DNA of 42,032 nucleotides from Thermoplasmatota archaeon (GTDB lineage: Archaea; Thermoplasmatota; E2; DHVEG-1), in contig JAUWWG010000004.1 of NCBI GenBank assembly GCA_030616985.1, positions 1 to 42,032 of the forward strand, in the 5' to 3' direction. Below, one piece after another: positions 1 through 42,032 of the stretch; position 1 is the stretch's first letter; each line of letters starts with the position of its first letter. Position numbers and translations under genes: made by a program. Below the pieces are notes generated by a model. That model did not search any database, was not told the origin of the DNA, and was given only the letters and a program-made list of their open reading frames with translations.

Positions 1-15
1 AAAAATATTATCGAC

Positions 16-96
16 CTAAGCTTGATAATACCAAAGATATTTTGAAGTTGAAGCAATACCTAACATGATTTTTGAAAACATTGCTTTTCTTTTCAT
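16..96 (-). CDS. possible 26-residue ORF coupled to the MFS operon
   Basis: A short reading frame starts with an ATG that overlaps the TGA stop of the upstream MFS gene in the ATGA arrangement typical of coupled translation. It encodes a basic start (MKRKAMFSK) followed by a weakly hydrophobic stretch and then a stop. I do not recognise it. It could be a real microprotein, the remnant of a longer third operon gene, or chance; the overlap is the only positive argument. Confidence 0.2.
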   Translation of the reverse strand: MKRKAMFSKIMLGIASTSKYLWYYQA

Positions 97-1274
97 CGCT
101 TTGTCTCTTTAATAAAATATAATATTAAAAGTGCTGGTCCTACTACCCATGCTGCATAGAGGAAGAAACGATGATATCCAAGTATTAAAACAAGAGTTCC
201 ACTGAATATTGCGATACCATAATCTCCAAAGTTAGTTATACTTGTTAATATAGAAAATTGGGTGGCACCAATTTTTGGATTCGATATATCCATAAATAAA
301 GCCATCAATGCTGAAAAGGTTGATCCGCCTTGTAAAAATCCAATTATCGGATAAATTATTGCTAATATCTGCCATGTATTTGCAGTTATTAATAGGGTGG
401 AAGGGATCATTGTACCAGTAAGGAAAATATATAGTGTTTTTTTCCTGCCCCATTTATCTGCCATTATTCCACCTGTTACTGCTCCTATTACAACGCCTAT
501 TGGAAATAATGACGTGATAAGCCCTATTTGGACAACATCTAAATTAAGAAAATTCATCATATATTCAGGAATAATAAAAAGTATCATTCCAAAATTCAAT
601 GCAGCAAAAAATCCAAATAAGGCAATAATGATTGTATTTTTTTTCTTAAATTCATGAATTAGTAACTTTGATATTTTTGGGCGTTTCTTTACAATTTTTT
701 TCTCTTGTATTATTAATGGTAAAATGATTGTTAAAAGTAAAATGAAACCAGTTACAATGAAAGCCATCGAATAATTAATATGTTTTGCAATAAATGAGAG
801 TAACATACTGCCAATTGCCATACCTCCAAATAAACTTCCAAACATAGCAGCATTTACTTTTCCTCGCTCATGTGCTTTTGTGACTTGTATTGCCCAAGCA
901 TCTGCAGCGATATCAAGAAATACAATGCCAATAACACCTATGAATAGGAATAATGTGAAGGGCAGTAGTGCAACTGTTGGATCAATAAAAGCGAGGGGGA
1001 ACATACTAATTCCTGCAGTTAAACCTCCAAAAATTATGAATGGCTTTCTTCCAAATTTTATGAAATAATCTGTCATTGGACCAAATAGGAATTTAAAAGT
1101 AAAGGGTAGTGATGCAATTCCAGCAACAAGTGTTGCTGTTGCAATTGAGATGTCTTTTTCTGTGAAATAAACTATGATAAGTACTATACCAAGAGCACCT
1201 TGTATTCCATTGGCAAAATAGAGATTTCCAAATAAAAGGTATTTTAAAAAAGGATGTTTAGAGATATCAATCAT
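93..1274 (-). CDS. MFS transporter (second of a tandem pair)
   Basis: A 393-residue integral membrane protein of about 12 predicted helices, the usual major facilitator size. Residues about 110-150 carry GIVFLDIAADAWAI and a conserved charged loop (HERGKVNAAMF), and the second half has the loop ADKWGRKKTLY, an MFS motif A-like DRxGRR signature. It is clearly paralogous to the gene just upstream: both share NTWQILAIIY followed by GFLQGG and GATQFSILTS. The start codon overlaps the upstream stop by four bases, so the two are co-transcribed and probably translationally coupled. The GFLD..ADAWAI pattern recalls AmpG/PAT-like MFS carriers, but the substrate cannot be read from sequence. Confidence 0.88.
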   Translation of the reverse strand: MIDISKHPFLKYLLFGNLYFANGIQGALGIVLIIVYFTEKDISIATATLVAGIASLPFTFKFLFGPMTDYFIKFGRKPFIIFGGLTAGISMFPLAFIDPTVALLPFTLFLFIGVIGIVFLDIAADAWAIQVTKAHERGKVNAAMFGSLFGGMAIGSMLLSFIAKHINYSMAFIVTGFILLLTIILPLIIQEKKIVKKRPKISKLLIHEFKKKNTIIIALFGFFAALNFGMILFIIPEYMMNFLNLDVVQIGLITSLFPIGVVIGAVTGGIMADKWGRKKTLYIFLTGTMIPSTLLITANTWQILAIIYPIIGFLQGGSTFSALMALFMDISNPKIGATQFSILTSITNFGDYGIAIFSGTLVLILGYHRFFLYAAWVVGPALLILYFIKETKR

Positions 1275-2443
1275 AGGTTTTTTACCTCTAATTTCTGTTT
1301 TTTAAGCTTGATAAAGTACAATAATAAAAGTGCAGGGCCAAAAACCCATCCAGAATAGAGAAATGTACGGCTGAAACCAAACATTGCAATCAAAGTTCCG
1401 CTCATTGTTTCCCCCCCAGCCATACCAGCATTTCCCAGACTTGTTAAAATTGAAAATTGGGTGGCACCAGTACGGGGATTGGTTACATCCATACACATAG
1501 CGCATTTTGCTGTCATGTAACCCCCTTGTAAGAATCCAATTATACCATATATAATAGCCAAAATCTGCCAGGTATTTGCAAATATGAGCGAAGCTGATAA
1601 ACAAATACTTGCTCCAATAAAAACATAAAGAGTTCTTCTCTTATTCCATCTATCAGCTATTGCTCCGCCAACTAACGAGCCTACTGCTGCAGTTACGGGG
1701 AATATTGCTACAATCAATCCTATTTGGGCAATATCTAACTGAAGAACAGTTTTCATATATAATGGAATCAAAACTATCAACATCCCCTTATTTATGTCAA
1801 CTATTGGCATAAAAATAGCTATAAGCTGTGTTGTTCTTTTCCTAAATTCACCGATGAGAAGCTTTGTTACTTTTTGATGCTTTTTAATTATTTTGACTTC
1901 CTTGACAATGAAGGGAAAAAGAATTATCAGGAAGACGATTAAGCCAGTTACCAAAAAGGATATGTTATACCCAAAGATTTTTGCTATGATGGCAAGCAAA
2001 GAACTGCCAAGAGCCAAACCAGCATATTGACCAGCGAACATTGCACCATTTATTTTTCCCCGTTCTTCCTCCCTTGAGATTTCAATTGCCCATGCATCTG
2101 CAGAGACATCAAGAAATCCTACCCCGCAAACACTTATGAATAAGAAAAACGTAAATGGTATTAATGCTGTACGGGGGTCAATAACAGTGAGAATAGAAAG
2201 ACCACCAGCAAATAGCAGACCTCCAAGAATTATAAATCGTTTTCTCCCAAACCGTATGAAATAATCTACTATTCCACCCCAGACAAATTTAATTGTCATA
2301 GGTATTGAAATAATTCCAATCACAAGAGTCGTTATTGGTAGAGAAAAACCTCGTTCTAAAAAATATACAGGGATTATTACAAAGCTAATGGCCATAATTA
2401 ATCCTTCGGAGAAATAGAGACTGCCAAATAAGAAATATTTCAA
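1271..2443 (-). CDS. MFS transporter (first of a tandem pair)
   Basis: A 390-residue, 12-helix MFS protein. It has GFLDVSADAWAIEISREEER in the loop after helix 4, the motif A-like loop GGAIADRWNKRRTLY near residues 255-270, and NTWQILAIIY shared with the downstream paralog. It is the promoter-proximal gene of a two-gene (perhaps three-gene) minus-strand operon. The upstream region has a TATA-like A+T stretch near 2500-2518 and a palindromic TTGCAAC-N4-ATAACAA site beyond it, suggesting regulation. The tandem duplicates may form a heteromer or have split substrates; neither can be decided here. Confidence 0.88.
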   Translation of the reverse strand: MKYFLFGSLYFSEGLIMAISFVIIPVYFLERGFSLPITTLVIGIISIPMTIKFVWGGIVDYFIRFGRKRFIILGGLLFAGGLSILTVIDPRTALIPFTFFLFISVCGVGFLDVSADAWAIEISREEERGKINGAMFAGQYAGLALGSSLLAIIAKIFGYNISFLVTGLIVFLIILFPFIVKEVKIIKKHQKVTKLLIGEFRKRTTQLIAIFMPIVDINKGMLIVLIPLYMKTVLQLDIAQIGLIVAIFPVTAAVGSLVGGAIADRWNKRRTLYVFIGASICLSASLIFANTWQILAIIYGIIGFLQGGYMTAKCAMCMDVTNPRTGATQFSILTSLGNAGMAGGETMSGTLIAMFGFSRTFLYSGWVFGPALLLLYFIKLKKQKLEVKNL

Positions 2444-2549
2444 ATAACTGCTTTTACTAATGTCAATCGTAATAGTTCCCTCCGTACAGATGTTATTTAT
2501 TAATAAATAATATAATAATTAATCTTAAATAATTTCCCTAATGGTTTTA

Positions 2550-2567
2550 TTGCAACATTTATAACAA
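2550..2567. promoter_or_regulatory. candidate palindromic operator, site 1
   Basis: TTGCAAC-ATTT-ATAACAA, an imperfect inverted repeat lying ~30 bases upstream of the TATA-like region of the MFS operon. Near-identical sites occur before the C45-like gene (3972-3989) and the transglutaminase-like gene (33101-33118). A shared transcription factor is inferred. Confidence 0.4.
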
Positions 2568-2632
2568 TATTATTGTTCACTCCTCACATCCATCAGACAA
2601 AACGAGATTTGACAAAAAATTCATAAAAATAA

Positions 2633-2677
2633 AATCATGCTAACCATCAACCTCATAATCAGCAAGTAATAATGTTA
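2633..2677 (+). repeat. 45-bp cassette-border repeat, copy 1
   Basis: Begins AATCATGCTAACCATCAACC and ends in AATAATGTTA. It differs from copies 2 and 3 at only a few positions. It lies between the divergent MFS operon and the UbiA-family gene. A weak hairpin is possible (TGCT...AGCA outer, ATTA...TAAT inner in the better copies). Confidence 0.8.
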
Positions 2678-2877
2678 ATTTTTTAACGCTCACATAATGA
2701 TTTTAACCACTAAAAACACATTTTATATTTGTCAAAACCTGAATGCTCTTTACATATAATCGCGATAATTATTGACAATAAATTATTGATTTTCTTAATG
2801 TTTCAAATAAAACACAAGAACATTCCACAATACCATAAGAGCTTCGTATCCATGGTACTTGTGCAATAACAGGAATG

Positions 2878-2890
2878 GTTTTTATATCCT
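2878..2890 (+). promoter_or_regulatory. TATA box of the UbiA-family gene
   Basis: TTTTTATATCC lies about 26 bases upstream of the ATG at 2910, with no Shine-Dalgarno sequence between. This spacing predicts a leaderless mRNA starting at or very near the ATG and argues against the longer TTG start of the ORF track at 2859. Confidence 0.5.
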
Positions 2891-2909
2891 ATTAAATAAT
2901 TCACTAGTC

Positions 2910-3923
2910 ATGCGGGGCAAAATAAAAGATTACATAATTCTTATCCGTCCTTATTGGATTGTATTCTTCGGATTAATTCCAGTTATTGGAGCAATGTGCA
3001 ATGGGCAATTCAATTTTTTCCGATTATCAGTATTGTTTATAATTGGTATGTTTATCTACATTTTCGGATCTGTTCAGAATGATTATTTTGATAGATATAT
3101 AGATAAGAAATCCAAATATGTATCAGAAAGACCACTTGCCTTAGATACAATTTCTGAAAAAGAAGTGATTTTTATAATTCTATTCTCCTTAATCATATCA
3201 CTCTCACTAGCATATATCTTCTTATTTACTTTGTTATCTTTTTCTGTTCTATTATTATCCTTTTTCTTAATAACTCTATACAATAAATATAGCAAACACA
3301 TATCTGGAATGGAATATGTGCTAGGGTTGAGTGCGTGTGCTTCGGGATTATTTGGAGCCCTAACAACATCAGATAATCTAACCCCTCTTGTACTGTTCAT
3401 AGTACCACTAAGTCTGATGCAATTTGTATTTGATGTAGGAGTTTTAGCAAATTTAAAGGACGTGAAGTATGATGCAAGGATAGGCATTAAAACAACTCCT
3501 ATAGTATTTGGAGTGAAAGTAATAAATGATGAATTAAAAATTCCAACATCATTTATTCTCTATGCTTTTTTCATTAAAAGCATTCATATTATGATAGCGA
3601 TATTTATTTTTCTAACTGGATATACATCTTTTTTCATATATACCCTTCCAATTCCAGGTATACTTTTTTTTATCTTTTCTATAGCAGTAATCTATACTTT
3701 ATGGAAGGCTATATCTACACCTTTATTAAACAGGGATAAAATGCTTATATATATAGGATTAAATGAATTTCTAACATATTTACTTATTCCAGTTGTTCTC
3801 ATGACTTATCTGGTAGAAAATACCAATATCTTTGTACCCATTCTTTTGATAGTTGGTCCAATCCTCTGGCTAATACTATCTCTTAGGGTTGTTTTTGGAA
3901 AGGGAATGATACCATTGGAATAA
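2910..3923 (+). CDS. UbiA-family membrane prenyltransferase
   Basis: A 337-residue polytopic membrane protein. The first aspartate-rich motif NDYFDRYIDKKSKYVSERPL is near residues 57-76 and the second, NLKDVKYDARIGIKTTP, near residues 178-194. Both motifs bind the Mg2+-pyrophosphate of a polyprenyl donor in UbiA enzymes. Archaeal members make digeranylgeranylglyceryl phosphate, quinones or haem side chains; which applies here is unclear. I start at 2910 because a TATA box lies 26 bases upstream. It stands alone on the plus strand, bounded by repeat copies 1 and 2, with no biosynthetic partners beside it, so it may be an acquired cassette gene rather than the housekeeping lipid enzyme. Confidence 0.82.
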   Translation: MRGKIKDYIILIRPYWIVFFGLIPVIGAMCNGQFNFFRLSVLFIIGMFIYIFGSVQNDYFDRYIDKKSKYVSERPLALDTISEKEVIFIILFSLIISLSLAYIFLFTLLSFSVLLLSFFLITLYNKYSKHISGMEYVLGLSACASGLFGALTTSDNLTPLVLFIVPLSLMQFVFDVGVLANLKDVKYDARIGIKTTPIVFGVKVINDELKIPTSFILYAFFIKSIHIMIAIFIFLTGYTSFFIYTLPIPGILFFIFSIAVIYTLWKAISTPLLNRDKMLIYIGLNEFLTYLLIPVVLMTYLVENTNIFVPILLIVGPILWLILSLRVVFGKGMIPLE

Positions 3924-3932
3924 TTTTAATAT

Positions 3933-3977
3933 AATCATGCTAACCATTAACATCATAATCAGCACGTAATAATGTAA
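3933..3977 (+). repeat. 45-bp cassette-border repeat, copy 2
   Basis: AATCATGCTAACCATTAACA... begins ten bases after the UbiA stop codon. It is nearly identical to copy 3 (differences are AC for AA in the AGCAAG segment, and the last bases). It ends inside the candidate operator of the next gene. Confidence 0.85.
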
Positions 3978-3989
3978 CAAGTGTTGCAA
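3972..3989. promoter_or_regulatory. candidate palindromic operator, site 2
   Basis: ATGTAAC-AAGT-GTTGCAA, an inverted repeat matching the sites at 2550 and 33101. It lies directly upstream of the TATA-like TTCTTAAATAAG (about 3997-4008) of the C45-like gene. Confidence 0.4.
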
Positions 3990-4045
3990 CCATCAAATTC
4001 TTAAATAAGATATGCATTATAATAATCATACGAGAGGCTACGAAA

Positions 4046-5362
4046 TTGAAGAAGATAATTGGAATTTTTTTTTGTACATTATTAATTGGCACGATTATTC
4101 CAGTTGGAATAAATGCTATTGAAATCTATAATCCACTTGATGGTGGTTGGCTTGAAGAACGCGATGGAATAAAAATCCTTCATATTAGCGGTTCATCTTA
4201 TGAAATGGGATATCAATATGGCTTTCTATTAAAAGAAGAGATACTTGAAAACTCTCGGGCTGTTATCAACTTTTTGGAGCAGGTTGGATTTTTTTATAAC
4301 GATCTTCTTGATGTATGGAATGTGATGAAGGTTTATGTTCCACCAGAGATAATTAAGGAAATGAATGGTATGGCAAATGGTTCAGAAATTTCTTTTGAAC
4401 AGATTTCTGCTATAAACATGCTTGGGCCGATTTACCATGATATAACTTGCTGTGGCAGTGCTGCCTGGGGTCCAGCAACTTCTGATGGTAATCTATATCA
4501 CATGCGTAGCTATGATGCATCTCTTAACATAAGAGATCCAATTAGTGGTAAATATTTGCAAGAGAATCAGATTCTGATAGTCCGTAAACCAAATAATGGA
4601 TATGCATCATTGTATCCAGCAATTGCCTGTGATATTGGAATTGTGGGAGGAATAAATGAAAACAGCATAGGGATTGGATACAAATTATCTTGGAGTCCTG
4701 AAGATAAGACCTTTCATGGAACTCCTAAAGAGTTTAGAATGAAGATGATACTTGATCATGCGTCTACGGTAGAGGAGGCGATAGATATTGTCAACGCAAA
4801 CAAAACAAAAGGCGCAAATTTCATCATCTCCGACGGAAAAATTCCTATAGGATTTGTAGTTGAACAGAGTGCAAACTTATCATATGTAGGCACATGGAAT
4901 AATACTGTAGAATCAAATCGCCCCTTCTGGAGAATTGATCATGTTGTTAGAAGAACAAACTGCTTTATAGACCAAACATTGGCATCCGTTCAGAGACATC
5001 GTTATAGTCCAAGAAGTTTTTTGCTATGGCTATCTTGGAAGGTTGGTTTTTTGGAAGAAAATAATTTGTTCCCTCATTGGAAACACTATTGGATACTTAG
5101 TAAAGATATAGAAAAACATTGGGGAGATATGAATTTGAATAATACTATGTCCATGCTTCGAACCGTTTATAGCGGAAAAACAGATATTTCTTGGGCCATA
5201 CTGACAAAAATATTTGAATTTTTTAGGCCGATGCATCAATGGGTTGCGTGTCCTGAAACAGGCGATATAGTTATTTCTTTTGCAAGCGCAGATAGGGCCG
5301 CGCACGAAAATCCAGCGTATTACTTTAATATGTATGAATTGTTAAATTCTGAACCACCGTAA
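4046..5362 (+). CDS. secreted C45-like (acyl-CoA:6-APA acyltransferase-type) Ntn hydrolase
   Basis: A 438-residue protein with a cleavable-looking signal peptide (residues 1-24, ending VGINA), so it probably acts outside the membrane. The GSSYEMGYQYG segment (residues 49-59) and the ITCCGSAAWGPATSDGNLYH block around Cys135-Cys136 match the peptidase C45/linear amide C-N hydrolase family, whose nucleophile is a cysteine exposed by self-cleavage. One of the two adjacent cysteines should be that nucleophile. The natural substrate is an amide or acyl-peptide that cannot be specified. The start is a TTG preceded by GAGGCT. The stop codon overlaps repeat copy 3, and the gene is alone between copies 2 and 3. 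Confidence 0.75.
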   Translation: MKKIIGIFFCTLLIGTIIPVGINAIEIYNPLDGGWLEERDGIKILHISGSSYEMGYQYGFLLKEEILENSRAVINFLEQVGFFYNDLLDVWNVMKVYVPPEIIKEMNGMANGSEISFEQISAINMLGPIYHDITCCGSAAWGPATSDGNLYHMRSYDASLNIRDPISGKYLQENQILIVRKPNNGYASLYPAIACDIGIVGGINENSIGIGYKLSWSPEDKTFHGTPKEFRMKMILDHASTVEEAIDIVNANKTKGANFIISDGKIPIGFVVEQSANLSYVGTWNNTVESNRPFWRIDHVVRRTNCFIDQTLASVQRHRYSPRSFLLWLSWKVGFLEENNLFPHWKHYWILSKDIEKHWGDMNLNNTMSMLRTVYSGKTDISWAILTKIFEFFRPMHQWVACPETGDIVISFASADRAAHENPAYYFNMYELLNSEPP

Positions 5363-5405
5363 TCATGCTAACCATTAACATCATAATCAGCAAGTAATAA
5401 TGTTA
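5361..5405 (+). repeat. 45-bp cassette-border repeat, copy 3
   Basis: AATCATGCTAACCATTAACA... begins on the last bases of the C45-like stop codon and is followed by a TATA box (AAATTATATAAG, about 5413-5424) for the next gene. The repeat therefore marks the exact junction between one gene's end and the next gene's promoter. Confidence 0.85.
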
Positions 5406-5459
5406 CGAATGTAAAATTATATAAGTTACCTTTTGTTGATAATAATGAGGTGTGAGAAG

Positions 5460-6032
5460 ATGGAAGAAAAGTGTAATTATAGCGGCGGAGAGTTTTGGCC
5501 GCGGAAAATTAAGGAACACTGGAAAGCATTTACGGTCTTTATTATTGGTTGTGTAGTTACTATCGTGGGAGCGCTTATGGTTCTTTTTTGGTTCATTGAG
5601 ACTTCTCCAATTGGAGCTATGGGTACCGCAACCATCGGAGAATGGACCTTAGCGTGGATTTGGGAGTTTTTCATATTTCTTATATTGTGGGAGTTATTGA
5701 TTGTAGGGATACCTGTCGCGGTTGCTTTTGGAGTGGGTTGGTATTTATTTTGGAATAGATTATCAGCTGAGGAGAAAGCAGAGTTTAAAGGTAGAGATAA
5801 AAACAAACATCGTGGAACATCTGCTGGTGGTTGTTTTGGGTTCGTTATGTTCATTGCGTATTCAATTTACATTTATATCAAAGGAGATTTTTTCACTCCA
5901 TTTGGAGATTATCCTTATACATATTGGGTGTATTCCTGGTTCCTAGCTTTAGCCTGGTTGCTCGTAATTTTTGGTATCCCAGCAGCAATAATTCTGACCA
6001 TTGTATATTTTAAAGTATGGCGCAAAAAGTAA
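5460..6032 (+). CDS. hypothetical multi-TM membrane protein
   Basis: About 190 residues from the ATG at 5460, which I choose over the track start at 5433 because GAGGTG lies just upstream and a TATA box precedes both. Sequence shows a short polar N-terminus, hydrophobic segments near residues 23-48, 58-90, 118-136 and 150-182, a charged loop (AEEKAEFKGRDKNKHRG) and a basic tail. That fits four or five membrane helices. I recognise no family. It sits alone between repeat copies 3 and 4, so it belongs to the same cassette-like row as the UbiA and C45-like genes. Confidence 0.65.
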   Translation: MEEKCNYSGGEFWPRKIKEHWKAFTVFIIGCVVTIVGALMVLFWFIETSPIGAMGTATIGEWTLAWIWEFFIFLILWELLIVGIPVAVAFGVGWYLFWNRLSAEEKAEFKGRDKNKHRGTSAGGCFGFVMFIAYSIYIYIKGDFFTPFGDYPYTYWVYSWFLALAWLLVIFGIPAAIILTIVYFKVWRKK

Positions 6033-6080
6033 TGGTATAGTATTATAAAAAGCAAAAAATCAGAGCGTTTCTTCTACCAC

Positions 6081-6116
6081 AAACCATGCTAATCATTAAC
6101 ACTATATACTAGCAAC
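6081..6116 (+). repeat. 45-bp cassette-border repeat, diverged copy 4
   Basis: AAACCATGCTAATCATTAAC matches the first half of copies 1-3 with a few changes; the second half is diverged but keeps a 5-bp TGCTA...TAGCA pairing. It lies ~50 bases after the membrane-protein gene, and its ACTATATACT can serve as the TATA box for the antitoxin remnant that follows. Confidence 0.5.
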
Positions 6117-6129
6117 CCTTACCTAATTT

Positions 6130-6277
6130 ATGCCTAAACAAAAACTAACTCTAAGCATCGATAAAGATATAATAACTCAAGCCAAAAAAACAACAAATCA
6201 ACCTCAGTTCATTCCTTGAAATCCGCCTGATCGACTACCTTGCAGATAAGGAGAAATGCTCCCGACGGGGTACATAA
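6130..6277 (+). pseudogene. frameshifted DUF6364-like ribbon-helix-helix antitoxin
   Basis: The ATG frame reads MPKQKLTLSIDKDIITQAKK, typical of DUF6364 antitoxins. It then hits a stop unless one base is removed near the A-rich run around 6184-6198; the +1 frame continues NLSSFLEIRLIDYLADKEK, the expected second helix. A single-base insertion therefore breaks the gene (or is a sequencing error in an A run). The tail KCSRRGT reads through the left attachment repeat at 6255, so integration also replaced its 3' end. The partner PIN or nucleotidyltransferase toxin is absent. Confidence 0.65.
6255..6269. other. attL: orphan 3' end of tRNA-Glu
   Basis: AATGCTCCCGACGGG is identical to the antisense of the tRNA-Glu 3' acceptor/T-stem end at 12185-12199. 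The match ends at 6269/12199, defining the left boundary and core of the integrated element. Confidence 0.8.
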
Positions 6278-6366
6278 ACTTTTAACTCTGTTGAAAAAGT
6301 TAACGAATTGCCAATATCACACAATAAACCCTTTTTTTTCTTTTTTTATTAACAGGAGGTATCCTA

Positions 6367-7443
6367 TTGGTTGTTAAATCAATAGGACATGAAGAGAATT
6401 CATCATCTAGTAGTTTACTTGACACGTATTCACGAATAATTCAAAAAAACCAAATTAAGTTAATAGATGTAAACGAGATTAAAACTAATCAGAAGAGGGC
6501 GAATATCATCGCATTGGAACATTATATTGGAGAAATAAAAAATGAATATATTGAGAATTTTAAAGATACTTCTGTTATTGAAAGATGGTTTTCTCCTGTT
6601 GATGATTTGAATAAGCTTCTCCTTTCTTTTGCATTGAAGTCGTTTAAATTTTATCTTGCTAAATCTGAAGAAGAAAATAGATATATTTTAGCATATTCTG
6701 TAGATGGTGAAGAGATATTCATAGAATTGGATAATAGATATTGTAAAAGCTACCAGGAGAAAATAAAAAGACGTGCTAATTATCTATCTTGGAAGTATCA
6801 GAAATCTACGTCTGTTTTACTCACGCTGACAATAGATCCCAAGCTGTATTATGATAATAAATACAGGATGTGGATGGATATTAAGAAACAGTATAATCGT
6901 TTTATTACGGCAGTAAAGTATTATTTTAAGAAACGAGGTGTCAAATCTCCACCGTATGTGTGCACTATTGAGGCACAGAAGAATGGTAATCCTCATTTGC
7001 ATATTTGCTTTCTTGGAGCATCTAGAATAATGGATTACCGTAAGTTAAGGGACTTATGGAAACTGGGTTTTATATGGATTAACAGGGATAGTGCAGGAAA
7101 AAAAATCAGGAATCCTATAAATTATCTGATGAAGTACATCACCAAGACGTACACTAATACAAATGAATACAACCAGTTAACTCAAGCTCTGTGTTGGTTG
7201 TTTAATATTCGTTCGTATCAATGCTCACGTGGGTTGATAACACCATTGAAACCAAAATCTGATTCTGAATGTAGTTCTGAATATTTGGTAATTGTTGATG
7301 ATAGTATTCCACTATCTTTTCTGTATCAGAATATCGATTTTGTTAAACGGTTAAACGACCCGATCTTTAGAAATAAGTATACAAATTATGATCCAAATGG
7401 TTATCGTAAGAGGAGGGAAAGATTTTATATGAGATATACTTGA
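6367..7443 (+). CDS. HUH-family replication initiator (Rep) protein
   Basis: 358 residues. Three Rep motifs appear in order: motif 1 LLTLTIDP (residues 151-158), motif 2 GNPHLHICF with the metal-binding His210-x-His212 pair, and motif 3 YLMKYITK, with Tyr253 or Tyr257 as candidate nicking tyrosine. The N-terminal ~140 residues are unassigned. Such proteins nick the double-strand origin of rolling-circle plasmids and small viruses and stay linked to the 5' end. The TTG start is fixed by a full AGGAGGT six bases upstream. It is the first gene inside the left end of the element, and the following 412 bases look like an origin region. Confidence 0.78.
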   Translation: MVVKSIGHEENSSSSSLLDTYSRIIQKNQIKLIDVNEIKTNQKRANIIALEHYIGEIKNEYIENFKDTSVIERWFSPVDDLNKLLLSFALKSFKFYLAKSEEENRYILAYSVDGEEIFIELDNRYCKSYQEKIKRRANYLSWKYQKSTSVLLTLTIDPKLYYDNKYRMWMDIKKQYNRFITAVKYYFKKRGVKSPPYVCTIEAQKNGNPHLHICFLGASRIMDYRKLRDLWKLGFIWINRDSAGKKIRNPINYLMKYITKTYTNTNEYNQLTQALCWLFNIRSYQCSRGLITPLKPKSDSECSSEYLVIVDDSIPLSFLYQNIDFVKRLNDPIFRNKYTNYDPNGYRKRRERFYMRYT

Positions 7444-7681
7444 GAAGAGGCGTTGATTGGAAAATTCTGAATATTCTAATAATAAGGATCATAGAACAAA
7501 ATTATAACGATGAGGTTTTTATAAGAATCTTTCTGATGGTGATAAGAGGAAATGAGGGCGACGGGTACGGAGCGTCATCCAATATTAAAAGAGGAAGGGA
7601 GTATCCATCTTAATTAGTAAGGTTGTGATGGACTACGACCGATCCTAGTTGCCTCATGCTCCTATTTATCGGCATATTATG

Positions 7682-7706
7682 TGTTTGATTCAATTCTTAT
7701 CAAACA
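7682..7706. repeat. 8-bp inverted repeat (hairpin)
   Basis: TGTTTGAT and ATCAAACA flank a 9-base loop. Perfect stem within the region between rep and the ATPase gene. Confidence 0.6.
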
Positions 7707-7713
7707 TAAAACA

Positions 7714-7756
7714 AATTTGGTGTGGCGGGCTTGCCGGAGGCAAGGGCGCACAAATT
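7714..7756. repeat. long imperfect hairpin
   Basis: A perfect core CTTGCC-GGA-GGCAAG is nested in outer arms AATTTG...CAAATT and TGTG...CGCA. It is G+C-rich in an A+T-rich setting, as expected for an origin cruciform or a structured RNA. Confidence 0.55.
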
Positions 7757-7802
7757 GTTTACGCTAAACGTATAAAACAATTTAAATATCAATAAATTGT
7801 TT
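7752..7802. repeat. three alternating AAACAATTT boxes
   Basis: AAATTGTTT at 7752-7760, AAACAATTT at 7775-7783 and AAATTGTTT at 7794-7802. The second and third form a perfect 9-bp inverted repeat. They lie just upstream of the ATPase TATA box, so they may be iterons or an operator. Confidence 0.55.
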
Positions 7803-7855
7803 AATAGATGAATTTAGCTATACTATTTAAAACAAAAGGTTAACGAGAGTATAAA

Positions 7856-9277
7856 ATGATTAAAAAAATTCATATAAAAAATTTTAGAAGCATAATTAAC
7901 CAAGATATTGAATTAAGACCATTAACTGTTATAGTTGGTGCAAATAATACAGGAAAGTCAAATTTAATTAAATGTTTAGATTTTTTAGGAAATTTATCAA
8001 GAAAAGGATTGAGAGAAAGTATAAAGGATAAAGACGGATTTAATAATATTCTCCCAAAAATATATGATGAAAAAAAATTAAAAGGGAAAAAAACTGAAAT
8101 TGATGTTAATTTTAAAAGTGAACCTTATAAATTTGAAAATGAAAAGGAAAGAGAACTATGGTGTAATTATTCTATTGAATTTGGACTAGAAGCTAATGAA
8201 AGAATAAAAGTCGAGAAAGAAATAACTAAAGTTTTTGATATTTTAGGGGTGACAAGCAGATTAAATAAATCAGTTAAAAAATATAATAGAAAATCAGAAA
8301 TAATAATAGAGATAGCAAAAAATAAAATAGGAATTTCAAGTAATCCTGGACTAACCTCAAGAAATATTGATTTATTTTATAATTGGATGCTTCCTGGTCC
8401 AATATTAGATTCGGTTGATTCAATAAAAAAATCCAGTTCAACACATAAAAAAATTTTGGCACCTCTAATTGGATATACTTTATTAAAATCAAGAGGGAAA
8501 GTTAGTACAATGATGGCAGAGAACCTAACGCCAGATAATTTATATGAGTTAGCGGCTAAAGCTGATGAAGATTATGATTCTATATTTGGAACTATTTTAT
8601 CAGAAATATCACCACATTTTTTAAGAATAAGATCAGCATTAACGAATATTAATCGTTATGATTTTTTAATTAATATTTTAAGGAAAGAACAAAATATATC
8701 ACAAGATAAAATTTTAAAATTAACTGGAGATAACTTAACTTCTGTATTACAATCAGTATCAAAAGAAAATAAAGAAGCATGGAATCGTATTTTAGACACT
8801 CTATCAAATATATCGCCAATGATTAATGATATTCAAACTAAAAAATTTTTAAGAGAAAAACTTTATATAGAATTTGAAGAAATATTTGGTGGAAGGCCTA
8901 TAGAGTCTTGGGAAGCATCAGATGGAACTTTAAGAGTTTTAGCAATTTTAACTGCTATTGAAAGTCAAAAACCATATGCCACTGTCCTAATAGAAGAACC
9001 TGAAATTGGACTACATCCTTGGGCATTAAAACATTTAATTGAACATATGAAAGAATTAATTGAAAAAAATAATATTCAAATTATTATAACAACACATTCC
9101 GATCAAATATTAGAAAATGTAAAAATGGATGAAGTATTGGTTTGTTCAAGAAATGAAAAAGAAGGTACTGTATTTAAGACTTTAAAAGAAATATCACCTA
9201 ATTCTAATGAAGATATGAATTCTATAGGAAGAAAATGGAGACAGGGACTTATCGGAGGAGTCCCAGAATGTGTATAG
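7856..9277 (+). CDS. OLD-like AAA ATPase (AAA15/AAA21 type), candidate defence protein
   Basis: 473 residues. The N-terminus (IHIKNFRSIINQDIELRPL) and Walker A GANNTGKSN (residues 28-36) are typical of RecF/OLD/AAA15 ABC-type ATPases. The C-terminal third has DGTLRVLAILTAIES (signature region), Walker B VLIEEPEIGLHP and the switch segment IIITTHSDQILE. A long helical middle separates them. It overlaps the next gene by 10 bases, so the two products probably work as a complex, as in split OLD-type systems such as PARIS, where an ATPase senses invasion and a TOPRIM nuclease acts. The TATA box 28 bases upstream predicts a leaderless transcript. Very A+T-rich codon use suggests a foreign origin. 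Confidence 0.82.
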   Translation: MIKKIHIKNFRSIINQDIELRPLTVIVGANNTGKSNLIKCLDFLGNLSRKGLRESIKDKDGFNNILPKIYDEKKLKGKKTEIDVNFKSEPYKFENEKERELWCNYSIEFGLEANERIKVEKEITKVFDILGVTSRLNKSVKKYNRKSEIIIEIAKNKIGISSNPGLTSRNIDLFYNWMLPGPILDSVDSIKKSSSTHKKILAPLIGYTLLKSRGKVSTMMAENLTPDNLYELAAKADEDYDSIFGTILSEISPHFLRIRSALTNINRYDFLINILRKEQNISQDKILKLTGDNLTSVLQSVSKENKEAWNRILDTLSNISPMINDIQTKKFLREKLYIEFEEIFGGRPIESWEASDGTLRVLAILTAIESQKPYATVLIEEPEIGLHPWALKHLIEHMKELIEKNNIQIIITTHSDQILENVKMDEVLVCSRNEKEGTVFKTLKEISPNSNEDMNSIGRKWRQGLIGGVPECV

Positions 9278-9939
9278 TAAGACCTGCAATTGGTTGTATT
9301 GTTGAAGGTGAAGGTGAAAGAGTATCATTTAAAAAATTAATATACGGAATAAATGGCACAATAGTAAAACCAATTCATATATCAAAGGCCCAAGGAAATG
9401 GAGATATCACATCAAATTTAGAAGAAAAATTAACCGATTTAGCTGAAACCCATATGCCAATAACAATAATTGTTTGTTTAGATTATATTGATGCAAAAAA
9501 AAATAATCCTATTATTAAAACGTGTGAAGATTTGATTAAAGAACTTTCACAAAGGGCAACCAATTGGTTAAAATCAAAAAGAATAAAGGAATCTCAAAAA
9601 CCTAAACAGATATCGATTGTTACAATAATACCAAAATTAGAATGTTGGTATTTTGCTGACAGTACTTATATTAAAAGTAAATGTGAAGTCGACATATCAA
9701 CAATTAGTTTCCCAAAAAAAATAATAAATGCAGATGCAGATATTCGTTGTCCTCAAAAATTAATAAAAATTTTATTCCCAAGTAAAAAGATTAAAAGCCC
9801 CAAATTCGCTAAAGAAATCTTAACAAGCGGTGATCCTTCTGTGATGAGAGAGAATAGTAGATCTTTTAGAAAATTTTTTGATGAAGTAGAAAGTGCGAAA
9901 GTAAGGCATGATTCTTACCTTAAATTAAATTTTGGATAA
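9268..9939 (+). CDS. DUF4276-like (TOPRIM-type) partner of the AAA ATPase
   Basis: 223 residues from the ATG at 9268, chosen because GGAGG lies nine bases upstream; the track start at 9235 lies inside the ATPase gene. The N-terminal GCIVEGEGERVSFKKLI matches the Glu-containing first motif of DUF4276/RloB/OLD TOPRIM-like proteins, VCLDYIDAKK near residue 71 gives the acidic pair, and PKLECWYFAD near residue 125 is a hallmark of DUF4276. These features suggest a metal-dependent nuclease or nucleotide-acting effector. The overlap with the ATPase gene implies coupled translation in fixed stoichiometry. The family call is from memory of motifs and is moderate. Confidence 0.65.
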   Translation: MCIVRPAIGCIVEGEGERVSFKKLIYGINGTIVKPIHISKAQGNGDITSNLEEKLTDLAETHMPITIIVCLDYIDAKKNNPIIKTCEDLIKELSQRATNWLKSKRIKESQKPKQISIVTIIPKLECWYFADSTYIKSKCEVDISTISFPKKIINADADIRCPQKLIKILFPSKKIKSPKFAKEILTSGDPSVMRENSRSFRKFFDEVESAKVRHDSYLKLNFG

Positions 9940-10083
9940 TTTATACAAGTTTTCAAAAAATAAGGTTAATGGAACAAAATTATTTCGATGGGATTGTAAT
10001 CAGCATCCTCATTATGACGATAAGTGGTTTCCATTAAAACGTGTCGGGCTTTTAACTTTTGCAATATGTGCCCGCCTCAGGAT

Positions 10084-10791
10084 TTATTTGGTAATGGAAT
10101 CTGAATATAATACTGCATATTTTACACCTGTAAGAATAGCTTTATGTTCAGGGTATAATTTTGTTAATTCCTTAAAAGTATCAATATCAAATTTTCTAAA
10201 AAATTTATTGGATTGTAGTACACGTTTATCTTCAACACCATAACTTTTTATTTTTATATCTGGAATAAATGTTGGATCAAGATTTCTAATATTAGCGCTG
10301 ACTTTTTCAGTATCGATATTTTTTACATGTTTATATTTTCGTATCTCAGACTTAAAATATTCTGAAATTGCATTTAGACCAAGGATTCCAAGTATATCTT
10401 TATGTGTTCGAATTATGCGATGGTGATATTCACCATTTTTTGTTTTAATTACTTGTGTTGCACCAATAATTATTCGAAAACTTTTACTGTCAATGAGATT
10501 TTTTATATCTGTTGTCCGTATAATCTTTGTATCTCTCTTAATGATATTTATTAAAGGTTGTGATAGTGAACGGTATCGATCACTTTTCCATGAAGGCTTT
10601 TTCTGATGTCTTTCAAATAAAATTCCTTCATATTCCTGAAAGTTCTTTGTATACATTCCAACATTTTTATTTTTAAATATTTTAGCGATAGCCATTCCAC
10701 TAATAAAATCTGAGTAAGCTCCTGCATAACAATTTGTCAATGTTTTAGATTTTTCCAAATCTTCCCATTTTGGTTTTTTATTAGGTTGCAT
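10084..10791 (-). CDS. unknown element-encoded protein
   Basis: 235 residues, basic and soluble, with no membrane segment and no family I recognise. The N-terminus reads MQPNKKPKWEDLEKSKTL, and the middle has several lysine/arginine-rich strands such as FRIIIGATQVIKTKNGEYHH. It is transcribed divergently from the integrase, and both promoters lie in a 76-bp gap with ATGTAAATA repeats, so it could be the element's regulator or be repressed by one. Convergent with the ATPase operon. The overlapping track ORF at 9932-10243 is treated as a shadow. Confidence 0.6.
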   Translation of the reverse strand: MQPNKKPKWEDLEKSKTLTNCYAGAYSDFISGMAIAKIFKNKNVGMYTKNFQEYEGILFERHQKKPSWKSDRYRSLSQPLINIIKRDTKIIRTTDIKNLIDSKSFRIIIGATQVIKTKNGEYHHRIIRTHKDILGILGLNAISEYFKSEIRKYKHVKNIDTEKVSANIRNLDPTFIPDIKIKSYGVEDKRVLQSNKFFRKFDIDTFKELTKLYPEHKAILTGVKYAVLYSDSITK

Positions 10792-10793
10792 AT

Positions 10794-10858
10794 TTACACG
10801 ATCTTAATTTTATGTAAATAATTTGACTTATATAAACATATTTACATTCATGTAAATA
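10794..10858. promoter_or_regulatory. divergent promoter with ATGTAAATA palindrome
   Basis: TATTTACAT-TC-ATGTAAATA (10839-10858) is a 9-bp perfect-arm palindrome 9 bases before the integrase ATG. A further ATGTAAATA half-site is at 10812-10820 and ATTTACA near 10793-10799. A TATA motif (CTTATATAAAC, about 10828-10838) lies between them and is usable on either strand. Binding at the palindrome would block integrase transcription start. Confidence 0.6.
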
Positions 10859-10867
10859 TTGACATAA

Positions 10868-12241
10868 ATGAAAAACATTAATAAGCCTAAATTTAATAGC
10901 CTTTTGCCAAAAAATAACGAGGCAGGAGGCAATATACAAGAATGGAAAAGAGAAATGGTATTAGGCAGAAACAAAGTAACTATCTCAACCCCAAAAGGGG
11001 AGGATGGGGTGATAAGAAATAGTAAATTTCAAAATTATGATGTTGGCATTATCAAAAAGATAGACAGTAAAAAATTATTGTATCCGTTAACTGTAGATTT
11101 CAGCAGATATGAAACAAATGAAGAATTATACTGTGCGGTTAAGACATGGTGGATTGAAACAAAAAAGAAAGCGGAAAAAACAATAGATGTCAGGATTAGG
11201 ACAGCTCGACAATTTGAAAGACACCCGGTATTTCCAATCAATTGGTTGATATTTGATGAAAAACCAGAACAAGTGATAAATTTATTGATGTATCTTGAAA
11301 ATGTAGAGTACAAGGAAAAAGGAAAAGAGTTAGATGTAAATAATTACGGTGTAAATCACATTCATAACCTTTGGAAGACGATAAGAACATTTGCAGAAGC
11401 AAGAGGAGTAGATATTTCATATTGGCCGTATAAACCACCGGAAAGACCAGAGAACAAAGTAAAAATAATACCAATGCCCCCAATGGTAAACAAATTAATA
11501 CATCATAAATATGCAAAAGCTCAATATACGAATAAACTGATAAAAACAATACTGACCATAGGATTTCAATCAGGATTACGACCAGAGGAAATAATAATAT
11601 TAAAAGTGAAAAACATAGATTTTGAAAGTGGAACAGTTATAATAACAGAGCAAAAGAAAAGACATAGAAATCGACAGATAAGACTAGAAAAACCAGTGAT
11701 GTATAGTAGACAGCAAAACAGTTTGAAAAATTGGATATATATCTGGAGAAAAAAGAAGACAAATGATGATGGTTTTTTATTTTTAAAACCAAATGGAAAA
11801 CCATTTGAAACAGTAGCTGATCTCAGAGGCTTCCTAGCGGATTATGTAAAACCAGTATGGAATGATTTTTGTCCTAAGATAATGAGGGATTGGTACGCAA
11901 TAGCTAAGATGATACAGTATATGGAGAAAAATGGCTCTTGGCAGATAAGGAAGGTTAAAAATAAATTAGGACATAAGAAACAGGATACTACAGAGATATA
12001 TGTTGAATTTGCTGAAATGTACTATGAAAATTTTAAATTTGATTGGTTAAAATCTGTCCTTAAATTTCATCAGAATAGTAAACGAATGAAAAAATTGATG
12101 AAAGAGGATTACAGGTCGAGCCAAGAAAATTTAAGCAAACGAAAAAAATGGGCTGGCTTAATCAAATTCCCTTCTGTTGGAATTAATGCTCCCGACGGGA
12201 TTCGAACCCGTGTAGCCAGCTCGAAAGGCTGGAATGATTGA
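10868..12241 (+). CDS. tyrosine integrase whose 3' end overlaps tRNA-Glu
   Basis: 457 residues. A SAM-like N-terminal region precedes the catalytic domain: Arg238 in SGLRPEE, a beta-hairpin lysine in EQKKRHR, box II KIMRDWYA with Arg340 (and lysine at the usual His position), LGH with His369, and the nucleophile Tyr378 in TTEIY. It catalyses integration and excision of the element at tRNA-Glu. Residues 440-444 (NAPDG) are encoded by the att core, and the last 13 residues (IRTRVASSKGWND) are antisense tRNA-Glu, i.e. host-derived. In the excised circle the same frame would instead continue into VHKLLTLLKK... from the left end. The gene stays intact on integration, unlike split SSV-type integrases. 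Confidence 0.88.
   Translation: MKNINKPKFNSLLPKNNEAGGNIQEWKREMVLGRNKVTISTPKGEDGVIRNSKFQNYDVGIIKKIDSKKLLYPLTVDFSRYETNEELYCAVKTWWIETKKKAEKTIDVRIRTARQFERHPVFPINWLIFDEKPEQVINLLMYLENVEYKEKGKELDVNNYGVNHIHNLWKTIRTFAEARGVDISYWPYKPPERPENKVKIIPMPPMVNKLIHHKYAKAQYTNKLIKTILTIGFQSGLRPEEIIILKVKNIDFESGTVIITEQKKRHRNRQIRLEKPVMYSRQQNSLKNWIYIWRKKKTNDDGFLFLKPNGKPFETVADLRGFLADYVKPVWNDFCPKIMRDWYAIAKMIQYMEKNGSWQIRKVKNKLGHKKQDTTEIYVEFAEMYYENFKFDWLKSVLKFHQNSKRMKKLMKEDYRSSQENLSKRKKWAGLIKFPSVGINAPDGIRTRVASSKGWND
12185..12199. other. attR core at the tRNA-Glu 3' end
   Basis: AATGCTCCCGACGGG, direct repeat partner of 6255-6269. It covers the discriminator, the acceptor 3' strand and the first bases of the T-stem of tRNA-Glu. 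Confidence 0.8.
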
Positions 12242-12261
12242 CCGGACTACACCACGGGAGC
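12187..12261 (-). tRNA. tRNA-Glu (UUC)
   Basis: Reverse complement folds as a cloverleaf: acceptor GCTCCCG/CGGGAGC (7 bp), T8, anticodon stem CCAGC/GCTGG with loop CTTTCGA (anticodon TTC), T-arm ACGGG-TTCGAAT-CCCGT, discriminator A. No encoded CCA. It lies nine bases downstream of tRNA-Gln and is the integration target; the tRNA stays intact because the element carries the 3' end. Confidence 0.95.
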
Positions 12262-12269
12262 AAATTGAG

Positions 12270-12341
12270 CAGCCCTGTCCAGATTCGAACTGGAGTCGCT
12301 GGCTCCAAAGGCCAGCATGTTAACCACTACACCACAGGGCC
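12270..12341 (-). tRNA. tRNA-Gln (UUG)
   Basis: Reverse complement: acceptor GGCCCTG/CAGGGCT with a G-U first pair, T8, anticodon stem CTGGC/GCCAG around loop CTTTGGA (anticodon TTG), T-arm TCCAG-TTCGAAT-CTGGA. It is the first gene of a Gln-Glu tRNA pair transcribed on the minus strand. Confidence 0.93.
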
Positions 12342-12378
12342 TAGATGTCATGAATGTAGCGGGGAGGATTGCAATAAT

Positions 12379-12387
12379 CATATATAG
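12379..12387 (-). promoter_or_regulatory. TATA box for the tRNA-Gln/Glu operon
   Basis: CTATATATG on the minus strand, about 40 bases upstream of the tRNA-Gln 5' end. This spacing is compatible with a transcript carrying a short 5' leader removed by RNase P. Confidence 0.45.
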
Positions 12388-12466
12388 CGTTTTGGATATT
12401 TCAATATTTTATTTCATGGAGTATCGTTGCTTGTCCAAAACATACTCTTTTTGCATACTTTTGTAT

Positions 12467-12580
12467 ATGAAACACAAACTTCGATTTATTGGCAACAGTT
12501 CGTTTTTGACAATCCCGAAATAAGTATGTGATTTATATAATTTTCAGCACGAAGATAAAACGAGCATCGAATCAATTTAG
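12467..12580 (+). pseudogene. AbrB/SpoVT-type regulator with an in-frame stop
   Basis: Reads MKHKLRFIGNSSFLTIPK, then TAA, then VCDLYNFQHEDKTSIESI. The pattern RKLRxIGNS..xTIPK(Q)V is the swapped-hairpin AbrB domain of antitoxin-like regulators. The TAA replaces the CAA seen in the paralogous copy at 34571 (TIPRQVCDLY). About 90 bases are alignable between the two loci. The first half is the end of the track ORF 12317-12523. Confidence 0.65.
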
Positions 12581-12647
12581 AGTAGTAAATTCAACTAAAT
12601 GCTGACATAATAAAGTGGACTGAGTCACATTTTAGAGTTATATCAAG

Positions 12648-12679
12648 TGGCCGGATCTAACTACTAGATTATGCCCCCC
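12648..12679 (-). pseudogene. possible tRNA 5'-half fragment
   Basis: On the minus strand GGGGGGCATAATCTAGTAGT resembles an acceptor 5' strand plus a D-arm (ATCTAGTAGTTAGAT pairs with itself). No matching 3' half follows. Low confidence; may be chance next to the tRNA-Gln pseudogene. Confidence 0.2.
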
Positions 12680-12695
12680 CAAAGCACCAGTGAAT

Positions 12696-12767
12696 AGTCC
12701 CATCCAGATTCAAACTGGAGTCGCTGGCTCCAAAGGACAGAATGATTGACCGCTACAACACGGGGCT
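12696..12767 (-). pseudogene. decayed tRNA-Gln copy
   Basis: The reverse complement is closely related to tRNA-Gln: the segment CTTTGGAGCCAGCGACTCCA is identical. The T-loop reads TTTGAAT instead of TTCGAAT (loss of C56), the anticodon stem CTGTC/GCCAG has a mismatch, and the acceptor stem has an unpaired C-A. The D-arm (GGTCAATCATT) resembles tRNA-Glu, so it may be a recombinant fragment. It lies ~355 bases from the intact gene. Confidence 0.65.
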
Positions 12768-12878
12768 ATATTGTTTTGATATGGCGATCAAGAAAAGAAT
12801 TTCCGCATCCAACCTTCAACTTGGTATATGTAACCCCTTTATATATTTCGATTCTTATTTCCATAGGAGGTAATGTGT

Positions 12879-13358
12879 TTGATAGATGGGAAACTTCCAG
12901 ATAAAATTTCTAATATGCTGAAGAATCAAAAATTAGTAGTTGCAACAGCTGAATCTTGTACAGGTGGTCTTATAGCACATACATTGACAAATATTTCAGG
13001 TAGTTCAGAATATTTTGATAGAGGAATCGTTTCATATAGCAATAGGGCCAAAATGGAATTATTAGATGTTCCTGAAGATATGTTGAAAAAATATGGTGCC
13101 GTTAGCATGGAAGTGGCAAAGACTATGGCAAAAGGCGTTAGAATCAAATCAAATGTAGATATTGGTATATCTACTACTGGCATTGCTGGTCCTACAGGTG
13201 GTTCTAAAGAAAAGCCAGTAGGTCTGGTATTTATTGCTGTTTCAACGGAGAGAAACACAGTTGTTAAAAAATTTAATTTTTCAGGAGATAGATCACAGAA
13301 CAAAAAAAGCACCTGTGACGCAACACTTGACATGCTTCTAGATGTTCTGACCAGATGA
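12879..13358 (+). CDS. pncC: CinA C-terminal-domain nicotinamide-nucleotide amidohydrolase
   Basis: About 159 residues, a stand-alone CinA-C (PncC) domain. VVATAESCTGGLIAHTL near the N-terminus and GIAGPTGGSKEKPVGLVFIA near residues 105-125 are the family's active-site and substrate loops. The enzyme deamidates nicotinamide mononucleotide to NaMN in pyridine nucleotide salvage. I prefer the TTG at 12879: AGGAGG (12865-12870) is eight bases upstream of it but only two bases from the ATG at 12873. A TATA-like CCTTTATATATTTCG lies at about 12835-12850. It is followed after 12 bases by rtcA, so the two form an operon. Confidence 0.88.
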   Translation: MIDGKLPDKISNMLKNQKLVVATAESCTGGLIAHTLTNISGSSEYFDRGIVSYSNRAKMELLDVPEDMLKKYGAVSMEVAKTMAKGVRIKSNVDIGISTTGIAGPTGGSKEKPVGLVFIAVSTERNTVVKKFNFSGDRSQNKKSTCDATLDMLLDVLTR

Positions 13359-13370
13359 TGGTGATATCGA

Positions 13371-14417
13371 TTGTTGCACATAGATGGTTCATATGGTGAA
13401 GGCGGGGGACAGATTCTACGTACTGCCGTTGCACTTTCAGTTTTAACAAAAAAACCAGTTGAAATAACTAATATCCGTGCTAATCGATCAAATCCAGGAA
13501 TAAAACCACAGCATTATGCAGCCATAAAAATTATAGGGAAACTATGCAACGCAGAAACAAGCGGATTAAACATTGGGTCATCCAGTTTAACATTCTCACC
13601 TGGGGAAATCACAGGTGGGGAGTATAATTTTGATATAGGTACTGCAGGGAGTATCATGCTAGTTTTTCAGGCATGCATACTATGTTCAGTAAAGACAAAA
13701 ACACCAATAACACTACGAGTAATAGGTGGGACAGATATAAAATGGTCACCATCATGGGATTATTTCAAACATGTTTTTCTACCATTGATGAAAAAAATGG
13801 GATTACCAGTAAGTGCACATTTGATAAGACGGGGATATTATCCAAAAGGAGGGGGCGAAGTCGTGCTCACCATCCAACCATTCAAAAACATCCAGCCACT
13901 ACAACTAGATAAAAAACAGGAATTTACAACAGTTGAGGGTATTATCAATATTGCAAATCTTCCAGAACACGTAAGCAAAAGGATGAAGCACGCAGCAATA
14001 AAAACATTGCTCAAAAAAAACCTGGAAGCAGCATTAAAAATAGAAAAAGCTACATCACTCTCTGCAGGTACTGGAATGACTGTATGGACACAAACACACA
14101 ATGCTATTCTTGGTGCAACAGTTCTAGGGGAAAGAGGCTTGCCTGCCGAAAAAATTGGAGAAAATGTTTCAATAGAGCTCATCCGTGAAATCGAATCAGG
14201 TGCAACACTTGATACCCATGCCTTTGACCAGATACTACCATATATGGTCCTGGCAAGAGATAATGAACAGTCTTCATGTATTGTGAAAGAGATAAGTAAT
14301 CATGCGCAGACTAACATGTGGCTTATTCGCCAATTCTTCAATAACCAAGATATATTCCATATAGAAAATAAAGAAGATTTTAAGATCATTAGAGTTAAAG
14401 GAGTCGGCTATTTATAA
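13371..14417 (+). CDS. rtcA: RNA 3'-terminal phosphate cyclase
   Basis: 348 residues, the full family length. The N-terminus IDGSYGEGGGQILRTAVALS and the block RANRSNPGIKPQH are diagnostic, RRGYYPKGGGEV is in the middle, and the C-terminal DTHAFDQILPYM holds the histidine expected to become adenylylated. RtcA converts RNA 3'-phosphates to 2',3'-cyclic phosphates using ATP, linking to RNA repair or ligation. TTG start with GGTGAT just upstream; second gene after pncC. No RtcB is visible in the window. Confidence 0.92.
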   Translation: MLHIDGSYGEGGGQILRTAVALSVLTKKPVEITNIRANRSNPGIKPQHYAAIKIIGKLCNAETSGLNIGSSSLTFSPGEITGGEYNFDIGTAGSIMLVFQACILCSVKTKTPITLRVIGGTDIKWSPSWDYFKHVFLPLMKKMGLPVSAHLIRRGYYPKGGGEVVLTIQPFKNIQPLQLDKKQEFTTVEGIINIANLPEHVSKRMKHAAIKTLLKKNLEAALKIEKATSLSAGTGMTVWTQTHNAILGATVLGERGLPAEKIGENVSIELIREIESGATLDTHAFDQILPYMVLARDNEQSSCIVKEISNHAQTNMWLIRQFFNNQDIFHIENKEDFKIIRVKGVGYL

Positions 14418-14508
14418 AAGTGTTTTATGTGAAATATTGTGCATACAATGTGCCGGAAAAATTCTAGTACTGAAAAAAATTCGATGATTGACGTATTAAA
14501 ATACGGCA

Positions 14509-14630
14509 TATTTATAAACCACTATGTAATAGTAATTTCTGAGTCGGAGGTCGAATTTATAACAATTAGGTTTACTTTTTAGTGCATAGACTCACCCACC
14601 CCCTAGACCTCCTACTTTCCTCCTATTTTT
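14509..14630 (+). ncRNA. candidate small structured RNA
   Basis: This 320-base gap between convergent genes has its own TATA box (ATATTTATAAACC, about 14509-14520). About 25-30 bases later begins GAGTCGGAGGTC (14541-14552). Complementary GACTC (14589-14593) and GACCTCC (14606-14612) follow in the order a-b-a'-b', which would form an H-type pseudoknot, and the segment ends in CTATTTTTAT. No reading frame of note. Inferred only from promoter, pairing and T-run. Confidence 0.3.
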
Positions 14631-14738
14631 ATAATATTAAAAGGAATATTTACTAATTTGTGTTTTCAATAATTTTGTGCCATGAGATTGATGAAAAATT
14701 GAATGGCAACAGTGAAAATAAAACTAGCATCACAAATT

Positions 14739-15446
14739 TCATCTGTTTAACATATCAAGGGATTTTATCTTATTTCTAACAAGATGTATCGATATTGCCA
14801 CAAATATCAAAGCAACAAATAGACTTATTACCAATCCTACAATGTCAAGAGAAACGAGAAAATTATAGAATGCATGAACAAAAATTGCCAGTATAAAAAA
14901 TGGAAGTACCCGCAATATTGATTTTCTCCTGATAATTGTTTTTCCATACCCATATCCAGTTAATGCAGTTGCAGAGGCATGCAGCAGACATCCGCCAAAA
15001 CTTCTTATTATAATCAAAACAAGGAAAACAAATAGCCCTTCAGATAAAAAACACCAGCCATATAGCAAATTTTCTGTTGCCGAAAAACCTAGTCCCGCAA
15101 CTGCGCCATAAATAAGTCCATCCTCAAGTTCGTCAAGCTCTTTTTTAACCGTTTTAGTTCTTAGTGCAAGGGGTTTTGTCAATTCCTCAGCAAAAGGAGC
15201 GATAATTATTGCCGTTACAAGACCAAGAATATTACCATCATCAAAGGAAATAGCAAGAGAAATACCAAGGATCAACTCTAAGATTATCGAGGCGACTATA
15301 GCAATAGTTGCCCCCCATAAAAAACATACGATTATCGGTTTCCATTTCTCCCTATTGTACTTTTCTGTGTTTCTAATCCAAATTGCATATAGTATTGGAG
15401 GTAAAAACGCAAAGGAAAACAATAAAATCGTCTCTAATAAGTGCAC
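14739..15446 (-). CDS. PrsW-family intramembrane metalloprotease
   Basis: 235 residues with about seven or eight hydrophobic helices. FAEELTKPLALR (EExxK-type motif) near residue 90, GFSATENLLYG near residue 120, GGCLLHASATALTGYGYG near residue 150 and FVHAFYNF near residue 195 supply the glutamates and histidines conserved in PrsW (peptidase M82) and related CAAX/Abi-type membrane proteases. Bacterial PrsW does site-1 cleavage of an anti-sigma factor; the archaeal target is unknown. Single gene, convergent with rtcA across the gap that holds the candidate RNA. Confidence 0.8.
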   Translation of the reverse strand: MHLLETILLFSFAFLPPILYAIWIRNTEKYNREKWKPIIVCFLWGATIAIVASIILELILGISLAISFDDGNILGLVTAIIIAPFAEELTKPLALRTKTVKKELDELEDGLIYGAVAGLGFSATENLLYGWCFLSEGLFVFLVLIIIRSFGGCLLHASATALTGYGYGKTIIRRKSILRVLPFFILAIFVHAFYNFLVSLDIVGLVISLFVALIFVAISIHLVRNKIKSLDMLNR

Positions 15447-15544
15447 AACATAGGAAAACCAGTAATAGTTTATTTAGTTTTTACTTTCTTGAAATATAGT
15501 GTAGAGTCCGAAATTATTTCCCACTTTAAAAAATGTTGAGATAA

Positions 15545-15554
15545 GCATATAAGG
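15545..15554 (+). promoter_or_regulatory. TATA box of the phosphoesterase gene
   Basis: GCATATAAGG centred 29 bases before the ATG at 15578, with no ribosome binding site between: a leaderless transcript is predicted. Confidence 0.45.
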
Positions 15555-15577
15555 ACGGGAAAGATTTATCGCGATTT

Positions 15578-16354
15578 ATGAGAATCGCACATATATCCGA
15601 CATACATTGCAATTATGGTAGTGATTTCAACAGCAAGGTTTTCGATAGTGCCGTAAAACTTTTAAATAAAACTGATTCGGATCTAGTTTTTATCTCAGGA
15701 GATTTAACTACTTGGGGACTCCTTTCAGAATATAAGCTTGCTAAGGAAAAGTTAAAGGAGATAAATGGTAAAATCGTCATTGTCCCAGGGAACCATGATG
15801 AACGGAATCTTGGATACAAACTATTCCCTGAGTTTTTTGGCGATCCAAGTTTTATACACATATACAAGAATCTAAGTTTTGTCGGTCTGCCATCAAGCGA
15901 ACCGGATAAAGATGACGGAAGACTTGGGAGAAGAAGACACAGACTCATAGAAAGGGGGATAAAAAAAGGTAAAAAGCTTACAATTGTTGGGTTTCATCAT
16001 CATCTCATTCCAGTACCTAACTCAGGTAGAGAAAAAAACATCATTGAAGATGCTGGCGAAACTCTTGACATCATCTTAAAAAATGAAGTACCACTTGTTC
16101 TTATGGGACACAGACACGTCCCTTATGGTGTTAAAATTCATAAAACACTACTTGTGAATGCAGGTACTTTTTCTTGTAACAGAACCAGAGCGCATTTTGG
16201 ACACACCTTTAACATCATTGACATAGACAATGAGAACATTACAGTCACGGTTGTCGATATTACAAACAATAAACAGAAAAAAATGATTAAGTTTAATCTA
16301 GAGAATGGACATTATAAAAATAGATATTATAACCCAGACATCAGAATAGAGTAG
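15578..16354 (+). CDS. calcineurin-like metallophosphoesterase
   Basis: 258 residues. The ordered metal-binding motifs are all present: HISDIHCN (residues 4-11), FISGDLTTWG (about 39-48), VPGNHDERN (about 68-76), GFHHH (about 138-142) and MGHRHVPYG (about 171-179). These form the dinuclear metal site of UshA/Icc-type phosphodiesterases. The substrate (cyclic nucleotide, phospholipid head group or other) is not determinable. It precedes the phosphate transporter by ~80 bases and the spacer holds an oligo-T tract (CTGTTTTTTTCG), so it is probably terminated separately. Confidence 0.88.
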   Translation: MRIAHISDIHCNYGSDFNSKVFDSAVKLLNKTDSDLVFISGDLTTWGLLSEYKLAKEKLKEINGKIVIVPGNHDERNLGYKLFPEFFGDPSFIHIYKNLSFVGLPSSEPDKDDGRLGRRRHRLIERGIKKGKKLTIVGFHHHLIPVPNSGREKNIIEDAGETLDIILKNEVPLVLMGHRHVPYGVKIHKTLLVNAGTFSCNRTRAHFGHTFNIIDIDNENITVTVVDITNNKQKKMIKFNLENGHYKNRYYNPDIRIE

Positions 16355-16432
16355 CTGTTTTTTTCGTAATGCTTATTTACGGAAATTGCAATTCAGGTAT
16401 GAATATCACGTTAATTGAGATGGAGGTTCTCG

Positions 16433-17671
16433 TTGGATCCAACGTTATTGTTCATCGCAGGTGGTGCAGCTGCTATCGGTTTTTACATGGCATGGAGCAT
16501 CGGTGCAAATGATGTTGCCAATTCCATGGCTACTGCGGTAGGTGCAAAGGCAATCACTTTCAAGCAGGCAGTACTCATTGCAGGCATTCTAAATTTTGCC
16601 GGTGCCATACTTTTAGGCCCCCATGTTGCTGGAACAATCAAAGGCGGCATTGTAAAGAGCAGCATAATTGCAGATCCTCACACTTTACTACTGGGTTTTG
16701 TAGCATCACTTCTTGCAGCTGCATTGTGGGTAACTCTATCAACTTGGAGAGAACTACCAATTTCCACAACGCATTCAGTAATTGGTGCATTGATTGGCTT
16801 TGGCATAATTGCAGGAGGCGTATCCTCAATTGACTGGACAGTCATGGGAAAAGTTGCATCGAGTTGGGTACTTTCACCTGTTGTTGGTTGCATAATCGCT
16901 TTTTTTGTGTTTAAAATCATAGTAAAAACAATTTTTGCCAAAGACGAACCCGTGAAAGCTGCTAAGATTGTTGGTCCACTTGCTATTGGCGTTACTGCAT
17001 TTTTAATTGTTTCATCCCTATTTTTAAAAACCAAATTGAGTGAAATGAGCGGGGTATCGGATTTACCCCAGGTACTTTTAATTTCGACAGTTATTTCTGC
17101 GATTGCTTGTATAATAGCAACGGTTTTACTTAGAAATGTTGAAGCCAAATCTGTCGAAGATTATGCAACTGTTGAAGGTATTTTTAGGAAATTGCAAATT
17201 GTTACCTCATGTTATGTTGCATTTTCACATGGTGCAAATGATGTGGCCAATGCTATAGCCCCAGTTGCAGCAATTATTCCTCTGGCCAAAGGGGAAATGA
17301 GTTTAACTGCAGGAATTCCTACTGAACTATTGGCACTTGGTGGAATTGGGATAGCCTTGGGATGTATGACATGGGGACGCAGAGTCATGAAGACAGTAGG
17401 GGGAAGGATAACAAGTCTCACCAATACAAGAGGTTTTTCAGTAGATTTTGCAGCTGCTACAACAGTACTTGTGGCATCAAAATTAGGTCTCCCTATCTCC
17501 ACATCCCATACGGTTGTCGGGGCAGTCATTGGAGTTGGGCTTGCCAGAGGTTTGGAAGCCGTTGATTTAAGTATAATTAAAAAAATTGTTGTTTCATGGT
17601 TGCTTACAGTACCCATTGCTGCTGCCACATCAGCGGTAATTTTTATATGTTTAAGAGCGATAGTGGGATAA
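16433..17671 (+). CDS. PiT-family inorganic phosphate transporter
   Basis: About 412 residues with ten or more helices and the internal duplication of PiT proteins: IGANDVANSMATAVGAKAIT in the first half and SHGANDVANAIAPVAAI in the second. Each half also has a ISTTHSVIGA or ISTSHTVVGA segment. It couples phosphate uptake to a cation gradient. I use the TTG at 16433, because GGAGGT sits five bases upstream, rather than the TTG at 16415. It is followed after 17 bases by a DUF47 protein, the usual archaeal and bacterial pairing. Confidence 0.93.
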   Translation: MDPTLLFIAGGAAAIGFYMAWSIGANDVANSMATAVGAKAITFKQAVLIAGILNFAGAILLGPHVAGTIKGGIVKSSIIADPHTLLLGFVASLLAAALWVTLSTWRELPISTTHSVIGALIGFGIIAGGVSSIDWTVMGKVASSWVLSPVVGCIIAFFVFKIIVKTIFAKDEPVKAAKIVGPLAIGVTAFLIVSSLFLKTKLSEMSGVSDLPQVLLISTVISAIACIIATVLLRNVEAKSVEDYATVEGIFRKLQIVTSCYVAFSHGANDVANAIAPVAAIIPLAKGEMSLTAGIPTELLALGGIGIALGCMTWGRRVMKTVGGRITSLTNTRGFSVDFAAATTVLVASKLGLPISTSHTVVGAVIGVGLARGLEAVDLSIIKKIVVSWLLTVPIAAATSAVIFICLRAIVG

Positions 17672-17688
17672 GAAATAGGTGAGAAAAA

Positions 17689-18387
17689 ATGAAAAATAAA
17701 AGAGATCATTTCAGAGCACCAGTTGCTGATACCTTTAGGAGGAAGTCACCTTTTGGTCAATTACTAGAGCACATGGAAAAAGTTAGGGAATGTATTGATA
17801 TTCTCGGAGATGGATTAATTAGTTATTATAAAGGAAACTATAAAGGATTTTCAGAATTAGCTGAGAATGTATCAAAAATTGAGCATGAAGCCGACCTTAT
17901 AAAAAGAAATTTACGCAATCATCTTCCCTCTTCACTTTTTATGCCTGTGGATAAAGGTAAATTTTTGTGGGCGTTAAGAGAACAGGATGCAATTTTAGAT
18001 CATGCAGAAAACCTAGCCAATATGCTTGATATGCGCCATACAAAGATTCCGGAAAAACTGCAGGATGTGTTCATTGAACATGCAAAGATCGTTATGAAAA
18101 CAGTAGAGGCAATGCAGGATGCAGTTGGAAACATTAGAGATTTGATTGAAACAAGTTTCGTAAAACGTGAGCGGGAGCAAACTAAACAGTTTATTTACAA
18201 GGTTCATGAATATGAGTGGAAGGCTGACCAGAAAAAGCTTGAGATGACAAAAGGAATCTATAAGCTCGAAAAGAAACTTGATCCTATGGATGTTTACCAC
18301 TTGTTAAAGATTGCTGATTGGGTTGACGATATTGCAGATCATGCAGAGAATGTCGCTGATTGGATAAGAGCAATGATAGCAAAATAA
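17689..18387 (+). CDS. DUF47/PhoU-like regulator of the phosphate transporter
   Basis: 232 residues, all helical. The pattern KIEHEADLIKRNLRNHLP (about residues 63-80), DAILDHAENLANMLDMR (about 102-118) and WVDDIADHAENVADW near the end give the repeated E/DxxxD metal-binding helices of the DUF47 (TIGR00153) family. In other organisms it controls or couples to the adjacent PiT transporter. AGGTGAG lies just upstream of its ATG, and the 17-base gap indicates an operon. Confidence 0.9.
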   Translation: MKNKRDHFRAPVADTFRRKSPFGQLLEHMEKVRECIDILGDGLISYYKGNYKGFSELAENVSKIEHEADLIKRNLRNHLPSSLFMPVDKGKFLWALREQDAILDHAENLANMLDMRHTKIPEKLQDVFIEHAKIVMKTVEAMQDAVGNIRDLIETSFVKREREQTKQFIYKVHEYEWKADQKKLEMTKGIYKLEKKLDPMDVYHLLKIADWVDDIADHAENVADWIRAMIAK

Positions 18388-18396
18388 GGTTTGTCA

Positions 18397-19272
18397 TTAT
18401 TCATATAATTTTATTGCATTGATGTTAACAGGTACATTCATAGATGTAGCAATGGGATCACACTTTGTTCTCATAAGATATGCTATAGGATGATAATTTG
18501 TTTCTGAAAAAGATTCATAGTTTGCCATTCCCTTGCAAATTATCAAATCAACCTGTTTCAATGCACTATCAAGATCAGATGGGAGTTTGTTAAAATCCAC
18601 GCCAACTGCAAAGCACCCTGTTGTCAGAATTTTGTCTACAACTTCTTCAAACTGTAGCTTCTCAGCATCCTCCATGGTAGCATCACTAAGAACTGGTTCA
18701 CCTTTGACAACTAAAGTCAGAAACAATTCTGGGTTGAATCTCTTTAGCTCACGACAAAGAATCTTATCAAATACTATCTCTCCACAGTTATCTGTAAATA
18801 ACAAGATATTTTTTGATTTTTTTAATAATTCCTTTAACCTTACCGAGTCGTCATATCCAAGTCCATCAGCTACTGTTTTTTCAAAGATATCTTTCAGCAT
18901 CTCTGGACGTATACCTACCCCCTCAATTCCAAAATCCATAGTGTTCCCAACAATTGAACATAGCATACTCATTTTCAATGGATCATTGGACTCTTCAACA
19001 AGTTTTTCAACCTGTGGAACAAGTGACATCGCAACTTTGTTGCTTTGGTTTTTTAAATCTTTATATGGATCATCACCAAGTGTTTCATAAACCAGTTTAT
19101 GCACCTCTGTAGCAATTGTTGCACTGCATCCATTTGGATCATAAAGCTCAGAGAGAGCCTGACAGGCATTATGTATAACCTTGGTTTTGATTTTAGGATC
19201 TTTAGTACTCTGTTCTGCTTCAAAAATAATACGTTTTAGTAAACATGGTACACATTGCGATTGAATCTTCAT
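18397..19272 (-). CDS. DUF89/ARMT1-like damage-control phosphatase
   Basis: 291 residues, archaeal stand-alone DUF89. The N-terminal QCVPCLLKRIIFEAEQS is the cysteine-containing start typical of archaeal members. LLFTDNCGEIVFDKIL (about residues 156-171) carries the Asp-Asn metal-binding pair, and DLIICKGMANYESFSE near residue 245 is the second active-site block. Related proteins are metal-dependent phosphatases acting on damaged sugar phosphates or cofactors; the substrate here is unknown. It lies 39 bases downstream of elp3 on the same strand and may share its transcript. Confidence 0.85.
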   Translation of the reverse strand: MKIQSQCVPCLLKRIIFEAEQSTKDPKIKTKVIHNACQALSELYDPNGCSATIATEVHKLVYETLGDDPYKDLKNQSNKVAMSLVPQVEKLVEESNDPLKMSMLCSIVGNTMDFGIEGVGIRPEMLKDIFEKTVADGLGYDDSVRLKELLKKSKNILLFTDNCGEIVFDKILCRELKRFNPELFLTLVVKGEPVLSDATMEDAEKLQFEEVVDKILTTGCFAVGVDFNKLPSDLDSALKQVDLIICKGMANYESFSETNYHPIAYLMRTKCDPIATSMNVPVNINAIKLYE

Positions 19273-19311
19273 ACAAAATCCCTAGAAACAAAACTATCTA
19301 TTATAGTCTTA

Positions 19312-20901
19312 CTACTGCAGTTGTTTACAGAGATATACCCCATCATCCATGAAATCATGTTTTCTATAGTACTCCTTAACTCCAACACCACTTAGGACAA
19401 ATAAATGTTTTTTATCGAATTCTTCAAGGCAAATGCATTCTGCCTCATCAATGAGTTCTTTTCCAAATCCCCTATGTTGCCATCCCTTTTTTGTTTTTTG
19501 TCCAATTGAAAGCTCCCTTCCAAGCACTTTCAACTCCCGTATGATCATACAAGGATTTTTTAAGAGCTCATGACGGTGAGGTAGTACAACATCACGCAGA
19601 CGAAGATAAGCAATAAGCAAATCATGTTTTTTCTCAACAAGAGAGATAAAAATTTCCTCTCCACCACTGGCATCATAATAAATGCTTTCAAGGCCGATGT
19701 CTCCCTCATCGATCTCAATTTTTTCTTTTAACAATTTATGACCAATCTCTCGACATCTGATGCACCTGCATGTTTCACCATGTTTTTTCATCTCACTTTC
19801 TACCAGCTGACGTAGATTACTCTTGTCAACACCTGCATCGATATATGGTGCTGGAATATCTCGTTGAATCCTTTGTATGCGAACCCATTCTGGAACATAA
19901 CCCTTAAGTTTTGCAACTAGCTTTACTGCTCCCTCATTAGAAAGCAATTCATATTCACCTTTTTCCCACAAACCATATAATTGAGTTCCCTTGATTACAA
20001 GTGTTGGGTAAATCTTAATCATATCTGGCTTAAAGTCAGGATCCTCAAAAATAGTCTGAAACGACTCAACATCCATCTCTATATCAGATCCAGGAAGACC
20101 AGGCATCATGTGATAACATACCTTAAAACCACATTCCTTGGCAATACGGGTGGCAGATATGGAATCCGTAACTGTATGACCTCGATTCATACCATACAAA
20201 ACATCGTCAAATACTGTCTGAACTCCCAGTTCAACTCGAGTTGCACCAAGTTCCAAAGCATTGTCAGCATGCTGCAGTCTAAACCAATCTGGCCTGGTCT
20301 CAACGGTGAGTCCTATACAGCGAGATAAGGCAGTTTCATTCTTCTTTTTGGCCATTTCTAACGATGGTGATTCCTCTCTGTTGAGGGCATCAAAACACCT
20401 TTTGACAAACCATTCCTGATAAAAAGGAGTTCTGGCTGTAAAAGTACCACCCATTATAATAAAATCAATTTTATCAACAGGATGACCAATTGCTTTCAAC
20501 TGCTCTAGTCTGCTTTTAGTCTGCAAAAAAGGGTCAAAATCATTTAATAACGCCCTCATGGCTGCGGGTTCATAACCAGTATAACTCTGAGGAGTATTGG
20601 TTTCAGGTCCACCAGGACAAGGAATACACCGCCCATGTGGACACTCCTCTGGAGAAGTCATAACTGCAACGATAGCAACACCAGATATTGTACGCATTGG
20701 TTTCTTACGCAGTACATCAATAACAGCTTCTCTTTCCAATTCTGAAAATTCAGAAGGCAAACGAGCTAGTATCTCACTATCAGGGGGAACACTATTGAGC
20801 TTGTATTTCTTACAGAGCTTGACTTTAGTCTTATGCAACTCTCCCTTAGATTGAATCTTTTTAGAAAGGATAAGATCTATAATCTCGGAATAGAAAGACA
20901 T
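19312..20901 (-). CDS. elp3: Elp3, tRNA U34 carboxymethyl-modification enzyme
   Basis: About 529 residues with the radical SAM plus GNAT layout of Elp3. CPHGRCIPCPGG (about residues 93-104) supplies the cluster cysteines, and LTVETRPDWF, LGVQTVFDDVLYGMNRGHT and CYHMMPGLPGSD follow in the barrel. The C-terminal part from ~residue 385 is the acetyltransferase, with QHRGFGKELIDEAE binding acetyl-CoA. It installs the cm5 group at the tRNA wobble uridine; Archaea use Elp3 alone. I place the start at 20901 (MSFYSEI) because ATTTTTATCT, a TATA-like box, is ~28 bases upstream; the track start 15 bases earlier is too close to it. Confidence 0.94.
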   Translation of the reverse strand: MSFYSEIIDLILSKKIQSKGELHKTKVKLCKKYKLNSVPPDSEILARLPSEFSELEREAVIDVLRKKPMRTISGVAIVAVMTSPEECPHGRCIPCPGGPETNTPQSYTGYEPAAMRALLNDFDPFLQTKSRLEQLKAIGHPVDKIDFIIMGGTFTARTPFYQEWFVKRCFDALNREESPSLEMAKKKNETALSRCIGLTVETRPDWFRLQHADNALELGATRVELGVQTVFDDVLYGMNRGHTVTDSISATRIAKECGFKVCYHMMPGLPGSDIEMDVESFQTIFEDPDFKPDMIKIYPTLVIKGTQLYGLWEKGEYELLSNEGAVKLVAKLKGYVPEWVRIQRIQRDIPAPYIDAGVDKSNLRQLVESEMKKHGETCRCIRCREIGHKLLKEKIEIDEGDIGLESIYYDASGGEEIFISLVEKKHDLLIAYLRLRDVVLPHRHELLKNPCMIIRELKVLGRELSIGQKTKKGWQHRGFGKELIDEAECICLEEFDKKHLFVLSGVGVKEYYRKHDFMDDGVYLCKQLQ

Positions 20902-21023
20902 CAAAAAGCCCATCATGTCAACAGATAAAAATCTTTGTTATCCTGTTACATTCAACAATAGCAGTAAGATACCTTTATTAACAAAATTAATATTGTAAGC
21001 GAAAAAACAGGGGACAAGAACCA

Positions 21024-22013
21024 TTGGACATAATAAAAACAAATAATTTGACGAAAAATTTCGATGACCTTACTGCAGTTGATACTATATCATTCTCCGT
21101 AAAAAAGGGAGAAATCTTTGGTTTTCTAGGACCCAATGGTGCAGGCAAAACAACCACAATAAAAATGCTTACTACGTTGTTACATCCAACAAAAGGTTCT
21201 GCCGAGGTTGCCGGATTTGACATTATTGGTGCAAGAGATAAAGTTAGACGAAATATAGGAGTTGTATTCCAGGAACCTGCTCTTGATATAGAGCTTACTG
21301 GAAGAGAAAATCTTGAGTATCATGCAAGAATGTATGGTCTCAGTAGAGACAAAAGAAAAACTAGAATAGAGGATGTTCTAAATCTAGTTGATCTCGAAGA
21401 TAAAAAAAACGTTCTTGTGAAAAATTATTCTGGTGGTATGAAAAGAAGGCTTGAGATAGCACGTGGCCTGATGCATTATCCAACGGTTTTGTTTCTTGAT
21501 GAACCCACGCTTGGTCTTGATGCACAAACAAGAAGAGCCATATGGAATTATATTGGGAAGATGAATAAAGAAGAAGGTACCACCATTTTTTTAACAACAC
21601 ATTATATGGATGAGGCTGACTTTCTTTGCGATAGAATTGGAATTATAGATCACGGCAGCATCCTTGTTATCGATTCAGTTACAAATCTTAAAAATTCTGT
21701 TGGTAATGACGTAATAACGCTTTCATGTTCAGATATGGTCAAATTAGTCAAAAGATTGGAAGAAGAATCATGGATTAGTAATATAGAACAACATGACTCG
21801 TTTGTAACGCTGGGTGTGGAAAAAGGGGAAGAAAAGATACCCGTTATAATTGAGATCGCTCAAAGTCTGAATATAAGAATTAAATCAATCAGCGTCAGAA
21901 AACCAACACTTGATGACGTATTTCTCCATTTTACAGGTAGAACAATGCGCGACCAAGAGGCAACAAATACTACTAGAAGTGCACCCCCTAGATTCCATGG
22001 TAGGATGAGATAG
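21024..22013 (+). CDS. ABC-2 type exporter, ATP-binding subunit
   Basis: 329 residues. Walker A GPNGAGKTTT (about residues 36-45), Q-loop VFQEPALD, signature YSGGMKRRLEIARGL (about 137-151), Walker B VLFLDEPTLGLD, and the switch histidine in TTHYMDEAD. The C-terminal DrrA-like extension ends with RKPTLDDVFLHFTGR, typical of drug, antibiotic or lipid exporters. TTG start; divergent from elp3 across ~120 bases. The next gene starts two bases after its stop, so the pair is one transporter. The substrate is unknown. Confidence 0.92.
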   Translation: MDIIKTNNLTKNFDDLTAVDTISFSVKKGEIFGFLGPNGAGKTTTIKMLTTLLHPTKGSAEVAGFDIIGARDKVRRNIGVVFQEPALDIELTGRENLEYHARMYGLSRDKRKTRIEDVLNLVDLEDKKNVLVKNYSGGMKRRLEIARGLMHYPTVLFLDEPTLGLDAQTRRAIWNYIGKMNKEEGTTIFLTTHYMDEADFLCDRIGIIDHGSILVIDSVTNLKNSVGNDVITLSCSDMVKLVKRLEEESWISNIEQHDSFVTLGVEKGEEKIPVIIEIAQSLNIRIKSISVRKPTLDDVFLHFTGRTMRDQEATNTTRSAPPRFHGRMR

Positions 22014-22015
22014 TT

Positions 22016-22777
22016 ATGAAATCTGTAGAATTTCAAGCAATCTATATTATGTGGCTACGACAGATGAAACGTTTTGTCCGATCCAAAAGCAGACTTGTCT
22101 CTTCCATAGTGAAGCCTTTGTTTTTTCTTTTTATTATTGGATCAGGTTTTAGAGTAGCTACATTTGAGGGAGTGGATGATTACTTATCTTTTCTTGCTCC
22201 AGGCATCATTGCAATGGCAATCTTGTTTTCTTCCATGTTTACTGGTATTTCAGTATTATGGGATAAGCAGTTTGGATTCTTGCAGGAAGTTTTAGTAGCG
22301 CCAGTTAGCCGTTTTTCAATAATAATTGGACGTACACTTGGTGGTGCCACAGTAGCATTAATCCAGGGATTTATAATTCTACTAATTGCTTTAGGCCTCG
22401 GTGTGAAGATATCTGGAGTTTTTGGTTTGTTGTTAACTTTTGTTTTCATGATCCTTATAGCATTCACAGCAGTTGGATTTGGTCTCGTACTTGCTTCTAA
22501 AATGGAAGATTTCCAAGGTTTCCAACTTATAATGAATCTGCTTATAATGCCTCTTTTATTTCTATCATCAGCGTTTTTCCCAGTTACTGCCAATCCCACG
22601 ATGAAAACAATATCTTCTTTCAACCCATTATTTTACAGGGTTGATGGCCTACGCGGCAGTCTAATAATAGATACAGCTACTGTAAACCCCCCTCTGTTGG
22701 ATCTTTTAGTTGTTTTGGTGGTATGTATTATCATGATGGGGCTTGGTAGTTATTTTTTCAGCAAAAGCGAGGTGTGA
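22016..22777 (+). CDS. ABC-2 type exporter, permease subunit
   Basis: 253 residues with six hydrophobic segments and the ABC-2 membrane signature in the second half (FQLIMNLLIMPLLFLSSAFFPV). The N-terminal cytoplasmic helix (MWLRQMKRFVRSKSRLVSSI) is the usual coupling helix. DrrB-like partner of the ATPase just upstream. The substrate cannot be inferred from sequence. Confidence 0.9.
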   Translation: MKSVEFQAIYIMWLRQMKRFVRSKSRLVSSIVKPLFFLFIIGSGFRVATFEGVDDYLSFLAPGIIAMAILFSSMFTGISVLWDKQFGFLQEVLVAPVSRFSIIIGRTLGGATVALIQGFIILLIALGLGVKISGVFGLLLTFVFMILIAFTAVGFGLVLASKMEDFQGFQLIMNLLIMPLLFLSSAFFPVTANPTMKTISSFNPLFYRVDGLRGSLIIDTATVNPPLLDLLVVLVVCIIMMGLGSYFFSKSEV

Positions 22778-22866
22778 TACGCTTTTAATTTATATGGAGA
22801 AAAAAGTTAAATAAACAAGGTATTCTGCACAAAATTGAAATAAAAGTAGCAACAAATAATGCCTAT

Positions 22867-23736
22867 TCACTTTGTTTTCTCCTCTACACAGTTTCTAAAT
22901 GTTTTAATCATGTTTCTCAGAGAACATGCCACTGTTACTGGCCCAACACCACCAGGTACAGGCGTAATTTTCCCAGCTTTTTCCTTCACAGAATCAAAAT
23001 CTACATCTCCGCATATGCCATCCTTTGTATTTACTATTCCAACGTCTATTACAAAAGCGTTTTTCTTTACATAATCACTTGTTATTATCCTTGGTATCCC
23101 TGTGGCTGTTACAAGAATATCTGCTCTAGAAGTGTATTGTTTTGCATCCTTGGTGAAAACATGACAAACGGAAACCGTGGCATTCCTATTAAGAAATAGA
23201 GCAGAAAGTGGCTTTCCCACGACATTGCTATGGTTAACAACGACTACATCCTTTCCCTCAAGATCCATGTTTTCGTATTCCAAAATAGTAAGTACCGATA
23301 GAGGAGTACATGGTACAATATGTTCATTACCTATTAGAGTTCTACCCATATTATATGGAGTAAATCCCTCCACGTCCTTTTTGGGATCTAGTGCATTCAT
23401 CAGTTTATCTGAAGAAATATGACCGGACATGGGAAACTGTATCAGAATTCCATGAACTCTTTTGTCTTCATTTAATTCAGATATGGAACGTAAAATTTCA
23501 TTTTCAGAAACATCCTGTGGAAACTCTAAATGATTTGACACTATCCCTGCCTTTTTACAGGCATTATCTCTTAGCCTCAAGTAAAGCGCTGATGTTTGAT
23601 CCTCACCAATTTTAATTGTGGTTATACTCGGCGTAGTTTTGTATCTTAATTTTAATTGCTTTACTTCCTCAGCAGTTTTTCTGTGTAGCTTACCTGCTAT
23701 TTCCCTTCCATCAATAATTTTCGCAGTCATTTTCAA
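22867..23736 (-). CDS. folD: FolD, methylenetetrahydrofolate dehydrogenase/cyclohydrolase (atypical active site)
   Basis: 289 residues, standard FolD length. The fold motifs are present: HGILIQFPMSGHI, DPKKDVEGFTPYNMG, PCTPLSVLTIL, NVVGKPLSALF, GIPRIITSDYVKK, VIDVGI and PVPGGVGPVTVACSLRN. It oxidises methylene-THF and hydrolyses methenyl-THF. The catalytic YxxxK motif, however, reads YLRLR (about residues 51-55), replacing the lysine by arginine, and the NADP-contact GRS before IVGKP is NHS. Either the substrate is a different pterin or the cyclohydrolase step is altered. It lies 25 bases after the methyltransferase gene. Confidence 0.9.
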   Translation of the reverse strand: MKMTAKIIDGREIAGKLHRKTAEEVKQLKLRYKTTPSITTIKIGEDQTSALYLRLRDNACKKAGIVSNHLEFPQDVSENEILRSISELNEDKRVHGILIQFPMSGHISSDKLMNALDPKKDVEGFTPYNMGRTLIGNEHIVPCTPLSVLTILEYENMDLEGKDVVVVNHSNVVGKPLSALFLNRNATVSVCHVFTKDAKQYTSRADILVTATGIPRIITSDYVKKNAFVIDVGIVNTKDGICGDVDFDSVKEKAGKITPVPGGVGPVTVACSLRNMIKTFRNCVEEKTK

Positions 23737-23761
23737 TTCAAAAAGTAAAATTTAGGTGGGG

Positions 23762-24574
23762 TTATAAATCCTCTGGTTTTCTGCCTATCGCATAGAATTG
23801 TGGGAAGAAATTGAGTTGTACGCCCTCATCAAGTGATTTTAGATATTCATATTCCCATTTGTCAATTTCTTCTTCGGAAAGTCCTGCACCTTTCAGTGCT
23901 TTTACATAGAAATCCCTTGCGTGTAGGTAATATGATTTATCCTCTTCACAATTCCATATACGATTGTTTCCTATGCCTACTTTAGTTTCAAGTCCGGCCC
24001 TTACAAATAGCAAACGAAGTTTTCTACCGATATGTGGATCCCCTCCCCGCTCTTTGATTGCTTTACCAGCAAATACTGCATCAATCTTTGGGTTTTCAGG
24101 ATAGTGTAATTTGCCACCGTAATCAGGTTCAAGAGATGCAAGTACTCTACCACCAGGTTTTGTAACACGCGTCATTTCATTGATTACCTTCTGCGGATTG
24201 TCCACCCACATAAAAAAAAGATTGCAGGTGACAATATCAAAAGTGTTATCTCTAAATGGAATGGTTTCCGCACTACTAACGTATAGCTCCACGTTTTTAT
24301 AGTCTTTGAGAATGTTTTTTGCTACTTCTATCATATCGCCCGACCCATCTATTCCAATCACTTTACCCTTCGTAAGGTGAGCAATATCCTTTGTAACGGT
24401 TCCTGATCCGCAGCCCACATCTAAAATATTTTTTGCATCCTTAAGTCCTACCTCTAGATAGAGAGGCAACCTTTCTTCTGCCGTTTCCAATGCCTGCAGT
24501 TCCAATTTTTTAATGAAATCTTTAAAATCCTCTTTTGATCTTTTATGAAATTCAATATTCTTCTTTTTTTTCAT
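23762..24574 (-). CDS. class I SAM-dependent methyltransferase
   Basis: About 270 residues. Motif I NILDVGCGSGTVTKDIA (about residues 50-66) binds SAM; IGIDGSGDMIEVA, ENTFDIVTCNLFFMWVD-like (here DNTFDIVTCNLFFMWVD) and the post-III segment TKPGGRVLASLEPD follow, as in UbiE/Methyltransf_11 enzymes. Substrate unknown. I start at MKKKKN (24574): a TATA-like AAATTTATACTG on the minus strand at about 24606-24617 would begin transcription downstream of the track start. It is upstream of folD on the same strand. Confidence 0.85.
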   Translation of the reverse strand: MKKKKNIEFHKRSKEDFKDFIKKLELQALETAEERLPLYLEVGLKDAKNILDVGCGSGTVTKDIAHLTKGKVIGIDGSGDMIEVAKNILKDYKNVELYVSSAETIPFRDNTFDIVTCNLFFMWVDNPQKVINEMTRVTKPGGRVLASLEPDYGGKLHYPENPKIDAVFAGKAIKERGGDPHIGRKLRLLFVRAGLETKVGIGNNRIWNCEEDKSYYLHARDFYVKALKGAGLSEEEIDKWEYEYLKSLDEGVQLNFFPQFYAIGRKPEDL

Positions 24575-24605
24575 TTTAATGACAAAAACAGACATTACTC
24601 TGTTC

Positions 24606-24648
24606 AGTATAAATTTTTCTTAAAAACAACCTCTACTTTTTTAAATAG
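24606..24648. promoter_or_regulatory. divergent TATA boxes: methyltransferase and HPS-RraA
   Basis: Minus strand AAATTTATACTG (about 24606-24617) serves the methyltransferase. Plus strand TTTTTTAAATAG (24637-24648) is centred 28 bases before the ATG at 24671, so that mRNA is predicted leaderless. Confidence 0.45.
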
Positions 24649-24670
24649 ATGACTTTTATTCAGTATCCAT

Positions 24671-25969
24671 ATGAAAGAAGTTGTCCTTCAGGTTGCATTA
24701 GACCTTCTAAATGAACATAGAGCACTTTCTATAGCCCAGGATTCAATAAAGGCCGATAAAGACTGTTGGCTGGAAGCAGGAACCCCCCTCATTAAAAGTG
24801 AGGGCATGGATATAATAAGAAAACTCAAGCAAACATTTCCAGATAACACAATCGTTGCTGATATGAAAATCATGGATACTGGTGCGCTTGAGGTTGAGAT
24901 GGCGACTAAAGCTGGAGCAGATGTCGTATGTGTGCTCGCTGCATCTGACGATAGCACAATAAAAGATGCGATGAAATCCGCAAGGAAATACGGCTCAAAA
25001 ATCATGATTGATCTAATCGGCGTTAAAGACAAAGTAACTCGTGCAAAAGAACTAGAAAAACTAGGTGCCGATTACCTTTGTATACATGTTGGCATAGATG
25101 AACAAATGATTGGAAAAAAACCTATTGAGGTTCTTACATCTATCGTTAAAAAAACCGAAATACCAGTCGCCGTTGCTGGCGGACTAAACAGCGAGACTGT
25201 TGCAGAGATTGTCAAGACGGGTGCAAGTATAATCATTGTAGGTGGTGCTATCACTAAGGCTAAAGATGCAATCAAGGCAACAAAACAAATAAAAAAAGCA
25301 ATAATCGAAAAAAAACCTATTGAGTCTACTCTTTTTAAGAAATACGACAAAGCTCACCTGAAAGAAGCATTTTCAATGGTTTCTACACCAAATGTCTCTG
25401 ATGCAATGCATAAGCAGGGTGCAATGCAAGGCATTAAACCTGTTGTTCCTGGTTTCCATATGGTTGGCAGGGCACTCACTGTTCGTACGATTGATGGAGA
25501 TTGGGCAAAACCTATAGAAGCAATAGATAAAGCAAACAAAGGCGAGGTTATAGTAGTGGACGTAAATGGTGGAAAAACAGCAATCTGGGGAGAACTCGCA
25601 ACGTGGAGTGCGAAGCTTAAGGGACTTGCGGGTGTGGTGATTGACGGGACAGTTAGGGATCTTGACGATATAGTGAAAATGAATTTCCCAATTTTTTGTA
25701 GACATATTGCCCCAAACGCCGGTGAACCAAAAGGTTTTGGAGAGATTGGTGCTGAGATAAAATGTGGTGGTCAAACCATAAGAACTAATGATTGGATTAT
25801 CGGTGATGATTCAGGGGTTGTTGTGGTACCGCAGGAAATATCCCAGGAAATTGCCAACCGTTCATTAGGTGTTAAAGAGACTGAGAACCGTATCAGGGAG
25901 GAAATAAAAAGCGGCGGTTCACTTGGAAGTGTCCTTAAATTAAAGAAATGGGAGAAGAAAGTGGGATGA
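24671..25969 (+). CDS. 3-hexulose-6-phosphate synthase/RraA-like fusion
   Basis: 432 residues. Residues 1-210 form an OMP decarboxylase-fold HPS domain: ALDLLNEHRALSIAQ, ADMKIMDTGALEVEMA, GADYLCIHVGIDEQ and the phosphate loop VAVAGGLNSETV. Residues ~230-430 are an RraA/HMG-aldolase-like domain with STPNVSDAMHKQG, GEVIVVDVNGGKTAIWGELA and GVVIDGTVRDLDD. Such fusions occur in several archaea. HPS condenses formaldehyde with ribulose-5-phosphate, or runs backward to make pentose phosphate; the RraA-like half may be an aldolase or decarboxylase rather than a ribonuclease regulator. Its stop overlaps the DUF362 start (ATGA), so the two genes are coupled. Confidence 0.92.
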   Translation: MKEVVLQVALDLLNEHRALSIAQDSIKADKDCWLEAGTPLIKSEGMDIIRKLKQTFPDNTIVADMKIMDTGALEVEMATKAGADVVCVLAASDDSTIKDAMKSARKYGSKIMIDLIGVKDKVTRAKELEKLGADYLCIHVGIDEQMIGKKPIEVLTSIVKKTEIPVAVAGGLNSETVAEIVKTGASIIIVGGAITKAKDAIKATKQIKKAIIEKKPIESTLFKKYDKAHLKEAFSMVSTPNVSDAMHKQGAMQGIKPVVPGFHMVGRALTVRTIDGDWAKPIEAIDKANKGEVIVVDVNGGKTAIWGELATWSAKLKGLAGVVIDGTVRDLDDIVKMNFPIFCRHIAPNAGEPKGFGEIGAEIKCGGQTIRTNDWIIGDDSGVVVVPQEISQEIANRSLGVKETENRIREEIKSGGSLGSVLKLKKWEKKVG

Positions 25970-26952
25970 GTAACGTTATATTCTTTACAGATTTAGAAAA
26001 ATTTCATGATGCGTTAGCCCATTTTAATATCGAGAGTTTTGCCGGAAAAAAAGTTCCCGTCAAACTTCACATGGGTGAACTCAAAAACAAGTATTTTTCC
26101 AAGCCTGAATTTGTAAAACATGTGATTGACGAGTTGAAAATGGCACATGCAGAACCATATCTCTTTGATACAACTGTTGCTTATACTGGACTGAGACATT
26201 CTAAAACTGGCTATCGCAAATTAGCTAAAATGCATGGTTTTACCGCGAAAAAAATCGGTTGTGATGTAGTGATAGATGATAAAGGCGTTCCAATTACTGT
26301 TGAAAACAGAGAGTATGAGGTCGCTGAGCATCTCGTCGAGTCGACCCATATCTTTGCTTTGTCTCATGTAAAGGGCCATGTTGCAACAGGAATGGGTGGA
26401 GCCATTAAGAATTTTGGTATGGGTGGTGTAACAAAAGAAACAAAAATACGGATGCATCACGGCAGCAGACCCATTTATCAAAAAGATGCTTGTACATATT
26501 GTGGTGCCTGTGCTGAAGTATGCCCGTTTAATGCTTTAAAAGTAAAGGAGAATAGTTGGAAACAAAATATGAAATCTTGTTTTGGATGTGGAGTATGCAT
26601 TGATGCATGTAAGAGTGGTGCCTTAACATATAAGGATGCTGATTTTCAATATGTCCTTGCGTGTGCAACAAAGGCATGTATTCAAGATAAAAATGTGATC
26701 TACCTAAATGAAATAAAACGGATTGCAAGAAGCTGTGATTGTGACCCATTTGCAGGACCAGTTATATGTCCAGATATTGGTTATCTTGTATCTGATGATC
26801 CCGTGGCAATAGACAAGGCATCTTTAGATCTGGTCAATGATGTTAAAAAGGATGTTTTTGAAAAAGAAAATAATATTAGTCCATTAAAACAAATAAAATA
26901 TGGTGAGGAGATAGGGCTAGGATCTCCCTCATACCAACTTATCGAAATTTAG
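25966..26952 (+). CDS. DUF362 protein with two 4Fe-4S clusters
   Basis: About 328 residues starting at the ATGA overlap at 25966. An N-terminal DUF362 domain (VPVKLHMGELKNKYFSKPEF... SHVKGHVATGMGGAIKNFGMG) is followed by two ferredoxin motifs, CTYCGACAEVCPFNAL (about residues 173-188) and CFGCGVCIDACKSGAL (about 204-219), then a C-terminal region with CDCDPFAG. An electron-transfer or redox enzyme role is implied. The coupling to the HPS-RraA gene suggests a linked pathway in C1 or pentose metabolism. A T6 run (ATGGTTTTTTGCC) follows the stop. Confidence 0.87.
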   Translation: MSNVIFFTDLEKFHDALAHFNIESFAGKKVPVKLHMGELKNKYFSKPEFVKHVIDELKMAHAEPYLFDTTVAYTGLRHSKTGYRKLAKMHGFTAKKIGCDVVIDDKGVPITVENREYEVAEHLVESTHIFALSHVKGHVATGMGGAIKNFGMGGVTKETKIRMHHGSRPIYQKDACTYCGACAEVCPFNALKVKENSWKQNMKSCFGCGVCIDACKSGALTYKDADFQYVLACATKACIQDKNVIYLNEIKRIARSCDCDPFAGPVICPDIGYLVSDDPVAIDKASLDLVNDVKKDVFEKENNISPLKQIKYGEEIGLGSPSYQLIEI

Positions 26953-26967
26953 AAGATGGTTTTTTGC

Positions 26968-28317
26968 CTATTTCTTTACAACCTGTGGTTTATAGATCAT
27001 GGCAAGAGTCGCTGCTATGAAACACATAATGGCTGCTGGGACGAATGCATACATAAAGCTCATACCAGCATCTTGTACCGCACCAGCAAGTATTGGTCCA
27101 ACAACACCACCTATACCATATGAAGTAAATACGAAACCGTAGTTTATACCTATATTTTCAGAGCCAAATGAATCCGCAGTTGCTGCTGGGAATAATGCAA
27201 AATTTCCTCCAAAATTAAACCCGATAAGTGCGGCTGCTACGTAGAACATATACGGGCTTCCAGCAGTATAAAAGAACAATGCCATCATTATTCCCTGGAA
27301 GGCAAACATTGCAATAAGTGCTTTTCTCCTTCCAATTTTATCAGAGATCTGCCCCCATATAATTCTACCAAGTCCATTGAAAATTGGTAAACATATTGCT
27401 GCACCAATCACTGCAAAATCTATGGCATCTCGCATAGAGAAACCATATGCTTGAAATCCATCTGTTGCACTCTTTGCAAAATTTTGAATATTACCTATAA
27501 CCATTAGACCTGCCAGAGCGCCAAATATAAACATCACCCATAACAGATAAAACTGTTTTGTTTTTAGCATCTCTTTTGGAAGCAGATCAGAAAGGATTTT
27601 TTTCTTTTCTGATGATTTTACCTCTGGTGGATTCCATCCAGCAGGTTTCCAATCAGCTGGAGGATTTTTCATTGCAAGAGCCCCAAGAACAACAAGAATC
27701 AAAAATGCAATACCATACAATCTAAAGCAGCCATCAACATTAGCAATAGTATAAGCAAAAGTACCAGTCTGTTGTGTAATAATTCCACTGAACCCAAGTA
27801 TACTAGGCGGATTTGCCATGAGAATCCATATAAATGCACCGAATCCAAATCCAGCAACAGCCAATCCACTCAGAAGTCCTTTTTTATCTGGGAACCACCT
27901 TACTCCAACAGCAATTGGAACAACATAAGCTAGACCAATACCTGCACCGGCGATTATGCCTATGCTAATCAATTTTAAAGCAAAATTGTCGCCAACAAAA
28001 CTTCCTATGATATATCCAAAACCAAGAAGAGCGCCACCTGCTAATGCAACCTTTTGCGGCCCAATTTTTTTCTGAAGTCTTCCCCCAATAATTGTAAATA
28101 ATGCAAATGTTGCAAGTCCTGCTGCAAATATTGCCTGTGTCTGTGTCTTATTAAATGCAAATTCACTAATAGCCGTCTCTGTTCCCTGTAATGGTGTTGT
28201 AAAAGCAGACCAAGCATAAATCGCACCAAGAGCAAGCTGTATCATAATAGCCCCAACAACTATCATCCATCTATTCATAACCTTAGATTCCTGATTTTTC
28301 AAACTTTTGTCAACCAT
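26968..28317 (-). CDS. OxlT-like MFS transporter (oxalate/formate antiporter family)
   Basis: 449 residues from the ATG at 28317, chosen because AAGGAG lies six bases upstream and the TATA box GATATTTAAATAAA is ~35 bases upstream of it; the track start at 28350 lies between them. Twelve helices are apparent. The N-terminal IQLALGAIYAWSAFTTPL and the central LGRIIWGQISDKIGRRKAL are typical of the oxalate/formate antiporter branch, as is GFGFGAFIWILMANPP. It would exchange small carboxylates; the actual substrate is unknown. A CTGTCGA inverted repeat lies just upstream of the TATA box. Confidence 0.88.
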   Translation of the reverse strand: MVDKSLKNQESKVMNRWMIVVGAIMIQLALGAIYAWSAFTTPLQGTETAISEFAFNKTQTQAIFAAGLATFALFTIIGGRLQKKIGPQKVALAGGALLGFGYIIGSFVGDNFALKLISIGIIAGAGIGLAYVVPIAVGVRWFPDKKGLLSGLAVAGFGFGAFIWILMANPPSILGFSGIITQQTGTFAYTIANVDGCFRLYGIAFLILVVLGALAMKNPPADWKPAGWNPPEVKSSEKKKILSDLLPKEMLKTKQFYLLWVMFIFGALAGLMVIGNIQNFAKSATDGFQAYGFSMRDAIDFAVIGAAICLPIFNGLGRIIWGQISDKIGRRKALIAMFAFQGIMMALFFYTAGSPYMFYVAAALIGFNFGGNFALFPAATADSFGSENIGINYGFVFTSYGIGGVVGPILAGAVQDAGMSFMYAFVPAAIMCFIAATLAMIYKPQVVKK

Positions 28318-28362
28318 GGTTAACTCCTTGAGTTCCGCTGAATAAAACATTTATTTAAATAT

Positions 28363-28394
28363 CTGTCGAGAAAATCGAAAGCCTAGTTCGACAG
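28363..28394. promoter_or_regulatory. CTGTCGA inverted repeat upstream of the OxlT-like gene
   Basis: CTGTCGA at 28363-28369 and TCGACAG at 28388-28394, a perfect 7-bp inverted repeat with an 18-base spacer. It directly precedes the TATA box of the OxlT-like gene and overlaps the end of the upstream miniprotein gene. It could be an operator or an RNA hairpin ending the valS transcript. Confidence 0.4.
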
Positions 28395-28490
28395 CATAAC
28401 AACAAATCCCATAAGAATCATGGTTAATACTATCAACAGTGCCAAAATTTTAACAGCCCATTTCCTAAAAGTTTTCTTGTTAAGTTTCAT
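28383..28490 (-). CDS. 35-residue single-TM miniprotein coupled to valS
   Basis: Not in the ORF track. The ATG overlaps the valS TGA (ATGA), giving a basic N-terminus MKLNKKTFRKWAVK followed by one continuous hydrophobic helix ending VVMLSN. The positive-inside rule puts the N-terminus in the cytoplasm. I know no family. Coupled start, clean amphipathic-free TM segment and terminal position before an inverted repeat make it a credible small membrane protein. Confidence 0.55.
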   Translation of the reverse strand: MKLNKKTFRKWAVKILALLIVLTMILMGFVVMLSN

Positions 28491-31213
28491 TTTATCATAT
28501 CTCCTGGTACTTCTATATAAAAATCATCAAATTGTAAAACACCTTTATCCTTTTTCCCTTTGACTTTTGTCTCTTTTTTAACTTGAATATAACCATTCTT
28601 TATTAAAGGTTCATCTGGAGTTTTTTTATCGACAATCGATATCTCTGACCATCTGACATCTCCATGCCCTTCGATAGTTTTTATTAGTTCGTCTTGATGT
28701 TCCCCAATCCATTTGGTAAGTTTCCCACTTTCTTTTTTGAACAGTGGCCCTATTTTAGAATGAACAGGTTTAACCGAAGTAATTTTTTCTTCGACATCTG
28801 GCTTTCCAACAATAAATTCGTGATCATCAGGATAGTTTAATGTTGATTTAATTATTGATCCACTGGGTTTTATCTTGGAAATAATGCTTTTTGTAGAATA
28901 GGTTGCAGAGGACTGCATAGAAGCATTTAATGCCATACCCTGAGCGCTTTTCCATGAGCGCACCCAAGAAATGTAGTCTTTAACATATTCTCCAGCTTTT
29001 TCAGCCTCGTTATCGATGAGTATCATTTCAGGCCATGGTGAAACATGTACACTCGTACAACCCTCAAATTTTTTATAACATTGGTGATATATTTCTTCTG
29101 TAATATGTGGGAAAAATGGTGCAAATAATTTTAGAATACCCAAGCCCAGTGTGTATATCGTGTAGCTAATGCTTTCAACGTTTTCGTTTTTGTATATGGA
29201 TGATTTTGCCATTTCGATATAGTGATCTGCAAGTTCATGCCACAGGAAGTATTCAATTTCTTTCATTGCCGGGGAGTAATCAAATACATCCATTAGTTCC
29301 GTACATTTCTTTACTAGCTTGCTATATTTTGTTAGTATCCATCTGTCAATATCGATTAGCTCTGGTTTTTCTGGTTTAGCATCATTTTTGATTATGTTTG
29401 AAATGAATTTCTCAACATTCCATAGTTTACGAAGAAGCCTTGTTCCTCTTACAACATCCTTGTTTCTAAACGCGTTGTCTTCACCTAAAGCACAGCTTGC
29501 CGCATAGCATCGGAATGCATCAGTGCCGTATTCATCTATCAATTTTAGCGGGTCAATTACATTCCCAAGACTGGCATGCATGGGTGTCCCATCTTCAGAT
29601 AATATGAATCCCCCCATCATGATGTTTTCAAAGGGCTTCTCATCTGTCAAAAGATTGCACCTTAGAATTGTATAAAATGCCCATGTTCTAATTATATCAT
29701 GTGCCTGTGGCCTGAGAGACATTGGATACAGTTTTTTGAATTTCTCATCATCTCTATGCCAAAATGTGTTGTAGAGGGGGGATATTGACGAGTCCATCCA
29801 TGTGTCAAAGACATCTTCGCAGCCTTTGAGATTTCCTCCGCATTTTGGACATGTTTCTACTGGTGGTTTATCAATCGTGGGATCAATATAACAATCTTTG
29901 GATCTAGCAAGTACAACATGCTTACATTTTTCACATTCCCATAGAGGTATTGGTGTTGCAAAATATCTTTGACGGCTGATAACCCAGTCCCACTCAAGGG
30001 ATTCTACCCAGTCTATGAGTCGTATTTTCATGAACTCTGGGCACCATTTCATCTCATCACTGGAATTTAATACCATTTCTTTGAATGGTACAGTCTTTAA
30101 GAACCATTGTTCTGCATTGATAAATTCGACAGGGGTTTTGCAGCGCCAACAGACGCCCACATTCTGTTCCAGTGGACTTTGTGCAATAAGCAGGTCGTTT
30201 TTTTGTAAATCCTCAATTACATCCCTGCGTGCATCTTCAATTTTCATCCCCTTGTATTTGCCGCAGATATCCGTCATGCAGCCTTCTTCGTCAATACTCA
30301 TCTCAATGGGTAGTTTATACTTAAAAACCCAATTTAGATCCTCTTTGTCACCAACGGTACATATCATAACAATACCAGATCCAAACTCAGGATCTACAAC
30401 ATCATCTTCAACAATCTTTACCTCTTTGTTGAATAAGGGCACCTTTAACATTTGATCTGAAAGCCAAGGTGCACGTTCATCTTTTGGATGGACTGCAACG
30501 ATCTGACATGATGGAAGCATCTCTGGCCGCGTAGTTGCAATCTCAACGTACATTCCCTTATCATCTTTTCCAATTCCATAATAATTCAAAAGCTGCTCAG
30601 ATTGTTCTTTTACAAAATAGAATTTTATTGTGTTAAGTTTCGTTGTTCTATCAGCATATGTCACCTCTGCATCTGCCATGGCAGTCATGCAACGTGGGCA
30701 CCAGTTCACTGGAAATTTACCTTTGTAAATGTGGCCTTTATCATATAGCTCAATGAAGGATATCTGCGTAAGTCTCCTATAGTACTCCGCATTAGTCTGA
30801 TAATATATCGATGGATCCATACTTTCTCCCAGTATGATAAACTGGTCAGTCATGGTTTTGATATTTTTCTCAGCAAACTCAGAACAAAGTTTTGTGAATT
30901 CATGCCTATCTATATCTTTACGAGTTATATTCAGCCGTCTTTCGACACGTTCCTCAATCGGTATTCCATTCACATCGAAACATAACGGAAAAAACACATT
31001 GAAACCACACATACGTTTGTATCTTGCAGCAAAATCTATGTGCGTGTAATGAACCGCATGTCCTGCATGGAGTGGGCCAGATGCATAACGCGGTGGGACA
31101 TCTATACTATACGGCTTTTTATTGCTATCAAAATCAAAGTGATGGATTTTCATTTCCTGCCATTTTTTCTGCCATTTTTTCTCAATGGATTTCTGATCAT
31201 ATGATGTTGACAT
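28487..31213 (-). CDS. valS: valyl-tRNA synthetase (atypical KMSKS)
   Basis: 908 residues, archaeal ValRS. The N-terminal PPRYASGPLHAGHAVHYTHI holds the HIGH variant HAGH. FPVNWCPRCMTAMADAEV, an editing (CP1) domain with IATTRPEMLPSCQIVAVHP, SRQRYFATPIPLWECEKC with a zinc knuckle, DTWMDSSISPLYNT and an anticodon-binding C-terminus follow in order. The class I KMSKS signature reads PMHASLGNVIDP, so both lysines are missing. A TATA-like ACATATATATCT lies upstream, with GGAG before the ATG. Its stop overlaps the start of a 35-residue membrane miniprotein. Confidence 0.93.
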   Translation of the reverse strand: MSTSYDQKSIEKKWQKKWQEMKIHHFDFDSNKKPYSIDVPPRYASGPLHAGHAVHYTHIDFAARYKRMCGFNVFFPLCFDVNGIPIEERVERRLNITRKDIDRHEFTKLCSEFAEKNIKTMTDQFIILGESMDPSIYYQTNAEYYRRLTQISFIELYDKGHIYKGKFPVNWCPRCMTAMADAEVTYADRTTKLNTIKFYFVKEQSEQLLNYYGIGKDDKGMYVEIATTRPEMLPSCQIVAVHPKDERAPWLSDQMLKVPLFNKEVKIVEDDVVDPEFGSGIVMICTVGDKEDLNWVFKYKLPIEMSIDEEGCMTDICGKYKGMKIEDARRDVIEDLQKNDLLIAQSPLEQNVGVCWRCKTPVEFINAEQWFLKTVPFKEMVLNSSDEMKWCPEFMKIRLIDWVESLEWDWVISRQRYFATPIPLWECEKCKHVVLARSKDCYIDPTIDKPPVETCPKCGGNLKGCEDVFDTWMDSSISPLYNTFWHRDDEKFKKLYPMSLRPQAHDIIRTWAFYTILRCNLLTDEKPFENIMMGGFILSEDGTPMHASLGNVIDPLKLIDEYGTDAFRCYAASCALGEDNAFRNKDVVRGTRLLRKLWNVEKFISNIIKNDAKPEKPELIDIDRWILTKYSKLVKKCTELMDVFDYSPAMKEIEYFLWHELADHYIEMAKSSIYKNENVESISYTIYTLGLGILKLFAPFFPHITEEIYHQCYKKFEGCTSVHVSPWPEMILIDNEAEKAGEYVKDYISWVRSWKSAQGMALNASMQSSATYSTKSIISKIKPSGSIIKSTLNYPDDHEFIVGKPDVEEKITSVKPVHSKIGPLFKKESGKLTKWIGEHQDELIKTIEGHGDVRWSEISIVDKKTPDEPLIKNGYIQVKKETKVKGKKDKGVLQFDDFYIEVPGDMIK

Positions 31214-31438
31214 TCTATTTTCTCCACTAGATATATATGTGAATTAGTAGAGGTCAAAGAATTTTTACTTATAAAAGCCACTCACCACAGAACCTGCTTT
31301 ATGTTTGTTCACGGGCCCAAGCTCCATTTTGATTATTTGTGTCTTTTATATCTCTACTGTCGCTATATCTACGATAATGCCACTTGCAATTATCAAGATA
31401 CATAAAACCTTTATGCATATGTTTTGCCTTGTGTAATT

Positions 31439-31479
31439 ATTTTTCTCCCCCAGATTTACAAGTTCATTGCTGTTTTTTC
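31439..31479. repeat. 41-nt direct repeat, copy A
   Basis: Starts ATTTTTCTCCCCCAGATTTA and is identical over 41 bases to copy B at 31705-31745. On the minus strand it follows the 48-residue ORF. Confidence 0.9.
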
Positions 31480-31497
31480 AAGAGATGGCCATTCTAA

Positions 31498-31644
31498 CTA
31501 CATAATCAGGTTTTTTTTCCATATGACCATAATAAAATAAAAAGCAAACGTAGTTGGAAATGCAATATTGAAGGCAAAACTTACAAAAATCAATAAAAAG
31601 CAAATTACAGGTTTCAATATTAGTATTGTATCTTTAACTTGCAT
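31498..31644 (-). CDS. 48-residue membrane microprotein
   Basis: Not in the ORF track. An ATG at 31644 is preceded by GGGGGAGAGAAAATT, a strong ribosome binding site with eight-base spacing, and by a TATA-like AAATTTATACAA ~30 bases further up. The product starts MQVKDTILIL and contains two hydrophobic segments with a short polar link (SFAFNIAFPTTFAF), ending WKKNLIM. I recognise no family. Confidence 0.55.
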   Translation of the reverse strand: MQVKDTILILKPVICFLLIFVSFAFNIAFPTTFAFYFIMVIWKKNLIM

Positions 31645-31704
31645 AATTTTCTCTCCCCCTGGTTGATACTTTGTATAAATTTATTTAATTGTAATGTCCT
31701 AGTG

Positions 31705-31745
31705 ATTTTTCTCCCCCAGATTTACAAGTTCATTGCTGTTTTTTC
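31705..31745. repeat. 41-nt direct repeat, copy B
   Basis: Exact copy of 31439-31479. On the minus strand it includes the last codons and stop of the 32-residue ORF and reads AACTTGTAAATCTGGGGGAG after it. Confidence 0.9.
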
Positions 31746-31828
31746 TTTTTTTCTTTTTTGAACTTAAGCATTCTCTCATGCATTTCCCTTACTCTCTTTT
31801 CTACATGATTTTGATAAATATTTGCCAT
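31730..31828 (-). CDS. 32-residue basic microprotein
   Basis: Not in the ORF track. ATG at 31828 with GGGGAGG four bases upstream, the best ribosome binding site in this region. The peptide MANIYQNHVEKRVREMHERM continues into a lysine-rich tail ending in QQ. Predicted one helix with a polybasic end, suggesting nucleic acid or ribosome contact (inference). Its 3' end lies in repeat copy B. Confidence 0.45.
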   Translation of the reverse strand: MANIYQNHVEKRVREMHERMLKFKKEKKKKQQ

Positions 31829-31946
31829 TTTACCTCCCCAGATCTGATTTAAAAACAGTACCTTTTATTAATATTTTGTTCGCAGGTGAATATGCAGGTA
31901 GATCCCGTAAAATATACAACTGTGTGACATCCAGTTCCTTAAAATA

Positions 31947-32996
31947 TCAGTCTTTGCTTGATGCGGTGGGCTTAGGTTCTTCTAGTGCCATCTTTCTAAA
32001 TTCTTTCACTTCATCAACAGAGGGTAAAACAGGTTTGATATGTTTCCTCTTCATCTTTTTATTATATTCCTCTATACTAATTTCTTCTAGTATTTTTCTG
32101 CCTTTTTCCCTAAGTTGATCCATAGAACCATTCACGGTGTCAACTGTACTCCGTAGCACTATGAAAAGAGGCGACATAAACTGGCGGAATAGCAGTGGAA
32201 ACCCTTCGAATCTGATATCCATACTTTTATCAACCCTCACTCTCCACCCGGGCTCCGCCCCTAACTCTGATATAGCAACGCCCATTCCAACGCTAAGTTC
32301 GTCTGAAAAAGTTGGATCCCCATTTATCCACTTGCCGTTCACTTTCAGTTCTGCCTCACCATGCATGGCATCAAGGAACCCTAAAGATTGGAAGGTTTCT
32401 CTCAATATCGGATCTGGAGCAACCATAACATCATACATCTCTTGAGTTGGAGCTAACCCGTACAACCTATAACGTGCAGGAATACCACCAGCTCTTGCTA
32501 TAGCTGCCAAAAGCGATAGCTGATCAAGACATACTCCACCTTTCGTCTTGAACGTTTGGAGAGCCCCCACAATGGGCTTAAAGATTAGATATTTATTAGT
32601 TTTAACCCACTTAAAAGCAGCTTGAGCAAATTCCTCATCTGACTTACTTTCTGCCCTTAATTGTTCTGCAAGAGCACGTATTTCAGGGGCATCTGATTCG
32701 CAGAAAAGTGTTGGCCTTAGGTATTTTTTGTTTTCATGCTTCAATTGACCTAGATTGTCAAGAATTTTTTTGTTTAGAAGCTTGGTAGAATCATATTGAC
32801 TCTCATCAGCAATATGTGCCCATGGTACTCGATGATTTCTCAGTCTTAATTTATATGAAGGTATATTTTGGATTATAGATTCAGGATGGTTTGCAACAAT
32901 AAATGATAATGGACCTATCGTCTTCAAAAAATTTTTCAAAAGTGGTCTTGGTATTAACAATCCCTTATCTATCCCCTCACTAATTTTTCTAAACAT
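31947..32996 (-). CDS. transglutaminase-like cysteine protease-fold protein
   Basis: About 349 residues from the ATG at 32996, or 381 from the TTG of the track at 33092. A transglutaminase-core triad is visible: Cys in GGVCLDQLSLLAAIARAGGIPARY, His in AMHGEAELKVNGKW and Asp in NGDPTF. The N-terminal third and the basic C-terminus are unassigned, and there is no signal peptide. The preferred start is supported by GGTGAT just before ATG and by a TATA box (ATTTATATATG, about 33068-33080) that lies inside the longer ORF. The palindrome at 33101-33118 is upstream of that TATA. A role in peptide or amide hydrolysis is inferred. Confidence 0.75.
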   Translation of the reverse strand: MFRKISEGIDKGLLIPRPLLKNFLKTIGPLSFIVANHPESIIQNIPSYKLRLRNHRVPWAHIADESQYDSTKLLNKKILDNLGQLKHENKKYLRPTLFCESDAPEIRALAEQLRAESKSDEEFAQAAFKWVKTNKYLIFKPIVGALQTFKTKGGVCLDQLSLLAAIARAGGIPARYRLYGLAPTQEMYDVMVAPDPILRETFQSLGFLDAMHGEAELKVNGKWINGDPTFSDELSVGMGVAISELGAEPGWRVRVDKSMDIRFEGFPLLFRQFMSPLFIVLRSTVDTVNGSMDQLREKGRKILEEISIEEYNKKMKRKHIKPVLPSVDEVKEFRKMALEEPKPTASSKD

Positions 32997-33100
32997 CTTA
33001 TCACCGTATTTCGCTCTAAATTTATCAAACTTTTTTAATATTAATATAAAATACTTACGTTTTACAACATATATAAATGTTTTCACATCCAAAATTTTTA

Positions 33101-33118
33101 TTGCAACATTTGTTACAA
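33101..33118. promoter_or_regulatory. candidate palindromic operator, site 3
   Basis: TTGCAAC-ATTT-GTTACAA, the most symmetric of three related sites (others at 2550 and 3972). It lies ~20 bases upstream of the TATA box of the transglutaminase-like gene. Confidence 0.45.
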
Positions 33119-33186
33119 TCTATTGTTGAGGTTCCTGTAGCATTAACCAATGTTTCTTAAATCGAAATAGAACAATACAATGGGAA

Positions 33187-33204
33187 AAGAAACACGAGTT
33201 TCTT
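33187..33204 (-). terminator. 7-bp hairpin after the HTH regulator
   Basis: AAGAAAC-ACGA-GTTTCTT, a perfect stem with a four-base loop between the end of the regulator gene at 33336 and the next promoter. No long T-run follows on the minus strand, so terminator function is uncertain. Confidence 0.3.
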
Positions 33205-33335
33205 AATTCAAAGAATTGAGTGGAATAATTGCAATTTTCCTTATCCAAAATCAAAATTAGTTCAAATTAGATTGGGAACTATTCAGAATAATAGCAAATG
33301 TGAGTTTTAAAGAAGAACAACAGATCCCATCTGTT

Positions 33336-33716
33336 TTATCTATCACCTAAAAGGATTTTAAGTTCTGTTATGTCTCTTTTGACCGCTTCTATTTCTTGCA
33401 GTTTTTCTTTTTCAAAACTTCCAATTATATTGTCTAAGGGCAACGTAAGTTTATAGATATAGATTGGTCTTCCTTTCCCTTCCTTTTTTAGATCTCTCTT
33501 ATCTATCCACCCTTTTTTCTTCAGCTCTTGCATTGCCACACTTACCTCTGGTTGCCTTAGATTTGCACCTTGCTCAACCTCTACAGAGCGGCATTCATCA
33601 ACCTGTGAGATATATGTAAGGGTTTTAGCTAGGTTCTTTGGCATTCCAAGCTCTGTAAATATATGTACTATCTTCCCATCTTGCTGAGTTAATTTATAAG
33701 GTGTATTTTCTTTCAT
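33336..33716 (-). CDS. winged-helix transcriptional regulator, paralog 1
   Basis: 126 residues. A winged helix-turn-helix fills the middle: AKTLTYISQVDECRSVEVEQ, then the recognition-helix region ANLRQPEVSVAMQELKKKGWI and the wing KKEGKGRPIYIYKL. The C-terminal ~35 residues form a charged helix, probably for dimerisation. It is strongly related to the gene at 37085. These TrmB/ArsR-like archaeal regulators bind as dimers; the target is unknown. A TATA-like AAATATAAAAAC lies ~30 bases upstream of the ATG, suggesting a leaderless transcript. Confidence 0.82.
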   Translation of the reverse strand: MKENTPYKLTQQDGKIVHIFTELGMPKNLAKTLTYISQVDECRSVEVEQGANLRQPEVSVAMQELKKKGWIDKRDLKKEGKGRPIYIYKLTLPLDNIIGSFEKEKLQEIEAVKRDITELKILLGDR

Positions 33717-33821
33717 TATTCATCATCCAACATAGTTTTTATATTTCGATACTTATAATATAAGGGGGACTATATAAATCTTATTATCTAGTAAATGTAA
33801 ATTTTAATATAAAAATAGGAT

Positions 33822-34514
33822 TTATTCCAAAAAATTCAACGCTTCTTCAATACGACCCAGTTCAATTCCAGTAGTAAGATTCCCAACAATTGCACCTTTA
33901 GTGTTTGCCACGAGCCCACTACCAATCAAAGGAACACCATGGTTAACCGTTCCAATCATAACACTTACATTGAAAATTTTTTCCAACTGTCTTTTCTCAT
34001 CTGGTGTAATCTTTGGATGACAAAGTAGTCCCTTATTGGTAACAGCTGCAGCCATACCAACAATATCCAAAGAACCAATGGTGCCTCTGTGGACTGGCAC
34101 CTTAAATACATCTTCTATTTCTTTTAGTGTTTCATCTTTTAGATGAGGGTGAACCAGTGCACCATTATCATTTACAAGAATATCATTACCAGCTGCATTT
34201 ATTTTATCTTCTATAACAAACACGTCCAGCCCCTGGTCCTCAATGATTTTAATATCTACAGCATCAATAAGATCAGTGACAATTGCCCCATTTGAATTAA
34301 TTGTAAGAAGAGATCCAACGATGTTTGCATCGGCTATGCTTATTTCCACAAGTGTTACATCCAAGGCAGAAATAACCTTTTTCTTTATTTTCTTGGAAAG
34401 CCCCCTCTGTATAAAGGCAACATCATCATTGGTCCTGCAAAGGACACCCACATTAGAATTTTCATTGAAATCTAATCGTTGGAAGCGGGATTTTTCATCC
34501 ATTTCTCTAGGCAT
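33822..34514 (-). CDS. eif6: translation initiation factor aIF6
   Basis: 230 residues, slightly longer than the usual ~220 because of the N-terminal MPREMDEKSRFQ. The five-fold pseudosymmetric repeats are evident in recurrent segments: NVGVLCRTND, IVGSLLTINSNGAIV, GNDILVNDNGALVHP, IVGMAAAVTNKGLLCHP and LIGSGLVANTKGAIVG. aIF6 binds the large ribosomal subunit and blocks premature joining. It normally follows L31e directly; here 363 bases containing an AbrB fragment separate them. GGAG lies ~9 bases before the chosen ATG. Confidence 0.95.
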   Translation of the reverse strand: MPREMDEKSRFQRLDFNENSNVGVLCRTNDDVAFIQRGLSKKIKKKVISALDVTLVEISIADANIVGSLLTINSNGAIVTDLIDAVDIKIIEDQGLDVFVIEDKINAAGNDILVNDNGALVHPHLKDETLKEIEDVFKVPVHRGTIGSLDIVGMAAAVTNKGLLCHPKITPDEKRQLEKIFNVSVMIGTVNHGVPLIGSGLVANTKGAIVGNLTTGIELGRIEEALNFLE

Positions 34515-34570
34515 AGCATCTTACTCCAAATAACATATGTTTCAATATGGTTATATGTATGGTTTTTCGT

Positions 34571-34678
34571 ATGGAACGTAAACTTCGTGAAATTGGTGTA
34601 AGTATTGTCATAACGATACCGAGACAAGTATGTGACTTATATAAGTTTAACCCGGGGAGCAAAATAAGCATAAACTGA
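34571..34678 (+). pseudogene. short AbrB/SpoVT-type regulator fragment
   Basis: 35 residues, MERKLREIGVSIVITIPRQV then CDLYKFNPGSKISIN and stop. This covers the first and most of the second hairpin of an AbrB swapped-hairpin domain but lacks the last strands and any C-terminal part. TATA-like GGTTATATGT lies ~20 bases upstream. It is closely related to the stop-interrupted copy at 12467. It lies on the opposite strand inside the L31e-aIF6 gap. It may be an eroded antitoxin or, less likely, a working mini-AbrB. Confidence 0.55.
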
Positions 34679-34877
34679 ACCCTTGTTTGTATACTATTGA
34701 GAGTTCATTCCAATTCTCATCTGTTTAAAACTGTATTATAATTACAAATGCCTTAAAAACTTATTTTTCCATATGAAACACCAGAGTTTAAGGAGAAATT
34801 GACTAAAATAATGCATTTGAGTCGAGAATACTGAATCCATTAGGAGTTCGTATGAAATCCAGCCGCTGAAATATACG

Positions 34878-35531
34878 TTATTCACTTTTTTTCTTAGTGC
34901 CACTAGGTTTTTTAGAAGTAGTCTTTTTTGTGGTTTTGGGTTTAGCCTTGTCTTCTTCAGTTGGTTTAGATTCTTTAGCAGGTTTTTCTTTTGGTTTTTC
35001 TGTTTTCTCCTTTTTCTCAGATGGTTTTTCCTTCTTTTCAGACACTTTCTCAGGCTTTTTCTCCTCTTTTTCTCCATTTTCTTCTTTTGCCTTTGGAGCT
35101 TTCTTTTTCTTTATTTTTACTTCACCATCTGCAGTTGGGCTAACCTCGTAATCTTCGGTACCAGATATCTCACCAGGTTCTTCCTCAGCTTCAGGTTCCT
35201 CTTTTATTAAAATAGGTTCCTTTTTCTCTTTCTCTTCCTTCAGCAATTCACGTCTGGATTTTTTGAACTCGAGCTCAGGTAAATATGCCTCAACAACACC
35301 ATCATCAAATTTAACGGCCTTCACACGTATTTTACTAGGTATCCTGTACTTCCCGTGTGTCCAGAGAGCGTTATTCAGAGAATCATCCATCCAAATGTCT
35401 TTTGCCTCAATCTTCATATGTTTAGTCAAAAATTGTTTTACCCTCTTAACGGCTATAGGTGCCGCCATGGAGGACTTAAAACCTTTCTTCTTTAAAGGTA
35501 TAACATATATTTTTTCAATTTCTTCTGCCAT
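34878..35531 (-). CDS. rpl31e: ribosomal protein eL31 with a long charged tail
   Basis: About 217 residues from the ATG at 35531 (MAEEIEKIYVIPLKKKG). Residues 1-90 are a normal eL31: KRVKQFLTKHMKIEAKDIWMDDSLNNALW and IPSKIRVKAVKFDDGVVEAYLPE. From ~residue 95 the chain becomes a Lys/Glu/Pro/Thr-rich tail (repeats such as EKKEKPSEKKEKTEKPKEKP) to the end. The usual archaeal protein is ~85-95 residues, so the tail more than doubles it. The alternative-frame ORFs across this tail are shadows of its low complexity. The gene starts six bases after the L39e stop. Confidence 0.93.
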   Translation of the reverse strand: MAEEIEKIYVIPLKKKGFKSSMAAPIAVKRVKQFLTKHMKIEAKDIWMDDSLNNALWTHGKYRIPSKIRVKAVKFDDGVVEAYLPELEFKKSRRELLKEEKEKKEPILIKEEPEAEEEPGEISGTEDYEVSPTADGEVKIKKKKAPKAKEENGEKEEKKPEKVSEKKEKPSEKKEKTEKPKEKPAKESKPTEEDKAKPKTTKKTTSKKPSGTKKKSE

Positions 35532-35536
35532 GGTAA

Positions 35537-35695
35537 TCAAGCTTTCTTAAGTTTATTTCTACGCCAGTGACGCGTTTTAGGATGACGCGTGAAACGCCGG
35601 TTAGTTCTAATCATAATCCATGCGGGTACACGCCGGTTGCTTTTAGTAGCCTTATTCAAACGAAGTTTTTTGCCAAGTGATTTATGTGTTGACAT
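35537..35695 (-). CDS. rpl39e: ribosomal protein eL39
   Basis: 52 residues, not in the ORF track: [20 protein letters not shown] followed by [32 protein letters not shown]. This is the standard highly basic eL39, which lines the peptide exit tunnel. It lies six bases after the PDCD5 gene and six bases before L31e, as in many archaea. Confidence 0.96.
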
Positions 35696-35701
35696 GATAT
35701 T

Positions 35702-36037
35702 CTACCTTCTCTCTATCTTTATATCTCTTTTCTTTGGAATTATCTTCGAAAGCAGCATACGTAACTGCTCATCATTTATTTTATTTTTTAATCTGCCACT
35801 CTGGGCAAGCGTTATGAGCTGATTCTCGATTTCCTCGGCCATTTCAGATCGAGCAACCTTTATCCTTCCAAGCCGTTCTTTTGCTTGTGTTGTAAGAATG
35901 CCCCGGAGAATCATCCTCCTTCTTTCGTCAAGCCCTTTTTTTTGAGCATCCTGTTCTTCGAGTGATTCTTGGAGTTGGCCCTGTTGCTGCAACTCCTGCA
36001 GTTTTTTTCGCCTTAGATTCTCAAGTTCTTCATCCAT
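35702..36037 (-). CDS. PDCD5-family DNA-binding protein
   Basis: 111 residues, all-helical. The N-terminal charged coiled helix MDEELENLRRKKLQELQ is followed by RRMILRGILTTQAKERLGRIKVA, the three-helix core, and a C-terminal KIIPKKRDIKIERR. This is the archaeal TFAR19/PDCD5 homologue, conserved between S19e and L39e in euryarchaea; it binds DNA or nascent chains in vitro, and its in vivo role is unsettled. Confidence 0.94.
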   Translation of the reverse strand: MDEELENLRRKKLQELQQQGQLQESLEEQDAQKKGLDERRRMILRGILTTQAKERLGRIKVARSEMAEEIENQLITLAQSGRLKNKINDEQLRMLLSKIIPKKRDIKIERR

Positions 36038-36065
36038 AAATCCTAATTACTGATCCATTAATTAT

Positions 36066-36518
36066 TTAATATTTTTCCAGACCCGGGTAGTAAGCCCCAA
36101 CATTTTTCATGACTTCATGAGAGGTATTGTCTAAAAAGGACCTGCCTTTTGGAGTAAGCACACGACCTTTTCCTTTGATTCTTGTTACATATCCTGCCTT
36201 TTCAAGTTGCTGAACAGCCCTTCTTGCAATGGAGCCACTTCCACGTCTTGCCTTCGATGGTTTTGAACCGCGATTTTTTCTTCCACCGTATTCTGCCCTG
36301 AGCTGCTCTGTACCAATAGTATTTTTAATATAGATTTTACGTAGAATAGCTGCACATCTGACATACCACCAATCTTTATTTGTTGGAGGATTCTCCTTAT
36401 GTACACCTGTTCTAACATACCTATTTTCTTCAGGCAGAACAATAGATTTATCATTCTGCAATTTCTTTGCTACCTTGTCTATTAATTCCTTAGCCGGAAC
36501 ATCATATAACGTCGTCAT
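36066..36518 (-). CDS. rps19e: ribosomal protein eS19
   Basis: 150 residues. TLYDVPAKELIDKVAKKLQ, DWWYVRCAAILRKIYI, LRAEYGGRKNRGSKP, and GSIARRAVQQLEKAGYVTRI with TPKGRSFLD are the eS19 winged-helix landmarks. It assembles in the head of the small subunit. Second gene of the cluster, after the RNase P subunit. Confidence 0.96.
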   Translation of the reverse strand: MTTLYDVPAKELIDKVAKKLQNDKSIVLPEENRYVRTGVHKENPPTNKDWWYVRCAAILRKIYIKNTIGTEQLRAEYGGRKNRGSKPSKARRGSGSIARRAVQQLEKAGYVTRIKGKGRVLTPKGRSFLDNTSHEVMKNVGAYYPGLEKY

Positions 36519-36574
36519 ATATTCATTACTCCCACATGTGAGATTAGAATTGGGTAACGGTAATAAATGATAGG

Positions 36575-36922
36575 TTATTTAAGTATAGCGGATGGTTTTT
36601 CCTCAGTCTTTTTGAGTGGAATCCGAGTATATTTTCTACAATTATGACAGTAAACAACTATTTTTCCACCATGAATTCTTACCCTACAAGTAACATTTGG
36701 TAGAAGATATCTGTAGCAGTGTTTGCAGAATCTTCGTTTATATTTTTTAGGGATCGGTGCCAGGTTCCTCATAGATATTTTTCGTGCAAGTTCTACATAT
36801 CTGTTTGACAGGTTAAGTTCACCTGAAAGGGCATTTTCTTCCGCTAAGATGAATAATTTGTTGATCCTCCCCTTTGCTATTATTTTTTGCATTTTCTTGT
36901 CTAATGCTTTTTTCCTTGACAT
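36575..36922 (-). CDS. rnp4: RNase P protein component 4 (Rpp21/Rpr2)
   Basis: 115 residues. A basic N-terminal helical part (KKMQKIIAKGRINKLFILAEENAL) is followed by a zinc ribbon: CKHCYRYLLPNVTC and CHNC, four cysteines in two pairs. It binds the RNase P RNA specificity domain with Rpp29. First gene of the translation cluster; ACGAAAGG lies before the ATG. Confidence 0.92.
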   Translation of the reverse strand: MSRKKALDKKMQKIIAKGRINKLFILAEENALSGELNLSNRYVELARKISMRNLAPIPKKYKRRFCKHCYRYLLPNVTCRVRIHGGKIVVYCHNCRKYTRIPLKKTEEKPSAILK

Positions 36923-37084
36923 AATAATCCTTTCGTTGTGGTTCTAAAATAGTTTTTTTCTGGCATCTAATTAATGTACTTTTTCCTACACATCAATTCT
37001 TTCTTTAAAAATCTATTTTCCCCGATGAAATTTTGAGTTATGCAAAATCTGGGCAAGATGATGATAAAAGTAAGAATTTATCTA

Positions 37085-37459
37085 TTATCCGATAATATTT
37101 TTGAGTTCAGATATGTTGTTTTCAACAGTTTCAAATTCTCTTAATTTTTCCTGCTCAATATTTTTCATTATTTCAGATAGTTGAACTATGGGATTATAGA
37201 CATGAACAGGTCTACCTTTTCCTTTCCCTTTAATGTCCTGTTTTGCTACCCATCCTCTTCGCCTTAGCTCTTGCATTGCCACACTTACTTCAGGTTGCCT
37301 CAGATTTGCCACCTGTTCAACATCTGCAGAGCGACATTCATCAATTTGTGAGAGATACATTATTGTTTTTGCAAGATTTCTTGGCATCCCAAGATTTGTG
37401 AAGAGTTGTACTGCTTCATCATCTTTTTCATCTAATACAAACAAGTTTTTTGTTTTCAT
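37085..37459 (-). CDS. winged-helix transcriptional regulator, paralog 2
   Basis: 124 residues, closely related to the regulator at 33336: LGMPRNLAKTIMYLSQIDECR, the recognition region NLRQPEVSVAMQELRRRGW, the wing KGKGKGRPVHVYN and a charged C-terminal helix. GGAG precedes the ATG by ~9 bases. The near identity of the recognition helices suggests both paralogs read the same or overlapping DNA sites. Stands alone upstream of no obvious target; autoregulation is possible. Confidence 0.82.
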   Translation of the reverse strand: MKTKNLFVLDEKDDEAVQLFTNLGMPRNLAKTIMYLSQIDECRSADVEQVANLRQPEVSVAMQELRRRGWVAKQDIKGKGKGRPVHVYNPIVQLSEIMKNIEQEKLREFETVENNISELKNIIG

Positions 37460-37608
37460 ATTTTATTTCTCCATCATAAAACAAGTAGATACAATGCTTA
37501 ACAGGTTTTAAAACTAATGATTTATTAAAACATTTTCTATGGAATAATCATCCTCCTTTAAAGTAGATAAAGTTTACCCATGCCCCTGATTTTCATAATT
37601 TTTAAAAG

Positions 37609-38031
37609 TTAAATCTTTAAATATCTTGATGTTGCCTTATCAAACATATCACTCCAAGAATCAAAGATAGTATTAACTCTAATATATTCATTAAATTCTT
37701 CGCAGGGAATATTTTCAAACATTTCATGTGTTATAACTAAGATATCCTTTGGGACTAGTTCACTATTGATTATAAAATCGGTGAGATTATCATAGTCGGT
37801 ATATTTTTTCATAAACGCATTATTGAACAGTTTTTCAATAGATATCTCACCATCGCTGTTGTCGGGGGATTGATTGCAGTCTGAACGAACTAATTCTGCA
37901 TCAACAGAACATCCACAATCTGGACATACATAAGTAGAAGAGGAGCTATCAGTTAATTGATACATTTTTTTCCCACAATCTGGGCAATTCCCTTTTTCCT
38001 TCTTTACTTCATCCATCGTTTCCAAATTCAT
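37609..38031 (-). CDS. zinc-ribbon protein of unknown function
   Basis: About 140 residues from the ATG at 38031 (MNLETMDEVKKEKG). I prefer this to the track start at 38073 because a TATA-like ATTTAAATACAA (about 38082-38093) is too close to the latter. Two CxxC knuckles, NCPDCGKKMYQ and YVCPDCGCSV (about residues 15-40), form a TFIIB-like zinc ribbon. The C-terminal ~80 residues are acidic and helical with no recognised domain. Neighbours are small unknown genes. Confidence 0.6.
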   Translation of the reverse strand: MNLETMDEVKKEKGNCPDCGKKMYQLTDSSSSTYVCPDCGCSVDAELVRSDCNQSPDNSDGEISIEKLFNNAFMKKYTDYDNLTDFIINSELVPKDILVITHEMFENIPCEEFNEYIRVNTIFDSWSDMFDKATSRYLKI

Positions 38032-38157
38032 CCACTCAAATTCTATTAAATTGAATGATATTACATATCCCATTAATTGTATTTAAATCTACTGAGTTAA
38101 AGTGTCAAAATGAAAAAAATATGTCTTTTAGAATCTATTAGTGATGATAAACTCAGA

Positions 38158-38463
38158 TTAAGCGAGATTTAGCTCTTTTTTCCAGTCGATACCGATTTTT
38201 CTCTTATATTTCCCTGTTCTGGGTTCTGAATATAACTCAAATATTTCTCTTTTGGGTTTCTCAGGTAATTCAAATATTTCCTCTTTAGTATTTTCACAAA
38301 TGACTACCTGACATGGAAGAACTTTTGATTTTTCGGGTTCTACTTTCCTTTCCTCTTTTTCCATATTCTTTTTTTTCTCGATTTTATCTAGAAATTTATC
38401 TATCTCCCTTATTGCAAGCATTTCATCTATTTCCTTTACCATAGATTCGTAGTCTCTATTCAT
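38158..38463 (-). CDS. small charged protein of unknown function
   Basis: 101 residues, rich in Lys and Glu. An N-terminal helix (MVKEIDEMLAIREIDKFLDKIEKKKNMEK) is followed by a possible beta segment, VLPCQVVICENTKEEIFELP, and a basic end (TGKYKRKIGIDWKKEL). No family recognised. GGGGT lies before the ATG, which overlaps the stop of a 39-residue ORF upstream. Confidence 0.5.
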   Translation of the reverse strand: MNRDYESMVKEIDEMLAIREIDKFLDKIEKKKNMEKEERKVEPEKSKVLPCQVVICENTKEEIFELPEKPKREIFELYSEPRTGKYKRKIGIDWKKELNLA

Positions 38464-38579
38464 ATTTTGTTTACCCCTTTAGTGCATTTGGTAGTGTATA
38501 CTACACGTTGTCCAGTATGTTTCTTTATCATATCTTGAAGGTATCTCTTTTCTTCTTCAGAGTTAGGAGTTAATGCCAT
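38460..38579 (-). CDS. 39-residue ORF coupled to the next gene
   Basis: Not in the ORF track. ATG at 38579 with GGTGA six bases upstream; encodes MALTPNSEEEKRYLQDMIKK followed by a basic, beta-prone end (HTGQRVVYTTKCTKG). Its TGA overlaps the ATG of the following 101-residue gene (ATGA). Ribosome site plus coupling support it. Confidence 0.4.
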   Translation of the reverse strand: MALTPNSEEEKRYLQDMIKKHTGQRVVYTTKCTKGVNKI

Positions 38580-39037
38580 ATTTTTCACCACATACCGTAT
38601 TTTTGTAAGTTTGCTTATTAAGGCCTTGTTGTACAACTATTACCAGGTTTCTTTACAGCTATTACAAAATGATATTCTTAGAATCTATTGGTGTTAATTG
38701 GTACGGGATTAGAGAAAATATGACTCATATGAGGATGTGGTCACCTTAATGAGTAATCATGTGATGATTATAGTAATGCCCCAATGTCTACTATCATTAG
38801 AAGCGACAAAAAAGCTTATCGGAGTAGTAGTAATGATGCACTATTTCAAATATCATCTAAATTATGAGCAAGAAATCATCTTTTCTTTTGAAAATGGTTT
38901 AGTTAGCGAGGTTACAGCATATTCTAGATGTTCCCACAGGCTTACAGTATTTAGAAGCATCACCTAATCTTCTTCAAAAAATGGTTGAACGATATTGGTA
39001 AAAAATAAAAGCAAAAATATAAAAAAAAGAAAAAATT
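38580..39037. other. gene-poor stretch
   Basis: I see no convincing gene. The plus-strand ORF at 38737-38967 lacks a ribosome binding site and recognisable domain. The right end is an A-rich run that becomes the T-run after the pilin terminator hairpin on the minus strand. TATA-like CTTAATAAG near 38612-38620 may serve the 39-residue ORF. Confidence 0.4.
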
Positions 39038-39056
39038 AAGGAATATTAAATTCCTT
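39038..39056 (-). terminator. hairpin plus T-run after the pilin gene
   Basis: AAGGAAT-TTAAT-ATTCCTT on the minus strand, starting 11 bases after the pilin stop and followed by AATTTTTTC and more T-rich sequence: an intrinsic-type terminator. Confidence 0.6.
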
Positions 39057-39067
39057 TTGTTTTATTA

Positions 39068-39565
39068 TTAAGCCCTTTCTGCAATGCTTGAGTAGGTGTA
39101 TGTTCCAAGGGTTGTGTCTGTGTCATCATGGATGATGGTAATTGTTACGTCAGCATGGGGTCCTCCATTGGCTTCAACGTCAATAAAATCTGATCCGCGA
39201 ACTAAGACATGAGCGAGAGCGGTGCTGAATGCAGCACTACTGATATTATAATATGTGTCTGCGGTCAAATTATATCCACCAGCTGCCGGTACTTCACTAT
39301 TTATCATAATAAAAACATCTGCGGTTGATCTTATAGCAAGATTGTCCCAATAAACATCAGAATCAGTGTTAATAATAGCTAATCTGTCATCATCTTCTTG
39401 TGCCAACAGCTGAACCGTTGGTACCTTTTGTTGTACACCGATCATTCCGCTTACATAGACATACACTGTTGCTGCTATCGCCACAGTTATTGCAACCATA
39501 AGAATAACACCGATAACAGCGGATACCGCCTCATCACCTTCTACAAATTTTCTATTTGCTTTCAT
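39068..39565 (-). CDS. type IV pilin/archaellin-like protein
   Basis: 165 residues. The class III signal peptide lies at the start: the charged KANRKFVEGDEAVSA is followed by a hydrophobic helix VIGVILMVAITVAIAATVYVYV, the archaeal type IV pilin N-terminal domain (PF07790 type). Cleavage by an archaeal prepilin peptidase near the charged/hydrophobic junction is expected. The rest is a beta-rich Thr/Asp-rich head of ~120 residues exposed outside the cell. TTAGGAGAG precedes the ATG, a TATA-like CTATTTATATTC lies at about 39613-39624, and a terminator hairpin follows: a monocistronic unit. Confidence 0.85.
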   Translation of the reverse strand: MKANRKFVEGDEAVSAVIGVILMVAITVAIAATVYVYVSGMIGVQQKVPTVQLLAQEDDDRLAIINTDSDVYWDNLAIRSTADVFIMINSEVPAAGGYNLTADTYYNISSAAFSTALAHVLVRGSDFIDVEANGGPHADVTITIIHDDTDTTLGTYTYSSIAERA

Positions 39566-39612
39566 CCCATTCTCTCCTAAATTTTTTTATTTTTTAAGGC
39601 ATTAATAACACC

Positions 39613-39624
39613 AGAATATAAATA
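39613..39624 (-). promoter_or_regulatory. TATA box of the pilin gene
   Basis: CTATTTATATTC on the minus strand, ~50 bases before the pilin ATG, leaving a short 5' leader that contains the AGGAG ribosome site. Confidence 0.4.
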
Positions 39625-40154
39625 GTTTGTTTGCATGTAGTTGTGCAGGTAGCTGATATCCCATATCCACCACCAACACCATCTGTGTTATGTAATACCT
39701 CATCACTGTTTAGTTTTTTCTGTTATTTAAACCTACTCTGAAAAAATGCCAATTTGTAAAAAAGACAGTACACACTACCCGCAATCCTATAATCGCCATC
39801 CTAACCACCAAGAACCAGTTACCTGTATTTTTTACTTAGAACGTATTACCATGACAACATTATTGCCAAGAACACAACATGAACCACACCTCATAAAGGT
39901 AGGTTCTAATCGATACATTAGTTAGAGGAACATATGGGGCTTGAATCAGCCAAATACAAGTTATTGGAATGAAATTGAATGATTTGTTGATGTATCTTGT
40001 TTTCTTTAAAGACCCAGTTAATACCGACAGCATCGTTGTTAGATTATAGAGGCTTATAAAAACCGCCCCAAATGCATTTAAATAAAAAACACATAATGAA
40101 AGAAGTGATGATGGATAGGTTCTAAAGGACCAATAGTATTCAGATAAATTGTGA
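39625..40154. other. gene-poor stretch between pilin and KaiC-like genes
   Basis: The minus-strand ORF 39860-40252 overlaps the KaiC-like start and has no domain, so I treat it as a shadow. A TATA-like GCATTTAAATAAAA (about 40073-40086) precedes the KaiC-like gene. No repeat or RNA gene is evident in the rest. Confidence 0.4.
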
Positions 40155-40961
40155 ATGGATGGAATGAAAATGCAAAAAGAAATAGTTAAAAAGGAGGAGC
40201 AATTTGTTTTAACAGGCGTACCTGGATTCGACGCCTTGTTCGAGCACGGCATCCCAAAAGGGTCTTCGGTTCTTGTTGCTGGGGGTGCTGGTACAGGAAA
40301 GACAAATTTCTGCTTACAAATACTTGCACACCAGGCATCTCAAGGGAAAAAGTGTTATTACATTGGCTTTAGAGAATCTTCAGAAAGATTAATACAGCGT
40401 ATGGAGAAATTTGGTTGGAATCCAAAGCAATTGATGGACTCGGGCAATCTGAAAATCAAGAGGTTTTTGACAAGTGAGATTTATTATTATGACAAAAAAG
40501 TTGGCAATGACTTTGAGGCCATGATGACAAAAGATGTTGATCCACTCCTTATGGAATTGGAACCATTAGCTATTGTTGAGGATGCCGGATTTAAACCAGA
40601 TTTTATCGTATTTGACTCCCTTACAGCAGTCTCCTCATCATTTAGGGGAAAAGAGCAATCGTATCGTATTTATGTTGAACAGCTATTCCGGTTTTTTGAA
40701 AAAATAGGAAGTACAAGCTTTCTTGTAACTGAAACAAAACAGATTCCTGAAATTTTTTCACCGACTGGTGTAGAGGAATTTTTGGCCGATGGAGTCGTTG
40801 TGTTCTACAACATCAGACGAGAAAATGGCAGGGAAAACGCAATTGAAATTTTAAAAATGCGAGATGAAAAGCATCAAAAGAAAATCGTCACCATGCAGAT
40901 TACAGAGAAGGGAATTAAAGTATATCCCAAACGGGAGATATCTGGCGTTTTGATGGCATAA
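40155..40961 (+). CDS. single-domain KaiC/RadA-like ATPase
   Basis: 268 residues, one KaiC domain. GVPGFDALFEHGIPKGSSVLV leads into Walker A GGAGTGKTN (about residues 46-54). FIVFDSLTAVSS (about 152-163) is Walker B, and TSFLVTETKQIP and the C-terminal EFLADGVVVFYNIRRE complete the RecA-like fold. Single-domain KaiC-like proteins in archaea act in signalling or in pilus/archaellum regulation (FlaH is a relative). It lies between two pilin-like genes, supporting a surface-structure link, though it is divergent from one and convergent with the other. Start uncertain among three nearby ATGs. Confidence 0.85.
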   Translation: MDGMKMQKEIVKKEEQFVLTGVPGFDALFEHGIPKGSSVLVAGGAGTGKTNFCLQILAHQASQGKKCYYIGFRESSERLIQRMEKFGWNPKQLMDSGNLKIKRFLTSEIYYYDKKVGNDFEAMMTKDVDPLLMELEPLAIVEDAGFKPDFIVFDSLTAVSSSFRGKEQSYRIYVEQLFRFFEKIGSTSFLVTETKQIPEIFSPTGVEEFLADGVVVFYNIRRENGRENAIEILKMRDEKHQKKIVTMQITEKGIKVYPKREISGVLMA

Positions 40962-41095
40962 ATAGCCCAGCATTTGACAGAAAATTTGTTACGTTGCCCA
41001 TCTACTAGAGGTGTTGTGCCTATATATGGAAACGAATTACATGATTACCCTATAGATTGTGATTATGATCTCCCACTACGTCGGTTCTGGTATTA

Positions 41096-41899
41096 CTATA
41101 CAGAGGTTAGATAGGCTTTATTATTTGCCAGGTTCGGATCAGGGAAAGTTGATGATACTATTTCTGCTATGCCAGTCATGTCGTTCCCAATATATCCAGA
41201 TGCATTGATGGTAAGAGCAACAGACTCCCCAACGGCAAGGTTGTTTATGCTCCAAATGCCCGTATTGTGATTATAATTACCCTTGCCCGTATTATTATTC
41301 CGATGGATCGAATCTTTCGGTAATGTAATACTTATCTTAACACCAGTTTTATTAATATCCCCCTTATAGTTGGTTGCTGTAATATTGAATGGTTTGAGAT
41401 TGTCTCCCATCGATAAGTATTGCTCGTCGATCGTATATTTGACACCTATATCACATTCTGGATGTATGTCTAGGGTTCCTACAAGTATCACTGAATTACT
41501 TTCTATATCAACCGTCATAATCTCGACTTGAGTACAGCTAATGTTATACTCAAATGGATAAACTATTCTTTCACCTATATTCCATACTCCATCACTCTTT
41601 GATTTGTCGTCCAAAAAATCTCTGGCAATAAAAGCATCATCGGATTCCCCTATCAATATCTCTGTGTCAAGACTTAATGCTTCTCCACTGTGATGCTCTA
41701 TGATTATATTGCTACCCTCTATTGTTCCAATCAATGTAACATTTGGCGAAGAGGTGGGAAACGGATAAGCAAACACAACAACATACAACGTAGAGAAAAT
41801 AGCTACAGCTATCCCTAATAGCAAAACAGTTCCAATGATCTCTGCCACCATGCTATTGGAATCTTTAAAGCTTCTGATGTTTTTCTTCCATTTTTTCAT
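41096..41899 (-). CDS. pilin-like secreted protein with a C-terminal CARDB/DUF11-like domain
   Basis: About 267 residues from the ATG at 41899, preferred because GGTGGAT sits six bases upstream and overlaps the track's ATG. A basic start (KKWKKNIRSFKDSNS) and hydrophobic helix MVAEIIGTVLLLGIAVAIFSTLYVVVFA form a class III pilin-type N-terminus. Residues ~50-150 resemble a pilin head, and the last ~90 (ITATNYKGDINKTGVKISITLP...LAVGESVALTINASG) look like an adhesion-type beta-sandwich repeat. Probably an anchored or minor pilin. It follows the partial gene at the window edge by 34 bases. Confidence 0.75.
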   Translation of the reverse strand: MKKWKKNIRSFKDSNSMVAEIIGTVLLLGIAVAIFSTLYVVVFAYPFPTSSPNVTLIGTIEGSNIIIEHHSGEALSLDTEILIGESDDAFIARDFLDDKSKSDGVWNIGERIVYPFEYNISCTQVEIMTVDIESNSVILVGTLDIHPECDIGVKYTIDEQYLSMGDNLKPFNITATNYKGDINKTGVKISITLPKDSIHRNNNTGKGNYNHNTGIWSINNLAVGESVALTINASGYIGNDMTGIAEIVSSTFPDPNLANNKAYLTSV

Positions 41900-41933
41900 C
41901 TTTTTATCCACCATATTAATTTAAAAATAATGG

Positions 41934-42032
41934 TTAGAGGTTTTTACTAACCCCCTTAACATCTATTATCCAGCCTGGAGCTATCTGAGCGTTGATCTTT
42001 ACATATTTCAGTTTGAGATTGACAGTAATTGA
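41934..42032 (-). CDS. C-terminal end of a further gene, cut by the window edge
   Basis: An open frame of 32 codons enters from the right edge (SITVNLKLKYVKINAQIAPG then WIIDVKGVSKNL) and ends in TAA. Too short for a family call, but the alternating beta pattern and tight spacing (34 bases) to the pilin-like gene suggest an upstream member of the same surface-protein operon. Confidence 0.45.
   Translation of the reverse strand, partial: SITVNLKLKYVKINAQIAPGWIIDVKGVSKNL

Follow-up and report, generated by a model that had tools for sequence, protein, structure and literature searches.

A candidate gene cassette between duplicated 41-nt segments behind a conserved microprotein gene of a Thermoplasmatota archaeon

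A 42,032-nucleotide stretch of DNA (the window) from an uncultured sediment archaeon of the Thermoplasmatota carries a 225-nt insert behind a conserved microprotein gene. We favor, with moderate confidence, a model in which this insert is a gene cassette bounded by a dispersed spacer that we call M2. The evidence comprises the presence of the insert here and its absence from a same-genus relative, the duplication of a 41-nt boundary around it, a match to M2 at one of its junctions, and M2-bounded gene exchange at other loci; for the insert itself, it comes from one relative and one junction. The source genome (G000) spans 2.05 Mb and is 89% complete, and the relative (G001) is the sole one with an orthologous site. 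Both are fragmented metagenome assemblies in which many copies of the elements described here lie at contig ends, copy counts in G000 come from searches, and the other genomes are, with few exceptions, metagenome assemblies as well.

Read along the minus strand, the locus consists of a promoter, ORF1, the first 41-nt copy (31745-31705), the 225-nt segment with ORF2, the second 41-nt copy (31479-31439), the ORF3 frame and a valyl-tRNA synthetase gene (31213-28487; name read from sequence). ORF3 is a putative 39-aa frame (31299-31418, minus strand) that is open in G001 too, where it differs by three nonsynonymous and two synonymous changes. Upstream of ORF1 lies a transglutaminase-like gene (31947-33092; named by eye). 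The interval between this gene and a gene for a 126-aa protein differs between the two genomes: it spans only about 240 nt in the window (33092-33336), whereas in G001:C63 (L089:5273-5374) it houses one more copy of the micro-ORF together with a gene of 896 aa.

ORF1 (31730-31828, minus strand) is predicted to encode a 32-aa basic microprotein, MANIYQNHVEKRVREMHERMLKFKKEKKKKQQ. Its strong ribosome site, GGGGAGG at 31833-31839, was recognized in a first-pass annotation of this DNA and is kept in G001. Both the site and the frame stand, and a single synonymous change is all that separates ORF1 from its G001 orthologue. The family to which it belongs has eight copies in G000 and four in G001, ORF1 itself included in both counts. 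Among 52 genomes searched from the order, 16 carry members (10 genera, up to 12 copies per genome), all confined to one Thermoplasmatota taxonomic family. A contig that carries the label Heimdallarchaeota, and is probably mis-binned, also has a member. The proteins are about 33 residues long and share an HxxxRxxExxER helix; in an alignment of 22 members, M1, H8, E18 and R19 are invariant and R12 and E15 nearly so. For 66 pairs of 33-aa copies, pN/pS is 0.24 (pS 0.475, pN 0.115), and the DNA shared by pairs of micro-ORF copies mostly runs from about position -30 to the stop codon. These comparisons indicate that ORF1 is a microprotein gene under selection; its family, which is multicopy, is previously undescribed.

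No significant match to Pfam, NCBIfam or the PDB was obtained for ORF1 and 21 of its relatives. An AlphaFold model predicts one helix spanning residues 2-31 (pLDDT 90.8). The product is thus probably a single basic helix, and its shape and charge, the sole guides to function used here, weakly suggest that it binds RNA, the ribosome or a partner protein. We also considered a viral or a plasmid origin and set both aside, as searches of IMG/VR turned up neither M2 nor a relative of either ORF, and no ORF1 relatives were present among plasmids.

The promoter of ORF1 includes a conserved upstream element, ACCTGCATATTCACCTGCGAA (31879-31899, minus strand), with two ACCTGC repeats 12 bp apart. A predicted TATA-box-like sequence, ATATTAATA (31866-31874, minus strand), lies between this element and ORF1. 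Four genomes from two genera have the element before ORF1-type genes, at equal distance each time, and in genus g5 the promoter-ORF1 unit is found at a different chromosomal place, beside a gene reading as ribosomal protein L11. The other family copies that we scanned lack it upstream. Among 25 genomes searched, the element was present in 14 and gave 19 further matches, against none for a reversed control pattern. Several of these stand ahead of genes that by eye look archaellin- or pilin-like, and others ahead of unrelated sequence. EarA-type elements have been described before archaellin genes (PMC5512572), and the element examined here is likewise a short repeated sequence immediately upstream of the BRE/TATA that is found before archaellin-like genes. 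It differs in having two ACCTGC repeats and in also preceding a microprotein gene. ORF1 would be made from its own regulated promoter, and the element links one member of the microprotein family to surface-appendage genes. In L114, L117 and L113 (G001:C23, G000:C29 and G005:C92), the ACCTGC element also lies upstream of a conserved segment about 130 nt long (AATCTGGGCTGG...CCCAGATT), which is apparently non-coding and possibly an unknown small RNA.

The two 41-nt copies (31705-31745 and 31439-31479, minus strand) lie 266 nt apart, start to start, and are identical over 41 nt, or over 46 nt with two mismatches. A search that the first-pass annotation had proposed, run across all 2.05 Mb with as many as three mismatches allowed, places this unit at only two sites, both in the window. 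The repeat had been described as trailing each ORF. This holds for ORF2, whose stop codon lies 18 nt before the downstream copy, but the upstream copy includes the last codons of ORF1 (KKQQ-stop). The unit is made up of the closing codons of ORF1 followed by a spacer that bears a Shine-Dalgarno site. This GGGGGAG (31711-31717 and 31445-31451) is an orphan in both copies, as first noticed, with no start codon at a usable distance. A known structured RNA was considered for positions 31000-32200 and rejected, since no Rfam family was found at the gathering or a relaxed threshold and the only match was an insignificant one to an animal microRNA. The role in RNA 3' processing that the first-pass annotation had suggested finds no support in this search.

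Between the copies, the 225-nt segment (31480-31704, minus strand) carries putative ORF2 (31498-31644, minus strand), a 48-aa hydrophobic frame with a ribosome site GGGGGAG at 31653-31659 and a predicted TATA-like sequence TTTATACA at 31672-31679 (minus strand). The length and ribosome site first reported for ORF2 are borne out. The annotation would have counted a lack of conservation of both frames in close relatives as a refutation; ORF1 is conserved, whereas no credible relative of ORF2 was found in searches that included IMG/VR. The segment as a whole is unique within G000 and had no convincing match in 26 genomes.

In G001 the flanks are about 95% identical to the window on both sides, but the alignment jumps from copy to copy, leaving one 41-nt unit and neither the 225 nt nor ORF2. 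The single G001 unit differs from both window copies at 4 of 41 positions. Therefore, 225 nt and one copy were either gained here or lost there. An earlier proposal of a micro-operon expanded by duplication does not fit: ORF1 and ORF2 are unrelated to each other, so no gene was duplicated, and only the 41-nt boundary is doubled, around an unrelated segment that the nearest relative lacks. Judged by the G001 locus, ORF2 is not an old partner of ORF1, and it may be non-coding.

Because only one relative has an orthologous site, loss in G001 has to be weighed. The two-copy state might be ancestral, with ORF2 removed from G001 by recombination between the 41-nt repeats, a process that would delete exactly the interval missing there. 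However, the window copies are identical whereas the G001 copy carries four differences, which favors a recent event in the lineage of G000. Copies of long standing would be expected to differ by now unless they had been homogenized, and we regard an ancestral two-copy state as quite unlikely.

M2 is a dispersed spacer between short same-strand ORFs, with the consensus ATAACCATCTCTTGAAAAGGCGGTT(A)TGGRATTGTAGATTTGARGG, and arrays of such ORFs interspersed with M2 were found. With our model, G000 yields 19 sites and G001 yields 10; matches elsewhere are weaker and often cover the right half only. The right half, TTGTAGATTTGARGG, precedes ORFs including the first of an array, whereas the left half occurs between ORFs and not before first ones. 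At the junction of the insert and the downstream copy, an M2-type spacer (CATCTCTTG + AAAAAACAGCAATGAACTTGTAAATCTGGGGGAG; 31437-31497, minus strand) matches the model with 26.8 bits (E 6.6e-6), the junction having been excluded from model building. The window insert, too, ends on its right-hand side with a (TT)GAAAA boundary. The right half of the 41-nt spacer resembles a translation leader, and the whole would be a boundary between exchanged gene units.

A simpler account holds that template switching or slippage doubled 41 nt around filler DNA, that the likeness to M2 is incidental and that ORF2 is no gene. One recent event of this kind is expected to leave identical copies, the insert has no relative anywhere searched, and the junction, a weak M2, departs from the consensus. 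Yet the junction reaches 21.3 bits in profile scoring, compared with 4.1 for the upstream copy and 10.0 for the best of 50 simulated windows. Filler DNA also accounts poorly for a TATA-like box and a strong, properly spaced ribosome site before ORF2, and for the M2-bounded exchanges at other loci. We therefore judge it unlikely.

A clean exchange of this kind separates one locus of G000 from its counterpart in G001. In G000:C61, a leader is followed by a micro-ORF, M2 and a methyltransferase gene, whereas in G001:C73 the place between the same leader and the same methyltransferase gene (about 95% identity) is taken by a gene for an HNH nuclease and one more ORF. Breakpoints map to the leader motif on one side and, on the other, to the TTGAAAAG part of M2. 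A 130-aa ORF has differing upstream neighbors, a 64-aa ORF has differing downstream neighbors, and leaders of two types precede differing first ORFs. At these loci the two species differ in their ORFs, with M2 at the breakpoints. The cargo of the arrays includes HNH nucleases and a methyltransferase.

Several further features of the leaders were recorded. The first part of leader A (up to about 127 nt) occurs alone at L092:3005-3132 and in G000 C138, C39 and C27 and G001 C19, where it is a dispersed promoter module; one such part precedes a secreted-protein-like gene. A zinc-finger protein of the HNH-associated type (KQCxxCKxFKxLDEFYKF) is encoded upstream of leader A at L086:4208-4651, L092:2746-2994 and L090:9793-10017. 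The leader holds a putative M-x-L-stop mini-ORF. A reading of the leader as the peptide EFVELK was discarded, since by eye the copies do not preserve it. A conserved 3' segment (ACAATAAACCCAACAGGGATTG...CTAACAGGAGTTCTTTGTTGATTAATA) follows some arrays, in L090 (reverse strand 4248-4331), L092 and L124.

M2 could instead be a regulatory or translational leader of accessory genes, swapped by ordinary homologous recombination. This possibility is compatible with a cassette origin of the insert and concerns its mechanism, and we consider it substantial, if somewhat short of an even chance. The placement of TTGTAGATTTGARGG before ORFs, first ones included, agrees with it, as do the sharing of promoter modules and the lack of a folded attC-like structure. 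Less easily accommodated are the left half, with its restriction to positions between ORFs, and exchange at several loci between two species through only about 30-40 nt of shared sequence.

The arrays recall integrons and CALINs in several respects. They contain tandem short same-strand ORFs with a conserved element between them, the same ORF can have different neighbors, units are exchanged at the site between genomes, and a common leader lies ahead of the first ORF. M2 also has AAC and GTT ends. A true integron cassette array, equipped with its integrase and attC sites, is nevertheless very improbable. At about 40 nt, with a core of about 23 nt, the M2 spacer is far shorter than attC, and it carries a translation leader. 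Its ends read GTTTGGG/GTTATGR and not GTTRRRY, and it lacks the folded imperfect palindrome with RYYYAAC/GTTRRRY boxes that characterizes attC. The AACC/GGTT ends look palindromic, and we examined them as a possible hairpin; no covarying pairing or compensatory changes were found, and folding was no better than that of shuffled sequences. Archaeal integrons have been reported (Ghaly 2022, PMC9668308) in a paper whose main text does not mention Thermoplasmatota, and our literature search found no relevant paper joining integrons or cassettes with this phylum. The M2 arrays work like an integron in outline but do not qualify as one.

The genome contains 22 tyrosine recombinase matches, which is high for 2 Mb. 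Ten of the 22 were scanned in this 89% complete genome, and the best reached 81.8 bits with the integron integrase model TIGR02249, far below its cut-off of 265. Each of the ten resembles Xer-type models more closely than TIGR02249, and every score lies below the cut-off. One tyrosine recombinase gene (457 aa) lies within the window at 10868-12241 and ends at tRNA-Glu and tRNA-Gln genes (12186-12341). This arrangement is typical of integrated elements.

The duplicated boundary also resembles a transposon target-site duplication, in which the sequence repeated on either side of an insert occurs once where the insert is missing. The window insert lies between perfect direct repeats that are single in G001, but 41 nt is unusually long for such a duplication and the insert has no transposase. 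Nor does it look like an insertion sequence or MITE, as no inverted repeat pairs its ends and it has no further copies in the genome.

In the cassette model that we prefer, a 225-nt unit composed of a TATA-like box, a ribosome site, ORF2 and the left half of M2 would have been inserted at an M2-like spacer overlapping the end of ORF1. Joining would have duplicated the 41-nt boundary onto both sides, probably by strand switching or recombination at two short sequences in common, GAAAA and GGGAGAAAAAT. The center of the resulting spacer (AACAGCAATG) derives from ORF1 and not from the M2 consensus, which argues that the joining was not a clean site-specific exchange. The spacer would give a translation leader (TTGTAGATTTGARGG and a Shine-Dalgarno site) to any ORF that follows, and ORF2 would be translated. 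The start codon is missing after the spacer here probably because the next cassette decayed, and the orphan ribosome site would be a relic of it.

More speculatively, and with less than even confidence, M2 might belong to a dedicated Thermoplasmatota cassette system that uses a new recombinase or none, in which it serves as exchange site and ready-made translation leader and the HxxxRxxExxER microprotein is a recurrent cassette. The present analysis adds a new, selected, multicopy microprotein family. If the cassette model is correct, archaea without recognizable integrons would still build arrays of swappable small genes, and one spacer would serve both as an exchange boundary and as a translation leader.
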